64,000 bases of DNA. It comes from Verrucomicrobiia bacterium (GTDB lineage Bacteria > Verrucomicrobiota > Verrucomicrobiia > Verrucomicrobiales > DEV007). Of this stretch, positions 1 through 64,000 are shown one piece after another; positions within the stretch are counted from its first letter, which is position 1, and every line of letters begins with the position of its first letter. The notes under the pieces are model-generated. The model was not told where the DNA came from. It ran no database searches and saw only the letters and a program-made list of their open reading frames with translations. Position numbers and translations under genes: made by a program. The stretch covers positions 1-64,000 of the forward strand of contig JAUIAH010000011.1 of NCBI GenBank assembly GCA_030425385.1. The letters run 5' to 3'.

Positions 1-181
1 CTCAAATCCTTGACCTCTTGCAGGTGGCTGTGTAGCCACCAGCTTGAAATTTGCGAATAGCCGAACGGGCCTTGTTTTATAGGGTATCGGCATCAATAAC
101 CGCATTTCAAAGGGGGTAAAATGCGTCTATGGCGATCTGATTCATGAGATCAGAGTCAGCCGCAATGGCTATATCACGAAC
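1..181. other. degraded upstream region of the beta-helix gene
   Basis: All three plus-strand frames carry stops before position 83: TGA at 11-13, TAG at 33-35 and TAG at 58-60. The frame of the following gene is closed by TAG at 80-82. From 83 on, that frame is open and encodes residues that look like part of the gene's first domain (a strand ending in NGYI at about 164-175), yet it contains no ATG or GTG. I read this as a broken or frameshifted 5' end rather than an intergenic spacer. No promoter or RNA gene is visible. Confidence 0.5.
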
Positions 182-3100
182 TTGCTCACCGCTAGCGGTA
201 ATGACGAGACGAACGATTGTCCCTTACCAAAGACGCCGTCGGTCGGTGCCGGAGGATTCCGCATCTACCCGCTTCACGATGATCTAGAACTTCACAGCGC
301 GACGGGCCGCATATACTATCAATACTTCCCAGAGAGTCCGCATTCGGTTCATCGATGTGGGGTGCATGTCATCACTTGGCATGACGTCTTTCATGAGGGC
401 ACCACGAATAAGAAGACATTCTCATTTCAAGCGCTCCTGTTCGACAACCTGGATATCCTGTTTCAATACGGCCCCGGAAATCCTGAACAGGGCGAAGGGT
501 CTACCACGGGCATTCAGAACGCCACCGCTAGCATTGGCCTAAATGTGACCTGCAATGAGGAGCAAATTCCGGACGATTTCGCTATCCTGATTCAGCCGCC
601 AGTGATCGTCGTGACGACAAGCGACGACGAACTCGACACACCTGCAGGAACTGCCATTTCTCTACGGGAAGCGGTGCGTGATTCCCTTGATGGCGGACGC
701 ATCGAGTTTGCCTCAGGAATGAACCAACGGACAACTGAACTCGCGTCTTCTGAGGGGGGTGTTGGCACCTCACTTGGCATCGACGGCAAGAGCCTTGCTA
801 TCGATGCTTCCGCGCTCTCCGAGAAATTCCACATCACGGGGTCCAAGACAACCTCCCACTTCACCATCCGCAATGCTGGCTGGCTCTCCCTCGACAATCT
901 TAGCCTTGAGCAGGCGAGCGCTTCCGGATCGACCTACCTCGCAGACAGCTCGGGTCTCGTCGCTTGCTACTGCCGCTGGCTTGCCAACCGAGACTCGTCA
1001 ACAGACGAGGGCGGCGCGATTTCGATGCTCACGTCGAAGGCAACTGTCAAAAACGCAGCAGGACTCTATCGCTGCGACTTCATTGACAACTCGGCTTCTC
1101 TTCGTGGAGGCGCGATCTCGGTCACAGGCGACTCGAGACTACGGGCCGAGAAATGCCGTTTCTGGAGTAACAAGACTCCCGATAGCGTCAGCAGTTGTGG
1201 CGGTGCGATTTACCTAGCAAATGCGCGAGTTGAGCTGCGTGAATGTGACATTGCTACCAATATTGCGCGCTTGGGCGGCGGCATTTACGCATCGGGAGGG
1301 GTCGAGCTGGAGGCGATACGTTGTACCTTTGACGATAATCGTGCGCAGATAGGTGGCGGAGTGATCTACAATGGCACTAGCAAGGCATCGAGTGGCTTGT
1401 TCCGCTACTGTACGTTCTTTGGAAATTGCGCTTCGGCCGTAGGCGGTGCGATTGCAGAAGCGTCGTTCATACCCCCACTGGATCTCGATACGTGGCACTG
1501 CACCTTCTATAAAAATGTCGCTTGGAGCGGTGGCGGCGCGTTCTCGTTGGAAGATGCCACTTGCCATGCTGCCGCGATCATCATGGCGGACAACGGTAAT
1601 GATCAGTTACGCATCAGTGGGTCCGGTGCGCTCGATGGCACCATGGGCGATAACCTAGAGACTGGCAATGAGGCGAATTTCGCCTTCTATTGGGGACAGT
1701 CTGACATCACCGCAGGCCTCACCGACCTCGGCAATCACGGCGGCTTCGTCCGCACCTGTATGCTGCTGCAGGAAAGCGATGCGATCGACGCTGCGGTCCT
1801 CGGCGTTCGGTCACTCGCTTCTGATGCGCGCGGATTGCCTACGTTTCGCGACGGCGGTGCCACCGGCGATACGGCGCACGACTCCGGGGCGGTTGAGATT
1901 GGTCCGACCTTGGAGGTCACCCATGGCGCAGATAGCGGAAGCGGCTCTCTCCAAGTCGCGCTCAATGGCGTCCAAAGCGGTGGGGTGGTCGCAATCACGA
2001 CCAGTGACACTATCAACCTGCCATCTAGCGGTTTCACTGTCCCTGCGTCGCGCGCGGTCTTCGTGCAGGGCTATTCTTCTCGAACCCATGTGCACAACTT
2101 GGGGACCCATTTGAACAACCGTCAGGCTCTCGCGCTCTACAACATCGACGCGACAGCCGATGCCCCGGCAACTGGGATCACCACGGCCAAGGAGGCGCAG
2201 CTGACGACCCATTGTTGTACGTTCACAGGATTCGTCGTCCCTAACCGTCCCTTGCTTGAACTTCACGGCGCCAACTCGTTGCTCGCGACCACCATAAGCA
2301 ACGTGCTAATAGGGCCATCGCCTCCGATCCCAAGGGTCGCCTGCCTGGCCGTCAGAGGTGTTGACGCTACCATGATCACACGGGACTGCCTCTTCCAAGG
2401 CTGTCGCCCAATGGATCATGACTCGCTTTCAACCGTGATCGTCGATGGATCCAGTGCTCATTTCCAGCGATGCTCGCTTGTCGACAACATCGCGAACCCG
2501 ACGAATCTCTCCGGGGGTGTCATTGTCGCCACCACATCCCTTACCATCGGCAGCAGGGTCTGGCTTTACGCTGAGGGCAACACGATTGTTGACAACCACC
2601 TTAGTGGGAGCGGCAGTTGGACGTCGCGAGGTGGCGGTCTTGTGGTCGCTCCAATAGGCAATGCGTCGATCAATGTCCGCTCGGCTTTTGCCGTGATTAC
2701 GAACAACACAATTGCTAGCAATAGGAGTACAAACTCTGACACTGCGGCTGGTTTTTTCATTAATAATAACGGAGTTGATGAAGTGACTCTCACGCGCAAT
2801 ATCATTGCAAAAAACTCTATTAATGTGCTAACTGACGGTGTTGTTGATATCACTTCGGGTGGCGATAACCTCAGTGACACCGCACCATCGTTCTTCACAG
2901 CCACAGACATCCCATACGTTGATCCTCTCCTTGGGCCTGCCGTCTTCGGACCTAATCAAGTGCTTGTGTGCGTTCCCAGACCTGGCAGCCCATGCATTGA
3001 TGCCGCAGGAACCCTGGTGCGGCCTGATTCCGGATGCCTCGATGGACGGGGCCTTCCTCGAGCATTCGATGGCGATGGCGACAACGTTGCGCAGCTCGAT

Positions 3101-5386
3101 ATCGGTGCGGTCGAATCTGGTCGCGTACTCGCGGTCACAACAGATGTTTATGAAACCGATGGGCTCGGCAAGGGTGCTGGAAATTCCCTTCATGACTGTA
3201 TGGATGCCGCCGCAACTTTCGGCAACGTCAACATCGGCTTCGACCCAAGCCTGGACTACGCGACTTTGGAAATCCCGGTCAATGGAAGCAGCCTTACTCT
3301 AGCTGAAGATGCAACCGTCGACCTCGATGGCCGGAATACGAACATCGAGATCATGCGTTCCGATCTCACAGCCCTTTTCCAGTTAAGCGGCACTACGACG
3401 CTCTCGGTCAGCGGGCTGCATCTCAACGCTGATACCATGACGAATCAGAGTGGCTCGCATCCGGTCACCGTCGCCACTTACGCAGAATGTCGCATCCGCA
3501 CCAGCTGTGACTTCGCTAAAAGTAGGGCTCTGGTGGCCCATCGCGACTGCGACCTTACTGGCAGGGTCTTTGGTCCCGGCCACATGTTCTCGATGGGCGT
3601 CGGAGGCGAACGCCGGATTCATCGATGCACCTTTCACAACATCACTGGTAGCGGCCATATCCTCAATGCGGTCACACGCTCGCGACTTCTCGTCTCCGAC
3701 TCGACCTTCGCCAATAACGCAGTCAGCATCATCGAGAGCGACGAAGCGGCCATCCACCTGCTTCGATCGACGATAACACGCAATGGTGGCGGGTTGGTCT
3801 TCGATGGAACGTCGGACTCGACTCGGCCTTGCGTACTACGCGAATGCCTCATGGCTAACAATGCAGCAAACATCACAGGAACTGCCTCGGCTACTTCGAC
3901 CGGCCGCAATCATCTCGACTTCACCCATGCTGGCTTTAGTGCTGCCTTAGGCGACCGACAGAACCGGGCTGGCTACCTCGCGCCGCTTGCCGACTACGAT
4001 GGAGACGGTCGCATGGAAGCACCGCTTCTGGCCACCAGTGCCTCGTTCAATAGTAGTACTGGGGCTCCTTTGCCGAGCGGGGACGTCATCACGGTGACCA
4101 CGACCGCCAACCAACTCGATTCTCCAGCCGGAGCCGAAATCTCATTGCGTGAAGCCCTGCGGGATATCTCGGAACACGGCACCATTGTATTCGACGCCTC
4201 GCTCAATAACAAGACGTTCAACATGGGTAGCACCTTGGCTGTCGACAAGTCACTCACGATCGATGCCACCTCACTCCCACTCGGCATCGACCTCACCACT
4301 CGACTGTCCTGGACCGGCGGCCAGCGTATCGCCATGCGCGCCGTTCACATGCGTGACATCACTAACAGTTCCAATGGTGGAGCCATCTCTTGTACTGCAA
4401 ACGGCGGGGCGTTCATCGCCAGCCATTGTGCGTTCTCTGGAAACAATGGGAACAATGCCGGTGCTATCTACATCGTCGGTGCCGACCTCGTCCTGGAGAA
4501 TTGCACCTTCTCAGCGAACACGAGTACGGGGGCGAGTGCGATTGCTATGCCAGGTAGCCACGCGCGTATTGAGTTCTGTACTTTTGGTGAAGGTGTTGGA
4601 GGTCTTACCGCCGATACGGCCGCTCCGATCACAGGTGCGGGCCCCTCGTTCAACAGCCTCGACCTCTACGCGAGTGTCTTCTTTGATAACTTCACTTCCA
4701 ATGCCACGACGCTGGCCCAGTCCGTGGCCACGACTGCTGCCCTGAAATCGCGTGGCTATAACATGTTCCCCGATTCTCCCACGGGAGCACACGCAACGGA
4801 TGCAGCGGGACTCACCTTCTTGGGCGGCAACTTCATGGACTTCAAAGACTACGGCTTTGGCACGGCGTGGGTTCCGAGTTATGAAACCTTGCCCTTGGTG
4901 GGAGCGCCTATCGATTCTGTCTTATCGTCAGGGTTGGTGCCGCCTGAACACGACGCTCGGGGACTGACGCGCCCGGCACGGTCGTTGCCTGATGCAGGTG
5001 CCCATGAATGGGCCTCGGAGCTGGAGGATACGGACATGGACCTGCTCCCTGATTGGTGGGAACTCTTACAGGGCCTCAATCCGAATGTGGCAGATGACAC
5101 GAGCATCGATACCGATGGCGATGGTGCGTCGTTGTTGAATGAGTTTCAATGGCGCACGGATCCAAACGATGCCGCTTCCTTCTTCAATGCTGATCTGCGC
5201 CCCACGGCTATCGGTGCCGATATTCTTGTGAATACGGAAGCAGGCTACCCCTACATGCTTGAGACCTGTTCCGATGTCACCAGTTGGGAGCCAGCCAAGG
5301 GATTCTTCGGAACCGGTCCGAATCAGACGTTGCTGTACAGAACGAACGAAGACCGTCGCTTCTTTCGCATACGATTCAATTGGTGA
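182..5386 (+). CDS. large secreted parallel beta-helix protein (CSLREA / choice-of-anchor Q type), 5' end incomplete
   Basis: A probable extracellular or surface protein of 1734 residues from the first usable start (TTG at 182). Residues 20-140 resemble the bacterial nidogen-like 'TFQ..L....I.FQYG' fold. Four units follow that open with the CSLREA-type pattern 'VTT..D..D.....SLREA' at about 143, 577, 980 and 1302. Each leads into right-handed beta-helix coils rich in 'GGAI' and 'CTF', and several end in the choice-of-anchor Q motif 'D.RGLPR..D......DIGAVE'. The C-terminus carries a calcium-type 'DTDGDG' stretch near 1640 and a short 'S.....W......FFRIRF' module. No signal peptide is seen because the start is missing: in-frame coding runs back to 83 but ends in a stop. 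Specific ligand or substrate unknown. The family assignment is firm; whether the gene is functional is not. Confidence 0.75.
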   Translation: MLTASGNDETNDCPLPKTPSVGAGGFRIYPLHDDLELHSATGRIYYQYFPESPHSVHRCGVHVITWHDVFHEGTTNKKTFSFQALLFDNLDILFQYGPGNPEQGEGSTTGIQNATASIGLNVTCNEEQIPDDFAILIQPPVIVVTTSDDELDTPAGTAISLREAVRDSLDGGRIEFASGMNQRTTELASSEGGVGTSLGIDGKSLAIDASALSEKFHITGSKTTSHFTIRNAGWLSLDNLSLEQASASGSTYLADSSGLVACYCRWLANRDSSTDEGGAISMLTSKATVKNAAGLYRCDFIDNSASLRGGAISVTGDSRLRAEKCRFWSNKTPDSVSSCGGAIYLANARVELRECDIATNIARLGGGIYASGGVELEAIRCTFDDNRAQIGGGVIYNGTSKASSGLFRYCTFFGNCASAVGGAIAEASFIPPLDLDTWHCTFYKNVAWSGGGAFSLEDATCHAAAIIMADNGNDQLRISGSGALDGTMGDNLETGNEANFAFYWGQSDITAGLTDLGNHGGFVRTCMLLQESDAIDAAVLGVRSLASDARGLPTFRDGGATGDTAHDSGAVEIGPTLEVTHGADSGSGSLQVALNGVQSGGVVAITTSDTINLPSSGFTVPASRAVFVQGYSSRTHVHNLGTHLNNRQALALYNIDATADAPATGITTAKEAQLTTHCCTFTGFVVPNRPLLELHGANSLLATTISNVLIGPSPPIPRVACLAVRGVDATMITRDCLFQGCRPMDHDSLSTVIVDGSSAHFQRCSLVDNIANPTNLSGGVIVATTSLTIGSRVWLYAEGNTIVDNHLSGSGSWTSRGGGLVVAPIGNASINVRSAFAVITNNTIASNRSTNSDTAAGFFINNNGVDEVTLTRNIIAKNSINVLTDGVVDITSGGDNLSDTAPSFFTATDIPYVDPLLGPAVFGPNQVLVCVPRPGSPCIDAAGTLVRPDSGCLDGRGLPRAFDGDGDNVAQLDIGAVESGRVLAVTTDVYETDGLGKGAGNSLHDCMDAAATFGNVNIGFDPSLDYATLEIPVNGSSLTLAEDATVDLDGRNTNIEIMRSDLTALFQLSGTTTLSVSGLHLNADTMTNQSGSHPVTVATYAECRIRTSCDFAKSRALVAHRDCDLTGRVFGPGHMFSMGVGGERRIHRCTFHNITGSGHILNAVTRSRLLVSDSTFANNAVSIIESDEAAIHLLRSTITRNGGGLVFDGTSDSTRPCVLRECLMANNAANITGTASATSTGRNHLDFTHAGFSAALGDRQNRAGYLAPLADYDGDGRMEAPLLATSASFNSSTGAPLPSGDVITVTTTANQLDSPAGAEISLREALRDISEHGTIVFDASLNNKTFNMGSTLAVDKSLTIDATSLPLGIDLTTRLSWTGGQRIAMRAVHMRDITNSSNGGAISCTANGGAFIASHCAFSGNNGNNAGAIYIVGADLVLENCTFSANTSTGASAIAMPGSHARIEFCTFGEGVGGLTADTAAPITGAGPSFNSLDLYASVFFDNFTSNATTLAQSVATTAALKSRGYNMFPDSPTGAHATDAAGLTFLGGNFMDFKDYGFGTAWVPSYETLPLVGAPIDSVLSSGLVPPEHDARGLTRPARSLPDAGAHEWASELEDTDMDLLPDWWELLQGLNPNVADDTSIDTDGDGASLLNEFQWRTDPNDAASFFNADLRPTAIGADILVNTEAGYPYMLETCSDVTSWEPAKGFFGTGPNQTLLYRTNEDRRFFRIRFNW

Positions 5387-5476
5387 CCCTGTCATGGCCC
5401 GACTGCAGAAACTCTAGATAATCGTTAAGACCTGTGCGCGCGCGAGTTATCTCCTGATGACACCTCACATTATACG

Positions 5477-8400
5477 ATGATCGCGCTCACAAAACCACTT
5501 AGCCTTCTATGGTTCATCCTTGCATTTGCCTCACCAGCTTGGGCGGTCTTTCCGAAACCAGGAGATTGGAAACCGCTCGTACCCTCGCCCTCACCTAACT
5601 ACATGAACTGCGTCGCTTACGGAGACGGGCTCTGGGTCGCCGTGGGGGACTTTGGAGCCATCGCAACGTCCACCGATGGGGTGAACTGGACGCACCGCGA
5701 ATCCTCGGCACCCAAGGACTGGGGCGTCGATCAAATCACCGGGTTTGAGATCACTTCCGTCGCCTTTGGCAATGGCAAATGGGTTGCGTGTGGCGAAGGC
5801 GGTCTCGTGTACACTTCGAGTAACGGCACTGAGTGGTCGCACCACCTTGCCTACGAAGCAGAGCACAATTTCTTCGAAGAGATTGTCTATGCCGAGGGCT
5901 TGTGGGTGATGACAGGGACATACACCGGCGTCCTGACATCATCCGATGGCGATTCTTGGGTGCAGCGCTCTATCGATCAGGCCAATTGGATTTGGGCGTT
6001 AGCCTACGGAAACGGGCAATGGGTCTGTGTCGACACGGGCGGCAAACTCTATTCCAGTACGGATGCGGGAAGTTGGCGGCTTCAGGGAACGGTACCCGTA
6101 GACAACAACCAGTGGATTGAAGATATTCATCATGCAGACGGCCAATGGATCGCCGTCAGCGACAAGCCCAGCACTACTGGCTCTGGCAAGATCTTCTCCT
6201 CGACGGATCTTGAGTCATGGACCCTTCGTGAGGAAGTGCCCCTCCATAAATTGCTATCTGTCTCACATGCGAACGGCCTGTGGATCGCTTGTGGCGGAGC
6301 CAATGGCATTGCGGACGCTATTGCGGATAGTGGGTATGAGGGTGGGGTCATGCTGACATCCCCTGACGGCATCACATGGACCGAGCGACCAATCGCGCGC
6401 TCGACAATCAATTGGGAAGTGGCTCACGGCAACGGGCGTTGGTTAGCAGCAAGCTCAAGCCATGGCGGTCTGGCCTATTCTGACAATGGCATTAATTGGC
6501 ATAGCCACCAAGCTCACTCGATAGACACGTTACCGTTGATCTTGGATGCCGACTATCATGACGGCATGTGGGTCGCCTCTCAGACTGAGGGCACCATTCT
6601 GCAATCGACCGATGGGAAGCACTGGATCAGCCGCGTTCTAGATGATCGCGAACTTTCGGATTGGTTCCAGGTGGTCCATTACTCTGAAACCTTTGGGAAG
6701 TGGTATGTCGGAGGAGACTTCGGGCGGCTCTACACCTCGGATGATGGTGTCGTTTGGGAGCGTGTTAGCATCGGCATCCGTGGTGTCGAGGGCATCGCCG
6801 AAGGCAACGGGAAGATTCTTTGTGTCGGACGCAGTTGGGACGTGTATGAGTCGACGAATGGCATGACTTGGGCCGAAGCGGATCATCCGCAGAAGGGCGT
6901 GGCCGAGGGCCGCTACAAGGCGGTATCCTATCAGAACGGCACCTGGGCTCTCTGTGGCTCTGCTGGCACGGTCGTCTATTCGACCGACGATGGCGATTCC
7001 TGGTCGAAGTCGACTATTCCGGGCGGAGATCGGCTCAATGACATCCACTTTGCCAACGGACTCTGGGTTGCCTGTGACAGACGCGGCGATATCTTCTCGT
7101 CAACTAATCTGGGAAGCTGGACCAAAGCTAGTCTCCCCTCACGTAACCATCCTCGGATTGGTAGCAACGTCGACTACATCGATTCCACCTGGGTGTTCAC
7201 TGGCTTGACTGAGTGGACCGATGGGCATGTGTTCACTTCGTCGGATGGCAAGAACTGGAACCTGCAGCCGCCAACCGTCTATCCAGGAGGCGCGATCGAA
7301 GAGATCATCAAAGTAGACGACGACTGGTATGCCTTTGGCAGGACGATGCTGGGAGTCGGTTTTGTGATGTCGACGACAGACTTTCCGGCGGAAGACTCGA
7401 CGGATAGAAGCCTGATCTTCTCAGATTCTGCCAGCTACACTGTCACGGATACGAATGAACCAGAGCAGTTCACCAGCTTACCGATGGCGGAAACGCTAGG
7501 CGGCGGCGAGGAGACCCTCTACGTTTCCTTTCAAATCAAACGTGAGAGCGGTTTTGGACCGCTTCTGGATTTCACCGCCCTGCAACTTTCACGCAGTGCG
7601 ACCCATTTGCCGATGAAGGATGATCTCGGCTTTGGAAACGGCGGCCCGACGACCTTCTACGGGATCATCGTCGAACCCCTGCATACGAGTTGGCCAGACA
7701 CTCAAATCCCGCTCGACAACGACACCCACACGATTATTGCGAGGATCGATTATGCTGCCGGGACGGTTTCCATGGTGACCGATCCGCAGTCCGCTTCCGA
7801 TATCGAGTCGGCCAGACGCCACCCGGCGCCTACAAACCCCTTCAGCACGATCATGCTGCGTGCGGGGCACAATGACACTTCGTACACCTACAGCAGGATT
7901 GCGTTAGGAGAGAGCGCTGAAGCGGTGTTGGCCTTTACAGAGCAAGCAAGTCCAGGAGTTCCTAACAGTGAACTGGATCCGATCAACTTCCGCGAATGGG
8001 AGTGGAAGAAGCCTGTGCTCACGAGCGAAGACATCAACGATGTGGCCTACGGAGGCGGTCGCTACGTGGCGGTAACGGATCACGCTCACATTCTCTGGTC
8101 AGACGACGGCCTTGCGTGGCAACACGCCCTGGAATTACCAGCACCGGACGGAGACCTCCACAGCGTCGCCTACGGCGGCGGTCGCTGGGTCGCTATGGGA
8201 GTGGGAAGGGATTACACGTCAACTGATGGCGTTCATTGGGAGGCAATCGCTGGATCTGAAGGTCGAGGTATTCTGGATGTCGCCGTTCACAGCACCCGCT
8301 GGGTGGCGGTTGGCGATGGCGTCTTCACATCGCGCAACGGGACCGTATGGGAAGAAGTGCCGAATGTCACCGAGGCGTTTCTCAATGGTGTGGATTATGG

Positions 8401-10078
8401 CAATGGCCTTTGGGTGATTGCTAGCACCCAGGGGGAAATTCACTCCTCTCCTGACGGAGTCACCTGGACAGAGCGGCGACCCGCACCGACCGAGCGCGAC
8501 TGGATTCAACGAGTCCGGTATCTCGATGGCTACTGGATGTTGCCTGGGGCTGATCGCATCTTAACCTCCCGTGACGGTATCAACTGGACGTCGCGCATTG
8601 CCAGTGATCCCGATACGGTCACTCAGCTTTACGATGTCCTCAAAACGGCTGATGGGAAGTGGCAGGCAGTCGGTTGGGCATCGACCACTACAAGCGATCC
8701 AGAGAACTGGCCCGCGATGGAAACGCCTGACTCGACGGTTCGAAGTAGTGTCCGTGGGCCTGACGGGCGCGTGATCATGGTAGGTGAGTTTGGCTTTCTT
8801 GAGAGTTTGAAGGAGGAGTCCACTTTCGTAGTAGGGCCCGGAGAACGTACTGACACCACGGCCGATATCGTTTCGGCAGCCTATGGAAACGGGATTTGGT
8901 TAGCCGCGAGTGATAGTGATCGAGGAGGCTCGCATCTCTGGCGATCGACGACGGGCGGAAACTATACTAACGTTAGACTGCCTGTTGCAGGTATGCGCGT
9001 TTCCTCGTTAAGTTATGGTGATGGCGAGTTTCTCGTCGCTGGTGAACAGGGAGCTGTCAGGATCTTTAGTTCGTCAGATGGCCTCACTTGGGAAGAGCAA
9101 AGTATTGCCGAGTTCCTACCAGCGGCTTTGTTAGATGGCCATCAGGCTGGTGGCCAGTCGGTGTTCGTTGGGTTCGGAGGGAACATCTACCATCGCAGTA
9201 GCGGAAGTCCCGAGGCGTTTACCAGTGCGGCTACTGGAACGATCAGCCATCTGAACGCCGTAACTTTTGGTAACGGCACTTGGGTGGCCGTCGGTTTGGA
9301 TGGAACCATCATATCGACAACGTCTCCCGAATCCTGGGAAGTCCAGGATCTGGTGCCTGCGATCAGGAAGTCCTTCAGAGATGTCTTCTTTGCCAATGGC
9401 CTCTTTGTGGCGGTGGGTGATGACAGTACCATCCGCACTTCCATAGACGGGGTCACCTGGGAAGATCCTGTTGCGAGAGAAGGTGACGTGGACTTCGTAG
9501 CCGTTACTTTCCACGAAGCGCGGCAGCAATGGTATGCCGCAGATGATTCGGGGAACCTATTCGGATCGGACGATGGGTCGGATTGGAAATACGCCGTTAA
9601 CTTAACCGATAAGGGAGCAGCTGGAATGCTCTACGCCGACGGTCAATTGATCGTCTATGGTGCTGACGGTTCAATCATTGCTCACGGAACACCGACCATC
9701 GATTCCACTCCAGCGCCGAGACTTACTGGATTCGAGAAATGGATGGAAACTAACAACATCGCTGATCCTATGGCTAACGTCAATGGCAGGACCGCCTTGG
9801 AAAGCTACGTACTCGCGACGGATCTCGGTACGCCTTCCAATAGACCCGATCCCTTTGTTAACGACGAGCTCACCGCTTACCTCGCGATCGTCCGCAGGGA
9901 CTTGGAAGGGATTCTCGTGGAAGCCGAGTATTCCGTAGATCTCGTCAACTGGACGGATCTTTCCAAGGCCACTGCTCAAATGGAACTGGGAGCCGATTTC
10001 GCCGAACAGCTTTGGATCGTGAACAAGGACCCCACAGGTTTGGGCTACTTCCGGTTGAGAATAGAACTCGTCGATTGA
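5477..10078 (+). CDS. giant secreted Asp-box-like repeat protein (multi-beta-propeller)
   Basis: 1533 residues. The ATG at 5477 opens a clear signal peptide (hydrophobic stretch ending ASPAWA), so export is likely. The body is a chain of roughly 25 units of 45-50 residues, each with a 'YGNGLWVAVG..G.I' strand followed by a turn 'S.DG..W'. This resembles the Asp-box turns of sialidase/Ycf48-like propellers. The chain is interrupted at about residues 640-825 by a different beta-sandwich-like insert ending '..IMLRAGH', possibly lectin-like. The last 110 residues form a non-propeller tail ending in 'V.YSVDLVNWTDL....FRLR', similar to the tails of neighbouring secreted proteins. It lies 90 bases after the beta-helix gene on the same strand. 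No catalytic residues are recognised, so a binding or adhesion role is inferred. Confidence 0.8.
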   Translation: MIALTKPLSLLWFILAFASPAWAVFPKPGDWKPLVPSPSPNYMNCVAYGDGLWVAVGDFGAIATSTDGVNWTHRESSAPKDWGVDQITGFEITSVAFGNGKWVACGEGGLVYTSSNGTEWSHHLAYEAEHNFFEEIVYAEGLWVMTGTYTGVLTSSDGDSWVQRSIDQANWIWALAYGNGQWVCVDTGGKLYSSTDAGSWRLQGTVPVDNNQWIEDIHHADGQWIAVSDKPSTTGSGKIFSSTDLESWTLREEVPLHKLLSVSHANGLWIACGGANGIADAIADSGYEGGVMLTSPDGITWTERPIARSTINWEVAHGNGRWLAASSSHGGLAYSDNGINWHSHQAHSIDTLPLILDADYHDGMWVASQTEGTILQSTDGKHWISRVLDDRELSDWFQVVHYSETFGKWYVGGDFGRLYTSDDGVVWERVSIGIRGVEGIAEGNGKILCVGRSWDVYESTNGMTWAEADHPQKGVAEGRYKAVSYQNGTWALCGSAGTVVYSTDDGDSWSKSTIPGGDRLNDIHFANGLWVACDRRGDIFSSTNLGSWTKASLPSRNHPRIGSNVDYIDSTWVFTGLTEWTDGHVFTSSDGKNWNLQPPTVYPGGAIEEIIKVDDDWYAFGRTMLGVGFVMSTTDFPAEDSTDRSLIFSDSASYTVTDTNEPEQFTSLPMAETLGGGEETLYVSFQIKRESGFGPLLDFTALQLSRSATHLPMKDDLGFGNGGPTTFYGIIVEPLHTSWPDTQIPLDNDTHTIIARIDYAAGTVSMVTDPQSASDIESARRHPAPTNPFSTIMLRAGHNDTSYTYSRIALGESAEAVLAFTEQASPGVPNSELDPINFREWEWKKPVLTSEDINDVAYGGGRYVAVTDHAHILWSDDGLAWQHALELPAPDGDLHSVAYGGGRWVAMGVGRDYTSTDGVHWEAIAGSEGRGILDVAVHSTRWVAVGDGVFTSRNGTVWEEVPNVTEAFLNGVDYGNGLWVIASTQGEIHSSPDGVTWTERRPAPTERDWIQRVRYLDGYWMLPGADRILTSRDGINWTSRIASDPDTVTQLYDVLKTADGKWQAVGWASTTTSDPENWPAMETPDSTVRSSVRGPDGRVIMVGEFGFLESLKEESTFVVGPGERTDTTADIVSAAYGNGIWLAASDSDRGGSHLWRSTTGGNYTNVRLPVAGMRVSSLSYGDGEFLVAGEQGAVRIFSSSDGLTWEEQSIAEFLPAALLDGHQAGGQSVFVGFGGNIYHRSSGSPEAFTSAATGTISHLNAVTFGNGTWVAVGLDGTIISTTSPESWEVQDLVPAIRKSFRDVFFANGLFVAVGDDSTIRTSIDGVTWEDPVAREGDVDFVAVTFHEARQQWYAADDSGNLFGSDDGSDWKYAVNLTDKGAAGMLYADGQLIVYGADGSIIAHGTPTIDSTPAPRLTGFEKWMETNNIADPMANVNGRTALESYVLATDLGTPSNRPDPFVNDELTAYLAIVRRDLEGILVEAEYSVDLVNWTDLSKATAQMELGADFAEQLWIVNKDPTGLGYFRLRIELVD

Positions 10079-10143
10079 TTTAAAATACAAACGTAAACAT
10101 ACATATTGTGAAGTATCGTTACTTGTTTCACTTGTTTGTAGGT

Positions 10144-10298
10144 TAGAAGCTAAAGGTCTACTGCCCGGCTTGGGTAGCAACCCATTCTGGGAAAGGCGTA
10201 AACCTCGGCAAAGGCATCTTCTAAATGAATCGCGCCTAACTGATCCAATACTTCGGGATACAAGGCGGACGAACAGACGTATTTCTCATTCTCAGATT
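10144..10298 (-). pseudogene. decayed duplicate of the 3' end of the HAD phosphatase gene
   Basis: Positions 10144-10187 match 12866-12909 with one mismatch, and 10188-10298 match 13113-13223 with about six mismatches, in the same orientation. The 203 bases in between (12910-13112), which hold the catalytic GD..LD region in the intact copy, are missing here, which also shifts the frame. The fragment sits directly beyond the 3' end of the esterase-like gene, so that gene is flanked by two copies of the HAD gene's end. No promoter or start survives. This is a remnant, not an expressed gene. The rest of the 10079-10328 gap holds nothing else recognisable. Confidence 0.85.
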
Positions 10299-10328
10299 TG
10301 GGCCACTGCGAGTCTTTCAATTTCCGAA

Positions 10329-12866
10329 TTAATTGGTTAGACCATCCCCGGGCGACTCCTCCTGTAGGGCGCGCACACGGTAGAATTGCGTGAGTCCCGA
10401 TGATGGCAGGACTGCTCGATAAGCAACGACACCCTCAGCTAGCGCGGCCTCCTGGTCTAACACCACGTTTGTCGGTTCCCAATCACTACCCAGAGTCGAC
10501 GACTGCTCGATCACATACCCCCTGCCGTCTTGGCTGGCTCGCCCGTGAAACGTGAGCGCCCCCTGGGCATACCTCAGCGTCGGCCGGGAAGCTGCTTTCC
10601 ATGGATGGCTTCCGAATAGATACTCGTCGATGTTCGCGTGGCCATCACGATCCGGGTCGTCATGACGTTCCATCTGATCGAACGGTGCTCCGTCTGGGCG
10701 TAAGATATCGATCCAATCCTCGAAGCTACTCGCCGATGACGCGATCCCTACTTGGCCTTTCAATTGCGCGGCAATGAGGAAATCCGAACTCCCACGGCTC
10801 TCGTTCAAACCGGCGATGGCCAGCAAATTGGTGCCTTCTTCTAACAAATGCCTTACCGATGTCAGATCCACCACCGCACCAGTGACCGCGAGACTATCAC
10901 TGTGATAATAGAATGGTTCAGAATCGACGGAAGGATCAGCAGCCATACCCCGTTCCACGATAGGAGTACCGTTCAGGTAAGCCACATACGCATCATCATA
11001 GTTCATCGTGAGCGAAAGGCGTAGGACATCTTCCGGCGCGGCCACTTCAAACGGAATGCGCAGGTAGAGCAGCGCTTGCTTGTCCGCCATCTCACTCCTG
11101 ACATCCGTGTTGATCCACGGGCCATACGTGCTCTCACGATCGTACCCGACGCCATTGATACCGTCATGAAAGGCCACTTCACCGAGAACGGAAAGCTTGG
11201 GGAGCATCCACGTCGTCCTCAGGAGGTCCCCATTGGGGACGAACCAGCGCAACGGCTGGGCGTCTCCCACGAAGGTCACCTCTTCGGTGGCGACCGTTTC
11301 GTAATGAAGATCCGAAGAGATCGTATCGATGCCATCCGTGGCCGAGACGCTCAGCGTGTGGCGACCGACTTCATGACTGCGATAGTCCAGACGAACCCGC
11401 CCTTCATGGAACTCTTGCGCGACCACTTCAAGATCGGGCGAAGACGTGACGGTGATGGTCACCACCGTCGGGAGACTCGTTTCAAAGTGCCATGTGGCTG
11501 TGTGAATGGCCCCGGGAAGGCCTCGCGAAATCTCTGCTTTGGGATAGCCCTGGACGAGACTCAGCCCGTCACCGACGCGCACCCGATCGCTCGACTCGGC
11601 ACTCTCTTGGCCTTCAGCGTCCCGCACGACGGCTGTGATCTCGTAGATGCCGTCATCTGCCAATTGATAGTCCACGTTGTTGCCTTCTCTCACATCATTG
11701 CCAATATGCCAGTGAACCGTGAACTCGTCTGACACGCCATTTGCGCGTAACGAGAAACGCTCGCCCGCGGCCACCGTGCTCGGCAAATCAAGGTGAACAA
11801 TAGGCGGTGGTGGTGGCACCATCGCATCCGTCGGTAACAAGCCCGAACCGGGTGACTCAATAGACCTTGCGAGGTACGCCGCCGACCACGCGAAGTCTAG
11901 CGTGCCCGTGTGCTTGCCGATCCACGCCATGTAGTGGAGATAGTCCATCACATAAGGTCCAGAGGGCAGGTCAGCAAACGCCGTCTGCCCGACCGATTGA
12001 TAGTCTGCGAGGATCTCTTCGAGCACGGATTGGGCTTCAAGGCTGTGATAGGATCTCGGAGAATTCATCAACGCGTGAAGACACTGCGCCGTGACCTTGC
12101 TAAGATCCCCGGCAAAGAGTTGCTGCCGCCAGGCGACAGCTTGACGGAAAGCGTCCGCTTTGGCAGTTGGGGCAGGTTTGGCTCGAGCGTCTAACATCCA
12201 TCGAAGGGCTTCTTGTTGTACGCTGGGAGGTGACTCTTCGTGGTCCCCGGGAAATGACCAGTCGCGAATCGTTACGCCGTAGGTCGACAAGTGCGCACGA
12301 TCGCGATCGAGTTGCCCATTGGCTCCCACATCATTGGCCCCATTGGAGCGCGACACGAGCAGGCCTTCCAGGAAACGATCTGTCTCACCATGCTGATTGC
12401 CGAGCCAACCACCCATGGCAAAGACGCCCGCGAGGTGAGGGCGCATCACCTTCGTGGCATCGTAGGCATTCCAAGCCCCACCGGACATCCCCGCAGTGAA
12501 CTGCGCCGTGGGATCGATATGGAGTCGCTCGCGCACATCACGCATCACGGCATAGAACTCCCCGGCGGTTTCGCGCCAGTCCCGGCCGTTCTCCACCCCT
12601 TTGATCCCTATCACAATGATACCGAGCGCTTCGCCCGTAGCCTCAAAGCTCGACACCATTCCGTTGGGATTGAAAGACATCGTATAAATGACAGGCGATG
12701 GCGTTCCTTCCTCCGAATAGCTCGAAGGCACATAAACGTCGTAGCTATATTGCGGGAAAGCCGCGCAAGTGGCTTCCCCTCGCTCGCCTGGAGAAACCTC
12801 GTAGGCGCGAAGGAACCCCATTCCCAAGGCCATCATGAGACTCACGCGATAGGACCAAGCACCCAT
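10329..12866 (-). CDS. secreted esterase/PHB-depolymerase-like protein with PKD-like and C-terminal modules
   Basis: 845 residues from the ATG at 12866; a longer frame exists but its extra N-terminus only retranslates the HAD gene out of frame. A signal peptide is present (MGAWSYRV followed by a hydrophobic run). Residues about 30-230 look like an alpha/beta hydrolase of the feruloyl-esterase/PHB-depolymerase type, with the nucleophile elbow GMSGG near residue 125. Then come a helical middle region, a PKD-like domain at about 365-440 ('D.GIYEITAVV.D..G'), and a galactose-binding-like sandwich near 560-690 ('AYLNGTPIV', 'EGTNLLAI'). The tail has 'DPDRDGHANIDEYLFGSHP' and the 'IEQSSTLGSDW....FYRVR' module common to secreted proteins here. 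Substrate unknown. It is separated from the HAD gene by 13 bases and flanked by HAD-derived direct repeats. Confidence 0.75.
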   Translation of the reverse strand: MGAWSYRVSLMMALGMGFLRAYEVSPGERGEATCAAFPQYSYDVYVPSSYSEEGTPSPVIYTMSFNPNGMVSSFEATGEALGIIVIGIKGVENGRDWRETAGEFYAVMRDVRERLHIDPTAQFTAGMSGGAWNAYDATKVMRPHLAGVFAMGGWLGNQHGETDRFLEGLLVSRSNGANDVGANGQLDRDRAHLSTYGVTIRDWSFPGDHEESPPSVQQEALRWMLDARAKPAPTAKADAFRQAVAWRQQLFAGDLSKVTAQCLHALMNSPRSYHSLEAQSVLEEILADYQSVGQTAFADLPSGPYVMDYLHYMAWIGKHTGTLDFAWSAAYLARSIESPGSGLLPTDAMVPPPPPIVHLDLPSTVAAGERFSLRANGVSDEFTVHWHIGNDVREGNNVDYQLADDGIYEITAVVRDAEGQESAESSDRVRVGDGLSLVQGYPKAEISRGLPGAIHTATWHFETSLPTVVTITVTSSPDLEVVAQEFHEGRVRLDYRSHEVGRHTLSVSATDGIDTISSDLHYETVATEEVTFVGDAQPLRWFVPNGDLLRTTWMLPKLSVLGEVAFHDGINGVGYDRESTYGPWINTDVRSEMADKQALLYLRIPFEVAAPEDVLRLSLTMNYDDAYVAYLNGTPIVERGMAADPSVDSEPFYYHSDSLAVTGAVVDLTSVRHLLEEGTNLLAIAGLNESRGSSDFLIAAQLKGQVGIASSASSFEDWIDILRPDGAPFDQMERHDDPDRDGHANIDEYLFGSHPWKAASRPTLRYAQGALTFHGRASQDGRGYVIEQSSTLGSDWEPTNVVLDQEAALAEGVVAYRAVLPSSGLTQFYRVRALQEESPGDGLTN

Positions 12867-12879
12867 AGAAGCTAAAGGT

Positions 12880-13539
12880 CTACAGCCCGGCTTGGGTAGC
12901 AACCCATTCGTGGATCGCCCGGTGATCTTGGAAGTCTGGGATGGTGTGGACGCCGAGATCATCGAAGGGATTGCTGTCCGGCTTGCGCACGCCGATGAAG
13001 TGGACATCGGCCGCGACGGCTGCGCGGAAATCGAGGATCGTGTCCCCCCAGAAGATGATGGGCTGCCCGGGATGCTCTTCTTTCAGTTTCGTCAAGACAT
13101 TGGCTTTCCGGTTGGGAAAAGCATAAACCTCAGCAAAGGCATCTTCTAAATGAATCGCTCCTAACTGATCCAACACCTCGGGATACAAGGCGGACGAACA
13201 GACGTATTTCTCATTCTCAGATTCTTGAATGAAGGGGACCACGCCTGCCACTGGCGGCGCCTTGAGCAACCCTTCTTTGATGAAATGATAGGAGTCATCC
13301 AACAGGCGATCTACTTCTCCTTCCAGGCCTTCTTTGATTCCAACAATTTCTCCGAGCACGTGCATGAGTTTGTCCCGGCGAGCCAGACCCACATTGGCTC
13401 GATTGAACGCACGGATGGCAGGAAGGTGTTCGGCATATTCCTGCGCGAGCAGTTCCTCGAAGAGCCGCAATTTGATCGGCTCCGATTCCACGAGGACACC
13501 GTCCTTATCGAAGACGAAGATGGGAAGCGCTTGGGGCAT
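12880..13539 (-). CDS. HAD-family hydrolase, phosphoglycolate-phosphatase-like
   Basis: 219 residues from the ATG at 13539. An in-frame TTG at 13575 overlaps the stop of the upstream glycosyltransferase by 3-4 bases and could be used instead, giving 231. All HAD motifs are visible: motif I 'FDKDGVLVES' with the nucleophile Asp at the very N-terminus, a helical cap, motif II Ser in 'VCSSAL', the conserved Lys region 'NRKANVL', and motif IV 'WGDTILDF'. The family removes phosphate from small phosphorylated metabolites in the cytoplasm; the substrate cannot be read from sequence. It is probably co-transcribed with the GT4 gene. Its 3' end is the source of the decayed copy at 10144-10298. Confidence 0.85.
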   Translation of the reverse strand: MPQALPIFVFDKDGVLVESEPIKLRLFEELLAQEYAEHLPAIRAFNRANVGLARRDKLMHVLGEIVGIKEGLEGEVDRLLDDSYHFIKEGLLKAPPVAGVVPFIQESENEKYVCSSALYPEVLDQLGAIHLEDAFAEVYAFPNRKANVLTKLKEEHPGQPIIFWGDTILDFRAAVAADVHFIGVRKPDSNPFDDLGVHTIPDFQDHRAIHEWVATQAGL

Positions 13540-13571
13540 GTGTCGAAGCCTGTGAGGCAGTGGCGCTCTGG

Positions 13572-14729
13572 TCAAGCGAAAGCCCCCAAGTGTTGCAGCT
13601 GTTCGCGCAGTAGTCTGACATGATGTTCAAAGGTGAATCGGCCGAGCAAGCGCTCTCTCCCAGCCGTTCCCATGCGCTCGCGCAAGGCCTCATCGGCCAA
13701 TAGGGCATCGATCCGAGCCGCCATGCTCTTAAGGTCGAATGGTTTCACCAAATAGCCGGTGACGCCATCGTCCACGATCTCCGTGGGCCCAGCCACGCCG
13801 AAGGCCACCACGGGCAAGGCGTGATTCATGGCCTCTACCATGATCATGCCGAAGGGCTCGAAGACCGATGGTGCCACTAACAATTGGCTCGCGGCCAGAT
13901 GGCGCCCCGTTTCTTCCTTGGCGACGTGACCGAGAAAGGTCACGTTGAGATTCTGTTCGCGAGCGGTGGCCTCAAGCCCCTCCCGCATGTAGCCATCTCC
14001 TAACACCTTCAAATGATACGGTTGCTTCAGATGTGGCAACGCCTTGAGAAGGAGTTGCAGTCCCTTCCCCCGAATGAGGTTCCCCAGAAAGATTATGCTA
14101 TGGGCTTCCTTCTCCACGTCCAACAACGATGGGATGGGCTTGGCCCAAAGTGGATTCACATAGATGCGTTCGGCGGGCGCCCCATTGCGCATGAGCGTTT
14201 CCTTCATGTCGTGCGTGTGGGCTTCTAACACATCCACCTCTTTCAACTCTGCCAACAAGCGTTTCTTGTGCCAGAGATTCTCGAAACGGAATTTGCGCGT
14301 GAACCCATCGCGCGAGAGGCAGGAGAGCAAGGAATGCCATCCGATGGGATCGCGACTGCGTTGCAACGTCAGTCGATTGTATCCTGTGCCCGCATAGATC
14401 ATTTGGTAGTCCATGAATACCTTGATCATCTTGTAGCCCAAGCGATCACGCGCTCGGAGGAATGGCGCGAGACTCTGCCCGATCAAGCTATAGATAATGA
14501 GAATGTCAGGGCGAACGCTCTCTAACACAGCCTCCGCACCCGCGTGCAAATCCGCGCATTCATGGTGACTTGCAAAGACCTCAAGGTATCCAGCGTCCGC
14601 ATCCTGCATGAAGAGCAGATGATGCTCCACATCCGTCATCCCAACCGCCAATTCACGCACACACAGTTCGGCCCCACCTCGGAAGGCGCCGTATTGATTG
14701 ATATGAAGCAGGGTTGGTTTACTGGGCAT
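13572..14729 (-). CDS. GT4-family glycosyltransferase
   Basis: 385 residues, ATG at 14729. It has the two-Rossmann GT-B layout: an N-terminal 'GGAELCVREL' acceptor-side motif near residue 18 and the C-terminal nucleotide-sugar half starting 'IIFLGNLIRGKGLQLLL'. The family signature 'EPFGMIMVEAM' (the E.......E donor-binding pair) follows near residue 290. The family transfers a sugar from an activated donor onto lipid or glycan acceptors, typically in envelope polysaccharide synthesis. Donor and acceptor are not deducible. It directly precedes, and nearly overlaps, the HAD phosphatase, suggesting one operon. No membrane segment is seen, so it probably acts at the inner face of the membrane. 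Confidence 0.9.
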   Translation of the reverse strand: MPSKPTLLHINQYGAFRGGAELCVRELAVGMTDVEHHLLFMQDADAGYLEVFASHHECADLHAGAEAVLESVRPDILIIYSLIGQSLAPFLRARDRLGYKMIKVFMDYQMIYAGTGYNRLTLQRSRDPIGWHSLLSCLSRDGFTRKFRFENLWHKKRLLAELKEVDVLEAHTHDMKETLMRNGAPAERIYVNPLWAKPIPSLLDVEKEAHSIIFLGNLIRGKGLQLLLKALPHLKQPYHLKVLGDGYMREGLEATAREQNLNVTFLGHVAKEETGRHLAASQLLVAPSVFEPFGMIMVEAMNHALPVVAFGVAGPTEIVDDGVTGYLVKPFDLKSMAARIDALLADEALRERMGTAGRERLLGRFTFEHHVRLLREQLQHLGAFA

Positions 14730-14848
14730 GGAAATTCATGGTTATCATGCTCTTTCGAGGAAACAACCAGAATACCCGAGCGTTTCCCGCCCACACGGCA
14801 TCCCCTCCTCCAAAGGAAGCGTGCGGGCAGGACGGTGAGAAGGGCTAA

Positions 14849-15337
14849 CTAGGACGATTCATCTTCGCCCGGAGCCGACATGTGCTTGGAGATGTAAGCG
14901 GGCTCGCCCATCCGTTTCAGGAGGTCGAGTTGGAGTTCTAGCCAGCCCATGTGTTCTTCTTCGTCCATGACGATGCGCTCGAAGAGTGATCGCGTTCCGA
15001 TATCGCCGTCATCATCTGCCTGCCGAGCCGCGCCGGTGTAGAATTTGATGGCTTCTTGTTCATCTGCCAGGTCGGCCTCAAACATCTGCGCAAGAGAGTC
15101 CGCCAGGGCAGGCGTTTTCTCGAAGACAAGCTCAGGTTCGCCCTTCAGGAAGAGGATCCGATTGATGAAATCATCAGAATGGCCTAGTTCTTCCTGCATC
15201 TCCTCACGCATTTGGGCAGCAAGGCGATCGATGCCCCAATCTGATAGCACACTGGCATGCAATTGATACTGATGCGCAGCGGTCAATTCCATGGCGAGCG
15301 CGGTTTGCAAGTTCTTGAGAGTGAGATCTCGACTCAT
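14849..15337 (-). CDS. bacterioferritin-like diiron protein, heme methionine replaced
   Basis: 162 residues, close to the bacterioferritin norm of about 155-160. The four-helix ferritin fold is evident, with diiron ligands at E17, E50/H53 ('EELGHSDD'), E94-region ('DEQEAI') and E/H in 'DEEEHMGW' near 127-130. In E. coli Bfr the residue after the second glutamate is the heme-ligating Met52; here it is Leu51, so heme binding between subunits is unlikely. Role: iron storage and peroxide/ferroxidase detoxification in the cytoplasm. It stands alone between the GT4 gene and nadC, with 119 non-coding bases on one side. Confidence 0.88.
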   Translation of the reverse strand: MSRDLTLKNLQTALAMELTAAHQYQLHASVLSDWGIDRLAAQMREEMQEELGHSDDFINRILFLKGEPELVFEKTPALADSLAQMFEADLADEQEAIKFYTGAARQADDDGDIGTRSLFERIVMDEEEHMGWLELQLDLLKRMGEPAYISKHMSAPGEDESS

Positions 15338-15446
15338 CGTTTTAATGTGGTTAATGTTAGGGAGGATAGGTGTTCGTATCAGCCTACACCAGAGCCTCCA
15401 TTCCGCAACTCATGCTCGCCACCCGTCACACCAAGCGAGGCATCGC

Positions 15447-16304
15447 CTAACAAGCATCGAGCGCGAGATCCACCGCGCGAGAGGAGTGGGTAAGGGCGCC
15501 GATGGAAATGAAGTCGACTCCGGTCTCGGCGACCGCGCCCACATTGGAGAGTTGGATCCCACCACTCGCCTCCAATCTCACCTCACTGCCGCGAGCCATC
15601 TCCACGGCTTCCCGGAGTTCCACCTCCGCCATGTTGTCCAAGAGAATGTAGTCCACACCCCGCAAGCCGAGAAATTGCCGCACCTGGTCGAGGGTATCCG
15701 CTTCCAGTTCCACCTCGACACCAGGGTGCTCGCTGGCAAGCTGATCGATTCCATTCTGAATCGCTCCGAGGGCATCTTCCGCTGCGAGGTGATTATCTTT
15801 GATCATGACCCGATCGTAGAGCCCCATCCGGTGGTTCTGCCCGCCCCCATGAACGACAGCGGCTTTCTCTAACAAACGCCAACCAGGGGTGGTCTTGCGC
15901 GTGTCCAAGATCACGGCCTTGGTCCCACTCACTGCCCTGACAAAGGCGGCGGTAAGAGTGGCGACTCCGGTGAGGCGCTGGGCAAAGTTGAGCGCGGTGC
16001 GCTCGGCCGTGAGGATCGCGCGGGTATTTCCGGTCACCTCCAAGATAGGGGCCTCATTGATTTCTGAGGGGGCAATAGATTCACCGGAGGGACGAAGGAT
16101 GCTCACTTCAAGCGCGGGATCCACGGTAGTGAACACATCCGCAGCGAGCTCGATGCCTGAAAGCGTACACGCCTCGCGCGCGACCATGCGGACACGTGAT
16201 TGGGATACGGCGGGAATGAAATATTGCGACGTGAGGTCGCCAACCGCCCCCAAGTCCTCGGCTAGGGCGGCGTCAATCTGTGGTTGCCAGGTGGGGGCGC
16301 TCAT
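15447..16304 (-). CDS. nadC: nicotinate-nucleotide pyrophosphorylase (quinolinate phosphoribosyltransferase)
   Basis: 285 residues, typical length for NadC. It converts quinolinate and PRPP to nicotinate mononucleotide in de novo NAD synthesis in the cytoplasm. Hallmarks seen are 'ERTALNFAQRLTGVAT' at about 100, 'DTRKTTPGWR' at about 136, 'HGGGQNHRMGLYD' with 'MIKDNH' near 157-173, then 'EVELEADTLDQ', 'ILLDNM' and 'EASGGI...N' toward the C-terminus. No nadA or nadB is in the window. It is divergent from the PBP gene, with 90 bases between the starts. The stop codon TAG lies inside a TGTTAG hexamer, the word that is enriched across this window. Confidence 0.95.
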   Translation of the reverse strand: MSAPTWQPQIDAALAEDLGAVGDLTSQYFIPAVSQSRVRMVAREACTLSGIELAADVFTTVDPALEVSILRPSGESIAPSEINEAPILEVTGNTRAILTAERTALNFAQRLTGVATLTAAFVRAVSGTKAVILDTRKTTPGWRLLEKAAVVHGGGQNHRMGLYDRVMIKDNHLAAEDALGAIQNGIDQLASEHPGVEVELEADTLDQVRQFLGLRGVDYILLDNMAEVELREAVEMARGSEVRLEASGGIQLSNVGAVAETGVDFISIGALTHSSRAVDLALDAC

Positions 16305-16394
16305 GAATAAAGGCAGGTGCGGTGCTCGTCAGACTGATAACCGTCATGCACGACGGGTTGCAAATCGAATCGAGAGCTTCACCATTCATCTCCA

Positions 16395-18626
16395 ATGATC
16401 CAGGCCCCATGGCACACGCCGCGTTCCCCTTCCCGTAAACGCCGCTTCTTCAGTTTCCGGACGCTCTTCCTCTTGCTGGGATTCTGTTCGGCAATCGTTG
16501 CTCTCCTGGGACTGGGTGCCTACACGCGCTATGCCTACCTCGCGAGCCAATTCAATTTGGAGGAACTGGGAAAGATGCCAGAACGCACCATGGTCTACGA
16601 CGCCAAGGGGAAGCTCATCGGTCGGCTCCATGGGATGAATCGCATCACCATTCCGTTAGAGAAATCCTCTCGCTACTTCCTCGACGCCTTGTTGGCGCGA
16701 GAAGATAAGAGTTTCTTTGATCACCGAGGGGTCGACTATCGCGGCGTCGCGCGCGCTGTCGTCCGCAATCTCAAGGATGGCGAATTCGTCCAAGGAGCGA
16801 GCACCATTTCTATGCAGCTCGCCCGCAATAGCTACGGCCTTCGGGAACGCACGCTTCATCGCAAACTGCTAGAAGTGATGTTGACCCGCCGCATCGAACG
16901 GTCCGTTTCCAAGAATAAGATCCTGGAACTGTATATCAATCGGATCTTCTTTGGGAGCGGTCTCTATGGCTTGGAACGGGCCAGCCAAGCCTACTTCGGG
17001 AAACGTGCCGACATCCTGACACTTGGTCAAGCCGCCTGCCTCGCAGGCATCATCCGCAGCCCAAATCGTTTCTCTCCCTTCACCAATCCCGAAGGCGCGG
17101 CGGGCGAACGCGACACGGTACTGGATCGCATGGTCTTGTTAGACTACATCACCGCAGAGGAGGCGTCCGCGGCGAAGGAGGCACCTTTGAATATCCAGGC
17201 GGAACCCAGCTATCTCTGGCAGGAGAATTACGCGATGGATTTCGTGCGCCGCTACTTGAATGAAACCTGGCTGCGCGATCAAGAATACAAGGAGGATGGT
17301 GGGCTAAAGGTCTACACTACGATCGATCAGGACTTGCAAGCCCATGCGGAGGAAGCTCTACGCAAACAGTTAGACACCTTGGAAGCACGGCCCGAGTATC
17401 GCCATCCACGCTACGAGGACTTTGCCGCCACATGGAAAGAGGGCGACGAGCGACGCACGCCCTATCTGCAGGGCAGTGTGGTGGTGTTAGACCACGAAAG
17501 TGGCAGCGTCCTGGCATTGGTAGGCGGGCGCGACTATCGTCATAGCAAGTTTAACCGCGCCCTGCATGCCAAACGTCAAGTGGGGTCCGTCTTCAAGCCC
17601 TTCGTCTATGCCGCCGCTTATGAGCAACGGCGCCTGCTACCGAATACCAGTGTGAGTGATGAACGGATCGCTCATCACGAATTGAGTCATCATGGGTTGC
17701 GCCCATGGAGCCCTCGCAACTCCGACGGAACTTACCGGGGATGGCAACCAGCGGAGTATGGGCTGGTCGCCTCTCGGAACACCATGACGGTGCGCGTGGG
17801 GGAACGCGCCGGCTTGCCAGCCGTGCGTGATCTCGGACATGCTGCCAATCTGGCGGACCCCAAACGCAATCCCCTCCCTGAAAGTCCCGTCGTCTATATT
17901 GGGGCGTTCGAAGCGCCTCTCCTTCAGGTCACGAGCGCCTACACCGCCCTGGCCAACCGCGGTACGAGACCACAATGGCATGTCATTCGCCGCATCGAAG
18001 ATCGCCAGGGACAGCGTTTGGACCTCGTGAGCACTGGTTACAAGCAACGCCTCCTGTCAGAAGGCACGGCGGCCCTGGTGACCCAGGGTCTCAGCGAGGT
18101 GGTGACACGCGGGACCGCCGCGAGCGCCAAACGGCTTGGTTGGGACAAGCCGTCGGCAGGCAAGACGGGAACCACTGATGACTATCGAGACGGATGGTTC
18201 CTCGGCTATTCCAGCGCCATCACCTGTGGCGTCTGGGTTGGGCTGGACAACAATCAACCAGTGATGCCGAGGGGCTATGGGAGCACGACAGCGTTGCCCA
18301 TTTGGGTTGATGTGATGAAACAGGCAGCGGAAATGGGCTATCCCACGGAGGCTCTCGATCCTGGCCCCGAGCGCGTTCCCGTCGACGTGTGCCGGACCAG
18401 CGGCGATCTGGCAACGGATCGCTGCCACCATGCCGGGACCGCGATGGAAACGAGCATTCCCGAAGATCTGATCGATGCACGGGTGCTCTGTTCTCAACAC
18501 AACAGCCGCTATCAACAACCGCAGCCCCGCCCTCCCGTGGCCATGCCTATCCAACCACCACAGCAACCGCAGCCGAGAGAACCACGACGTGGATTTGTCG
18601 ATCGCGTCTTTGGTTGGCTCCGTTGA
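16395..18626 (+). CDS. bifunctional class A penicillin-binding protein (PBP1A-like)
   Basis: 743 residues, ATG at 16395. Peptidoglycan glycosyltransferase and transpeptidase anchored in the inner membrane. After a basic N-terminus, one membrane segment spans about 22-45. The GT51 domain carries the catalytic 'EDKSFFDHRG' (E103) and 'GASTISMQLARN'. The transpeptidase domain carries SxxK as S398-V-F-K, SxN as S460-R-N and K590-T-G-T, all intact. The tail (about 690-743) is rich in proline and glutamine and ends in a basic 'RRGFVDRVFGWLR'. It is the first gene of a plus-strand envelope run that continues with TamB/TamA. Confidence 0.95.
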   Translation: MIQAPWHTPRSPSRKRRFFSFRTLFLLLGFCSAIVALLGLGAYTRYAYLASQFNLEELGKMPERTMVYDAKGKLIGRLHGMNRITIPLEKSSRYFLDALLAREDKSFFDHRGVDYRGVARAVVRNLKDGEFVQGASTISMQLARNSYGLRERTLHRKLLEVMLTRRIERSVSKNKILELYINRIFFGSGLYGLERASQAYFGKRADILTLGQAACLAGIIRSPNRFSPFTNPEGAAGERDTVLDRMVLLDYITAEEASAAKEAPLNIQAEPSYLWQENYAMDFVRRYLNETWLRDQEYKEDGGLKVYTTIDQDLQAHAEEALRKQLDTLEARPEYRHPRYEDFAATWKEGDERRTPYLQGSVVVLDHESGSVLALVGGRDYRHSKFNRALHAKRQVGSVFKPFVYAAAYEQRRLLPNTSVSDERIAHHELSHHGLRPWSPRNSDGTYRGWQPAEYGLVASRNTMTVRVGERAGLPAVRDLGHAANLADPKRNPLPESPVVYIGAFEAPLLQVTSAYTALANRGTRPQWHVIRRIEDRQGQRLDLVSTGYKQRLLSEGTAALVTQGLSEVVTRGTAASAKRLGWDKPSAGKTGTTDDYRDGWFLGYSSAITCGVWVGLDNNQPVMPRGYGSTTALPIWVDVMKQAAEMGYPTEALDPGPERVPVDVCRTSGDLATDRCHHAGTAMETSIPEDLIDARVLCSQHNSRYQQPQPRPPVAMPIQPPQQPQPREPRRGFVDRVFGWLR

Positions 18627-18658
18627 TCATCAACCTATCGATACTTTTAAAAATCGCG

Positions 18659-18686
18659 TTGATTTGGTAATTATTTAAATTATGCT
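18659..18686 (+). promoter_or_regulatory. possible sigma70-type promoter for the zinc-ribbon gene
   Basis: In an AT-rich gap, TTGATT at 18659-18664 is followed after 16 bases by TATGCT at 18681-18686. The start codon is at 18695, so transcription from this promoter would begin almost at the ATG and give a leaderless or nearly leaderless message; no Shine-Dalgarno is visible. This is a pattern match only. Confidence 0.3.
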
Positions 18687-18694
18687 CGCTCGAA

Positions 18695-20410
18695 ATGAGC
18701 GCGTCCCCCGCCAATCATCTCACCTTTGGTTGCCCGAAATGCGGTAGCAAGCTGACCATGCCGGCCAATTCGGGGCCGATCGAGGGTCCGTGTCCCCGAT
18801 GTGGCGAGCAGATTCGTGTGGGACTCCCTGTCCATGAAGGGACGACTTTCGCCCCCCCTGCGGAAATCCCAATGCCTGCCTCAGCGGCCACGGCCATGGC
18901 AGCCAACGGGACGCCCTCACTGACACAGATGCCGGTGGCCCCACAGGCGATGCAAGAACCACCCACGGCACCTGTGGCTCAGGTACCGCAAGTTCGGGCG
19001 AAACTGGTGCCCATGGAGGAGCCCACCCGGGCGCAACCGGCAACTTCTCCGATCCAGGGGACTCCCTCAGAATCCCCATCGTCCCCGGCGGATCGCCAGG
19101 AGGCCATCGTCCGCCGTCTCCATGAATACGAGGCCATGGGCATGCCGCCCAATCACCCAGACCGCCTCCATCTGTTAGAGGAGTTCTTCGCCGCCGTTTC
19201 CGGTGCCGAGATCCCTGCCCCTTCAACCGCCGCTCCGTTTCCCACTCTCGACACGCCTCCATCGGTCCATCCTGAGCCGAGGCGAGATTCCCACTTACCC
19301 CCCCCGCGGAACGGGTCCCCCATCCCTCAGCCACGTCCCCCTGGGAAGCCACCCATGTCCCTGGCAGATGAGGTGAATCGGACCGTTCCCTTTCAAATGC
19401 CCACAGCGCCCCCAGCAACCGCGGCCCCGGTCGCGCCTCCCGTCCGCGACTTTCGCCCCACGCGGCAGCCTGGGCTCGATCGCATGGAGCCGGCAGCCGA
19501 TGGCAGCCGAGCAAAGGCACCACCGATTGATGATGCAGCCTTGCGTTCCCCTCGCCGCCGCTCGACTCGCCGACAGCGGGTGGAGAAGCCTGATACGAGC
19601 CCTATGGGCATGTCAGGTCTGGAGAAATTAGCCTTGTGTGTCGTCTTGTTAGCCGTGGTAGCCGGAGTGAGCTACGCCGGGATGTATCTTTACAAGGTCA
19701 AGAATCAGCCCGCCGTGGAGATCGAACCGGATTCCATCTCACAAAGCGATCATGTGCAGCCTCCCCCCCTGACCCTCGCGGAACAGGCGGATTTGAAACA
19801 GGCGGTGAAAGACTATCACTTGGCCAGCTCCGCGGAGGCCAAGGCAGACTACGTTCTGGATGGTGACCGCATGATCGATCGCATGCGAACTTTCTACGCC
19901 AAGCACTCCCCAGAGCCGACTCAGATCGCCATCGATGCGCGCCTGAGCGAATACGAACTTGGCGATGCCAAGTACATCCGCGGAACAGGGCGTTACCCCG
20001 ATGGCCGCCAAGTGGAGTTCTTCGCACAACGTGAGGACGGCCTTTTCCTCATTGATTGGCCATCCCTGGCGGGCTACTCCGAGATGAATTGGGTCGAGTT
20101 TCTCCTCGAGCGCCCCACCACACCGACGGTGTTTCGTGTCACCGCTGAACAGGTGGAGGCCCCACGTGAACTCGTCGACACCTATCTGGCTCTATCACTT
20201 TCCACGCCAACGTCGACGGAATCCGCCGTCGCCATGGTCGAACGCCAATCCGTTGTCGGAGAAGAGATTCGCCAACTCTTCGTGGGTGCACAGACTCCCC
20301 AGCATCTCCTGGTTCGGCTCGCCTATCAGGAACCCCATGAAGCGAACAGCGACGATCCCGTACTCTTGCTAACCGAGCTCATTCAGAAAACGTGGATTGA
20401 GGGACGTTAA
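18695..20410 (+). CDS. zinc-ribbon, proline-rich single-pass membrane protein of unknown function
   Basis: 571 residues. The N-terminus has a four-cysteine zinc ribbon, 'CPKCGSK' then 'CPRCGEQ', at about 13-34, of the MJ0042 / DUF-type 'CPxCG' style. A long low-complexity region rich in Pro and Ala follows (about 45-295), then a basic patch 'RRRSTRRQRVEK', a membrane segment near 312-333 ('LALCVVLLAVVAGVSYAGMYLY') and a C-terminal globular domain of about 230 residues, presumably on the periplasmic side. The last domain is not recognised; it has hydrophobic strand patterning. The gene sits between the PBP and tamB genes on the same strand, so an envelope-related role is possible but not shown. 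Confidence 0.75.
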   Translation: MSASPANHLTFGCPKCGSKLTMPANSGPIEGPCPRCGEQIRVGLPVHEGTTFAPPAEIPMPASAATAMAANGTPSLTQMPVAPQAMQEPPTAPVAQVPQVRAKLVPMEEPTRAQPATSPIQGTPSESPSSPADRQEAIVRRLHEYEAMGMPPNHPDRLHLLEEFFAAVSGAEIPAPSTAAPFPTLDTPPSVHPEPRRDSHLPPPRNGSPIPQPRPPGKPPMSLADEVNRTVPFQMPTAPPATAAPVAPPVRDFRPTRQPGLDRMEPAADGSRAKAPPIDDAALRSPRRRSTRRQRVEKPDTSPMGMSGLEKLALCVVLLAVVAGVSYAGMYLYKVKNQPAVEIEPDSISQSDHVQPPPLTLAEQADLKQAVKDYHLASSAEAKADYVLDGDRMIDRMRTFYAKHSPEPTQIAIDARLSEYELGDAKYIRGTGRYPDGRQVEFFAQREDGLFLIDWPSLAGYSEMNWVEFLLERPTTPTVFRVTAEQVEAPRELVDTYLALSLSTPTSTESAVAMVERQSVVGEEIRQLFVGAQTPQHLLVRLAYQEPHEANSDDPVLLLTELIQKTWIEGR

Positions 20411-20500
20411 AGGGCGTGGCCCTTGCAAGATGCACGCAGGATGTGATGGGATCACCGGACATTTGCGTTTAGAGATGAACTGCGGGATGCTGCTGCATTC

Positions 20501-23500
20501 GTGGGCAGTCCCGATGATGATTCCTCAGCCACCAAAGGCAAGAAACGACGTTGGCGTAAACGCTTGTTATGGAGCGGCGTCCTCTTCGTCGTCTTCGCAT
20601 GGTGGCTGAATGGCTTCGGCTTCCGTCTGATCGCTGGGCATCTCCTGCGTGCGCAAGGTGTGGAGGGCTTCGACCTCCAGGGGACATTGTGGTCGGGGGT
20701 CGAACTGCGTCACTTGCGCTGGGCAGACACTGACAACGAAACCGCCATTGATTTGGGCGAGGTCGCCGTTCGCTACGACCCATGGCGCTACTTCCAAGGG
20801 GGGGTGCCATCGATCCCTCGCGAACTTCGAGCGCACGACGCCACCATCACCATCGATCTCCGTAAGCCATCACCTAAAGAACCCTCCGAATCAAAGGGAA
20901 GCCCTCGAGCGCCTCTGGCCCGACTCCCGCAGCCAGAGATCGATGTCAGGAATCTTGATTTGAACGTGCTGCTTCCCGGTGACCGTCATCTCACATTGAC
21001 GCAATTGGATCTCCGCCTGAAGCAAGGCGAGACAGGTCACCTGTCCTGGGAGTCACTTGCTCATCCCATGCTCGGGACCGCATGGAAAGAAGTCAAGGCA
21101 ACCGCGCATTACACCGAAACAGGGCTCCGCTTGGAGGGCCTTATGTTAGGTGAAACGCTCGCTATTCGGAAAGCCGTGGTCGATATCACGCCAGAACAAG
21201 CCTGGGCCTTAAACGCTGAATGGACCATCGATCAAGGGGAAGGCACCCTTTCAGGCGTGGTGGGCAACCATTTGAAACTCACACTCGACTCAGGGGAGAT
21301 CAACCTCGCGACCATGGCCGAAACCTGGTTTCCCGAAGTGCCTATCCAAGGACGTGTCGATCAACTCGATCTCAGCGTGGCTGACATGGACGCGTCGCAG
21401 TGGCATCAATGGACGATCCAAGGGAAATGGGCGCTGCAGGAGGCCGGCTACGGAGATGTGAAACTGCTAGACATTCAAAGCGACATCGCTCTGCAGCAGC
21501 GGGATTTGGAAGCCGACCTCCATGCCCAACTGGATGCACAGAATGCCCTCCACCTGACCGCCAAGTCACCCTTGGTTGGCGAGACCGTGGCGTTCGAGAC
21601 CCTTCCCTGGACCGCCACGTTGGACCTGCAAGCGCCCGCATTGCAATCCTGGCTAGAGAACGTCGAACTCCCTGTCGCCATCGCCTCCTTGTTAGGAGAT
21701 GTGCGTATGGAAGGAAGAGGCCAGGAGCTCGCACACCTACTAGGCAATGTGGACATCGGACCCATCCGAAAGGACACTTGGCAAGTGCCGGTCATTCACC
21801 TCGTCGCCACTTCAGGCGAGGCACATGCCATCACTTGGTCTACCGATGCGGGCGAACTCGACGGCAAAGTGTCCCTGGACCGCGCCTTCGAAAGCTACGA
21901 TGGCGAGGTCGTGCTCAATCTCCCCGCGCTTTCCGCGTGGCAGCCAGGCGTGGAGGAAGAGAATGAATGGAGCGGTGGTGCGCGCCTCGAATGGTCGGGA
22001 AAAGGACCGCTCAAAGGATCCGCCCATCAAGGCGCCTTCACCCTCCGAGCCAACAACATCGGTCCTGCAGTGTCTTCCCTTCTTTATCAAGCAGATGTGG
22101 AAGGCGACTATCAGGACAATCAATTGCATCTCCGCAAGACAACGGTGCAAACCGAAGCTATCGCAGCGTCGTTAGAAGGGCGCCTATCCTCCTCCGGGCT
22201 TGAAATACCAACCCTGCAGGTGCGCCAGGAAGCTAACATCTGGATGAACGGACGCCTATCATTGCCACTAGCTGCAGAAGGAGCCTCCCTGACTGACCGT
22301 TTCTGGAAGGCTACGGAACCCGTCCTCGTTGAACTTCAGTCCGCCGCCATTCCGTTAGCGTCTCTCTCCTCTGTGGCGGGAAAGGAAACGCCTCTCACGG
22401 GAACAGTCACGGTCTCTGCTTCCGTGAGAGAACCGCCCTCAGCCTTGCGAGGTGAGATCCGCGTCGTGGGAGACGCGATTGGCACTGAGGGTGATCAGCC
22501 TTTTCCCACCAAAGGGAATCTCGACATCGGCCTCCGCATGGGTGACGGACAGGCAACACTCAACGGCACGGTCACCCATCCACATCTCGAAACCGTCCGC
22601 TTGGATGCTCAAGTCCCCTTCCAAGTACAGGCCGCTGCCGACCTTCCCGCCGCACCGTTAAAGGGACACTTACATCTTCCTCAAACGGATCTTGCCTTTC
22701 TAAACTCCTATGTGGACGCGTTGAATGAACTGACAGGCACCGCATCTGCCGATGTGCGCTTGTCAGGCACGGTTGCTCAGCCCGAAGTCGTCGGAGACGT
22801 ATCCTTGCGCCTTCCCAAGATCCGTTTCAAGGATCGGGGCTTGCCGCGGCTCGATGATACCATCATACGCCTGGAGGGCGCGCAGAATGGTGTCGTCATT
22901 CGCGAAGCCAGCGCTACCTTGGAAGGCGGCCAGATTGCTCTCAGTGGGCAAGTCGATCTCATGGATTCTGGTCCTGCGCTCGATCTGCGAGCCCAAGCAG
23001 CGCAAGCCTTGTTGGCCCGAGACGAGAACTTGATCGTTCGGGCCAATGCCGATGTGCAAGTGAAGGGCCCCGTTGATGGAGCAACGGTGTCAGGCCGGAT
23101 TGGCCTGGTTGAGAGTCGGTATTTCCGTGAAATTGAGCTGCTACCGACGAACAAGCCAGCCGCGTCCTTGCCCAGCTCACCCATGAGCGTCCGCAAGCGC
23201 TATGGCACGGAGGCTGCTCCGATCGCCAACTGGAAAGTGGACCTCGACATCCTCACAGAAGAACCCATCCGCGTGCGCACCAATCTGGCGGCGGCTGACA
23301 TTCGCGTGGCGCTCGCTTTGCGCGGCACGGGAGCATCAGTCTATCCTGACGGCGAAATCAGCCTGACAGATGCCTACGCGCAGTTGCCTTTCAGTCGGCT
23401 CGATTTGAAAGACTCCGCGATCCGATTCACGCAAGCCAGTGGCTTCCCCGGCATCCTTGATGTGCGTGGCATCTCCCAGATCCGAGACTATCAAACACGC

Positions 23501-23878
23501 CTAGCGGTGAAAGGCGATCTCAATGATTTCCACTACGTGCTCACGAGTACTCCACCGCTTCCTGAAGAAGAGATCTTATCTCTGTTAGGCACGGGCACGA
23601 CGCGCGAAGACTTGGTGGGCAGCGGGCAAGCAGCCGCCTCGCGAGCGGCGCTCCTTCTCTTCGACAAGCTCTGGCGCAAGATCTCGAAGAAAGATTGGGA
23701 AGATCCCGAGTCGATGCGCCAGCGCCGCCTGACCTTTGAGAGCGGCCAAGTCAATGCACGAACCGGGAGCACCGTGACCACGGCTCGGCTTCGATTGACT
23801 GATCACTGGAGTCTTACAGGCGATGCCGATCTCGGTGGAGACTATCGCGGACTCTTGCACTGGGTCATCAATTTCTGA
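20501..23878 (+). CDS. TamB-like translocation/assembly module protein (DUF490)
   Basis: 1125 residues from a GTG start at 20501; no strong Shine-Dalgarno, so the exact start is uncertain. The N-terminal basic stretch 'KGKKRRWRKR' is followed by one membrane anchor (about 18-40), then about 1000 residues of repeating amphipathic beta strands typical of AsmA/TamB proteins that bridge the periplasm. The conserved DUF490 C-terminus is present: 'LSLLGTGTTREDL' near 1027, and an ending of the 'LTDHWSLTGDADL....L.WVINF' type. Role by family: with TamA, outer-membrane protein insertion or phospholipid transport to the outer membrane. The stop is three bases before the TamA-like start, so the two are co-translated. 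Confidence 0.85.
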   Translation: MGSPDDDSSATKGKKRRWRKRLLWSGVLFVVFAWWLNGFGFRLIAGHLLRAQGVEGFDLQGTLWSGVELRHLRWADTDNETAIDLGEVAVRYDPWRYFQGGVPSIPRELRAHDATITIDLRKPSPKEPSESKGSPRAPLARLPQPEIDVRNLDLNVLLPGDRHLTLTQLDLRLKQGETGHLSWESLAHPMLGTAWKEVKATAHYTETGLRLEGLMLGETLAIRKAVVDITPEQAWALNAEWTIDQGEGTLSGVVGNHLKLTLDSGEINLATMAETWFPEVPIQGRVDQLDLSVADMDASQWHQWTIQGKWALQEAGYGDVKLLDIQSDIALQQRDLEADLHAQLDAQNALHLTAKSPLVGETVAFETLPWTATLDLQAPALQSWLENVELPVAIASLLGDVRMEGRGQELAHLLGNVDIGPIRKDTWQVPVIHLVATSGEAHAITWSTDAGELDGKVSLDRAFESYDGEVVLNLPALSAWQPGVEEENEWSGGARLEWSGKGPLKGSAHQGAFTLRANNIGPAVSSLLYQADVEGDYQDNQLHLRKTTVQTEAIAASLEGRLSSSGLEIPTLQVRQEANIWMNGRLSLPLAAEGASLTDRFWKATEPVLVELQSAAIPLASLSSVAGKETPLTGTVTVSASVREPPSALRGEIRVVGDAIGTEGDQPFPTKGNLDIGLRMGDGQATLNGTVTHPHLETVRLDAQVPFQVQAAADLPAAPLKGHLHLPQTDLAFLNSYVDALNELTGTASADVRLSGTVAQPEVVGDVSLRLPKIRFKDRGLPRLDDTIIRLEGAQNGVVIREASATLEGGQIALSGQVDLMDSGPALDLRAQAAQALLARDENLIVRANADVQVKGPVDGATVSGRIGLVESRYFREIELLPTNKPAASLPSSPMSVRKRYGTEAAPIANWKVDLDILTEEPIRVRTNLAAADIRVALALRGTGASVYPDGEISLTDAYAQLPFSRLDLKDSAIRFTQASGFPGILDVRGISQIRDYQTRLAVKGDLNDFHYVLTSTPPLPEEEILSLLGTGTTREDLVGSGQAAASRAALLLFDKLWRKISKKDWEDPESMRQRRLTFESGQVNARTGSTVTTARLRLTDHWSLTGDADLGGDYRGLLHWVINF

Positions 23879-23881
23879 TCC

Positions 23882-25894
23882 ATGCGCGCTCACCTTCTCA
23901 TCTTGCTGGTCTTCCTCGCAGCACCTTTCCTAGCAAACGGACAAACACTGTCCTTCGAGGGGCTGCGCCAATTCGAGGAAGAAAGTGCGCGCAAAGCCCT
24001 TCAGGATCAGTGGCGGGAGATCGAGACGCGAGGACTCACCGCTTCGCGCGCGAACGATGCTGCTTTCTTTCTCCGACTCGCCTTGCGCCAGCAGGGCTTC
24101 TCCGAGGCCGTCGTCGACCCGTTCCGGTCGGGCAATGAGCTTCGTCTCAAGGTCACCGAAGGACGCCGTCTCACGCTGGGTGACATCAGACTCCTTGGAA
24201 TCAAGAACTTGAAGGAGGACCGCATCAAGGAAGCTCTCGTCAAGGAGATGAAACAACGACAGAATCTCTTAGAGGTCTCGAGCGAACTACCCTACGTGCC
24301 CGAGGCGATTGAGCGAGCGGTGGGAGCGGTGGAAGGCTATGGGCAATTTGAGGGCTACCTTCAAACGACTGCTGAATTGGATCCGGCGGGGCCACCCAAT
24401 GCCAATGGAAAGGTCGATGTCACCCTTCGCGTCAATGAAGGCCCTCTCTTCGTCATCGCCGCCGTGGTGCTACAAGGAGAGCACCCTGCGCTTCTGCAAG
24501 AGCTCGACCCGATCGCAAAGGAGGAAGTCGGCAAACCACTCAATGTGGCCAATGTCAGGACCTTGCAGGGGTCCATCATCAAGGAACTGGAATCTCAAGG
24601 CTACTTCGACGCGCGCTGTGAGGTGTTGCAAGGCCATCCAAGCGACATGCCAGAGACCACGCAAGTGACCGTCGTGATGGAAGTGGATCCGGGTCCCCTC
24701 TATCACGTTTCCGAGGTGCATGTGTCAGGCCATCAAGAGCTTTCGGGGTCCTTTATCAAGGAGCGCTTCAATGCCATGCTGGGGCAACCTTACGATCCTG
24801 CAGCAGTCCGCAAGATCTACCGGGAGTTTGCCCAGGCGGGACTCTTCGACAACATGGAGATCACCCCCGTCCCTCAAGAGTCAGGCCAGTTAGCCTTGGA
24901 GGTCGCCGTAGAAGAAGCCAAGTTCCAACAGATCGGATTCTACGGCGGTGTGGGGAGCTTCGAGGGACCCATTCTTGGGACGCGCTACACGGATCGCAAC
25001 TTCTTCGGCACTGGGCGCGAGTTTCGTGGACAGGTCGAATGGAATGGACGCGGGTTGTTAGGCGAACTCAATTACCTCGACCGCTGGTTTCTAGACAGCC
25101 GCTGGCAATTTGGCGTGCAACTCTTCGTGGGCACGCAGCATTTGTTAGGCTACGACAAATGGGAGGCTGGTCTCACCGCGCGATTCACCTACCCCTTCAC
25201 CGATCACACTTCGATCAGCTTCTACGGGAAATTCTCTCACGTGAGCCTCACTGACAATCGCTTTGTCGACGTCGATATCGGGCCAGAGGATTATCAAGTG
25301 GAGGCATTCGGCGTCACCTTCCTGTGGGATCACCGCCAGGATTTGGAACCAGAAGGGTATGGATCCTACTTCGAGCTTTCGCTAGAGCACGGCACCTCGC
25401 TTTTGTTAGGCGATGTCTCCTACCTTCGCGGGCAGGCTCGTTGGGCCTATTACTGGCGCTTGCCACTCGATTCGGAGTTGCGCGTGGGCGCTCGCGTGGG
25501 CCTCATGCAAGGCATTGGCGACACAAGCATCATCCCGGCCGACCTCCGCTATTTCAATGGTGGCGGGCAATCGGTGCGAAGCTTTCCCGAGCGCGAACTC
25601 GGCGCCCAGGATCGACGCCATCACCCTCTCGGGGGCGAATTCTACACCACTTTCAACCTGGAATACACTTTCCCCATCAAGGATGCTTTCCGCATGGCTG
25701 TCTTTGCAGACGCCGGTAACCTTCTCACGCGAATGGAAGACGTGAGCCTTGATGACATGCACTATGCCGCTGGATTGGGATTGCGTTATGATTTGCCCTT
25801 GGGCCCATTGAGAGCCGACTACGGTTTCAATCTGAACCGGGAGAAAGGTGAACCGAAAGGCAGCTTTCACCTCGGTTTCGGGTTTGCGTTCTAA
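23882..25894 (+). CDS. TamA/BamA-like Omp85 outer-membrane assembly protein
   Basis: 670 residues with a signal peptide ending near 'FLANGQ'. POTRA-type domains follow (about 20-340), with recurring 'V.EG....I..I...G' strands such as 'VTEGRRLTLGDIRLLG', 'VNEGPLFVIAAVVLQG' and 'VDPGPLYHVSEVHVSG'. A 16-strand-type barrel of about 330 residues includes 'RSFPERELG' (the Omp85 loop-6 RxF region appears as V-R-S-F-P) and a C-terminal phenylalanine in 'LGFGFAF', the usual outer-membrane insertion signal. The gene starts three bases after the TamB-like stop, which is why I call it TamA-like rather than BamA; no skp or lpxD neighbours of a bamA locus are seen. Confidence 0.88.
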   Translation: MRAHLLILLVFLAAPFLANGQTLSFEGLRQFEEESARKALQDQWREIETRGLTASRANDAAFFLRLALRQQGFSEAVVDPFRSGNELRLKVTEGRRLTLGDIRLLGIKNLKEDRIKEALVKEMKQRQNLLEVSSELPYVPEAIERAVGAVEGYGQFEGYLQTTAELDPAGPPNANGKVDVTLRVNEGPLFVIAAVVLQGEHPALLQELDPIAKEEVGKPLNVANVRTLQGSIIKELESQGYFDARCEVLQGHPSDMPETTQVTVVMEVDPGPLYHVSEVHVSGHQELSGSFIKERFNAMLGQPYDPAAVRKIYREFAQAGLFDNMEITPVPQESGQLALEVAVEEAKFQQIGFYGGVGSFEGPILGTRYTDRNFFGTGREFRGQVEWNGRGLLGELNYLDRWFLDSRWQFGVQLFVGTQHLLGYDKWEAGLTARFTYPFTDHTSISFYGKFSHVSLTDNRFVDVDIGPEDYQVEAFGVTFLWDHRQDLEPEGYGSYFELSLEHGTSLLLGDVSYLRGQARWAYYWRLPLDSELRVGARVGLMQGIGDTSIIPADLRYFNGGGQSVRSFPERELGAQDRRHHPLGGEFYTTFNLEYTFPIKDAFRMAVFADAGNLLTRMEDVSLDDMHYAAGLGLRYDLPLGPLRADYGFNLNREKGEPKGSFHLGFGFAF

Positions 25895-25924
25895 CCAATT
25901 GGAGCGGACTGACGGTGTGCGTGG

Positions 25925-27331
25925 CTACGCGATGATGTCGTGGACAATCTCCCCGTAGACATCAGTGAGGCGGAAATCTCTGCCCGCATGCCGGAAAGTC
26001 AGCTGGGTGTGATCGATGCCTAACAAGTGCAACATGGTGGCATGGAGATCATGGAAGTGGACGCGATTCTCCACAGCGTAGTAGCCGAAGGGATCCGTGT
26101 GCCCATACTGGATACCCGGCTTCACGCCACCACCAGCGAGAAACATGGTGAATCCGTGAGGATTATGATCACGGCCATCGCGGCCCTGGGCCACCGGCGT
26201 ACGGCCAAACTCACCTCCCCAGAGAACCAGCGTTTCTTCTAACAAACCGCGCTGTTTGAGATCCGTGATGAGAGCAGCGACGGGCCGATCCATTTCCGCG
26301 CTCAACCGGGTGTGGTCGCCCTTCAAATTGCTATGCTGATCCCAATACCCATGGGTCACCTGGACGAACCGCACACCAGCCTCTGAGAAGCGCCGCGCAA
26401 GCAGACACTGTTTGGCGAATGCGCCGGTCACCTTGTCATCAAGCCCGTAGAGCGCCCGTGTGGCCGGTGTCTCCTGAGAGAGATCTTGCACTGAAGGAGC
26501 CTCCGATTGCATGCGGAAGGCAAGCTCATAGGAAGCAAGGCGCGCCTCAAGAGCCGCGTCTGCGCCAGCCCGTTGGAGATGATCGCGATTCATTGCCTCT
26601 AACAATGCCAGTTCTCGTCTTTGCGCATCCGGTTGGGTATCGGCATGAGTGATGAATGGTATCTTCCATTGCTTGTCCTTGTCCCGTGCGATGCGAGTAC
26701 CCTGGTAGTGAGCGGGCAAGAATGAAGACGACCAGGCATTGGCACCACCATGCCCGAGGCTGGGATTGATCGTGAGAAATCCTGGCAGATTCTCATTCTG
26801 CGTCCCCAGGCCATACTGGATCCATGAGCCCATGGCGGGTCTCGGAAAGGTGTCCGAACCCGTATGCAACTCTAACAACGCCCCACCGTGACGAGAATTG
26901 GATCCATGAATGGAGCGGATGATGCAGAGATCATCCACAACCTTGGCAATGTGGGGCAGCAATTCACTGACCTGCGCCCCACTCTGACCGTGATGCTGGA
27001 AAGCGAACGGCGAGGCTAACAAATTCCCCGTCTGGCTGCTCACGATTCGTGGCTTATCGAATGGCAAGGGTTTGCCATCGTGGCGGCGAAGCTCTGGTTT
27101 CTCATCGAAGAGATCCACCTGCGAAGGCCCTCCGTGCATGAAGAGAAAGATGACTCGCTTGGCCTTTGGTGCGAAAGACGCTTGCCGCGCCCGCAAGGGG
27201 TTGGCGGCTTGAGCCTCAAGTGAAAGCAACCCATGAGCCGCCAGCGCCCCAAACCCCGCAGACGACTGCTGGAGAAAGGCACGCCGGCTTTGAGGTGCGG
27301 CTTGACGATGGAGACAGAGTCGTGAAGGCAT
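25925..27331 (-). CDS. DUF1501 protein with Tat signal (PSD1 partner)
   Basis: 468 residues. The N-terminus carries a twin-arginine export motif 'SRRAFLQQ' followed by an Ala/Gly-rich hydrophobic stretch. The DUF1501 core shows alkaline-phosphatase-superfamily-like features: 'FLFMHGGPSQVDLFDEKP' near 60, 'HGYWDQHSN', 'LVLWGGEFGRTP' and 'DHNPHGFTMFLAGGGVK'. It lies 3 bases after the stop of the upstream PSD1/cytochrome gene, and such pairs are a well-known planctomycete and verrucomicrobial arrangement; their biochemical role is not established. Convergent with the TamA-like gene, with 30 bases between the stops. Confidence 0.9.
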   Translation of the reverse strand: MPSRLCLHRQAAPQSRRAFLQQSSAGFGALAAHGLLSLEAQAANPLRARQASFAPKAKRVIFLFMHGGPSQVDLFDEKPELRRHDGKPLPFDKPRIVSSQTGNLLASPFAFQHHGQSGAQVSELLPHIAKVVDDLCIIRSIHGSNSRHGGALLELHTGSDTFPRPAMGSWIQYGLGTQNENLPGFLTINPSLGHGGANAWSSSFLPAHYQGTRIARDKDKQWKIPFITHADTQPDAQRRELALLEAMNRDHLQRAGADAALEARLASYELAFRMQSEAPSVQDLSQETPATRALYGLDDKVTGAFAKQCLLARRFSEAGVRFVQVTHGYWDQHSNLKGDHTRLSAEMDRPVAALITDLKQRGLLEETLVLWGGEFGRTPVAQGRDGRDHNPHGFTMFLAGGGVKPGIQYGHTDPFGYYAVENRVHFHDLHATMLHLLGIDHTQLTFRHAGRDFRLTDVYGEIVHDIIA

Positions 27332-27334
27332 GAG

Positions 27335-29620
27335 TCAGTCGAGGTATAGGAAAGCATTCGATGCCAGCAAGACTCGGCACAAAGCGGTCCAGGCTTCGCC
27401 TGCCTCGGGGTGCGATGCGATAAAGGCGAGAGCGCGCTCCCTTTCCGTGGCGTGTGGTTTGCGAAACAAAGCCTTCTGATAGAGAGCCGCGAGCTTCTTC
27501 TCCGCCACAGTGTCAGGGAGAGAAGCAGCGAGCGCGAGCGCGGCATCGTGCACGCGCTGGCTATTCATGAGATACAGGGCCTGGGGGGCTACGACAGACT
27601 CTCTCCGATTTCCCTCAGGTGCCGATGGATCCGCCATGTCAAAGGCGACAAAGGCATCATAGAGGGCGCTCCGAACGATTGGCATGTAGACGGCTCGTCT
27701 CGGGATGTCCAGATACTGATTGAGCCGATTCCGATTCACGTAGGTTCCTGGCTGATCGAGGAGCAGCTGGCCACCCATGCGAAGGTCTAACCGATCTCCC
27801 AATCCTAACAAGGCATCGCGCAGACTCTCTGCGTCCAGTCGACGCCTCACATGATGATTGGGAATCACCGTGGCCAGGTCCGCGTTGGGATCTTCCCCAG
27901 AAGCATCGGAAGCCAAGTGGTAGCGTGATGACGTGGTGATCAGGCGCTGAAGACGTTTCACCGACCAATCCCCTCGCGTCAATTCATGGGCGAGATGATC
28001 GAGCAACGAGCGATGACGCGGCGCGCTTCCAAGCATTCCAAAGTTATCTGTCGAAGGAACGATTCCTTGACCAAAGTGCCAGCGCCACAGGCGATTCACC
28101 CACACCCGAGCGGTCAAAGGGTTGCTCTCACTCGCAATCCACTGAGCCAACTGCAAGCGCCCACTCTGATCCTCCGGCGCCGCCTGCTGGGTAGCCGTGT
28201 CGCGATGAAAGACCATCGGCACCTGGCGCACGGTTTCCTCACCCAAAGTCTGATAACTTCCTCGCAAATGCACACGTGCATTCTCCGTAGGATTCTCGGT
28301 GATCCCCATGACCTTCATAAGTGGCGGGGTCGTGGCCTCCAGCTTCGCGAGTGCGTCTTTCGCCTTCGCACGCGCCTCATCTGAGGCTTTCTTGTCAGTC
28401 GATTGCTTACGCAAGCGTTCCATTTCGGCATGGGCCTCCTGCACGTCCGGCGGCGAGAAATCGTATTCATGCCACTTGGCGACCACCCGGTAGTTCACCA
28501 TCGTCTTGGTGGACATGAACATGCCTGCCAGGCCGTAGTAATCTTTGGCAGAAATCGGATCAAATTTGTGATCATGACAGCGCGCACATCCGAAGGTCAT
28601 GCCAAGGAAAGCGCGTCCTGTCGTATCGATCTGTTCATCGACGATATCCATACGCATCTTCTGCGGATCATCGCAGGCCAACATCTTGGGACCAATCGCC
28701 AGGAACCCCGTGGCCACTTTCTCGTGCATGTGTGAGTCCTCTAACAAATCTCCCGCCAACTGCTCGACGACAAAGGCATCATAGGGTTTGTCCGCATTGA
28801 ATGCCGCAATCACATAGTCGCGATAGCGATAGGCCTCCGCGTAGGTCATGTTCTCGTCCATGCCATTGGAATCCGCATAGCGTGCCACATCCAACCAATG
28901 CCGTCCCCATCGCTCGCCATAGCGCGGCGATGCTAAGAGCCGATCGACCAAGCGTTCCCTCGCATCGGGGCGATCCCAATCGACTCCTTCCAAGCCGAGA
29001 AGTGACGGCGGCAAGCCCACCAACGCATCACTGAGCCGTCGCACGAGGACCTCCATATCGACGGCACGCGCAGGCCCCACGCCACGCCCTTGCCAATGAT
29101 CTAACAGAAACGCATCCATGGGTGTGCGCGCCCAACCATCGGCCGATGGAGGGACATCAGGGTCTTCGGGTGATTGCAAAGACCAGAAGGCCCGCCCCGC
29201 CTCGTAATCGATTCCCGCAGACGACGCCTCTCTGAGATCCTCGACAGACGCCTCGCGCGGATCAAACGCGCCGTTCACGATCCAGCGCTCTAACACCACC
29301 ACCTCATGATCGGACAGTTTCTCTTTGGGAGGCATCTGCAACTCCGGATCCGCATAGCGCACCGCTCGCACTAACAAACTTGCTTCCACATCCCCTTTGA
29401 CGAGAGCGGGCCCAGAATCTCCACCATGTTCCCAACCCTGGCGTATGTCCAGGCGCAGGCCGCCCTTGATCTTCTGTCCCTCTCCCACCCCGTGGCATTC
29501 ATAACACTTGCTCGCGAGCAATGGGCGGACCTCTTTCTCAAAGAAAGCCGCACGGGGATCCTCACCGCTCAGGCCACGAACAGCGAGCAAGAGGAGGATA
29601 ATTGCAGATCGGACGCCCAT
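27335..29620 (-). CDS. PSD1 and planctomycete cytochrome C domain protein (DUF1549/DUF1553)
   Basis: 761 residues from the ATG at 29620, which places a clean signal peptide ('MGVRSAIILLLLAVRGLSG') at the N-terminus. A GTG at 29716 would overlap the upstream stop by 4 bases but adds an unlikely 32-residue leader. Domains in order: planctomycete cytochrome-C domain with 'CYECHG' near residue 40, DUF1549 (PSCyt2) including 'RYGERWGRHWLDVARYADSNG' features near 230 and a second heme-like 'CARCHDHKFDPI' near 345, then DUF1553 (PSD1) with 'NPLTARVWVNRLW...FG.G' and 'LYLMNS'. Known family context is a secreted heme-containing partner of DUF1501; function undetermined. Confidence 0.92.
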   Translation of the reverse strand: MGVRSAIILLLLAVRGLSGEDPRAAFFEKEVRPLLASKCYECHGVGEGQKIKGGLRLDIRQGWEHGGDSGPALVKGDVEASLLVRAVRYADPELQMPPKEKLSDHEVVVLERWIVNGAFDPREASVEDLREASSAGIDYEAGRAFWSLQSPEDPDVPPSADGWARTPMDAFLLDHWQGRGVGPARAVDMEVLVRRLSDALVGLPPSLLGLEGVDWDRPDARERLVDRLLASPRYGERWGRHWLDVARYADSNGMDENMTYAEAYRYRDYVIAAFNADKPYDAFVVEQLAGDLLEDSHMHEKVATGFLAIGPKMLACDDPQKMRMDIVDEQIDTTGRAFLGMTFGCARCHDHKFDPISAKDYYGLAGMFMSTKTMVNYRVVAKWHEYDFSPPDVQEAHAEMERLRKQSTDKKASDEARAKAKDALAKLEATTPPLMKVMGITENPTENARVHLRGSYQTLGEETVRQVPMVFHRDTATQQAAPEDQSGRLQLAQWIASESNPLTARVWVNRLWRWHFGQGIVPSTDNFGMLGSAPRHRSLLDHLAHELTRGDWSVKRLQRLITTSSRYHLASDASGEDPNADLATVIPNHHVRRRLDAESLRDALLGLGDRLDLRMGGQLLLDQPGTYVNRNRLNQYLDIPRRAVYMPIVRSALYDAFVAFDMADPSAPEGNRRESVVAPQALYLMNSQRVHDAALALAASLPDTVAEKKLAALYQKALFRKPHATERERALAFIASHPEAGEAWTALCRVLLASNAFLYLD

Positions 29621-29712
29621 GGTGACGCCGCAAGAAACCCCGTGAGGGATGGGACGTCGCAACCAGCGAGCTACCGAATAAAGTTCAAATGCTCCCCTCG
29701 ACCTTTCTGAGC

Positions 29713-31611
29713 TCACAGATCCATGCGAAAGAGCCGCTCCTCGCCTTTGGAGGCGTCGAGCTTGAGCCGGAGCCAGGGTTCCTGACAGAGATTCGCGGGC
29801 GGAGACTCCGTGCTGGTGATGATGTATTGGAAGTCTGCGAGACCATCATCCGAGGGTTCGAGCGCCTGCATGTGCGTGAAGAGACGGCGATAAAGATTCG
29901 CATCCATGTCAGCCTCGCGGGGGCTGTCATGTAGGAGAAACCTTGGGTGGTGTGCGTGGTTCTTGACGGCCGCCTTCAGCACCGTGAGATCAAATCCCAA
30001 GGTGGTGAGGGTATTGATGGCAGCGCTGTTCAAGTCGCCATTATAGGTGGCCTGAAGCCGAATGTTCTCGCGCGTGAATCGGCATTCGGCATCGGTTCCT
30101 CGCCCTAACAAGCTACGCATCGTTTGCCGATAAAGGGTGGCAAAGCGCGACGCTTCTTTGTCCCAACGCCGCTGCAAGGCTTCTTGGCGTTCTTGTGAGG
30201 CACTGATCTCCTGGGAGAGCCGTTCACGCATGTCGATGAGGGCATCGAGTGTGGATTGGGCGGCCACTGCCCGATCCAGGTGTTCGCGAATGGTGCGATA
30301 ACGGGTCCGAATGGTTTCCGCTTCGCGACGCTGTACTTCGTCTACATGCAAGGCCGTCCCATGGGCCTCTTCCATTTCCACCACCCGAGCCTCTGCCCGT
30401 TCGAGAAACTGTTGCGCTTCTAACAATCGGTTGCGCGTGACGAGTCCACCCTGTTTCGGAAGGGGTTCCGGGTCTTCCACATGGAAGGGACAATGGTGGT
30501 GGGCAAGTTGGGCATCCACCCCGCAAGGTCCAGACTCCCACATGGCGACCGCTTGCCTGGCCGCTCCAAGCGTCTCTAAAGCGCGATCGAGCGCAAGCCG
30601 TTGCTCTTCCAAAGTGAGCGTTCCTTCAGGGCGCAACTCATCTAACGCTTGTGCCTCACGCTCACGCAGGCGACGCTCAATCGCATCGGAGAAGAGAGGG
30701 TCGGCAAGGCTATCGTGCGCTTCATCGATGTAGGGCTTCAGCTCCTTGATAGCTTCCTCCACCGTGCGTTGACGAAAGAGAATCTCCGAGGGGAGCCGCT
30801 TGAGATCATCTTCCATCGAGGTGCGATATTCGATTTCTCGACGGATCTCCTGATCCATGACCCCGACGACAGAGCGGATGAGAAACCGACGATCCTCGGC
30901 ACTGAGAGGCGGACTAGCACTCTGGCTATCTTTGTGCCGCCACGAAAGCAATCCTCCCAGGCGACACTCTTGGTCTCGACTGAGCCAGGCTAACAGGTGT
31001 AGAAATCGGATCGATTGTCCGGACTCCCCGTAGCTCTTCACAGGCAAGCCATCAGTAACGGCCTGATGCAAGGTCACGCGAAAGACCTCGTAATCACTGG
31101 CCTTGGACGGGTCTTCCCGTAGCCAGGCATCCAGGTCATCTTTCTGATCGCAAATGGAGCGACGGCGTCCCGACAGCGGCCGGGCCACAAGCCATGGCTT
31201 GCCCTCGAGCCAGATACGGGCGACGACCCATCCCTTGGGGAAGCGTTCATGAAGACGTTCTCTCAAGAAGGCACTCCCCGGACGCGTCTCCCCGAGAAGA
31301 TAGCGGAGCAGGCGGCAGAAACTCGTCTTACCAGCCGCGTGACCACTGAAACGTTCATCGGGATCATCCTCGGCCAAGGGTGGCGCCCAAATGATATTGA
31401 GCCCCCGGCGCAAGGTGATGCGGCGTATCTCATACTTAGGCATGCGCGAAAGGCGCTGAAGCAAGCGCACCTCTTCGATCCAGAAGGTGGGTGGTCGATC
31501 CACTCCTTTCGATTCAGGCTTTGCCACCTTGTCAGGGTTTGGCGCTCCCTCGACCTCCTCGAGTGCTTCCTCATCGTCGAATAGTGCTAGTTGCGTAGGC
31601 CGGTTCCCCAT
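29713..31611 (-). CDS. SMC/RecN-like coiled-coil ATPase of unknown role (DUF2326-like architecture)
   Basis: 632 residues from the ATG at 31611. The open frame runs on to 31749, but the extra part has no domain signal and overlaps the neighbouring gene. 'SGHAAGKTSFCRLLRYLLGE' at about 89-108 looks like an ATP-binding loop one residue shorter than G-x4-GK[ST]. A long charged helical middle region follows (about 240-520) with a Cys/His cluster 'CGVD....HHHCPF' near 360-375 that could bind zinc at a coiled-coil apex. A C-terminal 'RFLLHDSPREADM' near 555-565 is Walker-B/D-loop-like. The head-coil-head layout is that of ABC-type SMC/RecF-class ATPases. The partners usual for such proteins are absent: neighbours are an alpha/beta hydrolase and the PSD1 gene. 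Role in DNA repair or defence is inference only. Confidence 0.65.
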   Translation of the reverse strand: MGNRPTQLALFDDEEALEEVEGAPNPDKVAKPESKGVDRPPTFWIEEVRLLQRLSRMPKYEIRRITLRRGLNIIWAPPLAEDDPDERFSGHAAGKTSFCRLLRYLLGETRPGSAFLRERLHERFPKGWVVARIWLEGKPWLVARPLSGRRRSICDQKDDLDAWLREDPSKASDYEVFRVTLHQAVTDGLPVKSYGESGQSIRFLHLLAWLSRDQECRLGGLLSWRHKDSQSASPPLSAEDRRFLIRSVVGVMDQEIRREIEYRTSMEDDLKRLPSEILFRQRTVEEAIKELKPYIDEAHDSLADPLFSDAIERRLREREAQALDELRPEGTLTLEEQRLALDRALETLGAARQAVAMWESGPCGVDAQLAHHHCPFHVEDPEPLPKQGGLVTRNRLLEAQQFLERAEARVVEMEEAHGTALHVDEVQRREAETIRTRYRTIREHLDRAVAAQSTLDALIDMRERLSQEISASQERQEALQRRWDKEASRFATLYRQTMRSLLGRGTDAECRFTRENIRLQATYNGDLNSAAINTLTTLGFDLTVLKAAVKNHAHHPRFLLHDSPREADMDANLYRRLFTHMQALEPSDDGLADFQYIITSTESPPANLCQEPWLRLKLDASKGEERLFRMDL

Positions 31612-31636
31612 GGATGAATGGTCCAAACCTACCGGA

Positions 31637-32674
31637 CTAGCGCCTGTTGGGTTTGGCAACTGTTCTTTCCCCTGAGTTCGTGAGGTGTTTGAGGAACCAG
31701 AGGGCCATGGGCGCGTACACGGGCTGTTGAGTGATGAGCACATTGTCATGCCCCGCCCCTACGACGTCCAGCCACTCTTTGTCGTTGCTCGCGAGGGCGT
31801 CGTAGAGATTCCGCCCCCGAGCGGAGGGGATGAGCGCATCCTCCGTTCCATGCGCGTATAGGATCGGCAATCGCACCTGAGCGCTCCAATCCACGGGACG
31901 CACCGTCTTGATATCGAGACCGGCGCGACTCTTGGTGAATTGGTTCACGCCGTCTACCATCCACGCCGCCATCGGGACGGATAGGGATTCCAATTTCCCT
32001 CGGATCACGCCATGGAGGTCGTCGAAACTACAGGTGATGACGGCAGCTTTCCATCGGTCCGATTCGGCTGCGGCGGCTGTGGCAAAGGCGCCTCCCATGG
32101 ACATTCCCCACAATCCCGCAGGCAGGTTCTCAGGCCATCCCCGATCTTCGCTCACTTCCTCCAGAAGTCGACGCGCCAAGGTTCTCTCAAAGGGACGCGC
32201 GCCATAGGCGACCGTTCGCAGGGGACTCTCACCATGCGCGGGCAGATCAGGCAGGACACAATGGAAGCCGACGGCGGCGAAGCGCTCGGCCACTCGCAAG
32301 AGGCTTTCTTTCTGCCCTCGCCTGCCATGGAGGAGCACGAGGGCGCCCACCGTTTCCCCGTGAACGGGCACGGATGCGACCACTTGGCCCACCTGGTCAC
32401 GGAGCACCGCACCGCGCACCGTCGGTCGCGATTGAGGAACAGGGCTCAAGGCGAGATAAGGCACATTTCCCTCCAGGCCGATCCCGGAAATCAACGCCAC
32501 CGCTGGCGAAGCCGTCAATTCGCGGAGGCTATCGTGTTGATAGGTTCCCAAGGGCAGGCTACCAGGAGCCACAATCTGCGAGGAAGCGATCCAGAGAAGA
32601 CTAACCAATGCCACCACGATTGGCCCAAGCAGACCCACTATCAGCCACCGCCACCGACGAAATTTGCGCGCCAT
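31637..32674 (-). CDS. membrane-anchored alpha/beta hydrolase
   Basis: 345 residues from the ATG at 32674; a start at 32713 is possible. The N-terminus is basic ('MARKFRRWRW') followed by one hydrophobic anchor, so the enzyme is probably tethered to the outer side of the inner membrane. The hydrolase domain shows an oxyanion strand 'LVLLHGRRG' near 115, a nucleophile elbow 'GMSMGG' near 190, and the acid and histidine in 'HGTEDALIP' and 'GAGHDNV'. Serine-hydrolase activity on an ester or peptide is expected; the substrate is unknown. The 3' end is 25 bases from the start chosen for the ATPase gene. Confidence 0.82.
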   Translation of the reverse strand: MARKFRRWRWLIVGLLGPIVVALVSLLWIASSQIVAPGSLPLGTYQHDSLRELTASPAVALISGIGLEGNVPYLALSPVPQSRPTVRGAVLRDQVGQVVASVPVHGETVGALVLLHGRRGQKESLLRVAERFAAVGFHCVLPDLPAHGESPLRTVAYGARPFERTLARRLLEEVSEDRGWPENLPAGLWGMSMGGAFATAAAAESDRWKAAVITCSFDDLHGVIRGKLESLSVPMAAWMVDGVNQFTKSRAGLDIKTVRPVDWSAQVRLPILYAHGTEDALIPSARGRNLYDALASNDKEWLDVVGAGHDNVLITQQPVYAPMALWFLKHLTNSGERTVAKPNRR

Positions 32675-32725
32675 ACAGAACGACGACGATATCCGTCCGA
32701 GCCTCCTCAGCAAGCTATCATCTCG

Positions 32726-34180
32726 TCACGGCAGGCTAGCAATCGCACGCACGCGGATGAACTTTTGAAAGGAAGCGTTAGGAACGCTCTCCTGCACAGT
32801 GATGAGATTTGGCGTGTTCGTGAGGATCGTCAATGGGGTCTCCGTCCAGGTTTTGAGATCATAAGAGATCTCGATGAGCGGAGAGATGCCCGCCACGGGT
32901 GCCGCTCGAGTCAATCGCCAGGTGAGTTTCCCATCTTCTTCCCAAGGCAATTCCAACGAGTCCGTCCCGGGGTCGAGCCAGTCCATTCCCAAAGCAGCCT
33001 CCACGAGCGTGGTGAGTCCATCGGCATCAGGGTCGTCGTCTTCGAATAGCGCTAGACCATCGAGCCATGCGGTGTCCGCTCCGTCGATGTTGACATCGTC
33101 CTTGCGATATCGCCACGCGATGACGTGCTCTCCTTCCGGGACAAAAGCTGCCCGCATCTCCCAATCAACCAAACCAGAAATGGCCAACGCTGCCCCATCG
33201 CCGTCGCGAGCGACCTCCCCATCAATGAGAAAGGCGAGGTCATCATGACTCTCTTCAGAATCCACCCGCCACCAGAAGGTGACAATGGCAGGCCCGGTGA
33301 CAGGCCGTTTGAGAACAGAGGCTTGACCGTGATCGATTGTTCCTGCTTGCAGGGCACTTCCACCCTCGTGACTAACGACTGTCTGACTACTCCACGGAGC
33401 GCTCCCTTCCCATTGCCACTGGCCAGGCGTACTTGCCAACCCATCCCCTAACGTTACCACTTCGATCGTGATAGTCTGCGGTTCGCTCGTGCCTTTGGCA
33501 TTGCTAGCCGTGATCGCCACAGAGTACGTGCCGGGGGCACTGGGAGTGCCCGAGAGGGCTCCTGTCGTGGAATCGAGTTGCAGCCAAGCGGGGGGCGATC
33601 CTACAAGTGCGAAGGTCGCTCCAGAAGCAGTCGACTCTGGCTGAATCTCAAACGGACGTCCCTCGTAGAGCCCGGCCTGCGCCGGATACCGCGGCGCAGG
33701 CACCGTGCGTGAAGCGAAGCGGATGCGATCGACCCACCCCCGATCCTCCCCTTCGCCTTCGCTCTCATCCTTCACGTAGGCCCACGTGAGCGTGTGCAGC
33801 CCTTCCGGGAGAACGATGATTTCTTCCATCCACCCTGTGTCTCCGCTGATCTCCCGCTGAACCGTGCCATTGAGAGAGCATTGGAGGAAATCATAGTCCT
33901 CCTCCGAGGAGACACGCCACCAGAACGACAGCGTGTCTGGACCGCTCACAGCCACGGTGAACTGGGCGCTGGCCTCGTCAGGCAAGGGCGAGGAAACCGC
34001 CACGTCGACGCCATCATAGGCGCCAGACGCTTGGCTCGTCCACGCGGAGACTCCAGTCGTCTGGAGGTTCTGACCATCGAGATCGAGCGCCTCATCAAGG
34101 GAACTCGCCGCCTGACTTTCGTGAGCGATCGCGACGGCAACAGCGACCACCGCCATGGGAAAAAACAGGAAACCTTTCAT
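32726..34180 (-). CDS. secreted beta-sandwich protein with putative Ig-like domain
   Basis: 484 residues with a signal peptide (hydrophobic run ending 'ESQA'). Two lectin-like units share 'T.SFWWRVSSEEDYDFL.C..NG' (about 75-160) and 'TFWWRVDSEESHDDLAFLIDG' (about 290-385). Between them lies a putative Ig/cadherin-like He_PIG domain (about 165-245) with 'LDSTTGALSGTPSAPGTYSV'. The C-terminal part includes 'DDPDADGLTTLVEAALG' and the tail module 'IEISYDLKTW....FIRVR'. No catalytic motif is recognised; a binding role is inferred. Divergent from the PA14/DUF1800 gene across an AT-rich 125-base gap. Confidence 0.75.
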   Translation of the reverse strand: MKGFLFFPMAVVAVAVAIAHESQAASSLDEALDLDGQNLQTTGVSAWTSQASGAYDGVDVAVSSPLPDEASAQFTVAVSGPDTLSFWWRVSSEEDYDFLQCSLNGTVQREISGDTGWMEEIIVLPEGLHTLTWAYVKDESEGEGEDRGWVDRIRFASRTVPAPRYPAQAGLYEGRPFEIQPESTASGATFALVGSPPAWLQLDSTTGALSGTPSAPGTYSVAITASNAKGTSEPQTITIEVVTLGDGLASTPGQWQWEGSAPWSSQTVVSHEGGSALQAGTIDHGQASVLKRPVTGPAIVTFWWRVDSEESHDDLAFLIDGEVARDGDGAALAISGLVDWEMRAAFVPEGEHVIAWRYRKDDVNIDGADTAWLDGLALFEDDDPDADGLTTLVEAALGMDWLDPGTDSLELPWEEDGKLTWRLTRAAPVAGISPLIEISYDLKTWTETPLTILTNTPNLITVQESVPNASFQKFIRVRAIASLP

Positions 34181-34229
34181 GCAATCACAGCCATCATAGT
34201 CTAATTTCTATAATTTCCATAATTATTCT

Positions 34230-34257
34230 TTGATTTGAGAGTGTGAAGCCCTAGGAT
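34230..34257 (+). promoter_or_regulatory. possible sigma70-type promoter upstream of the PA14/DUF1800 operon
   Basis: TTGATT at 34230-34235, a 16-base spacer, and TAGGAT at 34252-34257. The same gap contains an exact TATAAT at 34209-34214, but without a good partner at -35. The gap lies between two divergent starts (34180 minus, 34306 plus) and is clearly AT-rich relative to its surroundings. The -35 word is the same as in the candidate at 18659. Confidence 0.3.
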
Positions 34258-34305
34258 GGGGGCTCCCTCCACTCAACCCACCATTCTTCTCACCTACACC
34301 AACCG

Positions 34306-37300
34306 ATGACGAAGACGATGCCCTGGAGCGGTCTGCTCACCACGTCGATTCTCACCCTCACCGTGCTCCTTTGCCCACTTGCCAAAGGGCAATCTGGGGT
34401 GCTGCGAGAGGTATGGACAAACGTTTCAGGGACGTCCATCAGCGCCCTGGACGCATTCGAGGCTTTCCCTCACCGCCCGGTCCTGGCTGAGGTCATTCCC
34501 ACCCTTCAGACCGAGACAGACTGGACAAACTACTACGGGCAGCGCCTACGCGCCCTGATCACGCCCACGGTGACTGGGAGCTACACCTTCGCCCTTTCGG
34601 GTGATGACAACGCCGAACTGCTCTTGAGCGCGACGGATTCCCGTCAAGACGCCAGGCGCATCGCTCGTGTCCCGGGATGGACCAGTCCCCTTGAATGGGA
34701 CAAGTTCGACGAGCAACGGTCGGAACCACAATCGCTCTTGGCAGGGCAATCCTATTACATCGAAGTGCTCCACAAAGAGCATTCCGGGGGCGACAATCTT
34801 GCCGTCGCGTGGAGTCTCAACGGTGGGGATTTAGAAATCATTCCTAACACCGTTCTACAGCCCGTGGGGAACCCACTCACCTTTCCTGCCTCTGGTCTGG
34901 CCGTGGAGGCTGGCGCCGACCAGGAAATCTTTCAACCGCGACTGTCGGCCACCCTTGCAGGTCAAGTGCTCGACCGGACGGGACAAAGTGGGAGCCCAAC
35001 GGCGATTTGGACCGTTACGGGCGGCTCTGGAGCGGTGATCGCAGCACCGGACCAGATGACTACCGAAGTCACCTTTCCAGGTCCCGGCACTTACACCTTC
35101 ACCCTCACGGTCATTAAGAAAGCCCTTTTGGAAACGGATACTGTAAAGGTCACTGTCCGTTCTCCACTCGATCCTAGCGCAGGCAAAGCGATCCAAGCGT
35201 TCTGGTTAGATGTTCGAGGGGAAGCCATTGAAGAACTCACCAGCCACCTCGACTTCCCCGCCTATCCTCACATGACCCGTGAAGTGGATGCTTTGGAGGG
35301 TCCTAGCGGTTTCGCCTCCTATTACGGCACGCGGACGACTGGGTATCTTCTCGCTCCCCACTCTGGCGACTATCGCTTCTACGTTTCGGGCGATGATACC
35401 GTTCAATTCTCACTGAGTCACAATGCTTCTCCCGAGAATGCCGTCGTCATTGCCACCGTGCCTCATCCCTCCGGTGCCGGCGACTTTCTCAGTAGCCCGG
35501 ACCATCAGATCTCCGCCCCTGTCACCCTCACAGAAGGCGAACGTTACTACTTTGAGCTGCTTCACAAGGAGAACTACAGTTCCGATCACCACGGGGTCTA
35601 CTGGGCCCGTGAAGGGGACCATTCCGTGCGTCTTATCACCGGTGAATTCCTCGCACCTACCACTTCGCTCGACTCCGAAGTCCCGGTGGCCGATCCCGAG
35701 AGTGACTACCTGGTCTCGGCAGGACGCGATCAGATTCTCTACTTACCGGACACCGCCACGGCGATGAATGGCTATGCGTCCAAGCGCCGATGGAATGCGG
35801 AACTGGTGAGTCAGACGTGGCGGGTGGTTGGGAACGCCTCTGGCATTGCCATCGCTGATCCCACCGATCCCGAAACGCTCGTTTCCTTTCCTGGCAAAGG
35901 CCTCTACACCCTTGAGTGGGAAGTCGTCACGGCCGATCAGACAGTGAGCGACCGCGTGCGGATCGACATCCGTGATGCTCTCGCTGAGAACACCGGCATG
36001 CTCACCCGAGAAGTGTGGTTTCACAAAAGCCTCGACTCCCTCGATGCGCTACGGGCCTTGCCAGAATATCCTGATGCGCCTCACATTGTCGACTCACTGC
36101 CTTCACTCAAAGGGCCGACCAATTGGAGCAGCCGCTATGGCACGCGAGTCACGGGATACCTGCAAGTGCCAGCAGACGGCGACTACACGTTCTACATCAC
36201 GGGAGATGACGAAGCGGAACTACGCATCAGTTCCAACGATCTCTCTAACAATCTCCGCTACGTCTGCAGCGTGCCAAACTACACGCGATCGGAGGCGTGG
36301 TTTGATCACCCGGAACAGCAATCAGACCCGTTCACTCTGAAGGCTGGGCAGCGCTACTTTGTGGAGTTGCTCCATCGGGAGACGTGGGGAAGCGATCACT
36401 TTCAAGTCGCTTGGACCGTGAATGATGATCGACGTCCCGTGCCTATCGAGGGAAGTTATTTCGCCCCCATCAAGCCGGCCCCAGCGTATCGCGAAGAGGT
36501 GAGCCACTATGCTTATGCGGGCGCTGATCGGGCCTATCATTGGCCGCATCAAGAGACGCATCTGTCAGGATCGATTCAACAAATCCGCGAGAGTGAGGCC
36601 ACCCTCTCCACCGAGTGGACGCAGATCAGTGGTCCCACTGCAGACCTTCAGAACGCCTCTGACCTCGACGCCTGGGTTGGGTTTCCCGGCATGGGGCGCT
36701 ACACCTTTCGTTTCACTGTCACCTCCTCGGACGGGATTCAGCATCAAGACGACATCGATATCGTTCTCCTGCCTCCGCTCACGGAAGACACGGGTACCCT
36801 CTTGCGTTCGGTGTGGTTAGACGTGGATGGCTACACGATCGACGATTTGGAAGCGGCGGATCCGGGGCTCTACTACCCAGACTTTGAAGACCTCCTCCCC
36901 GGGACGCAGACGCCAAACAACTGGGCACATTATTATGGTCAGCGGCTGGCAGGCTATCTCCATGTGCCGATCGCAGGCGACTACACTTTCTGGGTAGCGG
37001 CAAATGAGACCGCCCAGCTTTGGTTGAGCCCTAGCACCAATCCAGCTGAAGCTGAACAGATTTCTTTCGTCAATGCTAGTGTCAATCCTTTGCAATGGAC
37101 ACGTCGTGAAGGGCAGGAAAGCGCCCCCATTCGACTGGAGGCCGGACGTTACTACTTGGAGGCTCTCCACAAGGAGTATCACAGCAGTGATCACTTTGCG
37201 CTGGCGTGGTCCGGGCCCGCCACCAACGGGCGTGAACTCATCTCGCGGGGATTCCTCTCACCTCTCCGCGATGCTCCCGATCACAATCCTAACATTCAAG

Positions 37301-40300
37301 TGGTTCTCGGTCCCGATCGCGTCTTGCTCTGGCCTGACGACACCTTGCGCCTCACGGGACTTGTCTACGATCTAGAAGATGGTCCTGCAGCGCTTGAATA
37401 CACCTGGTCCCATGAAGCGCGAACACCGACGGCAAGTTTCACGGACCCTCACTATCCGGGCACGGATGTCCGCTTTCCTGGTCCTGGCATTTATATCATT
37501 TCTCTCGAAGCAAGCGATGGCGTCCATCAGGGCAAAGATTCTATCATCGTCACCGTGCAAGATCCCCTCGACGCATCCGCAGGAGGGCTTCTTCGCGAAG
37601 TCTACACAGACATTTCAGGCAGTCATGTCCCCAACCTCACGGAAGCCTCTGTTTTCCCTGACCATCCGACCTTCACTGACACCCTCACCAGTTTCGATAC
37701 TCCAGTCGACTGGGCCGACAACTATGGCACGCGCGTCCGCGGCTATCTACGCGTGCCCGAAACCGATGACTACACCTTCTTCATCGCGAGCGATGATCGC
37801 GCGGAGCTCTGGCTCAATGCCAACGGACCAGAACCAACGAGCAAGGAACGCATTGCGCACACCGAATGGGCAACGGGTCGGTATCGATGGAATCGCACAG
37901 ACTCTCAAGCATCAGCTTCCATCCGCTTGCGTGCAGGCGTTCGCTACTACATTGAGGCTCTTCAAAAGGAAGGCAGCGGCGGGGATTACCTCTCGGTTGG
38001 CTGGCGTCGGACGGACTCTGAGGAAGACATCCGCGTCATTCAAGGCCCCATGCTCGTGCCGTTCGCGTCCGCGGATGCCCATGATGAAGCCATCGCCATG
38101 GAGGCGGGTCCCAACCAGAGCGCGCGTTGGCCCATCGAATACGTCACGCTGCAAGGGCATGCCTACGACCTGACACCTGGCCCACTCACACTCACCACGT
38201 CGTGGACGCTTACGAAAGGTAACGAAGATGTGGAGATCGAGTCGCCCAACGCCCTCGAGACCAAGGTCCGCTTTCCTGGTCCTGGCAAATACACCCTTCA
38301 GCTCACCGCAACCGATGGGGACCACACCCGTCAGGATCGCTTGGTCGTGCGCATTCTCGAACCGCTTGCTCCCGATACTGGTTCGGTTCTCTGTGAGGTC
38401 TTTGAGAATCTGCCAGGCTATTGGGTCACGGACCTCACCAAGGCGGACACCTATCCCCATGCGCCCAGCGCCCGCACCCAGCTCAAGAGCCTTGAGATGC
38501 CGGCCAACACTGCCGATCAGTATGGTGCTCGCATCCGAGGCTACCTACATCCCGATCGCAGCGGTGTGCATCGGTTCAACATCGCGGGTGATGATTGGGC
38601 GGAATTCTATCTCAGCACCGATGCGACCGAAGCGAATAAGGAACTTGTCTGCTTCACACCAGCGGCCGTTTCTTACTACGAATGGCTTCGCTTTCCTGAC
38701 TACCAAGTATCACGCCCCATTGTTCTCAAGAAAGGTGAGAAGTACTATCTCGAAGCTCGACTCAAAGACCACGGCTCCCGCGATCACCTCGCCATCGCTT
38801 GGCACGCCCCGCGCACTGATCACTATGAAATAGTGCCAGGTGCCAATCTCTCGCCCATTCTCCCCGTCGGCGATACCATGGCGCCGTCGATCACCTTGCA
38901 AGGTGCCTCCGAAATCACGCTCACGGTGGATTCTGAATTTGTTGATCCTGGCATCATCGCCAATGATGAAACTGATGGCGATCTCACGGGCCAAGTCCTC
39001 GTAGATCATAACATTGATGTCTCCACACCAGGTGAGTATGCCGTGCGCTACCGCGTGCTGGACGCCGCTGGCAACGAATCGGAAGAGCACGTTCGACGCG
39101 TCACCGTGGTGCTCGCGGATACGCCTCCAGCCGTCTACGCACCTGATCGCAGCGGCACGCATTCCACCGATCCGTGGCCGGAACCGTCCCCGGACGCCAT
39201 CACGTCCATGGACGCCTCTCGCTTTCTCCAACAAGCCACTTTTGGAGCGACAGAAGGGAGCATCGCCGAAGTGCAGCGCCTCGGATACTCCAACTGGATC
39301 GATGCGCAATTGGCGATGCCGGCGAGCTTGCACCTTCCGGAAATGGATCGCTACGCACGTTTTCGCGGGGCACAGGGAGACACGACTTACGGCGTCAATC
39401 TCGAGCAACGTCCGGGCGAACTCCCCTTCGCCGAGATGCGCACGCATGATCGCCACTATGTGTGGTGGACACAGGCCATCAAAGCACCCGACCAGTTACG
39501 GCAGCGGATTGCCTTTGCGCTTTCCGAGATCCTTGTCATCTCAGACCGTGGCTCTGATCTCTCACGCTATCCTCGCGGCACGACTCACTACTACGATCTG
39601 TTGGTGAAACATGCCTTCGGCAATTATCGGCAGTTGCTAGAGGACATCAGTCTCAACCCCATGATGGGCATTTGGTTGACGCACGTTCGCAGTTCCAAGG
39701 AATCCCCGGATGAGAACTATCCACGGGAACTCATGCAGCTCTTCTCTATCGGGCTTGCCCAGCTCAACCAAGATGGCACGCTCAAACTCGGAAGTAACGG
39801 AAAAGCTCAGCCAACCTATGATCAGGATATCATTCTCGATCTTTCTCGCGCCCTCACTGGCTGGACCTTTGCCGGGTCGCAATCGTTCTACTCCACACCG
39901 AGCACCGGCGTGGACTCGATCGCACCGTTGATCGCATTTGAAGAGGAACACGATCGGGGTGCCAAGACGCTTCTCGGAGGCGAAGTGCTCCCAGCCGGGC
40001 AGACAGCGGAGCAAGACCTGCAAAGCGTGATCGACAATGTCTTTGCGCACCCGAATGTAGGTCCATTCATCTGCCGTCGCCTCATTCAGCGGCTGGTCAC
40101 CAGCAATCCGAGTCCAGCCTACCTCTTTCGCGTCGCCGGTGTCTTCAATGACAATGGCCACGGCGAGCGTGGCGATCTCGGCGCCGTGGTGAAGGCCATT
40201 CTGCTAGACCCCGAGGCCCGTGTACGCGATGACTCTGCAGGCGCGGGAAAACTGAAAGAGCCCATCATGCGTCTCGCGAGTCTCTTCCGGGCTTGCTACA

Positions 40301-40779
40301 GTGAACCCTCTAGCAATCCTCCAACGCTGGGGCGTTTCGTCCTCAATGACACCACTTCGCAATACGGACAAGCGCCCTTGAGTGCCGCAACCGTCTTCAA
40401 TTTCTTCGAGCCCGATTTCTCACCGGCCGGGCCGCTCGTCGACGCGGGACTTTACGGACCGGAGTTTCAGATCGTGACGGAAACCACCGCCGTCGACATG
40501 GCCAACCATCTCTATGATGGCATCCGCTACGGCTTCGCCGTGGATCGCAGCCAGGTTGACTACCTCCGACTCAATCTCGCCGCCATCATCGCCCGTGTGT
40601 CTAACAGCAACGCCTTGATTGACTACCTTGAGGTGCTGCTTATCGGCAGACCCTTGGCCTCCGCTTCTCGAGCAGAGCTTTCAAAGATTGTGAGTCAATA
40701 TCAGGATGACCCCGAAGCAGCTGCTGAGTCGATCCTTCAGACCATCGTCGCCATTCCAGAATTCGCAGTTCAGCGCTAA
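34306..40779 (+). CDS. giant secreted protein: six PA14 modules, PKD-like spacers, DUF5011 and DUF1800
   Basis: 2157 residues with a signal peptide ending near 'LAKGQS'. Six PA14 modules begin at about residues 29, 293, 563, 828, 1092 and 1358, each with 'GLLREVW.D..G....DL' and 'W...YG.R..GYL..P..GDYTF....DD.AEL'. The spacing is very regular at about 265-270 residues because a PKD-like domain ('FPGPG.YTF.LT..DG') separates them. A DUF5011-type Ig domain follows at about 1523-1605, then DUF1800 from about 1635 ('RFLQQATFGAT....', 'WWTQAI.APDQLRQRIAFALSEILVIS'). PA14 modules generally bind carbohydrates. DUF1800 is of unknown function and regularly precedes a DUF1501 gene, as here with a gap of 23 bases. 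Confidence 0.9.
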   Translation: MTKTMPWSGLLTTSILTLTVLLCPLAKGQSGVLREVWTNVSGTSISALDAFEAFPHRPVLAEVIPTLQTETDWTNYYGQRLRALITPTVTGSYTFALSGDDNAELLLSATDSRQDARRIARVPGWTSPLEWDKFDEQRSEPQSLLAGQSYYIEVLHKEHSGGDNLAVAWSLNGGDLEIIPNTVLQPVGNPLTFPASGLAVEAGADQEIFQPRLSATLAGQVLDRTGQSGSPTAIWTVTGGSGAVIAAPDQMTTEVTFPGPGTYTFTLTVIKKALLETDTVKVTVRSPLDPSAGKAIQAFWLDVRGEAIEELTSHLDFPAYPHMTREVDALEGPSGFASYYGTRTTGYLLAPHSGDYRFYVSGDDTVQFSLSHNASPENAVVIATVPHPSGAGDFLSSPDHQISAPVTLTEGERYYFELLHKENYSSDHHGVYWAREGDHSVRLITGEFLAPTTSLDSEVPVADPESDYLVSAGRDQILYLPDTATAMNGYASKRRWNAELVSQTWRVVGNASGIAIADPTDPETLVSFPGKGLYTLEWEVVTADQTVSDRVRIDIRDALAENTGMLTREVWFHKSLDSLDALRALPEYPDAPHIVDSLPSLKGPTNWSSRYGTRVTGYLQVPADGDYTFYITGDDEAELRISSNDLSNNLRYVCSVPNYTRSEAWFDHPEQQSDPFTLKAGQRYFVELLHRETWGSDHFQVAWTVNDDRRPVPIEGSYFAPIKPAPAYREEVSHYAYAGADRAYHWPHQETHLSGSIQQIRESEATLSTEWTQISGPTADLQNASDLDAWVGFPGMGRYTFRFTVTSSDGIQHQDDIDIVLLPPLTEDTGTLLRSVWLDVDGYTIDDLEAADPGLYYPDFEDLLPGTQTPNNWAHYYGQRLAGYLHVPIAGDYTFWVAANETAQLWLSPSTNPAEAEQISFVNASVNPLQWTRREGQESAPIRLEAGRYYLEALHKEYHSSDHFALAWSGPATNGRELISRGFLSPLRDAPDHNPNIQVVLGPDRVLLWPDDTLRLTGLVYDLEDGPAALEYTWSHEARTPTASFTDPHYPGTDVRFPGPGIYIISLEASDGVHQGKDSIIVTVQDPLDASAGGLLREVYTDISGSHVPNLTEASVFPDHPTFTDTLTSFDTPVDWADNYGTRVRGYLRVPETDDYTFFIASDDRAELWLNANGPEPTSKERIAHTEWATGRYRWNRTDSQASASIRLRAGVRYYIEALQKEGSGGDYLSVGWRRTDSEEDIRVIQGPMLVPFASADAHDEAIAMEAGPNQSARWPIEYVTLQGHAYDLTPGPLTLTTSWTLTKGNEDVEIESPNALETKVRFPGPGKYTLQLTATDGDHTRQDRLVVRILEPLAPDTGSVLCEVFENLPGYWVTDLTKADTYPHAPSARTQLKSLEMPANTADQYGARIRGYLHPDRSGVHRFNIAGDDWAEFYLSTDATEANKELVCFTPAAVSYYEWLRFPDYQVSRPIVLKKGEKYYLEARLKDHGSRDHLAIAWHAPRTDHYEIVPGANLSPILPVGDTMAPSITLQGASEITLTVDSEFVDPGIIANDETDGDLTGQVLVDHNIDVSTPGEYAVRYRVLDAAGNESEEHVRRVTVVLADTPPAVYAPDRSGTHSTDPWPEPSPDAITSMDASRFLQQATFGATEGSIAEVQRLGYSNWIDAQLAMPASLHLPEMDRYARFRGAQGDTTYGVNLEQRPGELPFAEMRTHDRHYVWWTQAIKAPDQLRQRIAFALSEILVISDRGSDLSRYPRGTTHYYDLLVKHAFGNYRQLLEDISLNPMMGIWLTHVRSSKESPDENYPRELMQLFSIGLAQLNQDGTLKLGSNGKAQPTYDQDIILDLSRALTGWTFAGSQSFYSTPSTGVDSIAPLIAFEEEHDRGAKTLLGGEVLPAGQTAEQDLQSVIDNVFAHPNVGPFICRRLIQRLVTSNPSPAYLFRVAGVFNDNGHGERGDLGAVVKAILLDPEARVRDDSAGAGKLKEPIMRLASLFRACYSEPSSNPPTLGRFVLNDTTSQYGQAPLSAATVFNFFEPDFSPAGPLVDAGLYGPEFQIVTETTAVDMANHLYDGIRYGFAVDRSQVDYLRLNLAAIIARVSNSNALIDYLEVLLIGRPLASASRAELSKIVSQYQDDPEAAAESILQTIVAIPEFAVQR

Positions 40780-40802
40780 GCCACCCCAACGTTTACTCGA
40801 TC

Positions 40803-42209
40803 ATGAGCACCACCCCCCATCTTGTCACCTCGCGACGGCGTTTCTTACGCCAATCAGCCTGCGCCGGGATCGGCGCAGGCTCTGTGAGCATGTTATCGAC
40901 CCTCATGGGCCTCCGTCAGCTGAATGCTGCCGCAGGCGATGACAGTGCCTCACAAGACTACAAAGCGCTGGTTTGTGTCTTTCTTTATGGAGGGAACGAT
41001 TCCGCCAATATGCTCATTCCCACGGCAGACGCCCCCTACGCGGACTACGCCGCAGGGAGAGGCCCTCTCACCCTTCCCCAGGATTCGATTCTTCAACTCA
41101 ATGCCGAGAATGACGACGGCCGCCAGCTAGGACTCCATCCGTCCATGACCGGGTTGGCCAATCTCAGCCGGGGAGGCAATGCTGCCCTCATCGCCAATGT
41201 CGGCACCCTCGTCGCTCCGACCACCCTAGAACAGTATCAGAATCGCACCTCCGAGATTCCGCCCAATCTCTTCTCACATAATGATCAACAAGTGCTCTGG
41301 CAAACGTTGGCTGACACGGAAAGCAACGCCTTTCAGCCCACGGGTTGGGGAGGACGCATGGCGGATCTTCTTCATGCAGCGCATAACGATGATTCGCTCT
41401 CGATGTTGATTTCGTTAGGCGGAACCAACTTCTTCCAGGTGGCCGATACGCTGCAGCCGGTGCGCCTTCCAGGCGGCGGCTTGCCAGCCTACAAACTGGG
41501 GCAAGGTTCCAAGGACGCTGACATCGCCCGCTACGCCGCTTTCCGCAAGATCCTTGATCGCGACTACGCGAACATGATGGAGAATGCTTTCTCCGATGTG
41601 TCCAATCATGCCATCGAGGACATTGACACCGTGAATGGAGCGATCGCGGAAACCAGTTCTTACGATGATACCATTCCAGACAATGGTCTCGGACGGCAAC
41701 TGCGCATCGTGGCCAAGCTGATCGAGGCACGGGAAGCTCTGGGCATGCGTCGACAGGTCTTCTTCTGCGCCACGGGTGGCTACGACACGCACGGCGAGCA
41801 GTTGGCACAGCACGCCGGTTTGTTAGGCGATCTCGACAGTGCAGTCACGGGATTTCAAGCAGCTCTCCAGTCTCTGGGCGCGGAGGACCAGGTGACGACC
41901 TTCACCGCCTCGGACTTTGGCCGCACCTTCGATTCAAATGGCCGCGGCTCCGACCACGGTTGGGGTGGTCACCACTTTGTCCTGGGCGGTGCCGTTCGCG
42001 GCAATCGCATCTATGGAACCTACCCAGACCTCAAGCTGACCGCTGGCAACCCGCTCGACACAGGACGCGGACGCTGGATTCCCACAACCTCCGTAGATCA
42101 ATACAGCGCCACGCTGGCAAAGTGGTTCGGCGTCAGCGATGTGAACATGCGCTCTATCTTTCCTAACATTGGCAATTTCGACACCGCTGACCTTGGCTTC
42201 ATGGCATGA
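40803..42209 (+). CDS. DUF1501 protein with Tat signal (DUF1800 partner)
   Basis: 468 residues. Twin-arginine motif 'SRRRFLRQSA' at about 10-19 and a hydrophobic stretch ending near 'LNAAAG'. The core starts 'ALVCVFLYGGNDSANMLIP' and includes 'FFCATGGYDTHGEQ', 'FTASDFGRTFDSNGRGSDHGWGGHHFVLGG' in pieces, and 'YGTYPDLKL'. It differs from the DUF1501 at 25925 in lacking the HGGPS form of the first motif. The stop overlaps the next start by 4 bases (ATGA), so it is translationally coupled to the pseudopilin-like gene. Probably co-exported or co-anchored with the DUF1800 protein; function unknown. Confidence 0.9.
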   Translation: MSTTPHLVTSRRRFLRQSACAGIGAGSVSMLSTLMGLRQLNAAAGDDSASQDYKALVCVFLYGGNDSANMLIPTADAPYADYAAGRGPLTLPQDSILQLNAENDDGRQLGLHPSMTGLANLSRGGNAALIANVGTLVAPTTLEQYQNRTSEIPPNLFSHNDQQVLWQTLADTESNAFQPTGWGGRMADLLHAAHNDDSLSMLISLGGTNFFQVADTLQPVRLPGGGLPAYKLGQGSKDADIARYAAFRKILDRDYANMMENAFSDVSNHAIEDIDTVNGAIAETSSYDDTIPDNGLGRQLRIVAKLIEAREALGMRRQVFFCATGGYDTHGEQLAQHAGLLGDLDSAVTGFQAALQSLGAEDQVTTFTASDFGRTFDSNGRGSDHGWGGHHFVLGGAVRGNRIYGTYPDLKLTAGNPLDTGRGRWIPTTSVDQYSATLAKWFGVSDVNMRSIFPNIGNFDTADLGFMA

Positions 42210-42793
42210 GTTGGAAGCTCATTCCCCCAACGCTTCTGCTCGTCCTCGGCATCGTCCTGCTCTGGCATGCTCAGGAAACGCTTGCTCCTCAAACCGTCGT
42301 GGCGCCTCGATCAACGGCGCCAACCGCAGCGGATTCTTCTCCCGCCTCTGATGCGACCGATGACCAATCAGTGCCGCGACCGGAAGGCACGCTTTCTGCG
42401 GAGGGTCCACCCCTGCCCCCCAGCATCCTTGATGATCTCAATAGTGCGAAGACCACGCCGGCAAACGACATGCGTTTGTTAGCCACACTATTTCATGATT
42501 ATGCAAGTGTGCTCAAGGGAATGCCTTTCGGCATGCATGAAGAAATTGTCTCGGCCCTACAGGGCGACAATCCGCGCGCGATCGCCTTCATTCCCCCGGG
42601 GCATCCCGCTGTGAACGCAGACGGAAAGATCATTGATCGATGGGGCGCGCCGTATTTCTTTCACGTCATTTCCAGCCGCGCTGTCGAAATCATTTCGGCA
42701 GGACCGGACGGTCAGCTCTTCACTCAGGATGACATCCGGGACGTGCCGCCACACGCCTCAGTAGAGCCTCTCGCCCTGGCACCCTCGGAGTGA
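42206..42793 (+). CDS. pseudopilin-like protein (type II secretion G-like C-terminus)
   Basis: 195 residues. The N-terminus 'MSWKLIPPTLLLVLGIVLLWHAQ' is a membrane anchor, but the cleavable GFTLIE pilin signal is absent. A Pro/Ala/Ser-rich linker follows. The C-terminal half resembles the globular domain of GspG-type pseudopilins: 'DGKIIDRWGAPYFFHV' near 135 and 'EIISAGPDGQLFTQDDI' near 160. The 4-base overlap with the DUF1501 gene makes this the third gene of a DUF1800-DUF1501 operon. Likely membrane-anchored outside the cytoplasm; role unknown. Confidence 0.8.
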   Translation: MSWKLIPPTLLLVLGIVLLWHAQETLAPQTVVAPRSTAPTAADSSPASDATDDQSVPRPEGTLSAEGPPLPPSILDDLNSAKTTPANDMRLLATLFHDYASVLKGMPFGMHEEIVSALQGDNPRAIAFIPPGHPAVNADGKIIDRWGAPYFFHVISSRAVEIISAGPDGQLFTQDDIRDVPPHASVEPLALAPSE

Positions 42794-42922
42794 TCCACGA
42801 GTTTCTCTAGCACTGCGTCATCAATCCCTACTGGATTCCGAGGACGGACTTCCTTTATCCTAGGAATCACGCGCGCGGGCGAGTCCCTTGATCTCGCGAG
42901 ATGTTGAACGCTACGCTTCGTT

Positions 42923-44428
42923 ATGTGGAACCTCATTCGTTCATTCTCGTCCATCGCCGCGCTGGGATCACTTGCCTGCCTCAGCCTTGCAAAGGCACAA
43001 ACACCAGGTCAGCATCCTCCTTTGCCGCCCAATCTTCGTCCAAGCATTCCTGCATTTCCCGGAGCCTGGGGTGGCGGCATGTTCACCACTGGTGGTCGCG
43101 GTGGCCAAGTGCTGACCGTCACGAGTTTGGCTGACAGCGGTCCTGGCACCTTGCGCGAAGCCATCGAGACGAGCGGCCCGCGCATCATCGTCTTCCGAGT
43201 GGCAGGGACCATTCGATTGGAGAGCGATTTGGACATCACGCACCCTAGCATCACCATCGCGGGACAGTCCGCACCCGGCGATGGCATTTGCATTTCTCAT
43301 GGTTCGGTCAATATCAACACGCACAATGTGATCCTGCGACACTTGCGGGTTCGCCGCGGCAATCCCGAAGGGGGCCAAGGTTCCGACAACATTGGTGGCT
43401 ATCCAGAGGGACAGGTGATCGTGGATCACTGTTCGGTCAGTTGGGGCCGGGATGAGAACATTTCCCTCTATCGCTACACGGAGGTCCAGCCTGACGGTGA
43501 GCGCATGAAATTGCCAACCAAGAACGTGACGATCCAATGGGTCATTTCCAGCGAAGCGTTAGGGCCAGGGCATGAATTCGGCGGCACCTGGGGCGGCACC
43601 GATTCGACCTTTCACCACAATCTCTTTGCCTGTAATACTGGGCGCAATCCCTCCATCGGCATGTCCGGGGAGTTTGACTATCGCAATAATGTGATCTTCA
43701 ATTGGGCCCATCGCACGATGGATGGAGGGGACGAAACTTCCCTCGTGAACGTCATCAACAACTACTACAAGGCAGGGCCTGCCGTGAAGTCTAACATGCG
43801 CACCATCATGGCACGCATGGAAGAACGCGATCAGAATTCCCCCACAGGGCCGTTCAAACCCGGCGGGTGGTATCCCGAGACGCCCAAACGCCCCGGCAAG
43901 TGGTATGTCGCGGGCAACTACTTCTTCGATGAGCCCGAGGTCACGGCGGACAACTGGAAAGGCATCCGGGGCACCATGGCTCTCGCCCGCGTGAATACTC
44001 CCTTCGAGGCCTGGCCCGTGCTCCAGGAGACCGCTACAGAAGCCTATGCGTCCGTGATGGCACATGCAGGAGCCACCCTTCCCAAACGTGATTCCGTGGA
44101 TCAACGCATCATCGAGACTGTGCGGTCTGGCAAGACCATCAACGAACGCGGGATCATCAATCACCCCGATGAAGTCGGCGGCTTCCCCGAGCTAACATTC
44201 TCTCCAGGCGACCTTCCAGAAGATGCGGATAATGACGGGATGGCAGACTCATGGGAAGCTTCTCATGGCCTTGATGCCGAAGATTCTGCCGACGCCTCTG
44301 TAGACCCGGATAAGGACGGCTACACGAACATTGAGGAGTTTCTCAATGGCACTGATCCCACCAAGTTCATCGATTACCGCGACCTCAGCAACAACGTCGA
44401 TACGATCAGTCTCCCATCCGCGCCTTGA
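42923..44428 (+). CDS. secreted pectate-lyase-like polysaccharide lyase
   Basis: 501 residues with a signal peptide ending near 'SLAKAQ'. The body is a right-handed beta-helix of the pectate lyase superfamily: 'FPGAWGGGMFTTGGRGG' near 35, 'VTSLADSGPGTLREAI' near 63, 'ITIAGQSAPGDGICI', 'ILRHLRVRRG', then 'VIVDHCSVSWGRDEN' near 172 and 'YRNNVIFNW'. These match family PL1-type enzymes that cleave pectate by beta-elimination. A calcium-type 'DADNDGMADSWE' and 'DPDKDGYTNIEEFLNGTDP' region near 430-475 ends the protein. The substrate is inferred, not proven. The 3' end overlaps the convergent HEAT-like gene by 23 bases. Confidence 0.88.
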   Translation: MWNLIRSFSSIAALGSLACLSLAKAQTPGQHPPLPPNLRPSIPAFPGAWGGGMFTTGGRGGQVLTVTSLADSGPGTLREAIETSGPRIIVFRVAGTIRLESDLDITHPSITIAGQSAPGDGICISHGSVNINTHNVILRHLRVRRGNPEGGQGSDNIGGYPEGQVIVDHCSVSWGRDENISLYRYTEVQPDGERMKLPTKNVTIQWVISSEALGPGHEFGGTWGGTDSTFHHNLFACNTGRNPSIGMSGEFDYRNNVIFNWAHRTMDGGDETSLVNVINNYYKAGPAVKSNMRTIMARMEERDQNSPTGPFKPGGWYPETPKRPGKWYVAGNYFFDEPEVTADNWKGIRGTMALARVNTPFEAWPVLQETATEAYASVMAHAGATLPKRDSVDQRIIETVRSGKTINERGIINHPDEVGGFPELTFSPGDLPEDADNDGMADSWEASHGLDAEDSADASVDPDKDGYTNIEEFLNGTDPTKFIDYRDLSNNVDTISLPSAP

Positions 44429-44966
44429 TCTTGGCGAGGGCTTTGAGAACGTGTCTCGCCCGTGAGTGGAACGCCGGTTTCGTCGCATAGGGCATGTGGC
44501 GCTCGATCGTGAGGAAGACTTCATCAGCCAAGAGCGGCTCCTGCTCACAGAGGTGTTGCAGAACGGTCATGGCATAAACGCGCGTCGCCACGGCCTCACG
44601 ATCATCGTCCAAGTAAGTGAACGCGCGTTCAGCGGCCAACCCAGCCTCACTCTCAGGTATAGAGACAAGCGTTAGCGCCTTCATCGTATTGCGCTTGATC
44701 GCATCGTGACGATCCGGCTGCTGCAAATTCTCTAACAGAACACGTAGAAACGGAAGTGCTATTCGAGGGTGCGCTTCCACACAATGACACAACGCCCAGG
44801 CGCCGCGCTGCGCTGGTATTGGTTCAGCCCCACACACGATCCTTACCAAGGCTTCAAAGCGTTGGCGGCGGGTACCCACCCACTCCGTGATCTTGAGTGC
44901 CTGTGCTTTTGTGTGTTCTTCTAAGAGCGCTTCACGCAATCGCATGCGCTCACCAGGGCTGTGCAT
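44406..44966 (-). CDS. HEAT-repeat-like protein of unknown function
   Basis: 186 residues from the ATG at 44966; a start at 44945 with a GGTGAG upstream is equally possible. No signal peptide or membrane segment. The protein is a run of paired amphipathic helices, such as 'RGAWALCHCVEAHPRIALPFLRVLLENL', here in two parts, and 'RVYAMTVLQHLCEQEPLLADEVFLTIE'. This is the pattern of HEAT/Armadillo-type repeats and suggests a protein-protein scaffold in the cytoplasm. The 5' end overlaps the 3' end of the lysozyme-like gene, consistent with an operon. The 3' end overlaps the pectate lyase gene. Confidence 0.7.
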   Translation of the reverse strand: MHSPGERMRLREALLEEHTKAQALKITEWVGTRRQRFEALVRIVCGAEPIPAQRGAWALCHCVEAHPRIALPFLRVLLENLQQPDRHDAIKRNTMKALTLVSIPESEAGLAAERAFTYLDDDREAVATRVYAMTVLQHLCEQEPLLADEVFLTIERHMPYATKPAFHSRARHVLKALAKIKARMGD

Positions 44967-45780
44967 AGGTATCACAACGGCGAAACCAACCGGTGCGCCA
45001 CTGCGATTCTTTCTTGGGCGCATTGGCGATGCGTCGGCCGAGGGTGCGTTTGGCCGAGGCCGCAAATTCCCTTGGCGCAGCGGCTCCGCGCGGGTGGCCC
45101 TGCATGCCTTGTAGCACTTGAAGCAAGCCCCAGCCCTGACCCTTATAGCGTTCTTTGGGATTCACCCCTTCCCCTTTGAAATTCACATAATCGATCAACG
45201 CGTAGACGCCGTTTGAGGTCTCTGTCATGGCCTCAAAGTTGGCTTTCACCCGAGCCCGATCGCTCGCGGGGGCAGCGCTTAGCATCTTGGGTAGGGCTGC
45301 CTGCATGCGATTAATGATGAATTCCGTCTGCATACCCACGGTCTGGCTGAGCATTTGCCGAAGCGCTTTCATCCGAGCACTTTGCTGATCCTGCATGAAG
45401 GCAGCGCGGTTGGGCCATGGACAGGGTGATTGGGGGGTAAGACCATTGGGCAAGCGCACGCCGCGCGCTTGCAGGAATCCCATGAGCGGACGGAAACTCT
45501 CCTCATAGGTTTGTGGAACACCCGCTGGATACCAGATAAAATGGCCAATCCCGAGCGAGGCAAAGCGCTCAGCCTTGTTCCACGACGTGAGTCCGGCGAT
45601 GGTGCCATTGGCTTCGTTCTTCCAAATCTTGTTCCCCACGCGCCGGGCATCGGCAGCCGAGAGGCGCAGGGGCGCTGCGGAAACCGTCCCGCCAGGCGCA
45701 GGAACACCAGGGGCAGGCCGCGAAGGGGCCGCGCATTGAAGAGTGACGAGGCTGATCAACGTGAGGGCGATGAGACGCAT
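44950..45780 (-). CDS. conserved exported protein with lysozyme-like features, function unknown
   Basis: 276 residues with a signal sequence; a cysteine follows the hydrophobic run ('TLQCAAPS'), so it may be a lipoprotein although the lipobox is imperfect. Conserved-looking stretches are 'IWKNEANGTIAGLTSWN' near 55, 'FASLGIGHFIWYPAG' near 75, 'PCPWPNR' and 'ALIDYVNFKGEG..PKERY.GQGWGLLQVL' near 190-225. The Glu near the start of the mature domain and the overall helical pattern recall lysozyme-like muramidases, but I cannot confirm a catalytic site. I know of similar uncharacterised bacterial proteins. It probably acts in the periplasm. Confidence 0.75.
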   Translation of the reverse strand: MRLIALTLISLVTLQCAAPSRPAPGVPAPGGTVSAAPLRLSAADARRVGNKIWKNEANGTIAGLTSWNKAERFASLGIGHFIWYPAGVPQTYEESFRPLMGFLQARGVRLPNGLTPQSPCPWPNRAAFMQDQQSARMKALRQMLSQTVGMQTEFIINRMQAALPKMLSAAPASDRARVKANFEAMTETSNGVYALIDYVNFKGEGVNPKERYKGQGWGLLQVLQGMQGHPRGAAAPREFAASAKRTLGRRIANAPKKESQWRTGWFRRCDTYAQPW

Positions 45781-45800
45781 GATGTCGGCAGGATACAGAA

Positions 45801-45828
45801 AAGCCCGAGCCTGGCGAGGCTCGGGCTT
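45801..45828 (-). terminator. intrinsic terminator downstream of the DUF5069 gene
   Basis: A perfect 12-base inverted repeat (AAGCCCGAGCCT / AGGCTCGGGCTT) encloses a 4-base GGCG loop. Read on the minus strand, the hairpin is followed by a short T run (positions 45800-45797). It lies 25 bases beyond the DUF5069 stop and just upstream of the lysozyme-like gene, separating the two. Confidence 0.85.
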
Positions 45829-45852
45829 CAGAAAGTCCTAATGGGAGGACCC

Positions 45853-46293
45853 TTAGGCGATCTCTTCCGAGTGGAAGATCTGCCAGTCGTCCAAATTGTT
45901 GAGATTCACCGCGTCCTTGATCTTGCCTTCGTCCACGATGCCCGCTGCTTCGAGAATCTCTTTGCGCGTGGCATCATCATGGATGTAGCCAGCGATGCTG
46001 TCGTTGAGAGACTTGACCGCACCGGAATCGAGTGAGCCGCCTTTCTTCTCCAGCACCCATGCCTCGCACTGAGGATAGGTCGGCTTGGAATCCTTGATGT
46101 AGTTGAGGAATTCCTCGCGATCGATGCCGAGGCCGTCGAGGACCATTTGATCGTAGCCCTGACCACAGGCGGGATACTCGTCATGCAACTTGTTCACGGC
46201 TCCGAGGGAAGCCTTCTGCCAAAGGCGAGGGAGATGAAGCACACCGAGAGGACCGGCGACGCCTGAACTGATGGTTGGGACAACTTTGCTCAT
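45853..46293 (-). CDS. DUF5069 family protein
   Basis: 146 residues, soluble, with no signal peptide. Recognisable DUF5069 features are 'GPLGVLHLPRLWQKA' near 15, 'YDQMVLDGLGIDREEFLNYIKDSKPTYPQCEAWVLE' in segments near 48-82, and a helical C-terminus. The family is common in Verrucomicrobiota and related phyla; no function is established. It is monocistronic: a strong terminator follows at 45801-45828 and a divergent small gene begins at 46403. Confidence 0.85.
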   Translation of the reverse strand: MSKVVPTISSGVAGPLGVLHLPRLWQKASLGAVNKLHDEYPACGQGYDQMVLDGLGIDREEFLNYIKDSKPTYPQCEAWVLEKKGGSLDSGAVKSLNDSIAGYIHDDATRKEILEAAGIVDEGKIKDAVNLNNLDDWQIFHSEEIA

Positions 46294-46402
46294 GTCTAGA
46301 TGGTAAGTAAGTAATGGTTCGATCCTCCCCGAGGTCGGGCGAGGTGGCTATAGAAGAAGTGGAATGTGATGGGAATCAAGCTTTTAATGTCCGCATCGGA
46401 TC

Positions 46403-46663
46403 ATGCCTAAGCGAACGGAACACGAATGGAAAGAAGCAGAGGAAGGAGGCGGGATCCGACGCATGCGCGCATCCCGCGTGGCGGGACAATGGCGCCTATC
46501 TTCTAAGGGACCTGAAGATCTCACGTGGAACCCACACGAATCGCCTTCGGAGGAGGACCTGCGAGGCTTGCGCGAGGTTCTCTGGCGCAAGTATCAACGG
46601 CGCCGCCTTCCTTGGGAACACGTCCGAGAGATCGATCGCCTGCTAGGCGAGGACGAGCCTTAG
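46403..46663 (+). CDS. small basic conserved-looking protein, function unknown
   Basis: 86 residues, highly charged ('MPKRTEHEWKEAEEGG', 'RRMRASRVAGQW', 'LRGLREVLWRKYQRRRLPWEHVREID'). No signal peptide or membrane segment. The strand-then-helix pattern, the lack of a competing longer frame, and its position divergent to DUF5069 support a real gene. It overlaps the 3' end of the convergent kinase-like gene by 21 bases. A nucleic-acid-associated role is possible from its charge but not shown. Confidence 0.6.
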   Translation: MPKRTEHEWKEAEEGGGIRRMRASRVAGQWRLSSKGPEDLTWNPHESPSEEDLRGLREVLWRKYQRRRLPWEHVREIDRLLGEDEP

Positions 46664-47758
46664 CGCGAGGAGTGCTTTCAACACTCGGGCGCGCTGCTGT
46701 TTCCCCTCCGTGTTCACCGCCATGACGAGCGAGAAATAGGCATCGAGCACATGATAGAGCGGCCAATCAATGGGGCCATGGTGCGCTTCGTACGCTTGCT
46801 GAAAGAATCGATACCAGGCCCCCTCCGCGTAGGGACGCAGCAGGGGATCCTCGTGACTCCAGGCAAACGAGCCCCGCTCGCCGTCAACCGATGCGGCGCA
46901 GGTCTCCGATCGGATGGCTAACAGTTCCCCACTCGCGTAGGAGACGTATTTGACCAAATCAAAGAGCGGTGGCCCTGCCGCAATGCCTGCTACTGAAACC
47001 GGATCAATGAAGGTGAGACGCTTCCACCAATCATCCTCCCGAGCAGGCACAAGAATGTTCTCCAAGATGAGATCTCCATGCAATCGCACGGATTTCGCGC
47101 CATCGAGCCGCTCTAGGATCTTCTTCTCCGCGATCTCTCTCAGCAATCCCTCCAATCCAGGGGAAGGCCTAGCATTCACCTCGACGGTGTCCGCGGTGAT
47201 CATGGCGTGGAATCCAGCCAGATTGCGCAGCTGTTCCGTGGTATGGACAAAGGTCTTCCAGACGTGCTTGGCCAAGGAATCCGCCGATTCGCACGGATGA
47301 TAGAGCGTGTGAAAGAGGGTTTCAGCAAGCACTCGCTGAAAGGCGTCTGCGTGTTCAGCGGTACCACCAGCGATCCGCCCGGCCACGTCTTCATATGCTG
47401 ACAAATAGGCAATTTCATAGCCCGCACCACTCTCGGTGATCCAGGCACGCTTCACTGGCGGAAAGAGGGCTTTCGCGTCTTCCTGCAACTCCGTGAGGTA
47501 TTGGATCTCTCGCCGCAACGTCTCTAAAGCCCAGGGGCGATCGGCCGCACTTGCGCGACTCGATTTCCGCACACGGGGGGCATCGTTGCCCTCCACATAA
47601 ACCGCCGTTTCCTCCCAATAGCCGTCTTTCAACACACCGAGGCATTGCGCAGAAGAGGGAGGTGGTTCGTCTAACAACACGATTTCGGGTGGTATTTGCC
47701 AGAAATCAGCGTCACTATCGAGCCTTATGCTGCATCTATTTGCCAAGCTCAGTGGCAT
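46643..47758 (-). CDS. APH-family phosphotransferase-like protein
   Basis: About 371 residues from the ATG at 47758. Upstream starts to 47839 would overlap the divergent lipoprotein-like gene further. The kinase-like fold is shown by the Brenner catalytic motif 'RLHGDLILENIL' near residue 225 and the metal-binding Asp in 'FIDPVS' near 250. 'LFDLVKYVSYASGE' matches aminoglycoside/choline-kinase-type enzymes. The natural substrate is unknown; small-molecule hydroxyl groups are typical. No resistance-gene context is present. Cytoplasmic. Confidence 0.78.
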   Translation of the reverse strand: MPLSLANRCSIRLDSDADFWQIPPEIVLLDEPPPSSAQCLGVLKDGYWEETAVYVEGNDAPRVRKSSRASAADRPWALETLRREIQYLTELQEDAKALFPPVKRAWITESGAGYEIAYLSAYEDVAGRIAGGTAEHADAFQRVLAETLFHTLYHPCESADSLAKHVWKTFVHTTEQLRNLAGFHAMITADTVEVNARPSPGLEGLLREIAEKKILERLDGAKSVRLHGDLILENILVPAREDDWWKRLTFIDPVSVAGIAAGPPLFDLVKYVSYASGELLAIRSETCAASVDGERGSFAWSHEDPLLRPYAEGAWYRFFQQAYEAHHGPIDWPLYHVLDAYFSLVMAVNTEGKQQRARVLKALLALRLVLA

Positions 47759-48230
47759 CATTGCCATCCTCATCGCCCTGCCCCAGTGCCAAACGATGAG
47801 TCTCGACATGCGGAAATCCGGCAAGTTTCCCACCGTCACCGTCGAGGGCGTCTACGCCGATCAAATCCGATTGGCCTGCGATTCTGTCTTTCAGGAAGCC
47901 GATTACCGCTTCCTCCGTGCGCGTGGAAACCGACGCTTCATCTACGAAAAGCCCGGTACAGCGATGCATTTCCTCGCCTATGGAGACTTCTCCATGAGCG
48001 ACGATAAGATTGTGGAACGGCTCAGCATCTCCGTGCAAAGCGTGGGTCCCGATGCCTATCAGATCGATTGCGAACCCTTTATCGTCACGGATCCCGATGA
48101 TCACATGGAAGAGGCCCGCCCCATTTCCCGATTGAAACGCGGGAAATACCAATCCCTCCTGAACCAAGTGAAAGCGCTTTGTGATGCCGGCGGGGTCGAT
48201 ACGGTTCCAGATTGGGATCACTGGGATTAA
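47727..48230 (+). CDS. predicted lipoprotein-like protein of unknown function
   Basis: 167 residues. The N-terminus 'MLHLFAKLSGIIAILIALPQCQT' is a signal with a cysteine after the hydrophobic core, suggesting a lipoprotein although the lipobox is atypical. The mature part alternates strands and short helices ('YAYGDFSMSDDKIVERLSIS'-type stretch, 'YQIDCEPFIVTDPDDHMEEA') and ends acidic. Not recognised. Its start region overlaps the divergent kinase gene, and the SppA gene begins 39 bases after it, so an operon with sppA is possible. Confidence 0.72.
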   Translation: MLHLFAKLSGIIAILIALPQCQTMSLDMRKSGKFPTVTVEGVYADQIRLACDSVFQEADYRFLRARGNRRFIYEKPGTAMHFLAYGDFSMSDDKIVERLSISVQSVGPDAYQIDCEPFIVTDPDDHMEEARPISRLKRGKYQSLLNQVKALCDAGGVDTVPDWDHWD

Positions 48231-48269
48231 ACCCTTGTTTCCCTCACGCCCTTGCCAGAGGATGCGCCC

Positions 48270-49277
48270 ATGAGTCGCCGAGCGCTTATTGTGATATGTC
48301 TCATCCTGTTTGTCCTTCTGGGCTTCAGTGCGTTGGTCAATGTGGGCTTGCTCGTCTCAGCACCCTTCCGCGGCCTGACCGCCAATCGGGCGCCGGGCAA
48401 CTTCCGCGAAACCGAACTCTACGCAGGTGACGCCGACGCCAAGATCGTCCACATCGATCTCGAAGGGATGATTTCCAATTTCGGAGGCAATGCCTTTCTT
48501 GGTAACAGCGTTTCGGAAACGAAACGCATGCTTGAAGCCGCCAGTGTCGATCCTCTCGTGAAAGCCATTGTGCTGCGGATCAATTCGCCCGGCGGCGAGA
48601 TCACGGCTTCGGATATCCTCTACGACATGGTGAAACGCACAGCCAAGGCCAAGCCCGTCGTCATCTACATGGACACTGTGGGCGCTTCTGGCGGCTACTA
48701 CATCGCCTGTGGCGGCACGCACATCATGGCCAATGAAACCACCATCACTGGAAGTATTGGCGTCATCATCCAAACACTCAATTACGAGGAACTGCTAGGC
48801 AAGGTAGGCTTGGATGCCATGGTCTTCACCAGCGGAGAATTCAAAGACACGATGAGTCCCTCGCGCCCCATGCGTGAAGATGAGAAAGTCTACGTGCAAG
48901 GCATGGTCGATGAAATGTATGAACGCTTCGTCGGATTGGTTGCAGACGCACGGGGCATGACAGTGGCATCACTCAAAGAAGGCGTCGCCGACGGCCGCAT
49001 TCTCACCGGAAAGAAAGCGCTCGAAGCCGGGCTTATCGATTCCACCGGCTACATCGAGGCCGCCTATACCAAAGCCCGCGAACTGAGCGGAGAGAGCAAT
49101 GCCCGCGTGGTGAAATACGCCCGTGACGTCAGCTTCGGTAGCTTGCTAGGGTTCATGGGCGAGTCCACCGCGACACGTGCCCATGCGCAAACGATGCGTT
49201 TGGAACTCGCGCACGAGCTTTTTCCCAAATTGCAGCCGGGCGCCATCTATCTCTTGCCTGAGCATTTCGCTTACTAG
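48270..49277 (+). CDS. sppA: signal peptide peptidase SppA (short form)
   Basis: 335 residues from the ATG at 48270, chosen over the TTG at 48252 because 'agagga' lies at a proper distance. One N-terminal membrane anchor (about 5-30) and a ClpP-like fold outside. The catalytic pair of the short SppA family is visible: Ser140 in 'GASGGYYIA' and Lys192 in 'SGEFKDTMSPSRP', with 'INSPGGE' near 104 and 'GKKALEAGLID' in the C-terminal part. It cleaves leftover signal peptides in the inner membrane. The stop is immediately followed by the start of the CPBP protease gene. Confidence 0.93.
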   Translation: MSRRALIVICLILFVLLGFSALVNVGLLVSAPFRGLTANRAPGNFRETELYAGDADAKIVHIDLEGMISNFGGNAFLGNSVSETKRMLEAASVDPLVKAIVLRINSPGGEITASDILYDMVKRTAKAKPVVIYMDTVGASGGYYIACGGTHIMANETTITGSIGVIIQTLNYEELLGKVGLDAMVFTSGEFKDTMSPSRPMREDEKVYVQGMVDEMYERFVGLVADARGMTVASLKEGVADGRILTGKKALEAGLIDSTGYIEAAYTKARELSGESNARVVKYARDVSFGSLLGFMGESTATRAHAQTMRLELAHELFPKLQPGAIYLLPEHFAY

Positions 49278-50114
49278 ATGGAAGCGATTCACCAACGCAT
49301 TCAGAACGACCTCTTGGTCTTCGGGTGGGTGGCCTTTCTCGTCGCCGTTCCCCTATTCGCTTTCCTCCGGCAACGCGATCCATCTTTGCGCTGGCATGCG
49401 CAAGGCCAGGTGGCCACTCAATCGTTTCAATGGATCGATTTGGCAGTCGTGGTCATCTTCTTTCTGGGATTGAAGCTACTCGTCGTCGCCATTGCGCCAG
49501 AGGCGCCCACTCCTGACGCCACCAATCTCACCACCACGGCGATCCTCACCGATATTCTCGCTAAGATCGCAATGGCCAGTTTCTTGATCTTCTGGCTCGT
49601 CATTCGACGAATGGATCTGGTGGAAACCTTTGGATTGGCTCGATTGAATCTTCAGGCAACGCTCATTTGGGGAGGCGTGGTCGGGATTCTCGCCGTCCCT
49701 CTCGTCATGGCCGTGGGGCATGAGGCGAAGATCCACCTTGAACAATTCGTCGGCACCCTGCCCGAACAACCGATCGTCGCCGCGTTCAAAGAAAGTGAAG
49801 ACACCGTCTTCAAAGGCATCACCATGATCGGCGTCGTTCTCATTACCCCTGTCTTTGAAGAACTCTTCTATCGCGGCTACCTCTATGGCGTCACCAAGCG
49901 CTTTTCTGACCGCTTCTTCGCCACATTCTTCTCCTGCCTCATCTTCACCGTCGCCCATTCAGGGGTGATCACCTTGCTCCCCATCTTCACCCTCGCCGTC
50001 TTTCTCGTGCTCGCCTATGAACTATCAGGCAGCCTTTGGGTGCCCATCCTTATTCACATCTTCTTCAATCTCGTCAATGTGATCGGAATGCTCGTCATCG
50101 CTCCCACGGCATGA
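49278..50114 (+). CDS. CPBP-family intramembrane metalloprotease (Abi/CAAX type)
   Basis: 278 residues with about seven hydrophobic segments. The family motifs are in place: 'EELFYRGYLYG' with E194-E195 and R199, a histidine in 'FTVAHSG' near 220, and 'HIFFN' near 258. These form the metal site of Rce1/CPBP proteases, which cut proteins within or near the membrane. Substrate unknown. Directly coupled to sppA with no gap, pointing to joint membrane-protein turnover. Confidence 0.88.
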   Translation: MEAIHQRIQNDLLVFGWVAFLVAVPLFAFLRQRDPSLRWHAQGQVATQSFQWIDLAVVVIFFLGLKLLVVAIAPEAPTPDATNLTTTAILTDILAKIAMASFLIFWLVIRRMDLVETFGLARLNLQATLIWGGVVGILAVPLVMAVGHEAKIHLEQFVGTLPEQPIVAAFKESEDTVFKGITMIGVVLITPVFEELFYRGYLYGVTKRFSDRFFATFFSCLIFTVAHSGVITLLPIFTLAVFLVLAYELSGSLWVPILIHIFFNLVNVIGMLVIAPTA

Positions 50115-50167
50115 GAACATACTTTTCTCATTGGCATCTCGCTTGAGTTCGATAGGCTCCCATCACT

Positions 50168-51115
50168 TTGAAGACACGTTCTCCGCGACTCCAAGACCTC
50201 GGTGAAGACGAGGTTGTCCGAGAATTGGCGAATGGATTACCGGTAGATCGCTCTGTCGTTGCCGGTGCAGGCGACGACTGCGCCGTTCTTGAGTATGGAC
50301 GCACTGGTTACTATCAGCTTTTCAAGACGGATTGTCTTGTCATGGGCGTTCATTATGCGCCTGATACCCCGCCTAAGCTAGTCGGCCGCAAAGCCCTCGC
50401 CCGCGCCATTAGCGATATTGCCGCCATGGGTGGCTGGCCCACTCAGGCCGTTGTCACCGTTGTCCTCTCACCAAGTTTCACACTTCAATATGTGAAAGAT
50501 CTCTATGCAGGACTGTCCGGCGTAGCGCGTGAATTCGGCGTATCCGTTGTCGGCGGAGAGACGTCCCGCCCCGCCGCCAATCATTCAGGGAAAACGGCCA
50601 TGATTTCCGTCTCATTACTGGGATTGGTGGAGAAAGGCCGCTGTATCCTCCGCTCCGGCGGCCGGGAAGGCGATCAAATCTTTGTCACTGGCCTTCTAGG
50701 TGGATCGCTAAACGGGAAACACCTTTCCTTTCAACCGCGTGTCTGGGAAGGCCGATGGCTGAGCGATCATTTCCAGCCCACTGCCATGATGGATTTAAGC
50801 GATGGTCTCGCCCAGGACCTTCCGCGATTGGCCAAACAAAGCGGGGTCGGCTTCCAACTCGTCTATTCTCGCGTGCCCAAAGCCATGGGATGTGAAATGA
50901 AAGCCGCTCTCTGCGACGGGGAAGATTATGAATTGCTCTTCACCGTATCCAATGACCGCGCCGAGGCCCTTCACGCCCTCTGGACAAAGAACTTTCCTAG
51001 CCTCCCTCTCACCAATGTTGGCTGGTTGTGCTCGCAAGAAGAATCCATGGCCGCGGAATTTGATGAGTTGAAAGGTTGGGATCATTTCGAAGTTTCCACA
51101 ACCACTGGGCGATAA
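50168..51115 (+). CDS. thiL: thiamine-phosphate kinase
   Basis: 315 residues from a TTG start at 50168. It phosphorylates thiamine monophosphate to the active diphosphate. Typical ThiL motifs are 'GAGDDCAVL' near 32, 'KTDCLVMGVHY', 'GRKALARAISDIAAMGG' near 72, 'VVGGETSR', 'VTGLLGGS' and 'MMDLSDGLAQDLPRLA' near 203. The AIR-synthase-like fold is cytoplasmic. It lies 53 bases after the CPBP gene on the same strand. No other thiamine genes are in the window. Confidence 0.93.
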   Translation: MKTRSPRLQDLGEDEVVRELANGLPVDRSVVAGAGDDCAVLEYGRTGYYQLFKTDCLVMGVHYAPDTPPKLVGRKALARAISDIAAMGGWPTQAVVTVVLSPSFTLQYVKDLYAGLSGVAREFGVSVVGGETSRPAANHSGKTAMISVSLLGLVEKGRCILRSGGREGDQIFVTGLLGGSLNGKHLSFQPRVWEGRWLSDHFQPTAMMDLSDGLAQDLPRLAKQSGVGFQLVYSRVPKAMGCEMKAALCDGEDYELLFTVSNDRAEALHALWTKNFPSLPLTNVGWLCSQEESMAAEFDELKGWDHFEVSTTTGR

Positions 51116-51171
51116 TCAGCGATAGTTTTATTACTTTTAGTGCCGTGAACTGGCAGAAACCTTATTCTTTA

Positions 51172-51200
51172 TTGGACATTTCCCAATTTCTTCTTAATGA
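51172..51200 (+). promoter_or_regulatory. possible promoter for the AT-hook gene
   Basis: TTGGAC at 51172-51177, a 17-base spacer, then TAATGA at 51195-51200. The ATG at 51209 would then lie at or within a few bases of the transcript start, so translation could be leaderless. The in-frame ATG at 51197 overlaps the -10 word and is therefore less likely. Confidence 0.35.
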
Positions 51201-51208
51201 GATCGTCC

Positions 51209-51691
51209 ATGGCTAAGACCAACTCCTCCAGTACGAGCGAGCAAATCGCCTCGCTAAACGCTCAAATCGTCGATCTTCTGCGCGAAGAAATCGCGGATCT
51301 CGAAGAGAAACTCGCTAACGCGAAAGCTCAATTGGAAGCCGCCGAAGGCAACAGCGGCGGTGCTGCAGCCTCTGCCCCAGCGCCCTCCACACGCCCTGCC
51401 AAGAAGAAAGGCAAGCGCGGCCGTCCCCCTGGCAAGAAGAAACCTGGCCGTCCCGCAGGCAAGCAAGGTGGCGCCAAGAAGCGTGGAGGCCGTCGTCCTC
51501 GTGCCAATGCTGCTGAGCGTATGGGCGCCGTGAAGGAACTCGTGCAAAGCGCTGGCAATGACGGTATTTCCGCTCTTCAAGTCGCCGAGAAGACGGACTT
51601 CCCTTACGCAGCGGTCCGGGAGATCCTCAACGACAAAAGCACCTTCAAGAAAGTCGGTGAGAAACGGAATAGTCGTTTCTTCCTGAAGTAA
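51209..51691 (+). CDS. AT-hook-type DNA-binding protein with C-terminal winged-helix-like domain
   Basis: 160 residues from the ATG at 51209; 164 if the ATG at 51197 is used. The N-terminal 45 residues form a coiled coil ('LREEIADLEEKLANAKAQLEAAEG'-type heptads). The middle is very basic with AT-hook cores 'RGRPPGKK' and 'GRPAGK' near 75-90. The last 60 residues ('GISALQVAEKTDFPYAAVREILN..STFKKVG') look like a winged-helix fold. Likely an abundant nucleoid-associated or regulatory DNA-binding protein. Monocistronic, with its own possible promoter and a terminator at 51723. Confidence 0.82.
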   Translation: MAKTNSSSTSEQIASLNAQIVDLLREEIADLEEKLANAKAQLEAAEGNSGGAAASAPAPSTRPAKKKGKRGRPPGKKKPGRPAGKQGGAKKRGGRRPRANAAERMGAVKELVQSAGNDGISALQVAEKTDFPYAAVREILNDKSTFKKVGEKRNSRFFLK

Positions 51692-51722
51692 AGCGTCTCA
51701 ACAGACCATCCATACTTTCAAG

Positions 51723-51751
51723 AGCCTCACTCGTTCGCGAGTGGGGCTTTT
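51723..51751 (+). terminator. intrinsic terminator of the AT-hook gene
   Basis: An 11-base stem (AGCCTCACTCG / CGAGTGGGGCT, one G-T pair) with a TTCG loop is followed by TTTT at 51748-51751. It lies 31 bases beyond the stop and its T run touches the stop codon of the convergent BlaR1-like gene. Confidence 0.85.
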
Positions 51752-53016
51752 CACTTTTCGGGATACCACTTTTCGGGATACGGCTCAACCACCTCGAGCC
51801 AAGATGGCGACGATTCCAACTCAGGCTGCCCTAGAGGATAATGGGGATGGAGCATCGCGGGACGCTCACGGATCCCATCCTTCAGCTGACTTTCAATCAT
51901 CTCTCTAGTGAAATAGGGATCATCAGAGTCCCAACGCATGTGTCTTTGGAGAGACTCCGGCGGCATATCGGGCGACCGATCGAGCAGGCGCTCGATTCCA
52001 GCCTCTTCATCCAGCAGAACCATATCCCTTTCAACCGGCTGACTTTCCGAATGTGGTCTCGGACGCAACGTCGCCCAACGGATTAGCACCGCCAATCCGA
52101 TTCCCATCAGCACGATAAGCCCACACAAGGCGACCTTGGAAAACCCTCGCTGCCGTCCGTGCACAGGGAAAGCCATCATTCGTGCAATCCGTTCCTTCAA
52201 ATCATGATAGGGACTCCCCATCGCATACCCTACCCCTTTCATTCCACCTTCCCCTTCACCGAAAGCGATCAGCAAAGAGGCGTATCTGCCAGGATCGCCA
52301 CCCGCTCGCAAGACCGTCTCATCGCACAAGCCCTCTCGCACTAATGTCAGGCGACGACACCCCCACCATACCACAGGATGCCACCAATAGAAACGTGTGA
52401 GGATATTCTGGAGCAGCAACAGCCCTGCATCAGTCCATCGACCATGGCCATACTCATGCCACAACACCAATCGACGTTCATCCTCGGCAAGTTCCATGAA
52501 CCGACCATGAGGTAGCAGGAGGCACCGATTCCTCCAACCGAAACAGCATGGGTGAATCGGCATCCTATCACTCGTCCGAACACGTATCCGCCGCGAAGCC
52601 AACGCACACACCACTTCGTCCCCTATCAATTTCCTCAAAGCATCCTCTGACAACGGCTTCGCATCCCACCACAGCTGCCGCAAACGCCACCAAGCTCTGC
52701 ACCAGAAAGCCATTGCCACTGCCCAACCACCTAACCAAAAGCCTCCCAAACACATCGTGATGAGCGCACTTCCAGGTAGCCCATCGATTTCCGGTCCGAT
52801 GCGCACGTTCTCCGCGGGCGTGGACACCGACTCCGATAGCAAGGGAAGCCATGGCAACAGGCCAAATCCTCCTAACAAAGCCAACAAGACTGGCTGCTGT
52901 TTCCGCCAGCCCCACTTGCTGACCACGGCGATCAAGAGCACCGCCAGCCCACTCAGCCAAAGGAGATTCGGCCCGCAAGCCCACAACCACCACTCCAAGA
53001 ATCCTCGCGCACTCAT
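51751..53016 (-). CDS. BlaR1-type M56 membrane metallopeptidase
   Basis: 421 residues, ATG at 53016. Hydrophobic segments near 10-35, 42-62, 84-108 and 295-315 embed the M56 zinc site: H187-E-Y-G-H191 and 'VREGLCDE' (E228). After the last segment comes a short acidic tail of about 100 residues instead of the large penicillin-binding sensor of classical BlaR1, so the inducing signal differs or acts inside the membrane. It overlaps the BlaI-like stop by 4 bases. By analogy it cleaves the repressor on signal. The last codons contain a tandem 15-base duplication. Confidence 0.88.
   Translation of the reverse strand: MSARGFLEWWLWACGPNLLWLSGLAVLLIAVVSKWGWRKQQPVLLALLGGFGLLPWLPLLSESVSTPAENVRIGPEIDGLPGSALITMCLGGFWLGGWAVAMAFWCRAWWRLRQLWWDAKPLSEDALRKLIGDEVVCALASRRIRVRTSDRMPIHPCCFGWRNRCLLLPHGRFMELAEDERRLVLWHEYGHGRWTDAGLLLLQNILTRFYWWHPVVWWGCRRLTLVREGLCDETVLRAGGDPGRYASLLIAFGEGEGGMKGVGYAMGSPYHDLKERIARMMAFPVHGRQRGFSKVALCGLIVLMGIGLAVLIRWATLRPRPHSESQPVERDMVLLDEEAGIERLLDRSPDMPPESLQRHMRWDSDDPYFTREMIESQLKDGIRERPAMLHPHYPLGQPELESSPSWLEVVEPYPEKWYPEK
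51752..51781. repeat. tandem 15-base duplication at the 3' end of the M56 gene
   Basis: CACTTTTCGGGATAC occurs twice back to back (51752-51766 and 51767-51781). On the coding strand it gives a repeated 'WYPEK' ending (PEKWYPEK then stop). It lengthens the protein tail by five residues without shifting the frame and abuts the neighbouring terminator. Confidence 0.9.
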
Positions 53017-53405
53017 CGTTGACGCGCCTGCCGGATCAATTGGCGAAGCTCTTTCGCCTCTTCCTCACTCAACGTCCCCTCTCCTATTAACGAACGCACT
53101 AGCGCCGTAGCCGAACCTCCAAATAGAGCATCTTTCAGTGCCTGCGCCATGCAGCGCTGTGCTACCTCCTGCGCCACCGTGGCCTCATACAACGCCGGAC
53201 GCTCATCGCCCGAGACACGGCGCAGCCACCCCTTCTCCTCCAACCGCTGCATCTGCTTGAGAACTGTGTTCCGACCCACAGGCGACGACCGATCTGCATT
53301 CACCGCCAACACGACCGCACGCACGGCGATCGGCCCTCGATCCCAGATCACCTGCATGATTGGCATCTCTGCGGCCGCCAACTTTGGAAGGGAATTAGAC
53401 GACAT
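53013..53405 (-). CDS. BlaI/MecI-type transcriptional repressor
   Basis: 130 residues. N-terminal winged helix: 'LPKLAAAEMPIMQVIWDRGPIAVRAV' in parts, then 'VGRNTVLKQMQRLEEKGWLRR' as recognition helix and wing. A helical dimerisation tail ends in 'RQLIRQARQR'. Same length class as BlaI. It is followed with a 4-base overlap by the M56 peptidase that presumably inactivates it. A perfect palindrome covers its start codon, suggesting autoregulation. Targets beyond its own operon are unknown; no beta-lactamase lies in the window. Confidence 0.9.
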   Translation of the reverse strand: MSSNSLPKLAAAEMPIMQVIWDRGPIAVRAVVLAVNADRSSPVGRNTVLKQMQRLEEKGWLRRVSGDERPALYEATVAQEVAQRCMAQALKDALFGGSATALVRSLIGEGTLSEEEAKELRQLIRQARQR

Positions 53406-53437
53406 ATGTCGTCATCATGTAGACAAATGACGTCAAG
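53398..53437. promoter_or_regulatory. candidate BlaI-type operator region
   Basis: A perfect 16-base palindrome GACGACATATGTCGTC at 53398-53413 is centred on the repressor's start codon. Just upstream, TGACGTCA at 53429-53436 forms an 8-base palindrome, and GTCAT/ATGAC half-sites recur at 53411-53415 and 53428-53432. The repeated element is GTCRT-like with dyad symmetry. No Shine-Dalgarno precedes the start. Confidence 0.6.
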
Positions 53438-53529
53438 TCAACAAGAAGCAGCGCGAACGACATCACTCTCCACTCAGATCCCCTGCCATAGCGGTCACTC
53501 CCACCAAGGGAACGCACACGGGAGCGGGA

Positions 53530-56500
53530 CTAACGTTGCATTAGAAACGTGACTGCTTCATGCACGGGTGCCCAAGACACCACGTCGAGGTCACCGTCGC
53601 GATCAATGTCGACGATTGTGGTCACGATGCCCACGGGGGTGAATGTCGATTCAAGTGAATCGCCGCGATGGAGCGTGAGGACATTGTCTCCCACGAGAAG
53701 GTCGTCCGCGCCATCACCATCGAAGTCGGCGTAGGCACGCAAGTCGTGGTCGCCGTCGAGGCTTTGAATAGGCACCGGCGCTGCAAAGCTGCCACCAGTA
53801 ATGGTGTGTTGCGCGACATGGGTCTGTCCAGCTTCCCAACGGCGTGAGATGAACGTGAGGCCGTTCGGCGTGTCGCGCCAGAGGCCCTCGTCCACAAGCG
53901 ATTGCAGTTGGCCGAGGTCGCGGGCGCTCCAGTTTCCCGTCGCTTCCCATTCGTAGCCATGCGTGATGAGCTGCCCATTCGCAGAGGTGCGGAAGAAGAT
54001 CTCATCGATCCCATCCGCATCGAGATCTTGCGCCGATGGAGCGCTCACAAAGATACCAGGTGCCCATGCGCTGCTTTCGGCAACGGTGAAGCCACCCGTA
54101 TTGATCAACGGGGTGAGACCAGCTTCAAACTCAACCGTCCGTGGATCGTCCTCGGTCAATCCCAGCAGATCCGGCAAGCCATCGCCATCGAGTTGGGCGG
54201 GGAGAAACTCCGCAAAGCCGTTGGTGAGCACGGCTTCTCCAGCCTCCGAGAACAGGCCCGTGCCGTCGTTCTCAAAGAAGCTGATGGCGTTGCGCGAGCC
54301 AGAGACGAAGCGCGACTCCATCGAGAGCACGGCAAGATCGAGGTCGCCATCGCCGTCGAAGTCCGCGGTCCGCAGCGCGCTGGGGGTCTTCGCTACCGTG
54401 ATCGATTGGCGAAGCGCCCGCCCCGTCACCCCATCGAAGCCGAGTTCCCACACATTGATCGAGGTTCGATCGAGTACGATGAGCTCGAGGAACGGATCAG
54501 CATCTATGTTAGTAAGCGTAGCATCGAGAAGATACGAAACGAAGTCTAACTGATTGCGGGAGCGGAAGGTACCATCGCCATTGCCAAAGACGACAAGCGC
54601 TTGGTAGCTAGTGGCGGGACTGATGATATCGAGATGCCCGTCGCCATCCCAGTCGATGACACTGCAGGTGGCGCTTTTGTTTGTCGGCACGGCTTGCATG
54701 GGGGCGAAACTGCCAGAGCCATCGGCCACAAACACCCCGTGAAAGAAGGACACGTCGTGCGAGATGACTATATCAAGGATGTCATCGCCATTGAGATCCG
54801 CGACTTCAAGATCGCTGGGCATGACACCTGTGTCGTAGTCTGTCGGCGATTCAAAAGTGCCTGCGGCGTTGGCAAGAATCACCTGCAACGTATTGGTGAA
54901 TCCAAAGAGCAGAAGAATGTCTTCGCGTCCGTCGCCATTGATGTCAGCCGTCTTGAGGTCAATCGGGTCGCGATGCGCAGTGAGGTCGACACTCGTGTCG
55001 GCGAAGCGGTTCCCTGCTTCACCGATATAAACTTCGAGCGCGCCGAGAGCGAGGCTCACCACGAGATCAGTGAGCCCGTCGCCATTCACGTCTCCCAGCG
55101 CCACGTCGCGTGGATTGCCGGAAGTCACCACGGTGTCCGCAGTAGCCCACAACGACTGCTCAGATCCTAACAACACCCTTACCCTGGGGTGTGCCAGGGC
55201 GCCTACGGCGAGGTCCGCCTTGCCATCGCCGTTGATGTCGGCGGCGGCTAGCGAACCGGTGTTCTCGCCGATGACATTTCGAGGTTCCTGCAGAATGAGT
55301 CCACCGGTGGAGACACGGCTCATGATACCGATGGAGTCGTCCGCCCAACCGCTCGCCAGGGCAAGATCAAGGTCACCATCACCGTCGAAGTCCGCTAGTG
55401 CTTGAGCACCAATGCTAGGGTACGGCAACGTAGATTCCGTCAACCCTTGCAATGTCCCATCTGGGTTCCCTAGGCGTGCCGCACCGAGATGATAGAAGTC
55501 GGGAACTCCATCGCCATTGATGTCGTCGACGTGAAGACGATCCGCGCGCAGGCGGTCAACGAGCAGGCCGGGAAAGCGTTGCCCTTCGTCCGTGGGACGG
55601 TCGCTCTCAGAATCTTCCGGCTCTTCATCGAACACCGAGGGATCAGTGCCTGCCTCGTATTCTTCCAAATTGGTCGCGCCATCACCATCGGAATCCCTCG
55701 CGGCATCGGCCGGATCAAAGGGATCGAGAATGGCAGCGAACTCCAGTTCGAACACATCGTCTAGACCGTCGCCGTCGTGATCGCGCGCGAGCGCTACTGG
55801 GATCGATACCACCTCGTAGGCTTGCGAACTCATCTCCGGCGGGGTAGCGGGGTCGACCAGCGTTCCCGTGCCATCAGTTCCCAAGGAAATCGCCACTGGC
55901 ACCCCCTCACGCAACAAGACAAAGTAGAAATTCCCTGCCGAGGCATGACTCACCGTGGTGCCACCACCACCATTGGCATCAATGTTGGAAACGGGAAAGG
56001 CATCGCCAAAGGAACCATAGCGCATGCGCATGCTGCCATAGTCTAACGGATCCCCAATGCTGGCCGAGGCAGTCTCACCGTCCGAGTGCGCGGCAACGCC
56101 CACAGCCCGCAACGTGTAGCGCATTTCAAAGGTGTGGCCTTCCTCAATATCATCCAGAGGGATCGTTCCCTCATAACCATCCTGCCTGTAGGAGCAACCG
56201 GTGTAACTCGGAGTCGTGCTTCCCTCCGAGGTGAACGCGTTCACCCGAAACTCGCCTCTGGGGACATCACCTTCCTGTTTCGACAGACGAAAGTTATGAT
56301 TTGTACTGGGGCAAGCGCGTCCCTGGATCGTCGCGCAGGTGCGGAACACCGTTTCCCACTCGCTACCATTCCCGTAATAGCGGCGCTCCACTTCGATCTC
56401 CGCGGAGGCCATCACGTCAAGCCCGTTGCAAATGCCTTCCGTCACGGCCAGTTCAAGCGGATGCACTTCAAATTCGAAGGGCACCTCATCCTCTAGCTTC

Positions 56501-59298
56501 TCAAACGACCGTTGCCACCTAACAAAGGCACTCACCTCATCATTGCCATCTGGCGCTCGGAGCGAGGAGAAGCTCTCCACGGCCACCCCAAAGGCACCTT
56601 CCTCAGTCGCCCATGCGCGCGGACCGGTGTCTTCCACAAGATCGACTTCCACTTCCTCCCCTTCTGGATCGCTTTCCACCATCACGTCGCCGTTCAACGC
56701 AACCTTGGTCGTGCGTTCGACCTTCGTCAGATCGACAAAGAAATCACCACCCACCCATTCCTCGGTTGCCTCCAGGCAATCGATCGATTCCATGCGCACC
56801 TTCACCGTGTCGCCCTCTTCGTCCACGATCTCTATGGGCTGGCTCGCCGCGTAGTAAGTCACTCCGACAGGCACTGTGTACAAGTGATAGATATGATCCG
56901 TATCCAGCGTCACTTCGGCCGCAAACGCCGCCGGAGCGTCGGTCGCCTCGTCATAGAGCGTGACCTGTCCGCTCCTCATCTCGGGCGCCTTCTCCATCAG
57001 CAACTGCTCCGCGCTCACCCATACATCGATGGAATCAATCAGCATAGGCAACTCCTCCACCGCCACCTCCTCGTCCACCCATGACCCCGACTCGGTCATC
57101 ACCTCGAGGTCAGTCAGCGGGCCCTCCTCTTCTAACAAACCATTCACTAGCACCTTCGTATCGCGATCCATCTTCCCATCACCATTGAAATCACCACGCG
57201 GGTAGAGCATCGTTTCATTCTCATCTGGAAACCACTTGCCATTGCGATTCGCGTCCAGCTTGGGGTGTTCGCCGCCCCCATTCAGAGCGTGCCGTTCTCC
57301 TAACAGAAGCCAATCTCGCCAACGGCGAAAGTCCGCCATATCGATCCGGCCATCCCCGCGCGCACCATCCTCATCGATGTCATCGTTTGGAATGACCACG
57401 GCATCTTCCGGCAATTCATCGAAGGAACGATCATCCTCAGGAGCCGACATCAGCTCCACCGCACCAGTGAGTGACGCGCGCACATTGCCATCCTCCGAAC
57501 CATCATCGATATCGAGAAGAAACCGCAGCATGGTTCCCTCCGCAGCCGGAGCGATCGTGTCGATATTCATGACACTAGCAAAGGCGTCGAGATTACCTGG
57601 CTCGGTGACCCCGGGAATAAACAAGCCCACGCGATTCCCCTTCATCAGGATCTCTTTCAGACTCAGATTGCGAAGAAACGGATTCAAATGCAGCAGGTAA
57701 CTCGCCACGCCTGCGACATGCGGTGCGGCCGCACTCGTGCCCGTCATCAAGCCATAGCCATCCTCCGGCAAGGTCGTGAGCACATCCGTTCCCGGCGCGT
57801 AGAGATCAACGTTGGTATTCGAGAAATCCGCTGGCCCGCCCGTGTTACGTTGCTGCGCACCCACCACGATCACGTGCTCTGACCCTTTCGCCAACGACGC
57901 ATACTGCGCCGCGCCTGCCCAACGCGCATCGACGCCATCGTTTCCTGCCGCCACCACGATCAACGGCGCCTTTTCCCTCGCCTCAAGACTAGCGAGCAAG
58001 TCATCCAACACATCGCCATACATTGCCACCGCATCCTGCAACTCTGGATCAGCGTTAGGAAGCTGACCCTCCCACGGCACGGCGAACGACTGACAGATGA
58101 TACGTGGTCCCTCATTCTCCGCCAACCACTCCACCGCTTTCAACGCGGCGAACTGCGTCATGGGCGTCGCATAGGAAGCCAGGTCCACAAACGGCTCCAC
58201 GCCTTCGATCCCACCACGCTCCGACTCGGCTGCCAGGATTCCCACCACCTGTGTCCCATGCACCTCACCGCGCCCTGGCAGCGCCTCCGTGATTTCCGCC
58301 GGCTCAATTTCGAAATGATCGTCATCACTGACAAAGCCCTCATCATGCACCACTGTGCTGAAGAACATCTCGAAGGAGCCATTGCGCTCATTCGCAAGCC
58401 TTTCGATCGCGTCGTGGAAATTCCACATCTGCGGAATGCGCGCCCATTCCATCCCCCAATTGCCATCGTTCGTTTCCCGCGTGTTCCATTCCCAACCATC
58501 CGCTGCCGCTACTAACAAACCCTCAGCCGTGCCCGTCAGAATCGCCGGCGCAACCGCGATATCCCGCGCCATACCAGTGACCGCCGCATCGTTGGCCAGC
58601 GCTTCCATCGCTTCGCTCAAATCCGTATCGCCCGGCAAACGCAGTGCGATGACTGGTTGGGTTCCCGCTAACAAGGACCCGACCAAAGATGCCTCCATCT
58701 CTGCGAGAATCCGATTCACTTCCGTCGCCGTTGCGGAATCGGTTAGGCAAATGATCAACGTTTCTTCCGGTTCCGAGACCGCATAGGGCAAGGTCGGAAT
58801 GCTCGCACCTCCCAGTGAGGTCAAGATGTAGTCCCCTTTGGCTATCGCATCAAACCGTGCCCCTGTCAGATCTGCCCCATTGAATCGTGTCCCTGTTAGA
58901 GTCGCCCCGCGGAGATCCGCATAGGCAAGGTCCTGTCCCGAAAGGTCGCTGCCACTCAGATCCGCCGAACCGTGGTTGCTCCCAGACGGGAGTTGGAGAA
59001 AGCGCACAAACGCGGGCGACTCGGGATCACGCCACCGCTGTTCGATCGTTAGGATAGGAGAATCCTGCGTTACCGGCAGAAGAGGCGCGCCCGTGTCGGT
59101 CCATGAGACGAGATCATGGCCCCATTGCAATTGGAATCCAGGAAAGTGATAGGGTGGCCCTGTGCCTTCCGCTTCAAGTTGCAAAGACACCACCAGCACC
59201 TCATTGTCCCATCGACCACTGATATTCTCTAGCTGCCCCTGAGCGGGAACGGCACTCAAGAGGGCAGACAGGAAGACGACGGCGAAAGGCGTTCTCAT
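53530..59298 (-). CDS. giant secreted subtilisin-family protease with pentapeptide, dockerin-like and FG-GAP repeats
   Basis: 1922 residues from the ATG at 59298, which has a GAGGGG ribosome site and opens a signal peptide ('MRTPFAVVFLSALLSAVPAQG'). An upstream TTG at 59334 is less likely. Order: a beta module with 'LQWGHDLVSWTD' (about 50-90), a pentapeptide-repeat patch 'ADLSGSDLSGQDL' (about 100-140), and an S8 domain with catalytic D319 (VVHDEG), H347 (HGTQVVG) and S522 (GTSAAAPH), plus the 'AAGNDG' oxyanion region. Calcium/dockerin-like 'DGRIDMADF' and 'DFNGDGKMD' follow near 650-730. The C-terminal 600 residues hold many FG-GAP/VCBS repeats ('DINGDGKADLAVG'). Probably extracellular or surface-bound. 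Divergent from an ECF sigma operon. Confidence 0.88.
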   Translation of the reverse strand: MRTPFAVVFLSALLSAVPAQGQLENISGRWDNEVLVVSLQLEAEGTGPPYHFPGFQLQWGHDLVSWTDTGAPLLPVTQDSPILTIEQRWRDPESPAFVRFLQLPSGSNHGSADLSGSDLSGQDLAYADLRGATLTGTRFNGADLTGARFDAIAKGDYILTSLGGASIPTLPYAVSEPEETLIICLTDSATATEVNRILAEMEASLVGSLLAGTQPVIALRLPGDTDLSEAMEALANDAAVTGMARDIAVAPAILTGTAEGLLVAAADGWEWNTRETNDGNWGMEWARIPQMWNFHDAIERLANERNGSFEMFFSTVVHDEGFVSDDDHFEIEPAEITEALPGRGEVHGTQVVGILAAESERGGIEGVEPFVDLASYATPMTQFAALKAVEWLAENEGPRIICQSFAVPWEGQLPNADPELQDAVAMYGDVLDDLLASLEAREKAPLIVVAAGNDGVDARWAGAAQYASLAKGSEHVIVVGAQQRNTGGPADFSNTNVDLYAPGTDVLTTLPEDGYGLMTGTSAAAPHVAGVASYLLHLNPFLRNLSLKEILMKGNRVGLFIPGVTEPGNLDAFASVMNIDTIAPAAEGTMLRFLLDIDDGSEDGNVRASLTGAVELMSAPEDDRSFDELPEDAVVIPNDDIDEDGARGDGRIDMADFRRWRDWLLLGERHALNGGGEHPKLDANRNGKWFPDENETMLYPRGDFNGDGKMDRDTKVLVNGLLEEEGPLTDLEVMTESGSWVDEEVAVEELPMLIDSIDVWVSAEQLLMEKAPEMRSGQVTLYDEATDAPAAFAAEVTLDTDHIYHLYTVPVGVTYYAASQPIEIVDEEGDTVKVRMESIDCLEATEEWVGGDFFVDLTKVERTTKVALNGDVMVESDPEGEEVEVDLVEDTGPRAWATEEGAFGVAVESFSSLRAPDGNDEVSAFVRWQRSFEKLEDEVPFEFEVHPLELAVTEGICNGLDVMASAEIEVERRYYGNGSEWETVFRTCATIQGRACPSTNHNFRLSKQEGDVPRGEFRVNAFTSEGSTTPSYTGCSYRQDGYEGTIPLDDIEEGHTFEMRYTLRAVGVAAHSDGETASASIGDPLDYGSMRMRYGSFGDAFPVSNIDANGGGGTTVSHASAGNFYFVLLREGVPVAISLGTDGTGTLVDPATPPEMSSQAYEVVSIPVALARDHDGDGLDDVFELEFAAILDPFDPADAARDSDGDGATNLEEYEAGTDPSVFDEEPEDSESDRPTDEGQRFPGLLVDRLRADRLHVDDINGDGVPDFYHLGAARLGNPDGTLQGLTESTLPYPSIGAQALADFDGDGDLDLALASGWADDSIGIMSRVSTGGLILQEPRNVIGENTGSLAAADINGDGKADLAVGALAHPRVRVLLGSEQSLWATADTVVTSGNPRDVALGDVNGDGLTDLVVSLALGALEVYIGEAGNRFADTSVDLTAHRDPIDLKTADINGDGREDILLLFGFTNTLQVILANAAGTFESPTDYDTGVMPSDLEVADLNGDDILDIVISHDVSFFHGVFVADGSGSFAPMQAVPTNKSATCSVIDWDGDGHLDIISPATSYQALVVFGNGDGTFRSRNQLDFVSYLLDATLTNIDADPFLELIVLDRTSINVWELGFDGVTGRALRQSITVAKTPSALRTADFDGDGDLDLAVLSMESRFVSGSRNAISFFENDGTGLFSEAGEAVLTNGFAEFLPAQLDGDGLPDLLGLTEDDPRTVEFEAGLTPLINTGGFTVAESSAWAPGIFVSAPSAQDLDADGIDEIFFRTSANGQLITHGYEWEATGNWSARDLGQLQSLVDEGLWRDTPNGLTFISRRWEAGQTHVAQHTITGGSFAAPVPIQSLDGDHDLRAYADFDGDGADDLLVGDNVLTLHRGDSLESTFTPVGIVTTIVDIDRDGDLDVVSWAPVHEAVTFLMQR

Positions 59299-59412
59299 GC
59301 CCCTCGTGACGGGCCGACGGCGAGCCTGTTTCAATCTACGGCAAGGTTTTGAAAGAAATCGAAATTCTTCGTATTCAAGTGAAACGGAATCCGGTGCGGT
59401 CCGTCACCCCCT

Positions 59413-60036
59413 TTGAGAACACGCGTGATTTCCCCCCTCCCAACCCCGAGCCCTTGCCGCGGCGAGGACCTTGCTGAACTGCTGGACCAAGTCCTGCAGC
59501 GTTGCGAAATCGCGTCCAAGACCCTAGCAGAACGCCTCTATCCCCTGGTAGCGAAAGTTGCGCGTGCCCATGTGCCGAGGATGGACGACGCCGACGATCT
59601 GATTCAGGACATCTATATGAAAGTCTTCAGCAAACTGCATCAATACCGCCGCGAGGTGCCCTTCGAACACTGGGTGGGAAGAATTGCCCGTACCACCTGC
59701 ATCGACTCACATCGTCGCCGCCAAGCACGACCGGAATGGCGATGGTCCGACCTCAGCACCGCCGAGCAATCGCTCCTCGAAGGTCTCGAGCACGAAGGGA
59801 CCGCGCCCGATTCCGATGCTTCCAACGCCCTCACCATCATCGAGAAGCTCCTCACTCGACTGAACCCGGAAGACGCTTGGCTCATCCGCGCGGTTGACCT
59901 CGAAGAAACCACCTTGGCTGAACTCAACATCCAAACCGGCTGGAATCCTAACACAACCCGTGTTCGTCTCCACCGCGCCCGTCAACGACTCAAGCAAGCC
60001 TTTAAAGAACTTGAACCCGCGACAGAAGCATCATGA
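59413..60036 (+). CDS. ECF-type RNA polymerase sigma factor
   Basis: 207 residues from a TTG at 59413; a GTG at 59425 is an alternative. Region 2 is 'DADDLIQDIYMKVFSKLHQYR' split by 'VPFEHWVGRIARTTCID' (about 60-95); region 4 is 'LEETTLAELNIQTGWN..TTRVRLHRARQRLK' (about 160-195). It directs RNA polymerase to envelope- or stress-related promoters. It overlaps the next gene by 4 bases (ATGA), so it is coupled to a membrane protein that may serve as its anti-sigma factor. The divergent neighbour is the giant protease. Confidence 0.88.
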   Translation: MRTRVISPLPTPSPCRGEDLAELLDQVLQRCEIASKTLAERLYPLVAKVARAHVPRMDDADDLIQDIYMKVFSKLHQYRREVPFEHWVGRIARTTCIDSHRRRQARPEWRWSDLSTAEQSLLEGLEHEGTAPDSDASNALTIIEKLLTRLNPEDAWLIRAVDLEETTLAELNIQTGWNPNTTRVRLHRARQRLKQAFKELEPATEAS

Positions 60037-60350
60037 AGGACGATCCTCCTAACAACACCCTTAGTCATTTGCTCGCACTCGCCCGAAAGGCACCGGAAAG
60101 GCAGGCCAAGGAAACGCCGCCCGCCGCCTTGATGCATCACGTGGCCCACGCGTGGTGCGAACCGGTCATTCCCAACCGCCTTGACTTCGTCGAACGCAGC
60201 AGCTGGGTCGGCCTTGGCCTCGCCGCCGCTGCGTGTCTCGTCTTGCTCGTCACGGAAAACCCAGACGCCCCTTGGGCTCCGTCGACTGCCCTCGCTCTGG
60301 AAACCATGTTCTCAGATAGCGACGCATTTGAACTGCAATCGTTCTTCTAA
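60033..60350 (+). CDS. small single-pass membrane protein, candidate anti-sigma factor
   Basis: 105 residues. A cytoplasmic-looking N-terminal half with helices ('HLLALARKAPERQAK', 'LMHHVAHAWCEP') is followed by one membrane segment 'WVGLGLAAAACLVLLVT' near 52-70 and a short tail. Position directly after the sigma gene, with overlapping start and stop, is what suggests the anti-sigma role. No zinc HxxxCxxC motif is present, so it is not a ZAS-type protein. The sequence near its start contains CTAACA. Confidence 0.7.
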   Translation: MKDDPPNNTLSHLLALARKAPERQAKETPPAALMHHVAHAWCEPVIPNRLDFVERSSWVGLGLAAAACLVLLVTENPDAPWAPSTALALETMFSDSDAFELQSFF

Positions 60351-60351
60351 C

Positions 60352-60801
60352 ATGAGCACCCTATCACCATCCAAACGCCATTGGCAAATGATCCGCGTCA
60401 GTCTCTTGCTCGCCGCGATCCTTGGCATTGGAATCGTCATCGGTCGGCTCTCTGCGCCATCACCCACGGCGCCCCAAGCTGCTGCTCCAGAACTCGATAT
60501 GGTCGGCGAGAACACCGGTGACATGTTAGTAGATCTTTACGCTCTGAATGCCGAGCAAGAGCGCCGAGTGCGCGAGACCATCGATCGGATGATCACCGCG
60601 ATGGCCATTCATGAGAACCTGCCGTCAGCCGAGCGCGCACGGGGACGTCATGAAACATGGCGTCGTTTCCTACCAGAATTCCGTGCCGAGATTCCCGAAG
60701 CTCATGCCAACGACTTTGAACTCCGCATCAAACGCATGGATCGCCGCTGGAAACGCATCATCCATCGACGCGAACGCGAGGCCGCAGGTAACGACAACTA
60801 G
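60352..60801 (+). CDS. membrane-anchored periplasmic helical protein, third gene of the sigma operon
   Basis: 149 residues from the ATG at 60352, one base after the previous stop; a longer frame from 60181 only re-reads the preceding gene. One N-terminal membrane segment ('VSLLLAAILGIGIVIGRL', about 15-33), then a linker and highly charged helices ('EQERRVRETIDRM', 'ERARGRHETWRRFLPEFR') that recall Spy/CnrX-like sensor or heavy-metal-resistance folds, which I cannot confirm. Likely helps sense the envelope signal for the sigma factor. Confidence 0.72.
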   Translation: MSTLSPSKRHWQMIRVSLLLAAILGIGIVIGRLSAPSPTAPQAAAPELDMVGENTGDMLVDLYALNAEQERRVRETIDRMITAMAIHENLPSAERARGRHETWRRFLPEFRAEIPEAHANDFELRIKRMDRRWKRIIHRREREAAGNDN

Positions 60802-60861
60802 AGCACGTAAGAATCCCCCATCCCATTGCATGACCTTTACCCATGTGTCATCGGTGGAAAC

Positions 60862-61422
60862 TCAAAGAGAAGGCGGCGACAGCACCTTCGCCCTGTATGG
60901 ATTTGGTCGAGGTCGGACCTCTAAGCTGCCTGCGAAGTCTGATGGATCGCCACCGGGGCACCAAATCCCGGCGTCATATTGCTCAAGGCGTAATATCTGA
61001 GTAAACCACGAATGCCAGTAATCGTCAATTTTAGTGATTACCACCCTTCCCACAAGGTCATTCTCACCAGTCGCCTGCTCCCAGGATTCATCCAACCATC
61101 CAGATTCCAGCTCAATGCCACTGCGAGCTTGGGATCGCATGATAGCCAGGCGTTCCATCGCCCTCACCGTGCTCATCGTCACACTTTTACTCACATCAGC
61201 AAAGTCTCGACTACCTACATATTGAGGCTCATGAACAAGAGACAATGCCCATACCGTCAACGAGTATCCGCTGATCAATAGAATGAGGATCAACGCTAGT
61301 TTCCGACCTCGATGCGGAATGGTTGCGAATATTGCGCCACTTAAGAGCGCCCCGAGCAGTTCTGGGGCATTAGATCCTCCCCTTCGACACAAATGAACAG
61401 GAGTCAGGATCACTAACACCAC
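60862..61422 (-). CDS. hypothetical membrane protein
   Basis: 186 residues, not recognised. It has two hydrophobic stretches near 21-33 ('LLGALLSGAIFAT') and 41-62 ('LALILILLISGYSLTVWALSL'), then a soluble part with 'MERLAIMRSQARSGIELESGW' split across helices and 'WCPGGDPSDFAGSLEVRPRP' near the C-terminus. Start uncertain. It is convergent with the sigma operon and opens a pocket of unrecognised genes with a base composition unlike the flanks. Confidence 0.55.
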   Translation of the reverse strand: MVLVILTPVHLCRRGGSNAPELLGALLSGAIFATIPHRGRKLALILILLISGYSLTVWALSLVHEPQYVGSRDFADVSKSVTMSTVRAMERLAIMRSQARSGIELESGWLDESWEQATGENDLVGRVVITKIDDYWHSWFTQILRLEQYDAGIWCPGGDPSDFAGSLEVRPRPNPYRAKVLSPPSL

Positions 61423-61649
61423 TGCCTACGCTTGAAGACGCCATTTCTGGTCGCCAACCAAGGCTCGCTTCCGGTGGATGGTTAGTCCTTTCCGGGTGGG
61501 ATGGTTCCCACCGGGACTCGATAGTGACTTTCGGTTACTCGCTTCTTTCCTTCGTTTCTCCTTTCGGTTTCGTTTCCGTTTCCGTTACGAGCAGCTTCCC
61601 GCCACTCAAGGCTTGGGCTGGCGCCAAGCGTCAAATTGTTCTGACAGTG
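61423..61649. other. non-coding stretch with pyrimidine-rich repeats
   Basis: No convincing gene. A 7-base hairpin (GGTGGGA / TCCCACC, loop TGGT) lies at about 61490-61507. A pyrimidine-rich tract at about 61535-61588 repeats variants of TTTCGTTTCC. Neither is a recognised element. Confidence 0.5.
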
Positions 61650-62033
61650 TTATGTATTGCTAATGAATTCTTCTTCCACTCTTCGAAATTCATCTGCTGT
61701 GCGATTTAGGTACTGCGAGATATGCTCTTCATTCTCAGGATCAAACTCTCCTTCAATCTTAAGAGCCGGAATCCTACGGCTTCGAAGAACCCCGGATTTC
61801 GTCAGGTGGCTCTCAGGAGGCTCGTCTAGTTCGGAACTAGGAATCGCAAGCTCTAGTATGGGCAAGCCTCCATCGCCGAATCCAATCGAAACGGTCTGCA
61901 AGTCCCTATCAAACTCAACGTAGCATTCGTAACCATATTGCTTAGCACTGGGAGGTTGAAAGCGAAACTCATCAACGAGAAACTGAAATGCTCTCTCACA
62001 GGCGCTCACAAATGGCTCGAATCGTTTCTCCAT
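61650..62033 (-). CDS. hypothetical small acidic protein
   Basis: 127 residues, soluble, acidic, not recognised. Features: an N-terminal helix 'FVSACERAFQFLVDEFRF', a strand pair 'YGYECYVEFDRDLQTVSIGF', and a long C-terminal helix 'YLNRTADEFRRVEEEF'. The pattern resembles small immunity-type or DUF proteins, but no family can be named. The stretch is AT-richer than the surrounding housekeeping genes, and no toxin partner is visible next to it. Confidence 0.65.
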   Translation of the reverse strand: MEKRFEPFVSACERAFQFLVDEFRFQPPSAKQYGYECYVEFDRDLQTVSIGFGDGGLPILELAIPSSELDEPPESHLTKSGVLRSRRIPALKIEGEFDPENEEHISQYLNRTADEFRRVEEEFISNT

Positions 62034-62373
62034 CTTTAAGCAGAACAGATTAAGATACCCGCCCTACACGAATCTTTGCCTGCGGTATTCCTGCACAAGG
62101 TTCTTCAGGAGATTGCACCCCAACTTGGGACGATTTGTGGACTTGTGGCGTTCGTTGATCCCTCATCTAGCTTGCACGGTAGGCGTTCACCTCGCTGAGA
62201 GCAAGCTCACGAGTATGGACATGGAGCTGCCACGTTCGGTGGCGTATACCGGGATGCTGCGACCTTCTTGCCCAGGGAGCTGCTTTGACCAGTGGGCAGG
62301 TGTCCACTCTCCCAGCCGGCGAATTCTATGCGTTCGAGGTCCGTTGGCTTTCCCCTGAACTGAACTACCCCAT
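62034..62373. other. 340-base gap, nothing recognised
   Basis: Open frames exist on both strands (about 62113-62358 plus, 62187-62402 minus), but neither shows sensible domain patterning or a convincing start. No tRNA, hairpin with T run, or repeat was seen. It could be the residue of a lost gene. Confidence 0.4.
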
Positions 62374-62916
62374 TTAACCGATGTCGTAGGTGAGGATGGC
62401 ACTTACGGGTGCGCTGCTGTGGAGGCGGTCGCGGCCGCCAAGTCCCTGGAGTTCGATCAGAAAGCCGACGGCGACGAGGTCACCGCCTACCTTTTCGATG
62501 AGTTCTAGGGCTGCCGCGGCGGTGCCTCCGGTGGCGAGGAGATCGTCGACGAGAAAGACGGTTTCTCCCTTGTGGATAGCGTCGGTGTGAATCTCGATGA
62601 CGGCCTCTCCGTATTCGAGGGCGTAAGCGACTTCGTGGCATTCATGCGGGAGCTTTCCCTGCTTGCGGAGGGGGACGAAGCCCGCTCCTAGCCGATCGGC
62701 GACGGCGGCTCCGAAGATGAATCCTCGGGCATCCACGCCTACGATCTTATCGATCTTCTTCCCGTCGACGAGCTCGATCAGGGCGTCAAGGGCGAGCGAG
62801 AAGAGCGTTGGGTCTCCTAGGATGGGGGTGATGTCTTTGAAGAGGATGCCCTCTTTGGGGAAGTCCGGGATGTCACGGACGGCGGTATTCAGGCGAGAAA
62901 CGTCTTCAGGAGTCAT
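62374..62916 (-). CDS. apt: adenine phosphoribosyltransferase
   Basis: 180 residues, the normal length. It salvages adenine with PRPP to AMP in the cytoplasm. Motifs: 'IPDFPKEGILFKDITPIL' near 15-32, 'GVDARGFIFGAAVA' near 59, 'LRKQGKLPHE' near 83, and the PRPP loop 'VFLVDDLLATGGTAAAA' near 120. It begins 12 bases after the hisB stop, so the two probably form one transcript. Confidence 0.95.
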   Translation of the reverse strand: MTPEDVSRLNTAVRDIPDFPKEGILFKDITPILGDPTLFSLALDALIELVDGKKIDKIVGVDARGFIFGAAVADRLGAGFVPLRKQGKLPHECHEVAYALEYGEAVIEIHTDAIHKGETVFLVDDLLATGGTAAAALELIEKVGGDLVAVGFLIELQGLGGRDRLHSSAPVSAILTYDIG

Positions 62917-62928
62917 GATACTGCGGCT

Positions 62929-63525
62929 TTACCATGCTTCTTTGGTAGTGGGCAACTGTCCTTCCCGCCTAGCATCTCGTCGACAAGCTTGATCGAGGGC
63001 TTTGGCCAGCCCTTTGAAGAGCGCTTCTGCCATGTGATGGGCGTCGCGTCCGTAGAGGATCTCGGCGTGCACGTTTGCTTGGAGGTGATTGCTGAATCCG
63101 CGGAAGAACTCTTCGACGAGTTGAAAGGGGAAATCGCGAATCATGCCTGAGCGGTCAGCCGCACGAAACTCGAGGAAGCTACGCCCACTCAGGTCGACCA
63201 CGACGCGCGCGAGCGTCTCGTCCATGGGCAGGTATGCACAACCATAGCGCTCGATGCCTTTCTTGTCCCCCAGAGCCTGGGCGAAGGCTTGCCCCAAGAC
63301 GATCCCCACATCTTCGACGGTGTGGTGGTAGTCCACTTCGATGTCTCCGGTGGCCTTGATCTTGAGATCGAACATGCCGTGCCGCGCGAGGAGGGTCAGC
63401 ATGTGATCGAAGAATGGCGCTCCCGTCGAAATCTCGCTGACACCCGTGCCATCAATCAGCAGAGAGAGCTGGATTTGAGTCTCCGTGGTGCGGCGTTCCA
63501 GACTAGCATTTCGGGCTTCAGACAT
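62929..63525 (-). CDS. hisB: imidazoleglycerol-phosphate dehydratase
   Basis: 198 residues, the monofunctional form. It catalyses the sixth step of histidine synthesis. Manganese-binding motifs are intact: 'FFDHML' near 37, '[11 protein letters not shown]' near 63-73, 'MDETLAR', and the second site '[14 protein letters not shown]' near 160. It is upstream of apt; no other his genes are in the window. Confidence 0.95.
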
Positions 63526-63571
63526 TGCTGATTGCTATACACCCACATTCATTTGTGACAATCGCGGGAAA

Positions 63572-63595
63572 ACTTTTATCAAAACTCATAAAAGT
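63572..63595. repeat. AT-rich inverted repeat between hisB and the microprotein
   Basis: ACTTTTAT at 63572-63579 and ATAAAAGT at 63588-63595 are perfect inverted copies with an 8-base spacer. Its position between two divergent starts suits an operator. No known regulator site matches with confidence. Confidence 0.55.
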
Positions 63596-63636
63596 CTTGC
63601 TTCCGCTTCTCGGCGATGATAAACGTATCCACGACT

Positions 63637-63726
63637 ATGTTTTTCAGAAGCCACGAGCGTAAGAACCAACTGACCCAAAGAGTTCTCTTCTACGGGATGG
63701 TTCTTCTGATCCTCTGGTTGATGTAG
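63637..63726 (+). CDS. possible 29-residue membrane microprotein
   Basis: An ATG at 63637 opens a 29-codon frame with a charged N-terminus ('FFRSHERKNQLTQR') and a hydrophobic end ('VLFYGMVLLILWLM'), the layout of small single-pass membrane proteins. An inverted repeat lies 42 bases upstream and a strong hairpin follows 29 bases after the stop. There is no clear Shine-Dalgarno. Too short for statistical support; the case rests on amino-acid patterning and on having its own apparent transcription unit. Confidence 0.45.
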   Translation: MFFRSHERKNQLTQRVLFYGMVLLILWLM

Positions 63727-63755
63727 AGCAGTTGTTGTTTGTTTGTTGTTGTTTT

Positions 63756-63789
63756 GAGAAGGCCGGGCACTCCCCGGCCTTCTCAGGTT
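63756..63789 (+). terminator. hairpin with terminator character
   Basis: A perfect 12-base stem, GAGAAGGCCGGG / CCCGGCCTTCTC, with a 5-base loop at 63768-63772. On the plus strand it is followed by AGGTTTT and preceded by a GTT-rich run. On the minus strand there is no T run, although it lies right after the stop of the lamin-tail gene, so it may serve both sides. Confidence 0.7.
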
Positions 63790-64000
63790 TTAAAGTGAGC
63801 CCGGCGTGCCGCCGTCTTTGTCTGAAGCTTTCCAGGATGCTGGATCGTTGGTGTAGCTGGCGTCGCGTTTCCGCTCCAAAGAGGGTCCCTCTCCGTCCGC
63901 AGCCTCGGGCCAGGGGGCATCGTCCCGGTAACGGACGGCGTCCACTTCGAGCATGGGGACGACTGTTTCGCCCGTTTCCGCATCGGTGTCTGGAAGATCG
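63790..64000 (-). CDS. C-terminus of a lamin-tail-domain (CotH-associated type) secreted protein, partial
   Basis: Seventy codons run in from the window edge to a TAA at 63792-63790. The frame gives the typical end of a lamin-tail domain: 'YRDDAPWPEAADGEGPSLER' followed by 'NDPASWKAS...GGTPG'. Such domains end large secreted spore-coat-CotH-like proteins in this phylum group. The rest lies beyond the window, so size and other domains are unknown. Confidence 0.8.
   Translation of the reverse strand, partial: DLPDTDAETGETVVPMLEVDAVRYRDDAPWPEAADGEGPSLERKRDASYTNDPASWKASDKDGGTPGSL

Follow-up and report, generated by a model that had tools for sequence, protein, structure and literature searches.

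A 2.57-kb segment with a complete esterase-like gene sits 14 nt past the stop codon of a HAD-superfamily phosphatase gene in the 64-kb stretch of DNA analyzed here (the window) and, judging from the sequence, originally had about 358 bp of the HAD gene end on both sides. We give somewhat better than an even chance to insertion with long target duplication as the way in which the gene was gained, with one illegitimate join and recombination between the HAD end and related DNA. Gain of single genes by bacteria without a mobile element is poorly documented, and long target duplication is known yet little studied. Here, several cases of the same scar occur in one environmental verrucomicrobial genome, and one of these cases still carries a trace of the locus it came from.

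Along the minus strand, the intact HAD gene comes first, followed by 13 nt, the esterase-like gene, 30 nt, a copy of the HAD end and then unrelated sequence (Table 1). Two pairs of segments in direct orientation, 10144-10187 with 12866-12909 (97.7% identity; BLAST E 9e-14) and 10188-10298 with 13113-13223 (94.6% identity; BLAST E 1e-43), are the strongest internal repeats in the window, self-match aside, and both have the positions and orientation given in the original prediction. The same prediction held that one HAD copy is intact and that the other has lost 203 nt including the catalytic region. This loss (the counterpart of 12910-13112, HAD codons 143-210) is confirmed; it shifts the reading frame and includes the GDTILD motif, and motif I (DKDG, HAD codon 11) lies outside the duplicated stretch and was thus never in the remnant. 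The edge of homology was likewise correctly placed: the last base of the repeat, 12866, is the A of the esterase gene's minus-strand ATG start codon. The duplicated stretch would before the loss have run for about 358 bp, from HAD codon 106 to 14 nt beyond the stop codon. The esterase-like gene does lie between the repeats, but not exactly from one to the other, because its stop codon is followed by 30 nt from the end of an FG-GAP gene. No microhomology was found at the 10298/10299 joint between this FG-GAP end and the HAD interior when the window, the second locus described below and the HAD gene were compared. The window contains no tRNA gene, and a tRNA attachment site therefore plays no part. 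Adjoining the locus, positions 182-10078 hold, on the opposite strand, two genes of secreted type and very large size (1734 and 1533 aa), which encode repeat-rich proteins.

Table 1. Features of the HAD-esterase locus (window coordinates) and of loci with similar layouts elsewhere in the genome (contig:coordinates)
Feature	Position	Strand	Basis or description
HAD-superfamily phosphatase gene, intact, 219 aa; target gene	12880..13539	-	Pfam PF00702 9e-9, HAD_2 2e-5; orthologues
HAD 3' end from codon 106 plus 14 nt downstream, 358 bp, read as originally duplicated	12866..13223	-	Outer limits of the repeat pairs
Putative inserted segment of 2567 bp with the esterase-like gene and 30 nt past its stop codon	10299..12865		Lies between repeat copies; far end matches C60 up to the junction
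Esterase-like gene, 845 aa, beginning 13 nt past the HAD stop codon	10329..12866	-	Open frame; PKD_4 3e-6; order-level matches
Stretch common to C60:62157-62298 at 93%	10299..10437		10299-10332 is the FG-GAP/ASPIC gene end there; the rest is the esterase 3' end
Second HAD 3'-end copy, truncated	10144..10298	-	111 + 44 bp remain; 203 nt missing between 10187 and 10188
Putative illegitimate junction, FG-GAP end/HAD interior	10298..10299		Sequence comparison
Unrelated sequence past the remnant, read as the original HAD downstream flank	10079..10143		No second copy in own genome
M48 case, same contig as the window	C7:169761-172926		Intact M48 peptidase gene (172090-172926), 1632-bp insert, displaced M48 end
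RHH/DUF5615 case	C55:486590-490718		136-bp direct copies around a 972-bp insert
VapB gene and broken PIN gene	C59:125644-127367		486-bp direct copies, 88%; older-looking, weaker case
HNH nuclease gene	C39:85444-88324		483-bp direct copies, 85%; older-looking, weaker case

A search of the organism's own 8.0-Mb genome gave a clue to the source. At the far end of the segment, 139 bp made up of the esterase 3' end and the 30 nt beyond it match contig C60 at a level far above the background of paralogous genes (at most 75% over comparable lengths). The match begins exactly where the HAD remnant ends, and no further copy beyond C60 was detected in the 8-Mb genome. At C60, the first 34 nt of the match belong to the final part of an intact FG-GAP/ASPIC gene; its homologues align to within 3 residues of the end, and the FG-GAP end is therefore native there. 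The other 108 nt are the end of a truncated esterase gene that converges on the FG-GAP gene, with overlapping TAA stop codons, and its differences from the window's copy occur at all codon positions, as expected of a decaying copy. Since the segment carries the end of the esterase gene's former neighbor, the esterase gene once adjoined an FG-GAP gene, as in the C60 arrangement. On these comparisons the inserted segment stems from a C60-like arrangement, C60 itself having lost the esterase gene. This lends support to the suggestion, made in the original prediction, that the secreted-hydrolase gene was inserted at a HAD end, here into it or behind it; at its far end the segment includes 30-34 nt from the end of a different gene, common to a second locus.

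The C60 esterase end is adjoined by 45 bp that are 82-89% identical to the orfA end of same-genus IS3-type elements, and then comes the end of a sigma-factor gene; esterase end, orfA scrap and sigma-factor end are fused within about 170 bp (C60:62190-62362). A longer intact esterase end at C60 was considered and rejected, the adjoining bases being the IS3-type orfA scrap. Adjacency of C60 and C7, the contig of the window, is not demonstrable; C7 begins in a repeat common to C70, C49 and C47.

Similar layouts were sought by comparing about 2.47 Mb of the 8.0-Mb genome with itself. There are three clear cases, with duplications of about 358 bp (HAD), 697 bp (M48) and 136 bp (RHH/DUF5615), and lengths range from 61 to 697 bp overall. 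In the M48 case, the end of a peptidase gene is repeated at 97% identity and the homology stops within the stop codon; the insert holds a DUF234/ATPase_2 gene along with another gene's 3' end, and no near-identical copy of it exists elsewhere in the genome (best other matches 67-73%). In the RHH/DUF5615 case, the repeat spans a gene end and the first codons of the next gene, and the cargo, encoding ribbon-helix-helix and DUF5615 PIN-like proteins, is by its domains a probable toxin-antitoxin pair. Several of the differences between these copies alter amino acids; allelic divergence is not a feature of every case. The inserts share no recognized ends. Together, these loci show that the scar recurs in one genome, not that it is enriched.

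The differences between the repeat copies bear on their age. All six in the 111-bp coding repeat are synonymous third-position changes (P = 0.0014 under neutrality), and at codons 121 and 140, the two clearly polarized sites, all three relatives agree with the remnant, making the intact copy derived and the remnant ancestral. No codon constraint is expected on a copy that has neither promoter nor start codon. Synonymous-only differences and a derived intact copy are most simply read to mean that the HAD ends were already different alleles before they were joined, which suggests that the two copies diverged as working alleles before the event and not by decay. Decay following the duplication, as originally proposed, accordingly holds for the frame-shifting deletion but not for the substitutions in the 111-bp part, which are unlike those of a freely decaying copy. 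In the M48 case, 15 of 20 differences fall at third positions (P = 0.00017). The counts are small (6 and 20); pooled over both cases, 21 of 27 differences are at third positions (P = 3e-6 against one third; P = 0.0005 against 0.45, that is, with half of the changes in a constrained copy). The M48 differences are concentrated toward the 3' end of the gene, the first 278 bp holding a single one, a pattern that a recombination tract might produce.

In the favored reading, the donor DNA would have come from a related strain in which the esterase gene already stood behind its HAD allele. The incoming DNA would have recombined homologously within the HAD end, where the synonymous divergence of the HAD copies suggests the anchor of a homology-facilitated illegitimate recombination (HFIR), while an illegitimate join, formed for instance via a circle or a sister chromosome, would have connected its other end with the inside of the resident HAD gene. 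The outcome would be an intact HAD gene, a new gene downstream of it and displacement of the resident's HAD end, which would afterwards have lost the 203 nt. Such an event needs a single illegitimate junction and would explain the allelic differences, the native-looking composition of the insert and the stop of homology at a boundary of gene content. The GC and GC3 of the esterase gene (0.578 and 0.635) equal those of its neighbors, which fits a close donor. The genome also contains a ComEC-like gene, as most bacteria do; it is compatible with DNA uptake but is not evidence of it.

The original prediction proposed examining the same locus in related genomes. The records closest to this organism are MAGs of the Verrucomicrobiales. 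Each of three same-genus genomes has a single HAD orthologue (65-70% identity); within the 13-20 kb around it, no ORF of the window other than the HAD gene is matched. The gene was thus found, but with no shared flanks there is no readable empty site in the three genomes, nor did any of the relatives searched provide a donor genome with HAD-esterase adjacency. It is for this reason that we infer the direction and source of the transfer.

The same scar would also be left by copying within the chromosome, whereby DNA synthesis during replication or repair of the HAD end moved over to C60, ran through the esterase gene and the adjoining 30 nt, and returned to the HAD gene at a point 358 bp upstream, the C60 esterase gene being lost later around an IS3-type insertion. 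A single event would then yield the whole layout, C60 does hold the matching esterase and FG-GAP ends beside IS3 scrap, and the divergence of the HAD copies (4.5%) is similar to that of the C60 copy (about 5%). We nevertheless consider this rather unlikely: two illegitimate junctions are needed, one of them falling by chance at a start codon, a promoterless copy should gain non-synonymous changes and none is found in the 111-bp part, and the M48-case insert has no other copy in the genome. Plain tandem duplication of the HAD gene, or of the HAD and esterase genes, followed by loss and decay, had been the other option in the original prediction. It would produce direct repeats of a single orientation with one copy truncated, as observed, yet it accounts neither for the FG-GAP piece at the junction and the unrelated sequence past the remnant nor for homology ending precisely at the esterase start codon, and no second esterase copy lies past the remnant; it is therefore improbable.

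Several cassettes with the same layout in one genome could point to a mobile cassette served by a dedicated integrase or transposase, with very long target duplications as the product. The inserted segment, in which just one ORF is plausibly coding, has no recombinase gene, however, and the variable duplication lengths, the lack of recognized ends common to the inserts and the confinement of IS3-type scrap to C60, outside the window's insert, make this highly improbable. The attributes of a transposon or IS (transposase, terminal inverted repeats, short target duplication) were not found; the duplication is far too long, and the sole inverted repeat nearby links the insert to an outside gene at 76%. 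An assembly artefact, which the original prediction named as a possible refutation, is made unlikely by the structure of the contigs. Contig ends overlap by exactly 127 bp (C48/C10 and C7/C70), and N runs are absent from about 2.47 Mb apart from one stretch, indicating a de Bruijn assembly with k = 127; by this evidence from contig sequence, 127-mers across both junctions of the 155-bp remnant should exist in the reads. The assembly is fragmented, the copies differ as strains do and the identical runs beside the junction are short (46 and 52 bp), all of which would suit a two-strain chimera in a metagenome bin. Equal identical runs at junctions, the signature expected of such a chimera, were looked for and rejected, as the runs (46, 52 and 97 bp) correspond to no single k and differ between cases. 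With an estimated contamination of 0.32% in addition, a chimera has little likelihood.

The cargo is termed esterase-like, or hydrolase-like, on the strength of a GMSGG motif and our reading of the N-terminal domain. The protein comprises an N-terminal signal-peptide-like stretch, the hydrolase-like domain with GMSGG, a PKD domain and a C-terminal domain, and the hydrolase is apparently secreted. The PKD domain is the only Pfam match; Pfam gave no hydrolase match and no restriction or methylase domain, the PDB gave no match, and a single-sequence structure model was unusable (pLDDT 37). The N-terminal 340 aa or so, the hydrolase part, have matches of 32-37% to proteins of the same order, in which they are rare. 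Shared C-terminal domains aside, no orthologue occurs among 57 relatives, and a scan of a genome collection likewise gave none. The gene lies immediately behind the HAD gene in the same direction, and the two probably share a transcript.

Insertion with long target duplication was named by Nobusato et al. 2000 (Gene 259:99) in Helicobacter pylori, where, according to PMC1643837 and PMC3874152, the inserts carry restriction-modification genes, have duplications of the order of 100 bp and were found by strain comparison. As far as those accounts go, the present layout is alike in that a gene or gene pair lies between direct target copies that vary in length from the order of 100 bp upward, and in that no transposase is needed. 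It differs from the H. pylori cases they describe in its cargo (a secreted-hydrolase-like gene here, an ATPase and toxin-antitoxin genes at the other loci), in having longer duplications (about 358 and 697 bp), in the visibility of one end of the source locus and in the lack of an empty-site strain. Restriction-modification genes are the usual cargo of such insertions and do not define the layout. The HAD-esterase case thus fits a known layout and adds a visible source trace; its mechanism is what we infer.

HFIR is known during conjugation (PMC3240628), and homology-facilitated illegitimate recombination with displaced gene ends has been proposed for the T6SS immunity arrays of Vibrio cholerae (PMC5361080). 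As there, a homologous anchor at one end would be paired with an illegitimate join at the other, bringing a new gene in and displacing the old gene end downstream. In the T6SS arrays, however, variable effector genes lie downstream of the anchor and immunity genes form part of the displaced piece, whereas here the target remains whole and the remnant consists solely of its own 3' end. Merodiploids formed by natural transformation (Johnston et al. 2013; PMC3784515) are similar in that incoming DNA pairs alternatively and bridges sister chromatids to give direct duplications; those duplications are of about 100-900 kb and use repeats, in contrast to the 0.1-0.7 kb and unrelated junction seen here. 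Transposed Arabidopsis genes (PMC2869330) are also flanked by direct repeats that are present at the target site, and integration of a circle was proposed for them, but they are eukaryotic and their repeats are mostly shorter.

If the scars arise by recombination with related strains, they would be simple markers of recent single-gene gains and could serve to test if homology-facilitated illegitimate recombination and long target duplication amount to the same process. That the lineage repeatedly gains single genes or small cassettes (hydrolase, ATPase, toxin-antitoxin, nuclease) by a common route leaving target duplications of 0.1-0.7 kb, with displaced ends recording each gain and its sister-strain source, is a broader proposition that we regard as doubtful.

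Other repeats in the genome proved to be of different kinds. Those at C59 134-5258 and C6 472679 surround REP-type transposase genes and were rejected as instances of the scar. The C6 94918/97934 pair was also rejected, as it belongs to a diversity-generating retroelement (C6:94918-98972) with a reverse transcriptase gene (95058-96050, minus strand), a template repeat (94918-95043) and a variable repeat (97934-98059); the variable repeat lies in an FGE-sulfatase-type gene, and 17 of 17 differences fall at template adenines. The same contig carries a 1.58-kb direct duplication of 98.6% identity with a 264-bp spacer (C6:441829-445257).

Follow-up and report, generated by a model that had tools for sequence, protein, structure and literature searches.

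A membrane-anchored GspG-like protein encoded with DUF1800 and DUF1501 in Verrucomicrobiota, and its possible link to type II secretion

Why should a gene for a pseudopilin-like protein be coupled to a pair of genes encoding DUF1800 and DUF1501 proteins? The question is raised by a three-gene run in the genome of a Verrucomicrobiia bacterium (contig JAUIAH010000011.1), the first 64,000 nucleotides of which, called here the window, were the subject of a sequence-only reading and then of the present analysis. That reading took the set for a surface machine for glycan handling with a function not described so far, a role that stays conjectural. The pair as such is known: a DUF1800-DUF1501 operon with a Tat signal and a link to bacterial chitin synthase was reported in 2016 without a function, according to the portion of the paper available (PMC5122149), and DUF1501 is cited in the accessible part of another source as a module found preferentially in compartmentalised PVC species (PMC4960237). 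On the other hand, a literature search of partial coverage (titles and starts of abstracts on DUF1800, DUF1501 and verrucomicrobial type II secretion or pseudopilins) returned nothing on the third gene or on its link to the type II secretion system (T2SS). The two families and their pairing are already known; the third partner and the T2SS link are apparently new. In the available part of a 2026 report on a verrucomicrobial isolate, a pulG-like pseudopilin, with 67 homologues, was over-expressed on alginate (PMC13274419).

The three genes, arranged in tandem on the plus strand (34306-40779, 40803-42209 and 42206-42793 in the list of open reading frames), encode products of 2157, 468 and 195 amino acids. 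The start of the third gene overlaps the stop of the DUF1501 gene by 4 bases; both this coupling and the composition of the set had been read from the letters, and the reading frames and Pfam matches agree with them. The features are as follows.

34306-40779, plus strand: DUF1800 protein, with hydrophobic N-terminus, six PA14 plus PKD-type modules, Ig-like domain and C-terminal DUF1800 domain (open reading frame, Pfam)
34510-38889, plus strand: six PA14 modules, starting at 34510, 35302, 36115, 36913, 37702 and 38500
38890-39108, plus strand: Bact_surface_Ig-like domain, residues 1529-1601 (Pfam)
39220-40767, plus strand: DUF1800 domain (Pfam; AlphaFold2 model)
40803-42209, plus strand: DUF1501 protein with twin-arginine signal and predicted alkaline phosphatase/sulfatase-type fold (Pfam, TIGR01409, model)
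42206-42793, plus strand: third protein, with N-terminal hydrophobic anchor, linker and GspG-like head (open reading frame, alignment)
42449-42739, plus strand: GspG-like head of the third protein, residues 82-178 (hhalign)
42701-42733, plus strand: calcium-loop-like motif of the third protein, G166, D168, D175 and D176 (invariant in 33/33 aligned members)

In the first protein, the DUF1800 profile (PF08811) scored 295.8 bits against a curated cut-off of 26.1 (E=8e-88) and PA14 (PF07691) 171 bits against 24 (E=1.8e-50), five PA14 stretches passing singly. A K319L-like PKD domain matched five stretches (Pfam E=3.2e-45), and the Bact_surface_Ig-like domain (Pfam E=6.6e-19) follows the sixth PA14 module. 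The N-terminus was read as a Sec signal, by eye rather than with a predictor. A PA14 profile seeded with the third module of this protein and then iterated located six modules, starting at residues 69, 333, 604, 870, 1133 and 1399, that is, at intervals of 264, 271, 266, 263 and 266 residues; the six evenly spaced PA14/PKD modules of the sequence-only reading are thus confirmed, the spacing found here being 263-271 residues. The repeated internal duplication which it proposed is tenable as an old event and not as a recent one. Identity among the six modules is 22-36%, at the DNA level TRF detected no tandem array of these modules, and in three relatives with six modules each the module of the same number was the best match in 18 of 18 cases. 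The last result rules out a recent expansion, and taken together these observations indicate that the array is old and kept. The number of modules, six in those three relatives, is seven in a fourth and five in a fifth, which lies on a short contig, and in these two the order is kept only partly. An Asp-Asp pair, at the PA14 position that serves calcium-dependent sugar binding in yeast adhesins, is present in 26 of 36 modules when six proteins are taken together, and five of the window protein's own six have it; the modules would fit glycan binding by the DUF1800 protein.

The DUF1800 domain itself gave a confident AlphaFold2 model (pLDDT 89.9, pTM 0.92), for which Foldseek found no match in the PDB at E<=0.001. 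A second structure comparison gave a best Z of 4.7, with phycobilisome linker chains at ranks 1, 4 and 7; the weak likeness lies between the C-terminal 100 residues and phycobilisome linker domains (Z 4.1 to 4.7). This is too little for the assignment of a known fold, and a missing match does not amount to a new one. At the sequence level, the DUF1800 alignment matched no PDB sequence, and no other Pfam family matched more than one of its 38 members.

The second protein belongs to DUF1501 (PF07394; 137.1 bits against a curated cut-off of 27, E=1.2e-39) and carries a twin-arginine signal, for which TIGR01409 scored 17.7 bits against a cut-off of 16.7; R11 and R12 are kept in 39/39 aligned relatives. 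A search of its alignment against PDB sequences gave a single match at chance level. Its AlphaFold2 model (pLDDT 83.9) was more informative. With Foldseek the best E was 4.5e-6, for a choline sulfatase, at low TM-scores (0.3 to 0.5), and further matches were to carrageenan sulfatases and to the phosphoethanolamine transferases EptA, EptC and MCR. VIA-align returned phosphodiesterases (NPP) and alkaline phosphatases, the best match being a phosphodiesterase with Z=18.3 over 246 residues at 3.5 A and 10% identity. The protein is therefore predicted to adopt a fold of the alkaline phosphatase/sulfatase/NPP superfamily. Its conserved Asp and His residues, including a D-H motif, may be a further likeness to these enzymes; in sequence it differs from them, with an identity of about 10%. 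D66, H159, D328 and H330 are conserved in 39/39 relatives and D384 and H385 in 37/39, the other two having gaps there; by alignment rather than by coordinates, these residues fit a putative metal-binding site. Judging from the predicted fold, the protein may act on phospho- or sulfo-esters.

The match of the third protein to the Pfam family T2SSG is below the cut-off (13.5 bits against 21, E=0.075), and 14 of 33 aligned members match that family at E<=0.1. The alignment was made from 33 of the 53 profile matches in the fetched loci, with duplicates, cut sequences and GspG proteins left out. When compared with GspG of neighbouring T2SS clusters, its head reached an hhalign probability of 93.4% (E=2.4e-7), and in the PDB the best four matches of its profile, at modest E values of 5.5e-4 to 0.017, were all to GspG or to proteins of type II secretion. 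The sole invariant columns of the alignment are G120, N122, G166, D168, D175 and D176, and the last four form a G-x-D-x6-D-D loop. According to the available part of a review, type II secretion suffers severely when the aspartates that coordinate calcium in GspG are mutated (PMC10574481); the loop would, in our reading, be the counterpart of that site. In its head domain, and in the aspartates of this calcium-type loop, the third protein resembles GspG (PF08334). What it lacks is the prepilin leader and the N-terminal pilin helix, in place of which there is an uncleaved-type anchor, a hydrophobic segment exceeding 1.6 on the Kyte-Doolittle scale in 32/33 members, followed by a variable linker before the head. 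By pattern search the prepilin motif was absent from the window protein and from all 33 aligned members; it was present in three of the 53 profile matches, all three of them GspG of T2SS clusters. The alignments support the view that the third protein is related to GspG, yet, because the prepilin leader is missing, is very probably not itself a pseudopilin. The earlier description of a pseudopilin-like protein devoid of the prepilin motif is hence borne out by both head homology and pattern search. A comparison of the protein with a plasmid collection gave no match.

Is this gene a regular companion of the pair? The survey of co-occurrence showed a conserved three-gene set in Verrucomicrobiota. 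Within the host's family, 47 of 74 genomes match the third protein at E<=0.01. Among 53 strong matches (E<=1e-12), 44 lie downstream of, and co-directional with, a DUF1800 gene, with gaps of 1.4 to 3.7 kb; this count used the best 64 of 86 matches, the 22 weakest being omitted, and split DUF1800 matches were merged into 108 genes. Five of the nine exceptions (L140, L142, L143, L144 and L145) have DUF1501 directly upstream, and there the contig ends or DUF1800 is partial. The others are a third gene at a contig end (L135), a rearranged locus with DUF1800-DUF1501 nearby on the opposite strand (L141), a remnant (L139) and one locus near which neither partner was seen (L146). In the phylum sample 60 of 387 genomes match at E<=1e-8, and the strong loci (E<=1.4e-22, 22 weaker matches excluded) number 74 in 45 genomes. 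DUF1800 is present in 44 of these 45, and 59 genomes have DUF1800 without a strong third gene among the matches listed (Fisher p=4.7e-28 by genome, kinship ignored). Downstream of DUF1800-DUF1501 lie 64 of the 74 strong loci, 39 of them beside a DUF1800 among the matches listed and 25 as seen after fetching. The fetched loci were 35 in all; apart from these 25 with both partners upstream, one had DUF1501 only (the locus is partly N), and in nine the fetched stretch contained neither partner; of these nine, one is at a contig start. Conservation of the third gene with DUF1501 in relatives, on which the sequence-only reading depended, is thus the rule in both the family (44/53) and the phylum (64/74).

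The previously known DUF1800-DUF1501 pairs, including those of PMC5122149 as far as the available part of that paper goes, resemble the one studied here in that the same families are adjacent on one strand and DUF1501 is of the Tat type. However, the third gene was absent from all fetched proteobacterial, acidobacterial, planctomycete and Bacteroidota loci, although in some of them the sequence stops shortly past DUF1501. It was found in seven of 47 named DUF1501 loci, with titles reading Verrucomicrobia, Verrucomicrobiales, Spartobacteria, Akkermansiaceae or Akkermansia, and at least two verrucomicrobial DUF1501 loci are without it (L083, and L089, where the contig ends). The median length of the DUF1800 protein is 1503 amino acids where the third gene is present (n=35) versus 753 where it is not (n=48; several phyla). 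Of 41 loci, 34 have a spacing of -4 to +64 bases between DUF1501 and the third gene, and the other seven have longer overlaps, maybe due to overcalled starts. Two loci (L133 and L134) that repeat L052 and L050 were omitted from the neighbour, gap and length counts. Of the proteins encoded around the operon, one cluster is seen repeatedly, in 13 loci, and its four scanned members have TPR and AhpC/TSA-type redoxin domains; a second cluster recurs in nine loci, and its five scanned members are TIGR02597 proteins.

A connection with type II secretion was visible in four genomes of the family, three of one genus (G006, G025 and G011) and one of another (G068). There gspE, with gspF after it, begins about 40 to 115 bases beyond the third gene in the same orientation, and all four clusters hold GspG, secretin, GspK and GspM (Pfam, and tblastn from G006 into the other three), GspK with a Pfam match in each. 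Such direct linkage is rare: it was seen in four loci, of which the three from one genus may go back to one event. T2SS genes are not adjacent to the window operon in the host genome, and most other loci likewise show none. Outside the family, no gspE was found beside the third gene in 44 genomes among the GspE-type matches listed, which were read by eye. The nearest of these, in G263, is 5.5 kb past the third gene, with unrelated-looking genes on both strands in between, and its surroundings resemble a cluster for a type IV pilus; it was not counted as linkage.

T2SSK is found in 69 of the family's 74 genomes, so that some T2SS is present in almost every one of them. With the GspL profile of the linked T2SS subtype, 28 of the 74 score at least 200 bits, and a strong third gene is present in 23 of these 28 versus nine of the 46 genomes without the subtype (p=1.4e-7, kinship ignored); the 200-bit line was picked after the scores had been seen, and genome size and completeness confound the co-occurrence. 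At completeness of at least 88% the corresponding figures are 21/24 and 7/22 (p=1.9e-4, kinship ignored), and in the largest genus, at completeness of at least 84%, 12/15 and 2/10 (p=0.005, kinship ignored). With a 300-bit line they become 16/19 and 16/55 (p=3.7e-5, and p=0.01 at completeness of at least 88%, kinship ignored in both). The discordant genomes are five with the T2SS subtype and no third gene and nine with the third gene and no such subtype. These data suggest a physical and phyletic link of the three-gene set to type II secretion, which, like the alkaline phosphatase-type fold of DUF1501, goes beyond the sequence-only reading.

One plausible explanation, which we favour tentatively and consider possible rather than probable, is that the operon encodes a cell-envelope enzyme and its glycan-binding partner, coupled to type II secretion through a tethered adaptor with a GspG-type head. 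DUF1501 would fold in the cytoplasm, leave by the Tat pathway and act as a metal-dependent hydrolase or transferase, in keeping with its predicted fold. The DUF1800 protein would leave by Sec and serve as the surface-facing partner of DUF1501; their pairing is observed and this role is the conditional part. The third protein would remain attached to the inner membrane through its anchor, which would not be cleaved, with the GspG-type head and the calcium-type loop facing the periplasm, and, mimicking a pseudopilin, might recruit the DUF1501-DUF1800 pair to the T2SS or release it there. We infer this adaptor role because of the domain homology, the T2SS linkage in four genomes and the phyletic co-occurrence. 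The T2SS could then bring DUF1800 to the cell surface, DUF1501 perhaps travelling with it, the likely purpose being the binding and modification of polysaccharide there. Substrates of the T2SS are proteins already folded in the periplasm, and such handling of folded proteins suits a Tat-exported DUF1501. A more specific proposal, that of a new branch of type II secretion in which a leaderless, membrane-tethered GspG head hands DUF1501 and the giant DUF1800 protein to a particular T2SS subtype of Verrucomicrobiota, seems unlikely to us.

Among the alternatives, the one that survives best, if itself somewhat unlikely, is a role of the third protein as inner-membrane anchor or as calcium-dependent chaperone for a periplasmic DUF1501-DUF1800 pair, the GspG head having been borrowed as a stable binding domain. 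There would be no working link to the T2SS, and the four linked loci would be neighbourhoods kept by descent. The tight coupling to DUF1501 and the scarcity of T2SS genes beside third-gene loci agree with this, and the TPR/redoxin neighbour hints at periplasmic folding or redox work. However, the conserved head is of the type found in secretion-pilus subunits and has kept its loop, and the third gene co-occurs with one particular T2SS subtype.

A more doubtful possibility is that the operon builds or tailors the cell's own exported polysaccharide instead of attacking an external one, with DUF1501 transferring or removing phospho- or sulfo-groups and DUF1800 holding the chain. The structural matches of DUF1501 to EptA, EptC and MCR would be in line with transfer, and in Proteobacteria DUF1800-DUF1501 pairs travel with genes for bacterial chitin synthase and a sugar epimerase, as stated in the accessible part of PMC5122149. 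A weak argument against this comes from the neighbourhood of the operon, in which the identified recurring neighbours (redoxin/TPR, TIGR02597 and T2SS) are not glycosyltransferases, only some of the recurring clusters being annotated. That the third protein could be a genuine divergent pseudopilin, with an unrecognised processing site and a place in the pseudopilus, is suggested by its head homology to GspG, but is very improbable given the prepilin motif in 0/33 aligned members, a variable linker where a continuous pilin helix would be expected, and the GspG that each of the four linked T2SS clusters carries on its own.

If the adaptor explanation is true, two subjects would gain from it. Verrucomicrobiota are known for polysaccharide breakdown, and how type II secretion chooses its substrates has long been an open question; a GspG head that is tethered and encoded together with the cargo it presumably serves would open cargo selection to tests with a defined three-gene set. 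DUF1800 and DUF1501, common families of unknown function, would obtain a place (from the periplasm to the surface), a likely chemistry (that of the alkaline phosphatase superfamily) and a partner. The set as a whole suggests that enzymes may be coupled to the type II secretion machine in a manner not described before.

A separate matter is the relation of this operon to the PSCyt1-PSCyt2-PSD1 (DUF1549/DUF1553) loci, one of which lies in the window at 25925-29716. There too DUF1501 stands beside a large uncharacterised partner, but the profile of that partner does not match DUF1800. Homology between DUF1800 and PSCyt2-PSD1 was considered and found unsupported, at an hhalign probability of 0.6 with five sequences on the PSCyt2-PSD1 side. 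The host genome has 52 DUF1501 matches and three matches of the third protein; the third gene accompanies two of the 52, both linked to DUF1800, and its remaining copy is solitary.

Two protein clusters recurred near the operon in the fetched genome loci (L numbers). One is encountered near the operon in 13 loci (L097, L098, L100, L105, L108-L110, L112, L116, L118, L121, L129 and L141), and its members combine TPR with AhpC/TSA-type redoxin domains in each of the four proteins scanned. The other, shared by nine loci, lies one to two genes past the third gene (for example, at 12963-13988 in L097), and all five members scanned were identified as TIGR02597. Two further features flank the operon in the window:

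25925-29716: PSCyt1-PSCyt2(DUF1549)-PSD1(DUF1553) protein with an adjoining second, canonical DUF1501 gene
42923-44428, same strand as the operon and 3' of it: PelZ-type pectate-lyase-like gene (NCBIfam NF041900, E=1.5e-42)

The match of the latter gene to NF041900 is far under the cut-off, and the gene was absent from every neighbour cluster of at least three loci.

The DUF1501 pair at 25925-29716 is situated about 5 kb upstream of the DUF1800-DUF1501-third-gene operon, in a genome which holds 52 DUF1501 matches in total. Another DUF1501 gene directly adjoins the operon in L123 (3983-14008; genome and contig G019:C95), where the protein beside the operon falls in the same cluster as the PSCyt2-PSD1 protein of the window; two kinds of DUF1501 pair thus abut in this locus.

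For the DUF1800 domain itself (window 39220-40767), a predicted model with a pLDDT of 89.9 gave no clear match in comparison with the PDB, and the last 100 residues of this model bear a weak likeness to phycobilisome linker domains.

In a same-genus species (L139 5058-5615, G050:C143) the third gene is reduced to its C-terminal part, which adjoins a piece of the gene that precedes the operon (window 32726-34180). Only these two remnants are left, which would fit the loss of DUF1800 and DUF1501 together in one block.

Proteins of the third-gene type were also observed apart from these partners. L138 (6909-7346, G000:C28) encodes a solitary 145-residue protein of the same design, an anchor followed by a GspG-like head, with neither DUF1501 nor DUF1800 nearby. 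L175 (402-1058, G307:C20) carries a third-gene copy, both DUF1501 and DUF1800 being missing within the stretch fetched; the same strand also encodes, 6-7 kb upstream of this copy, two proteins whose leaders look prepilin-like by eye.
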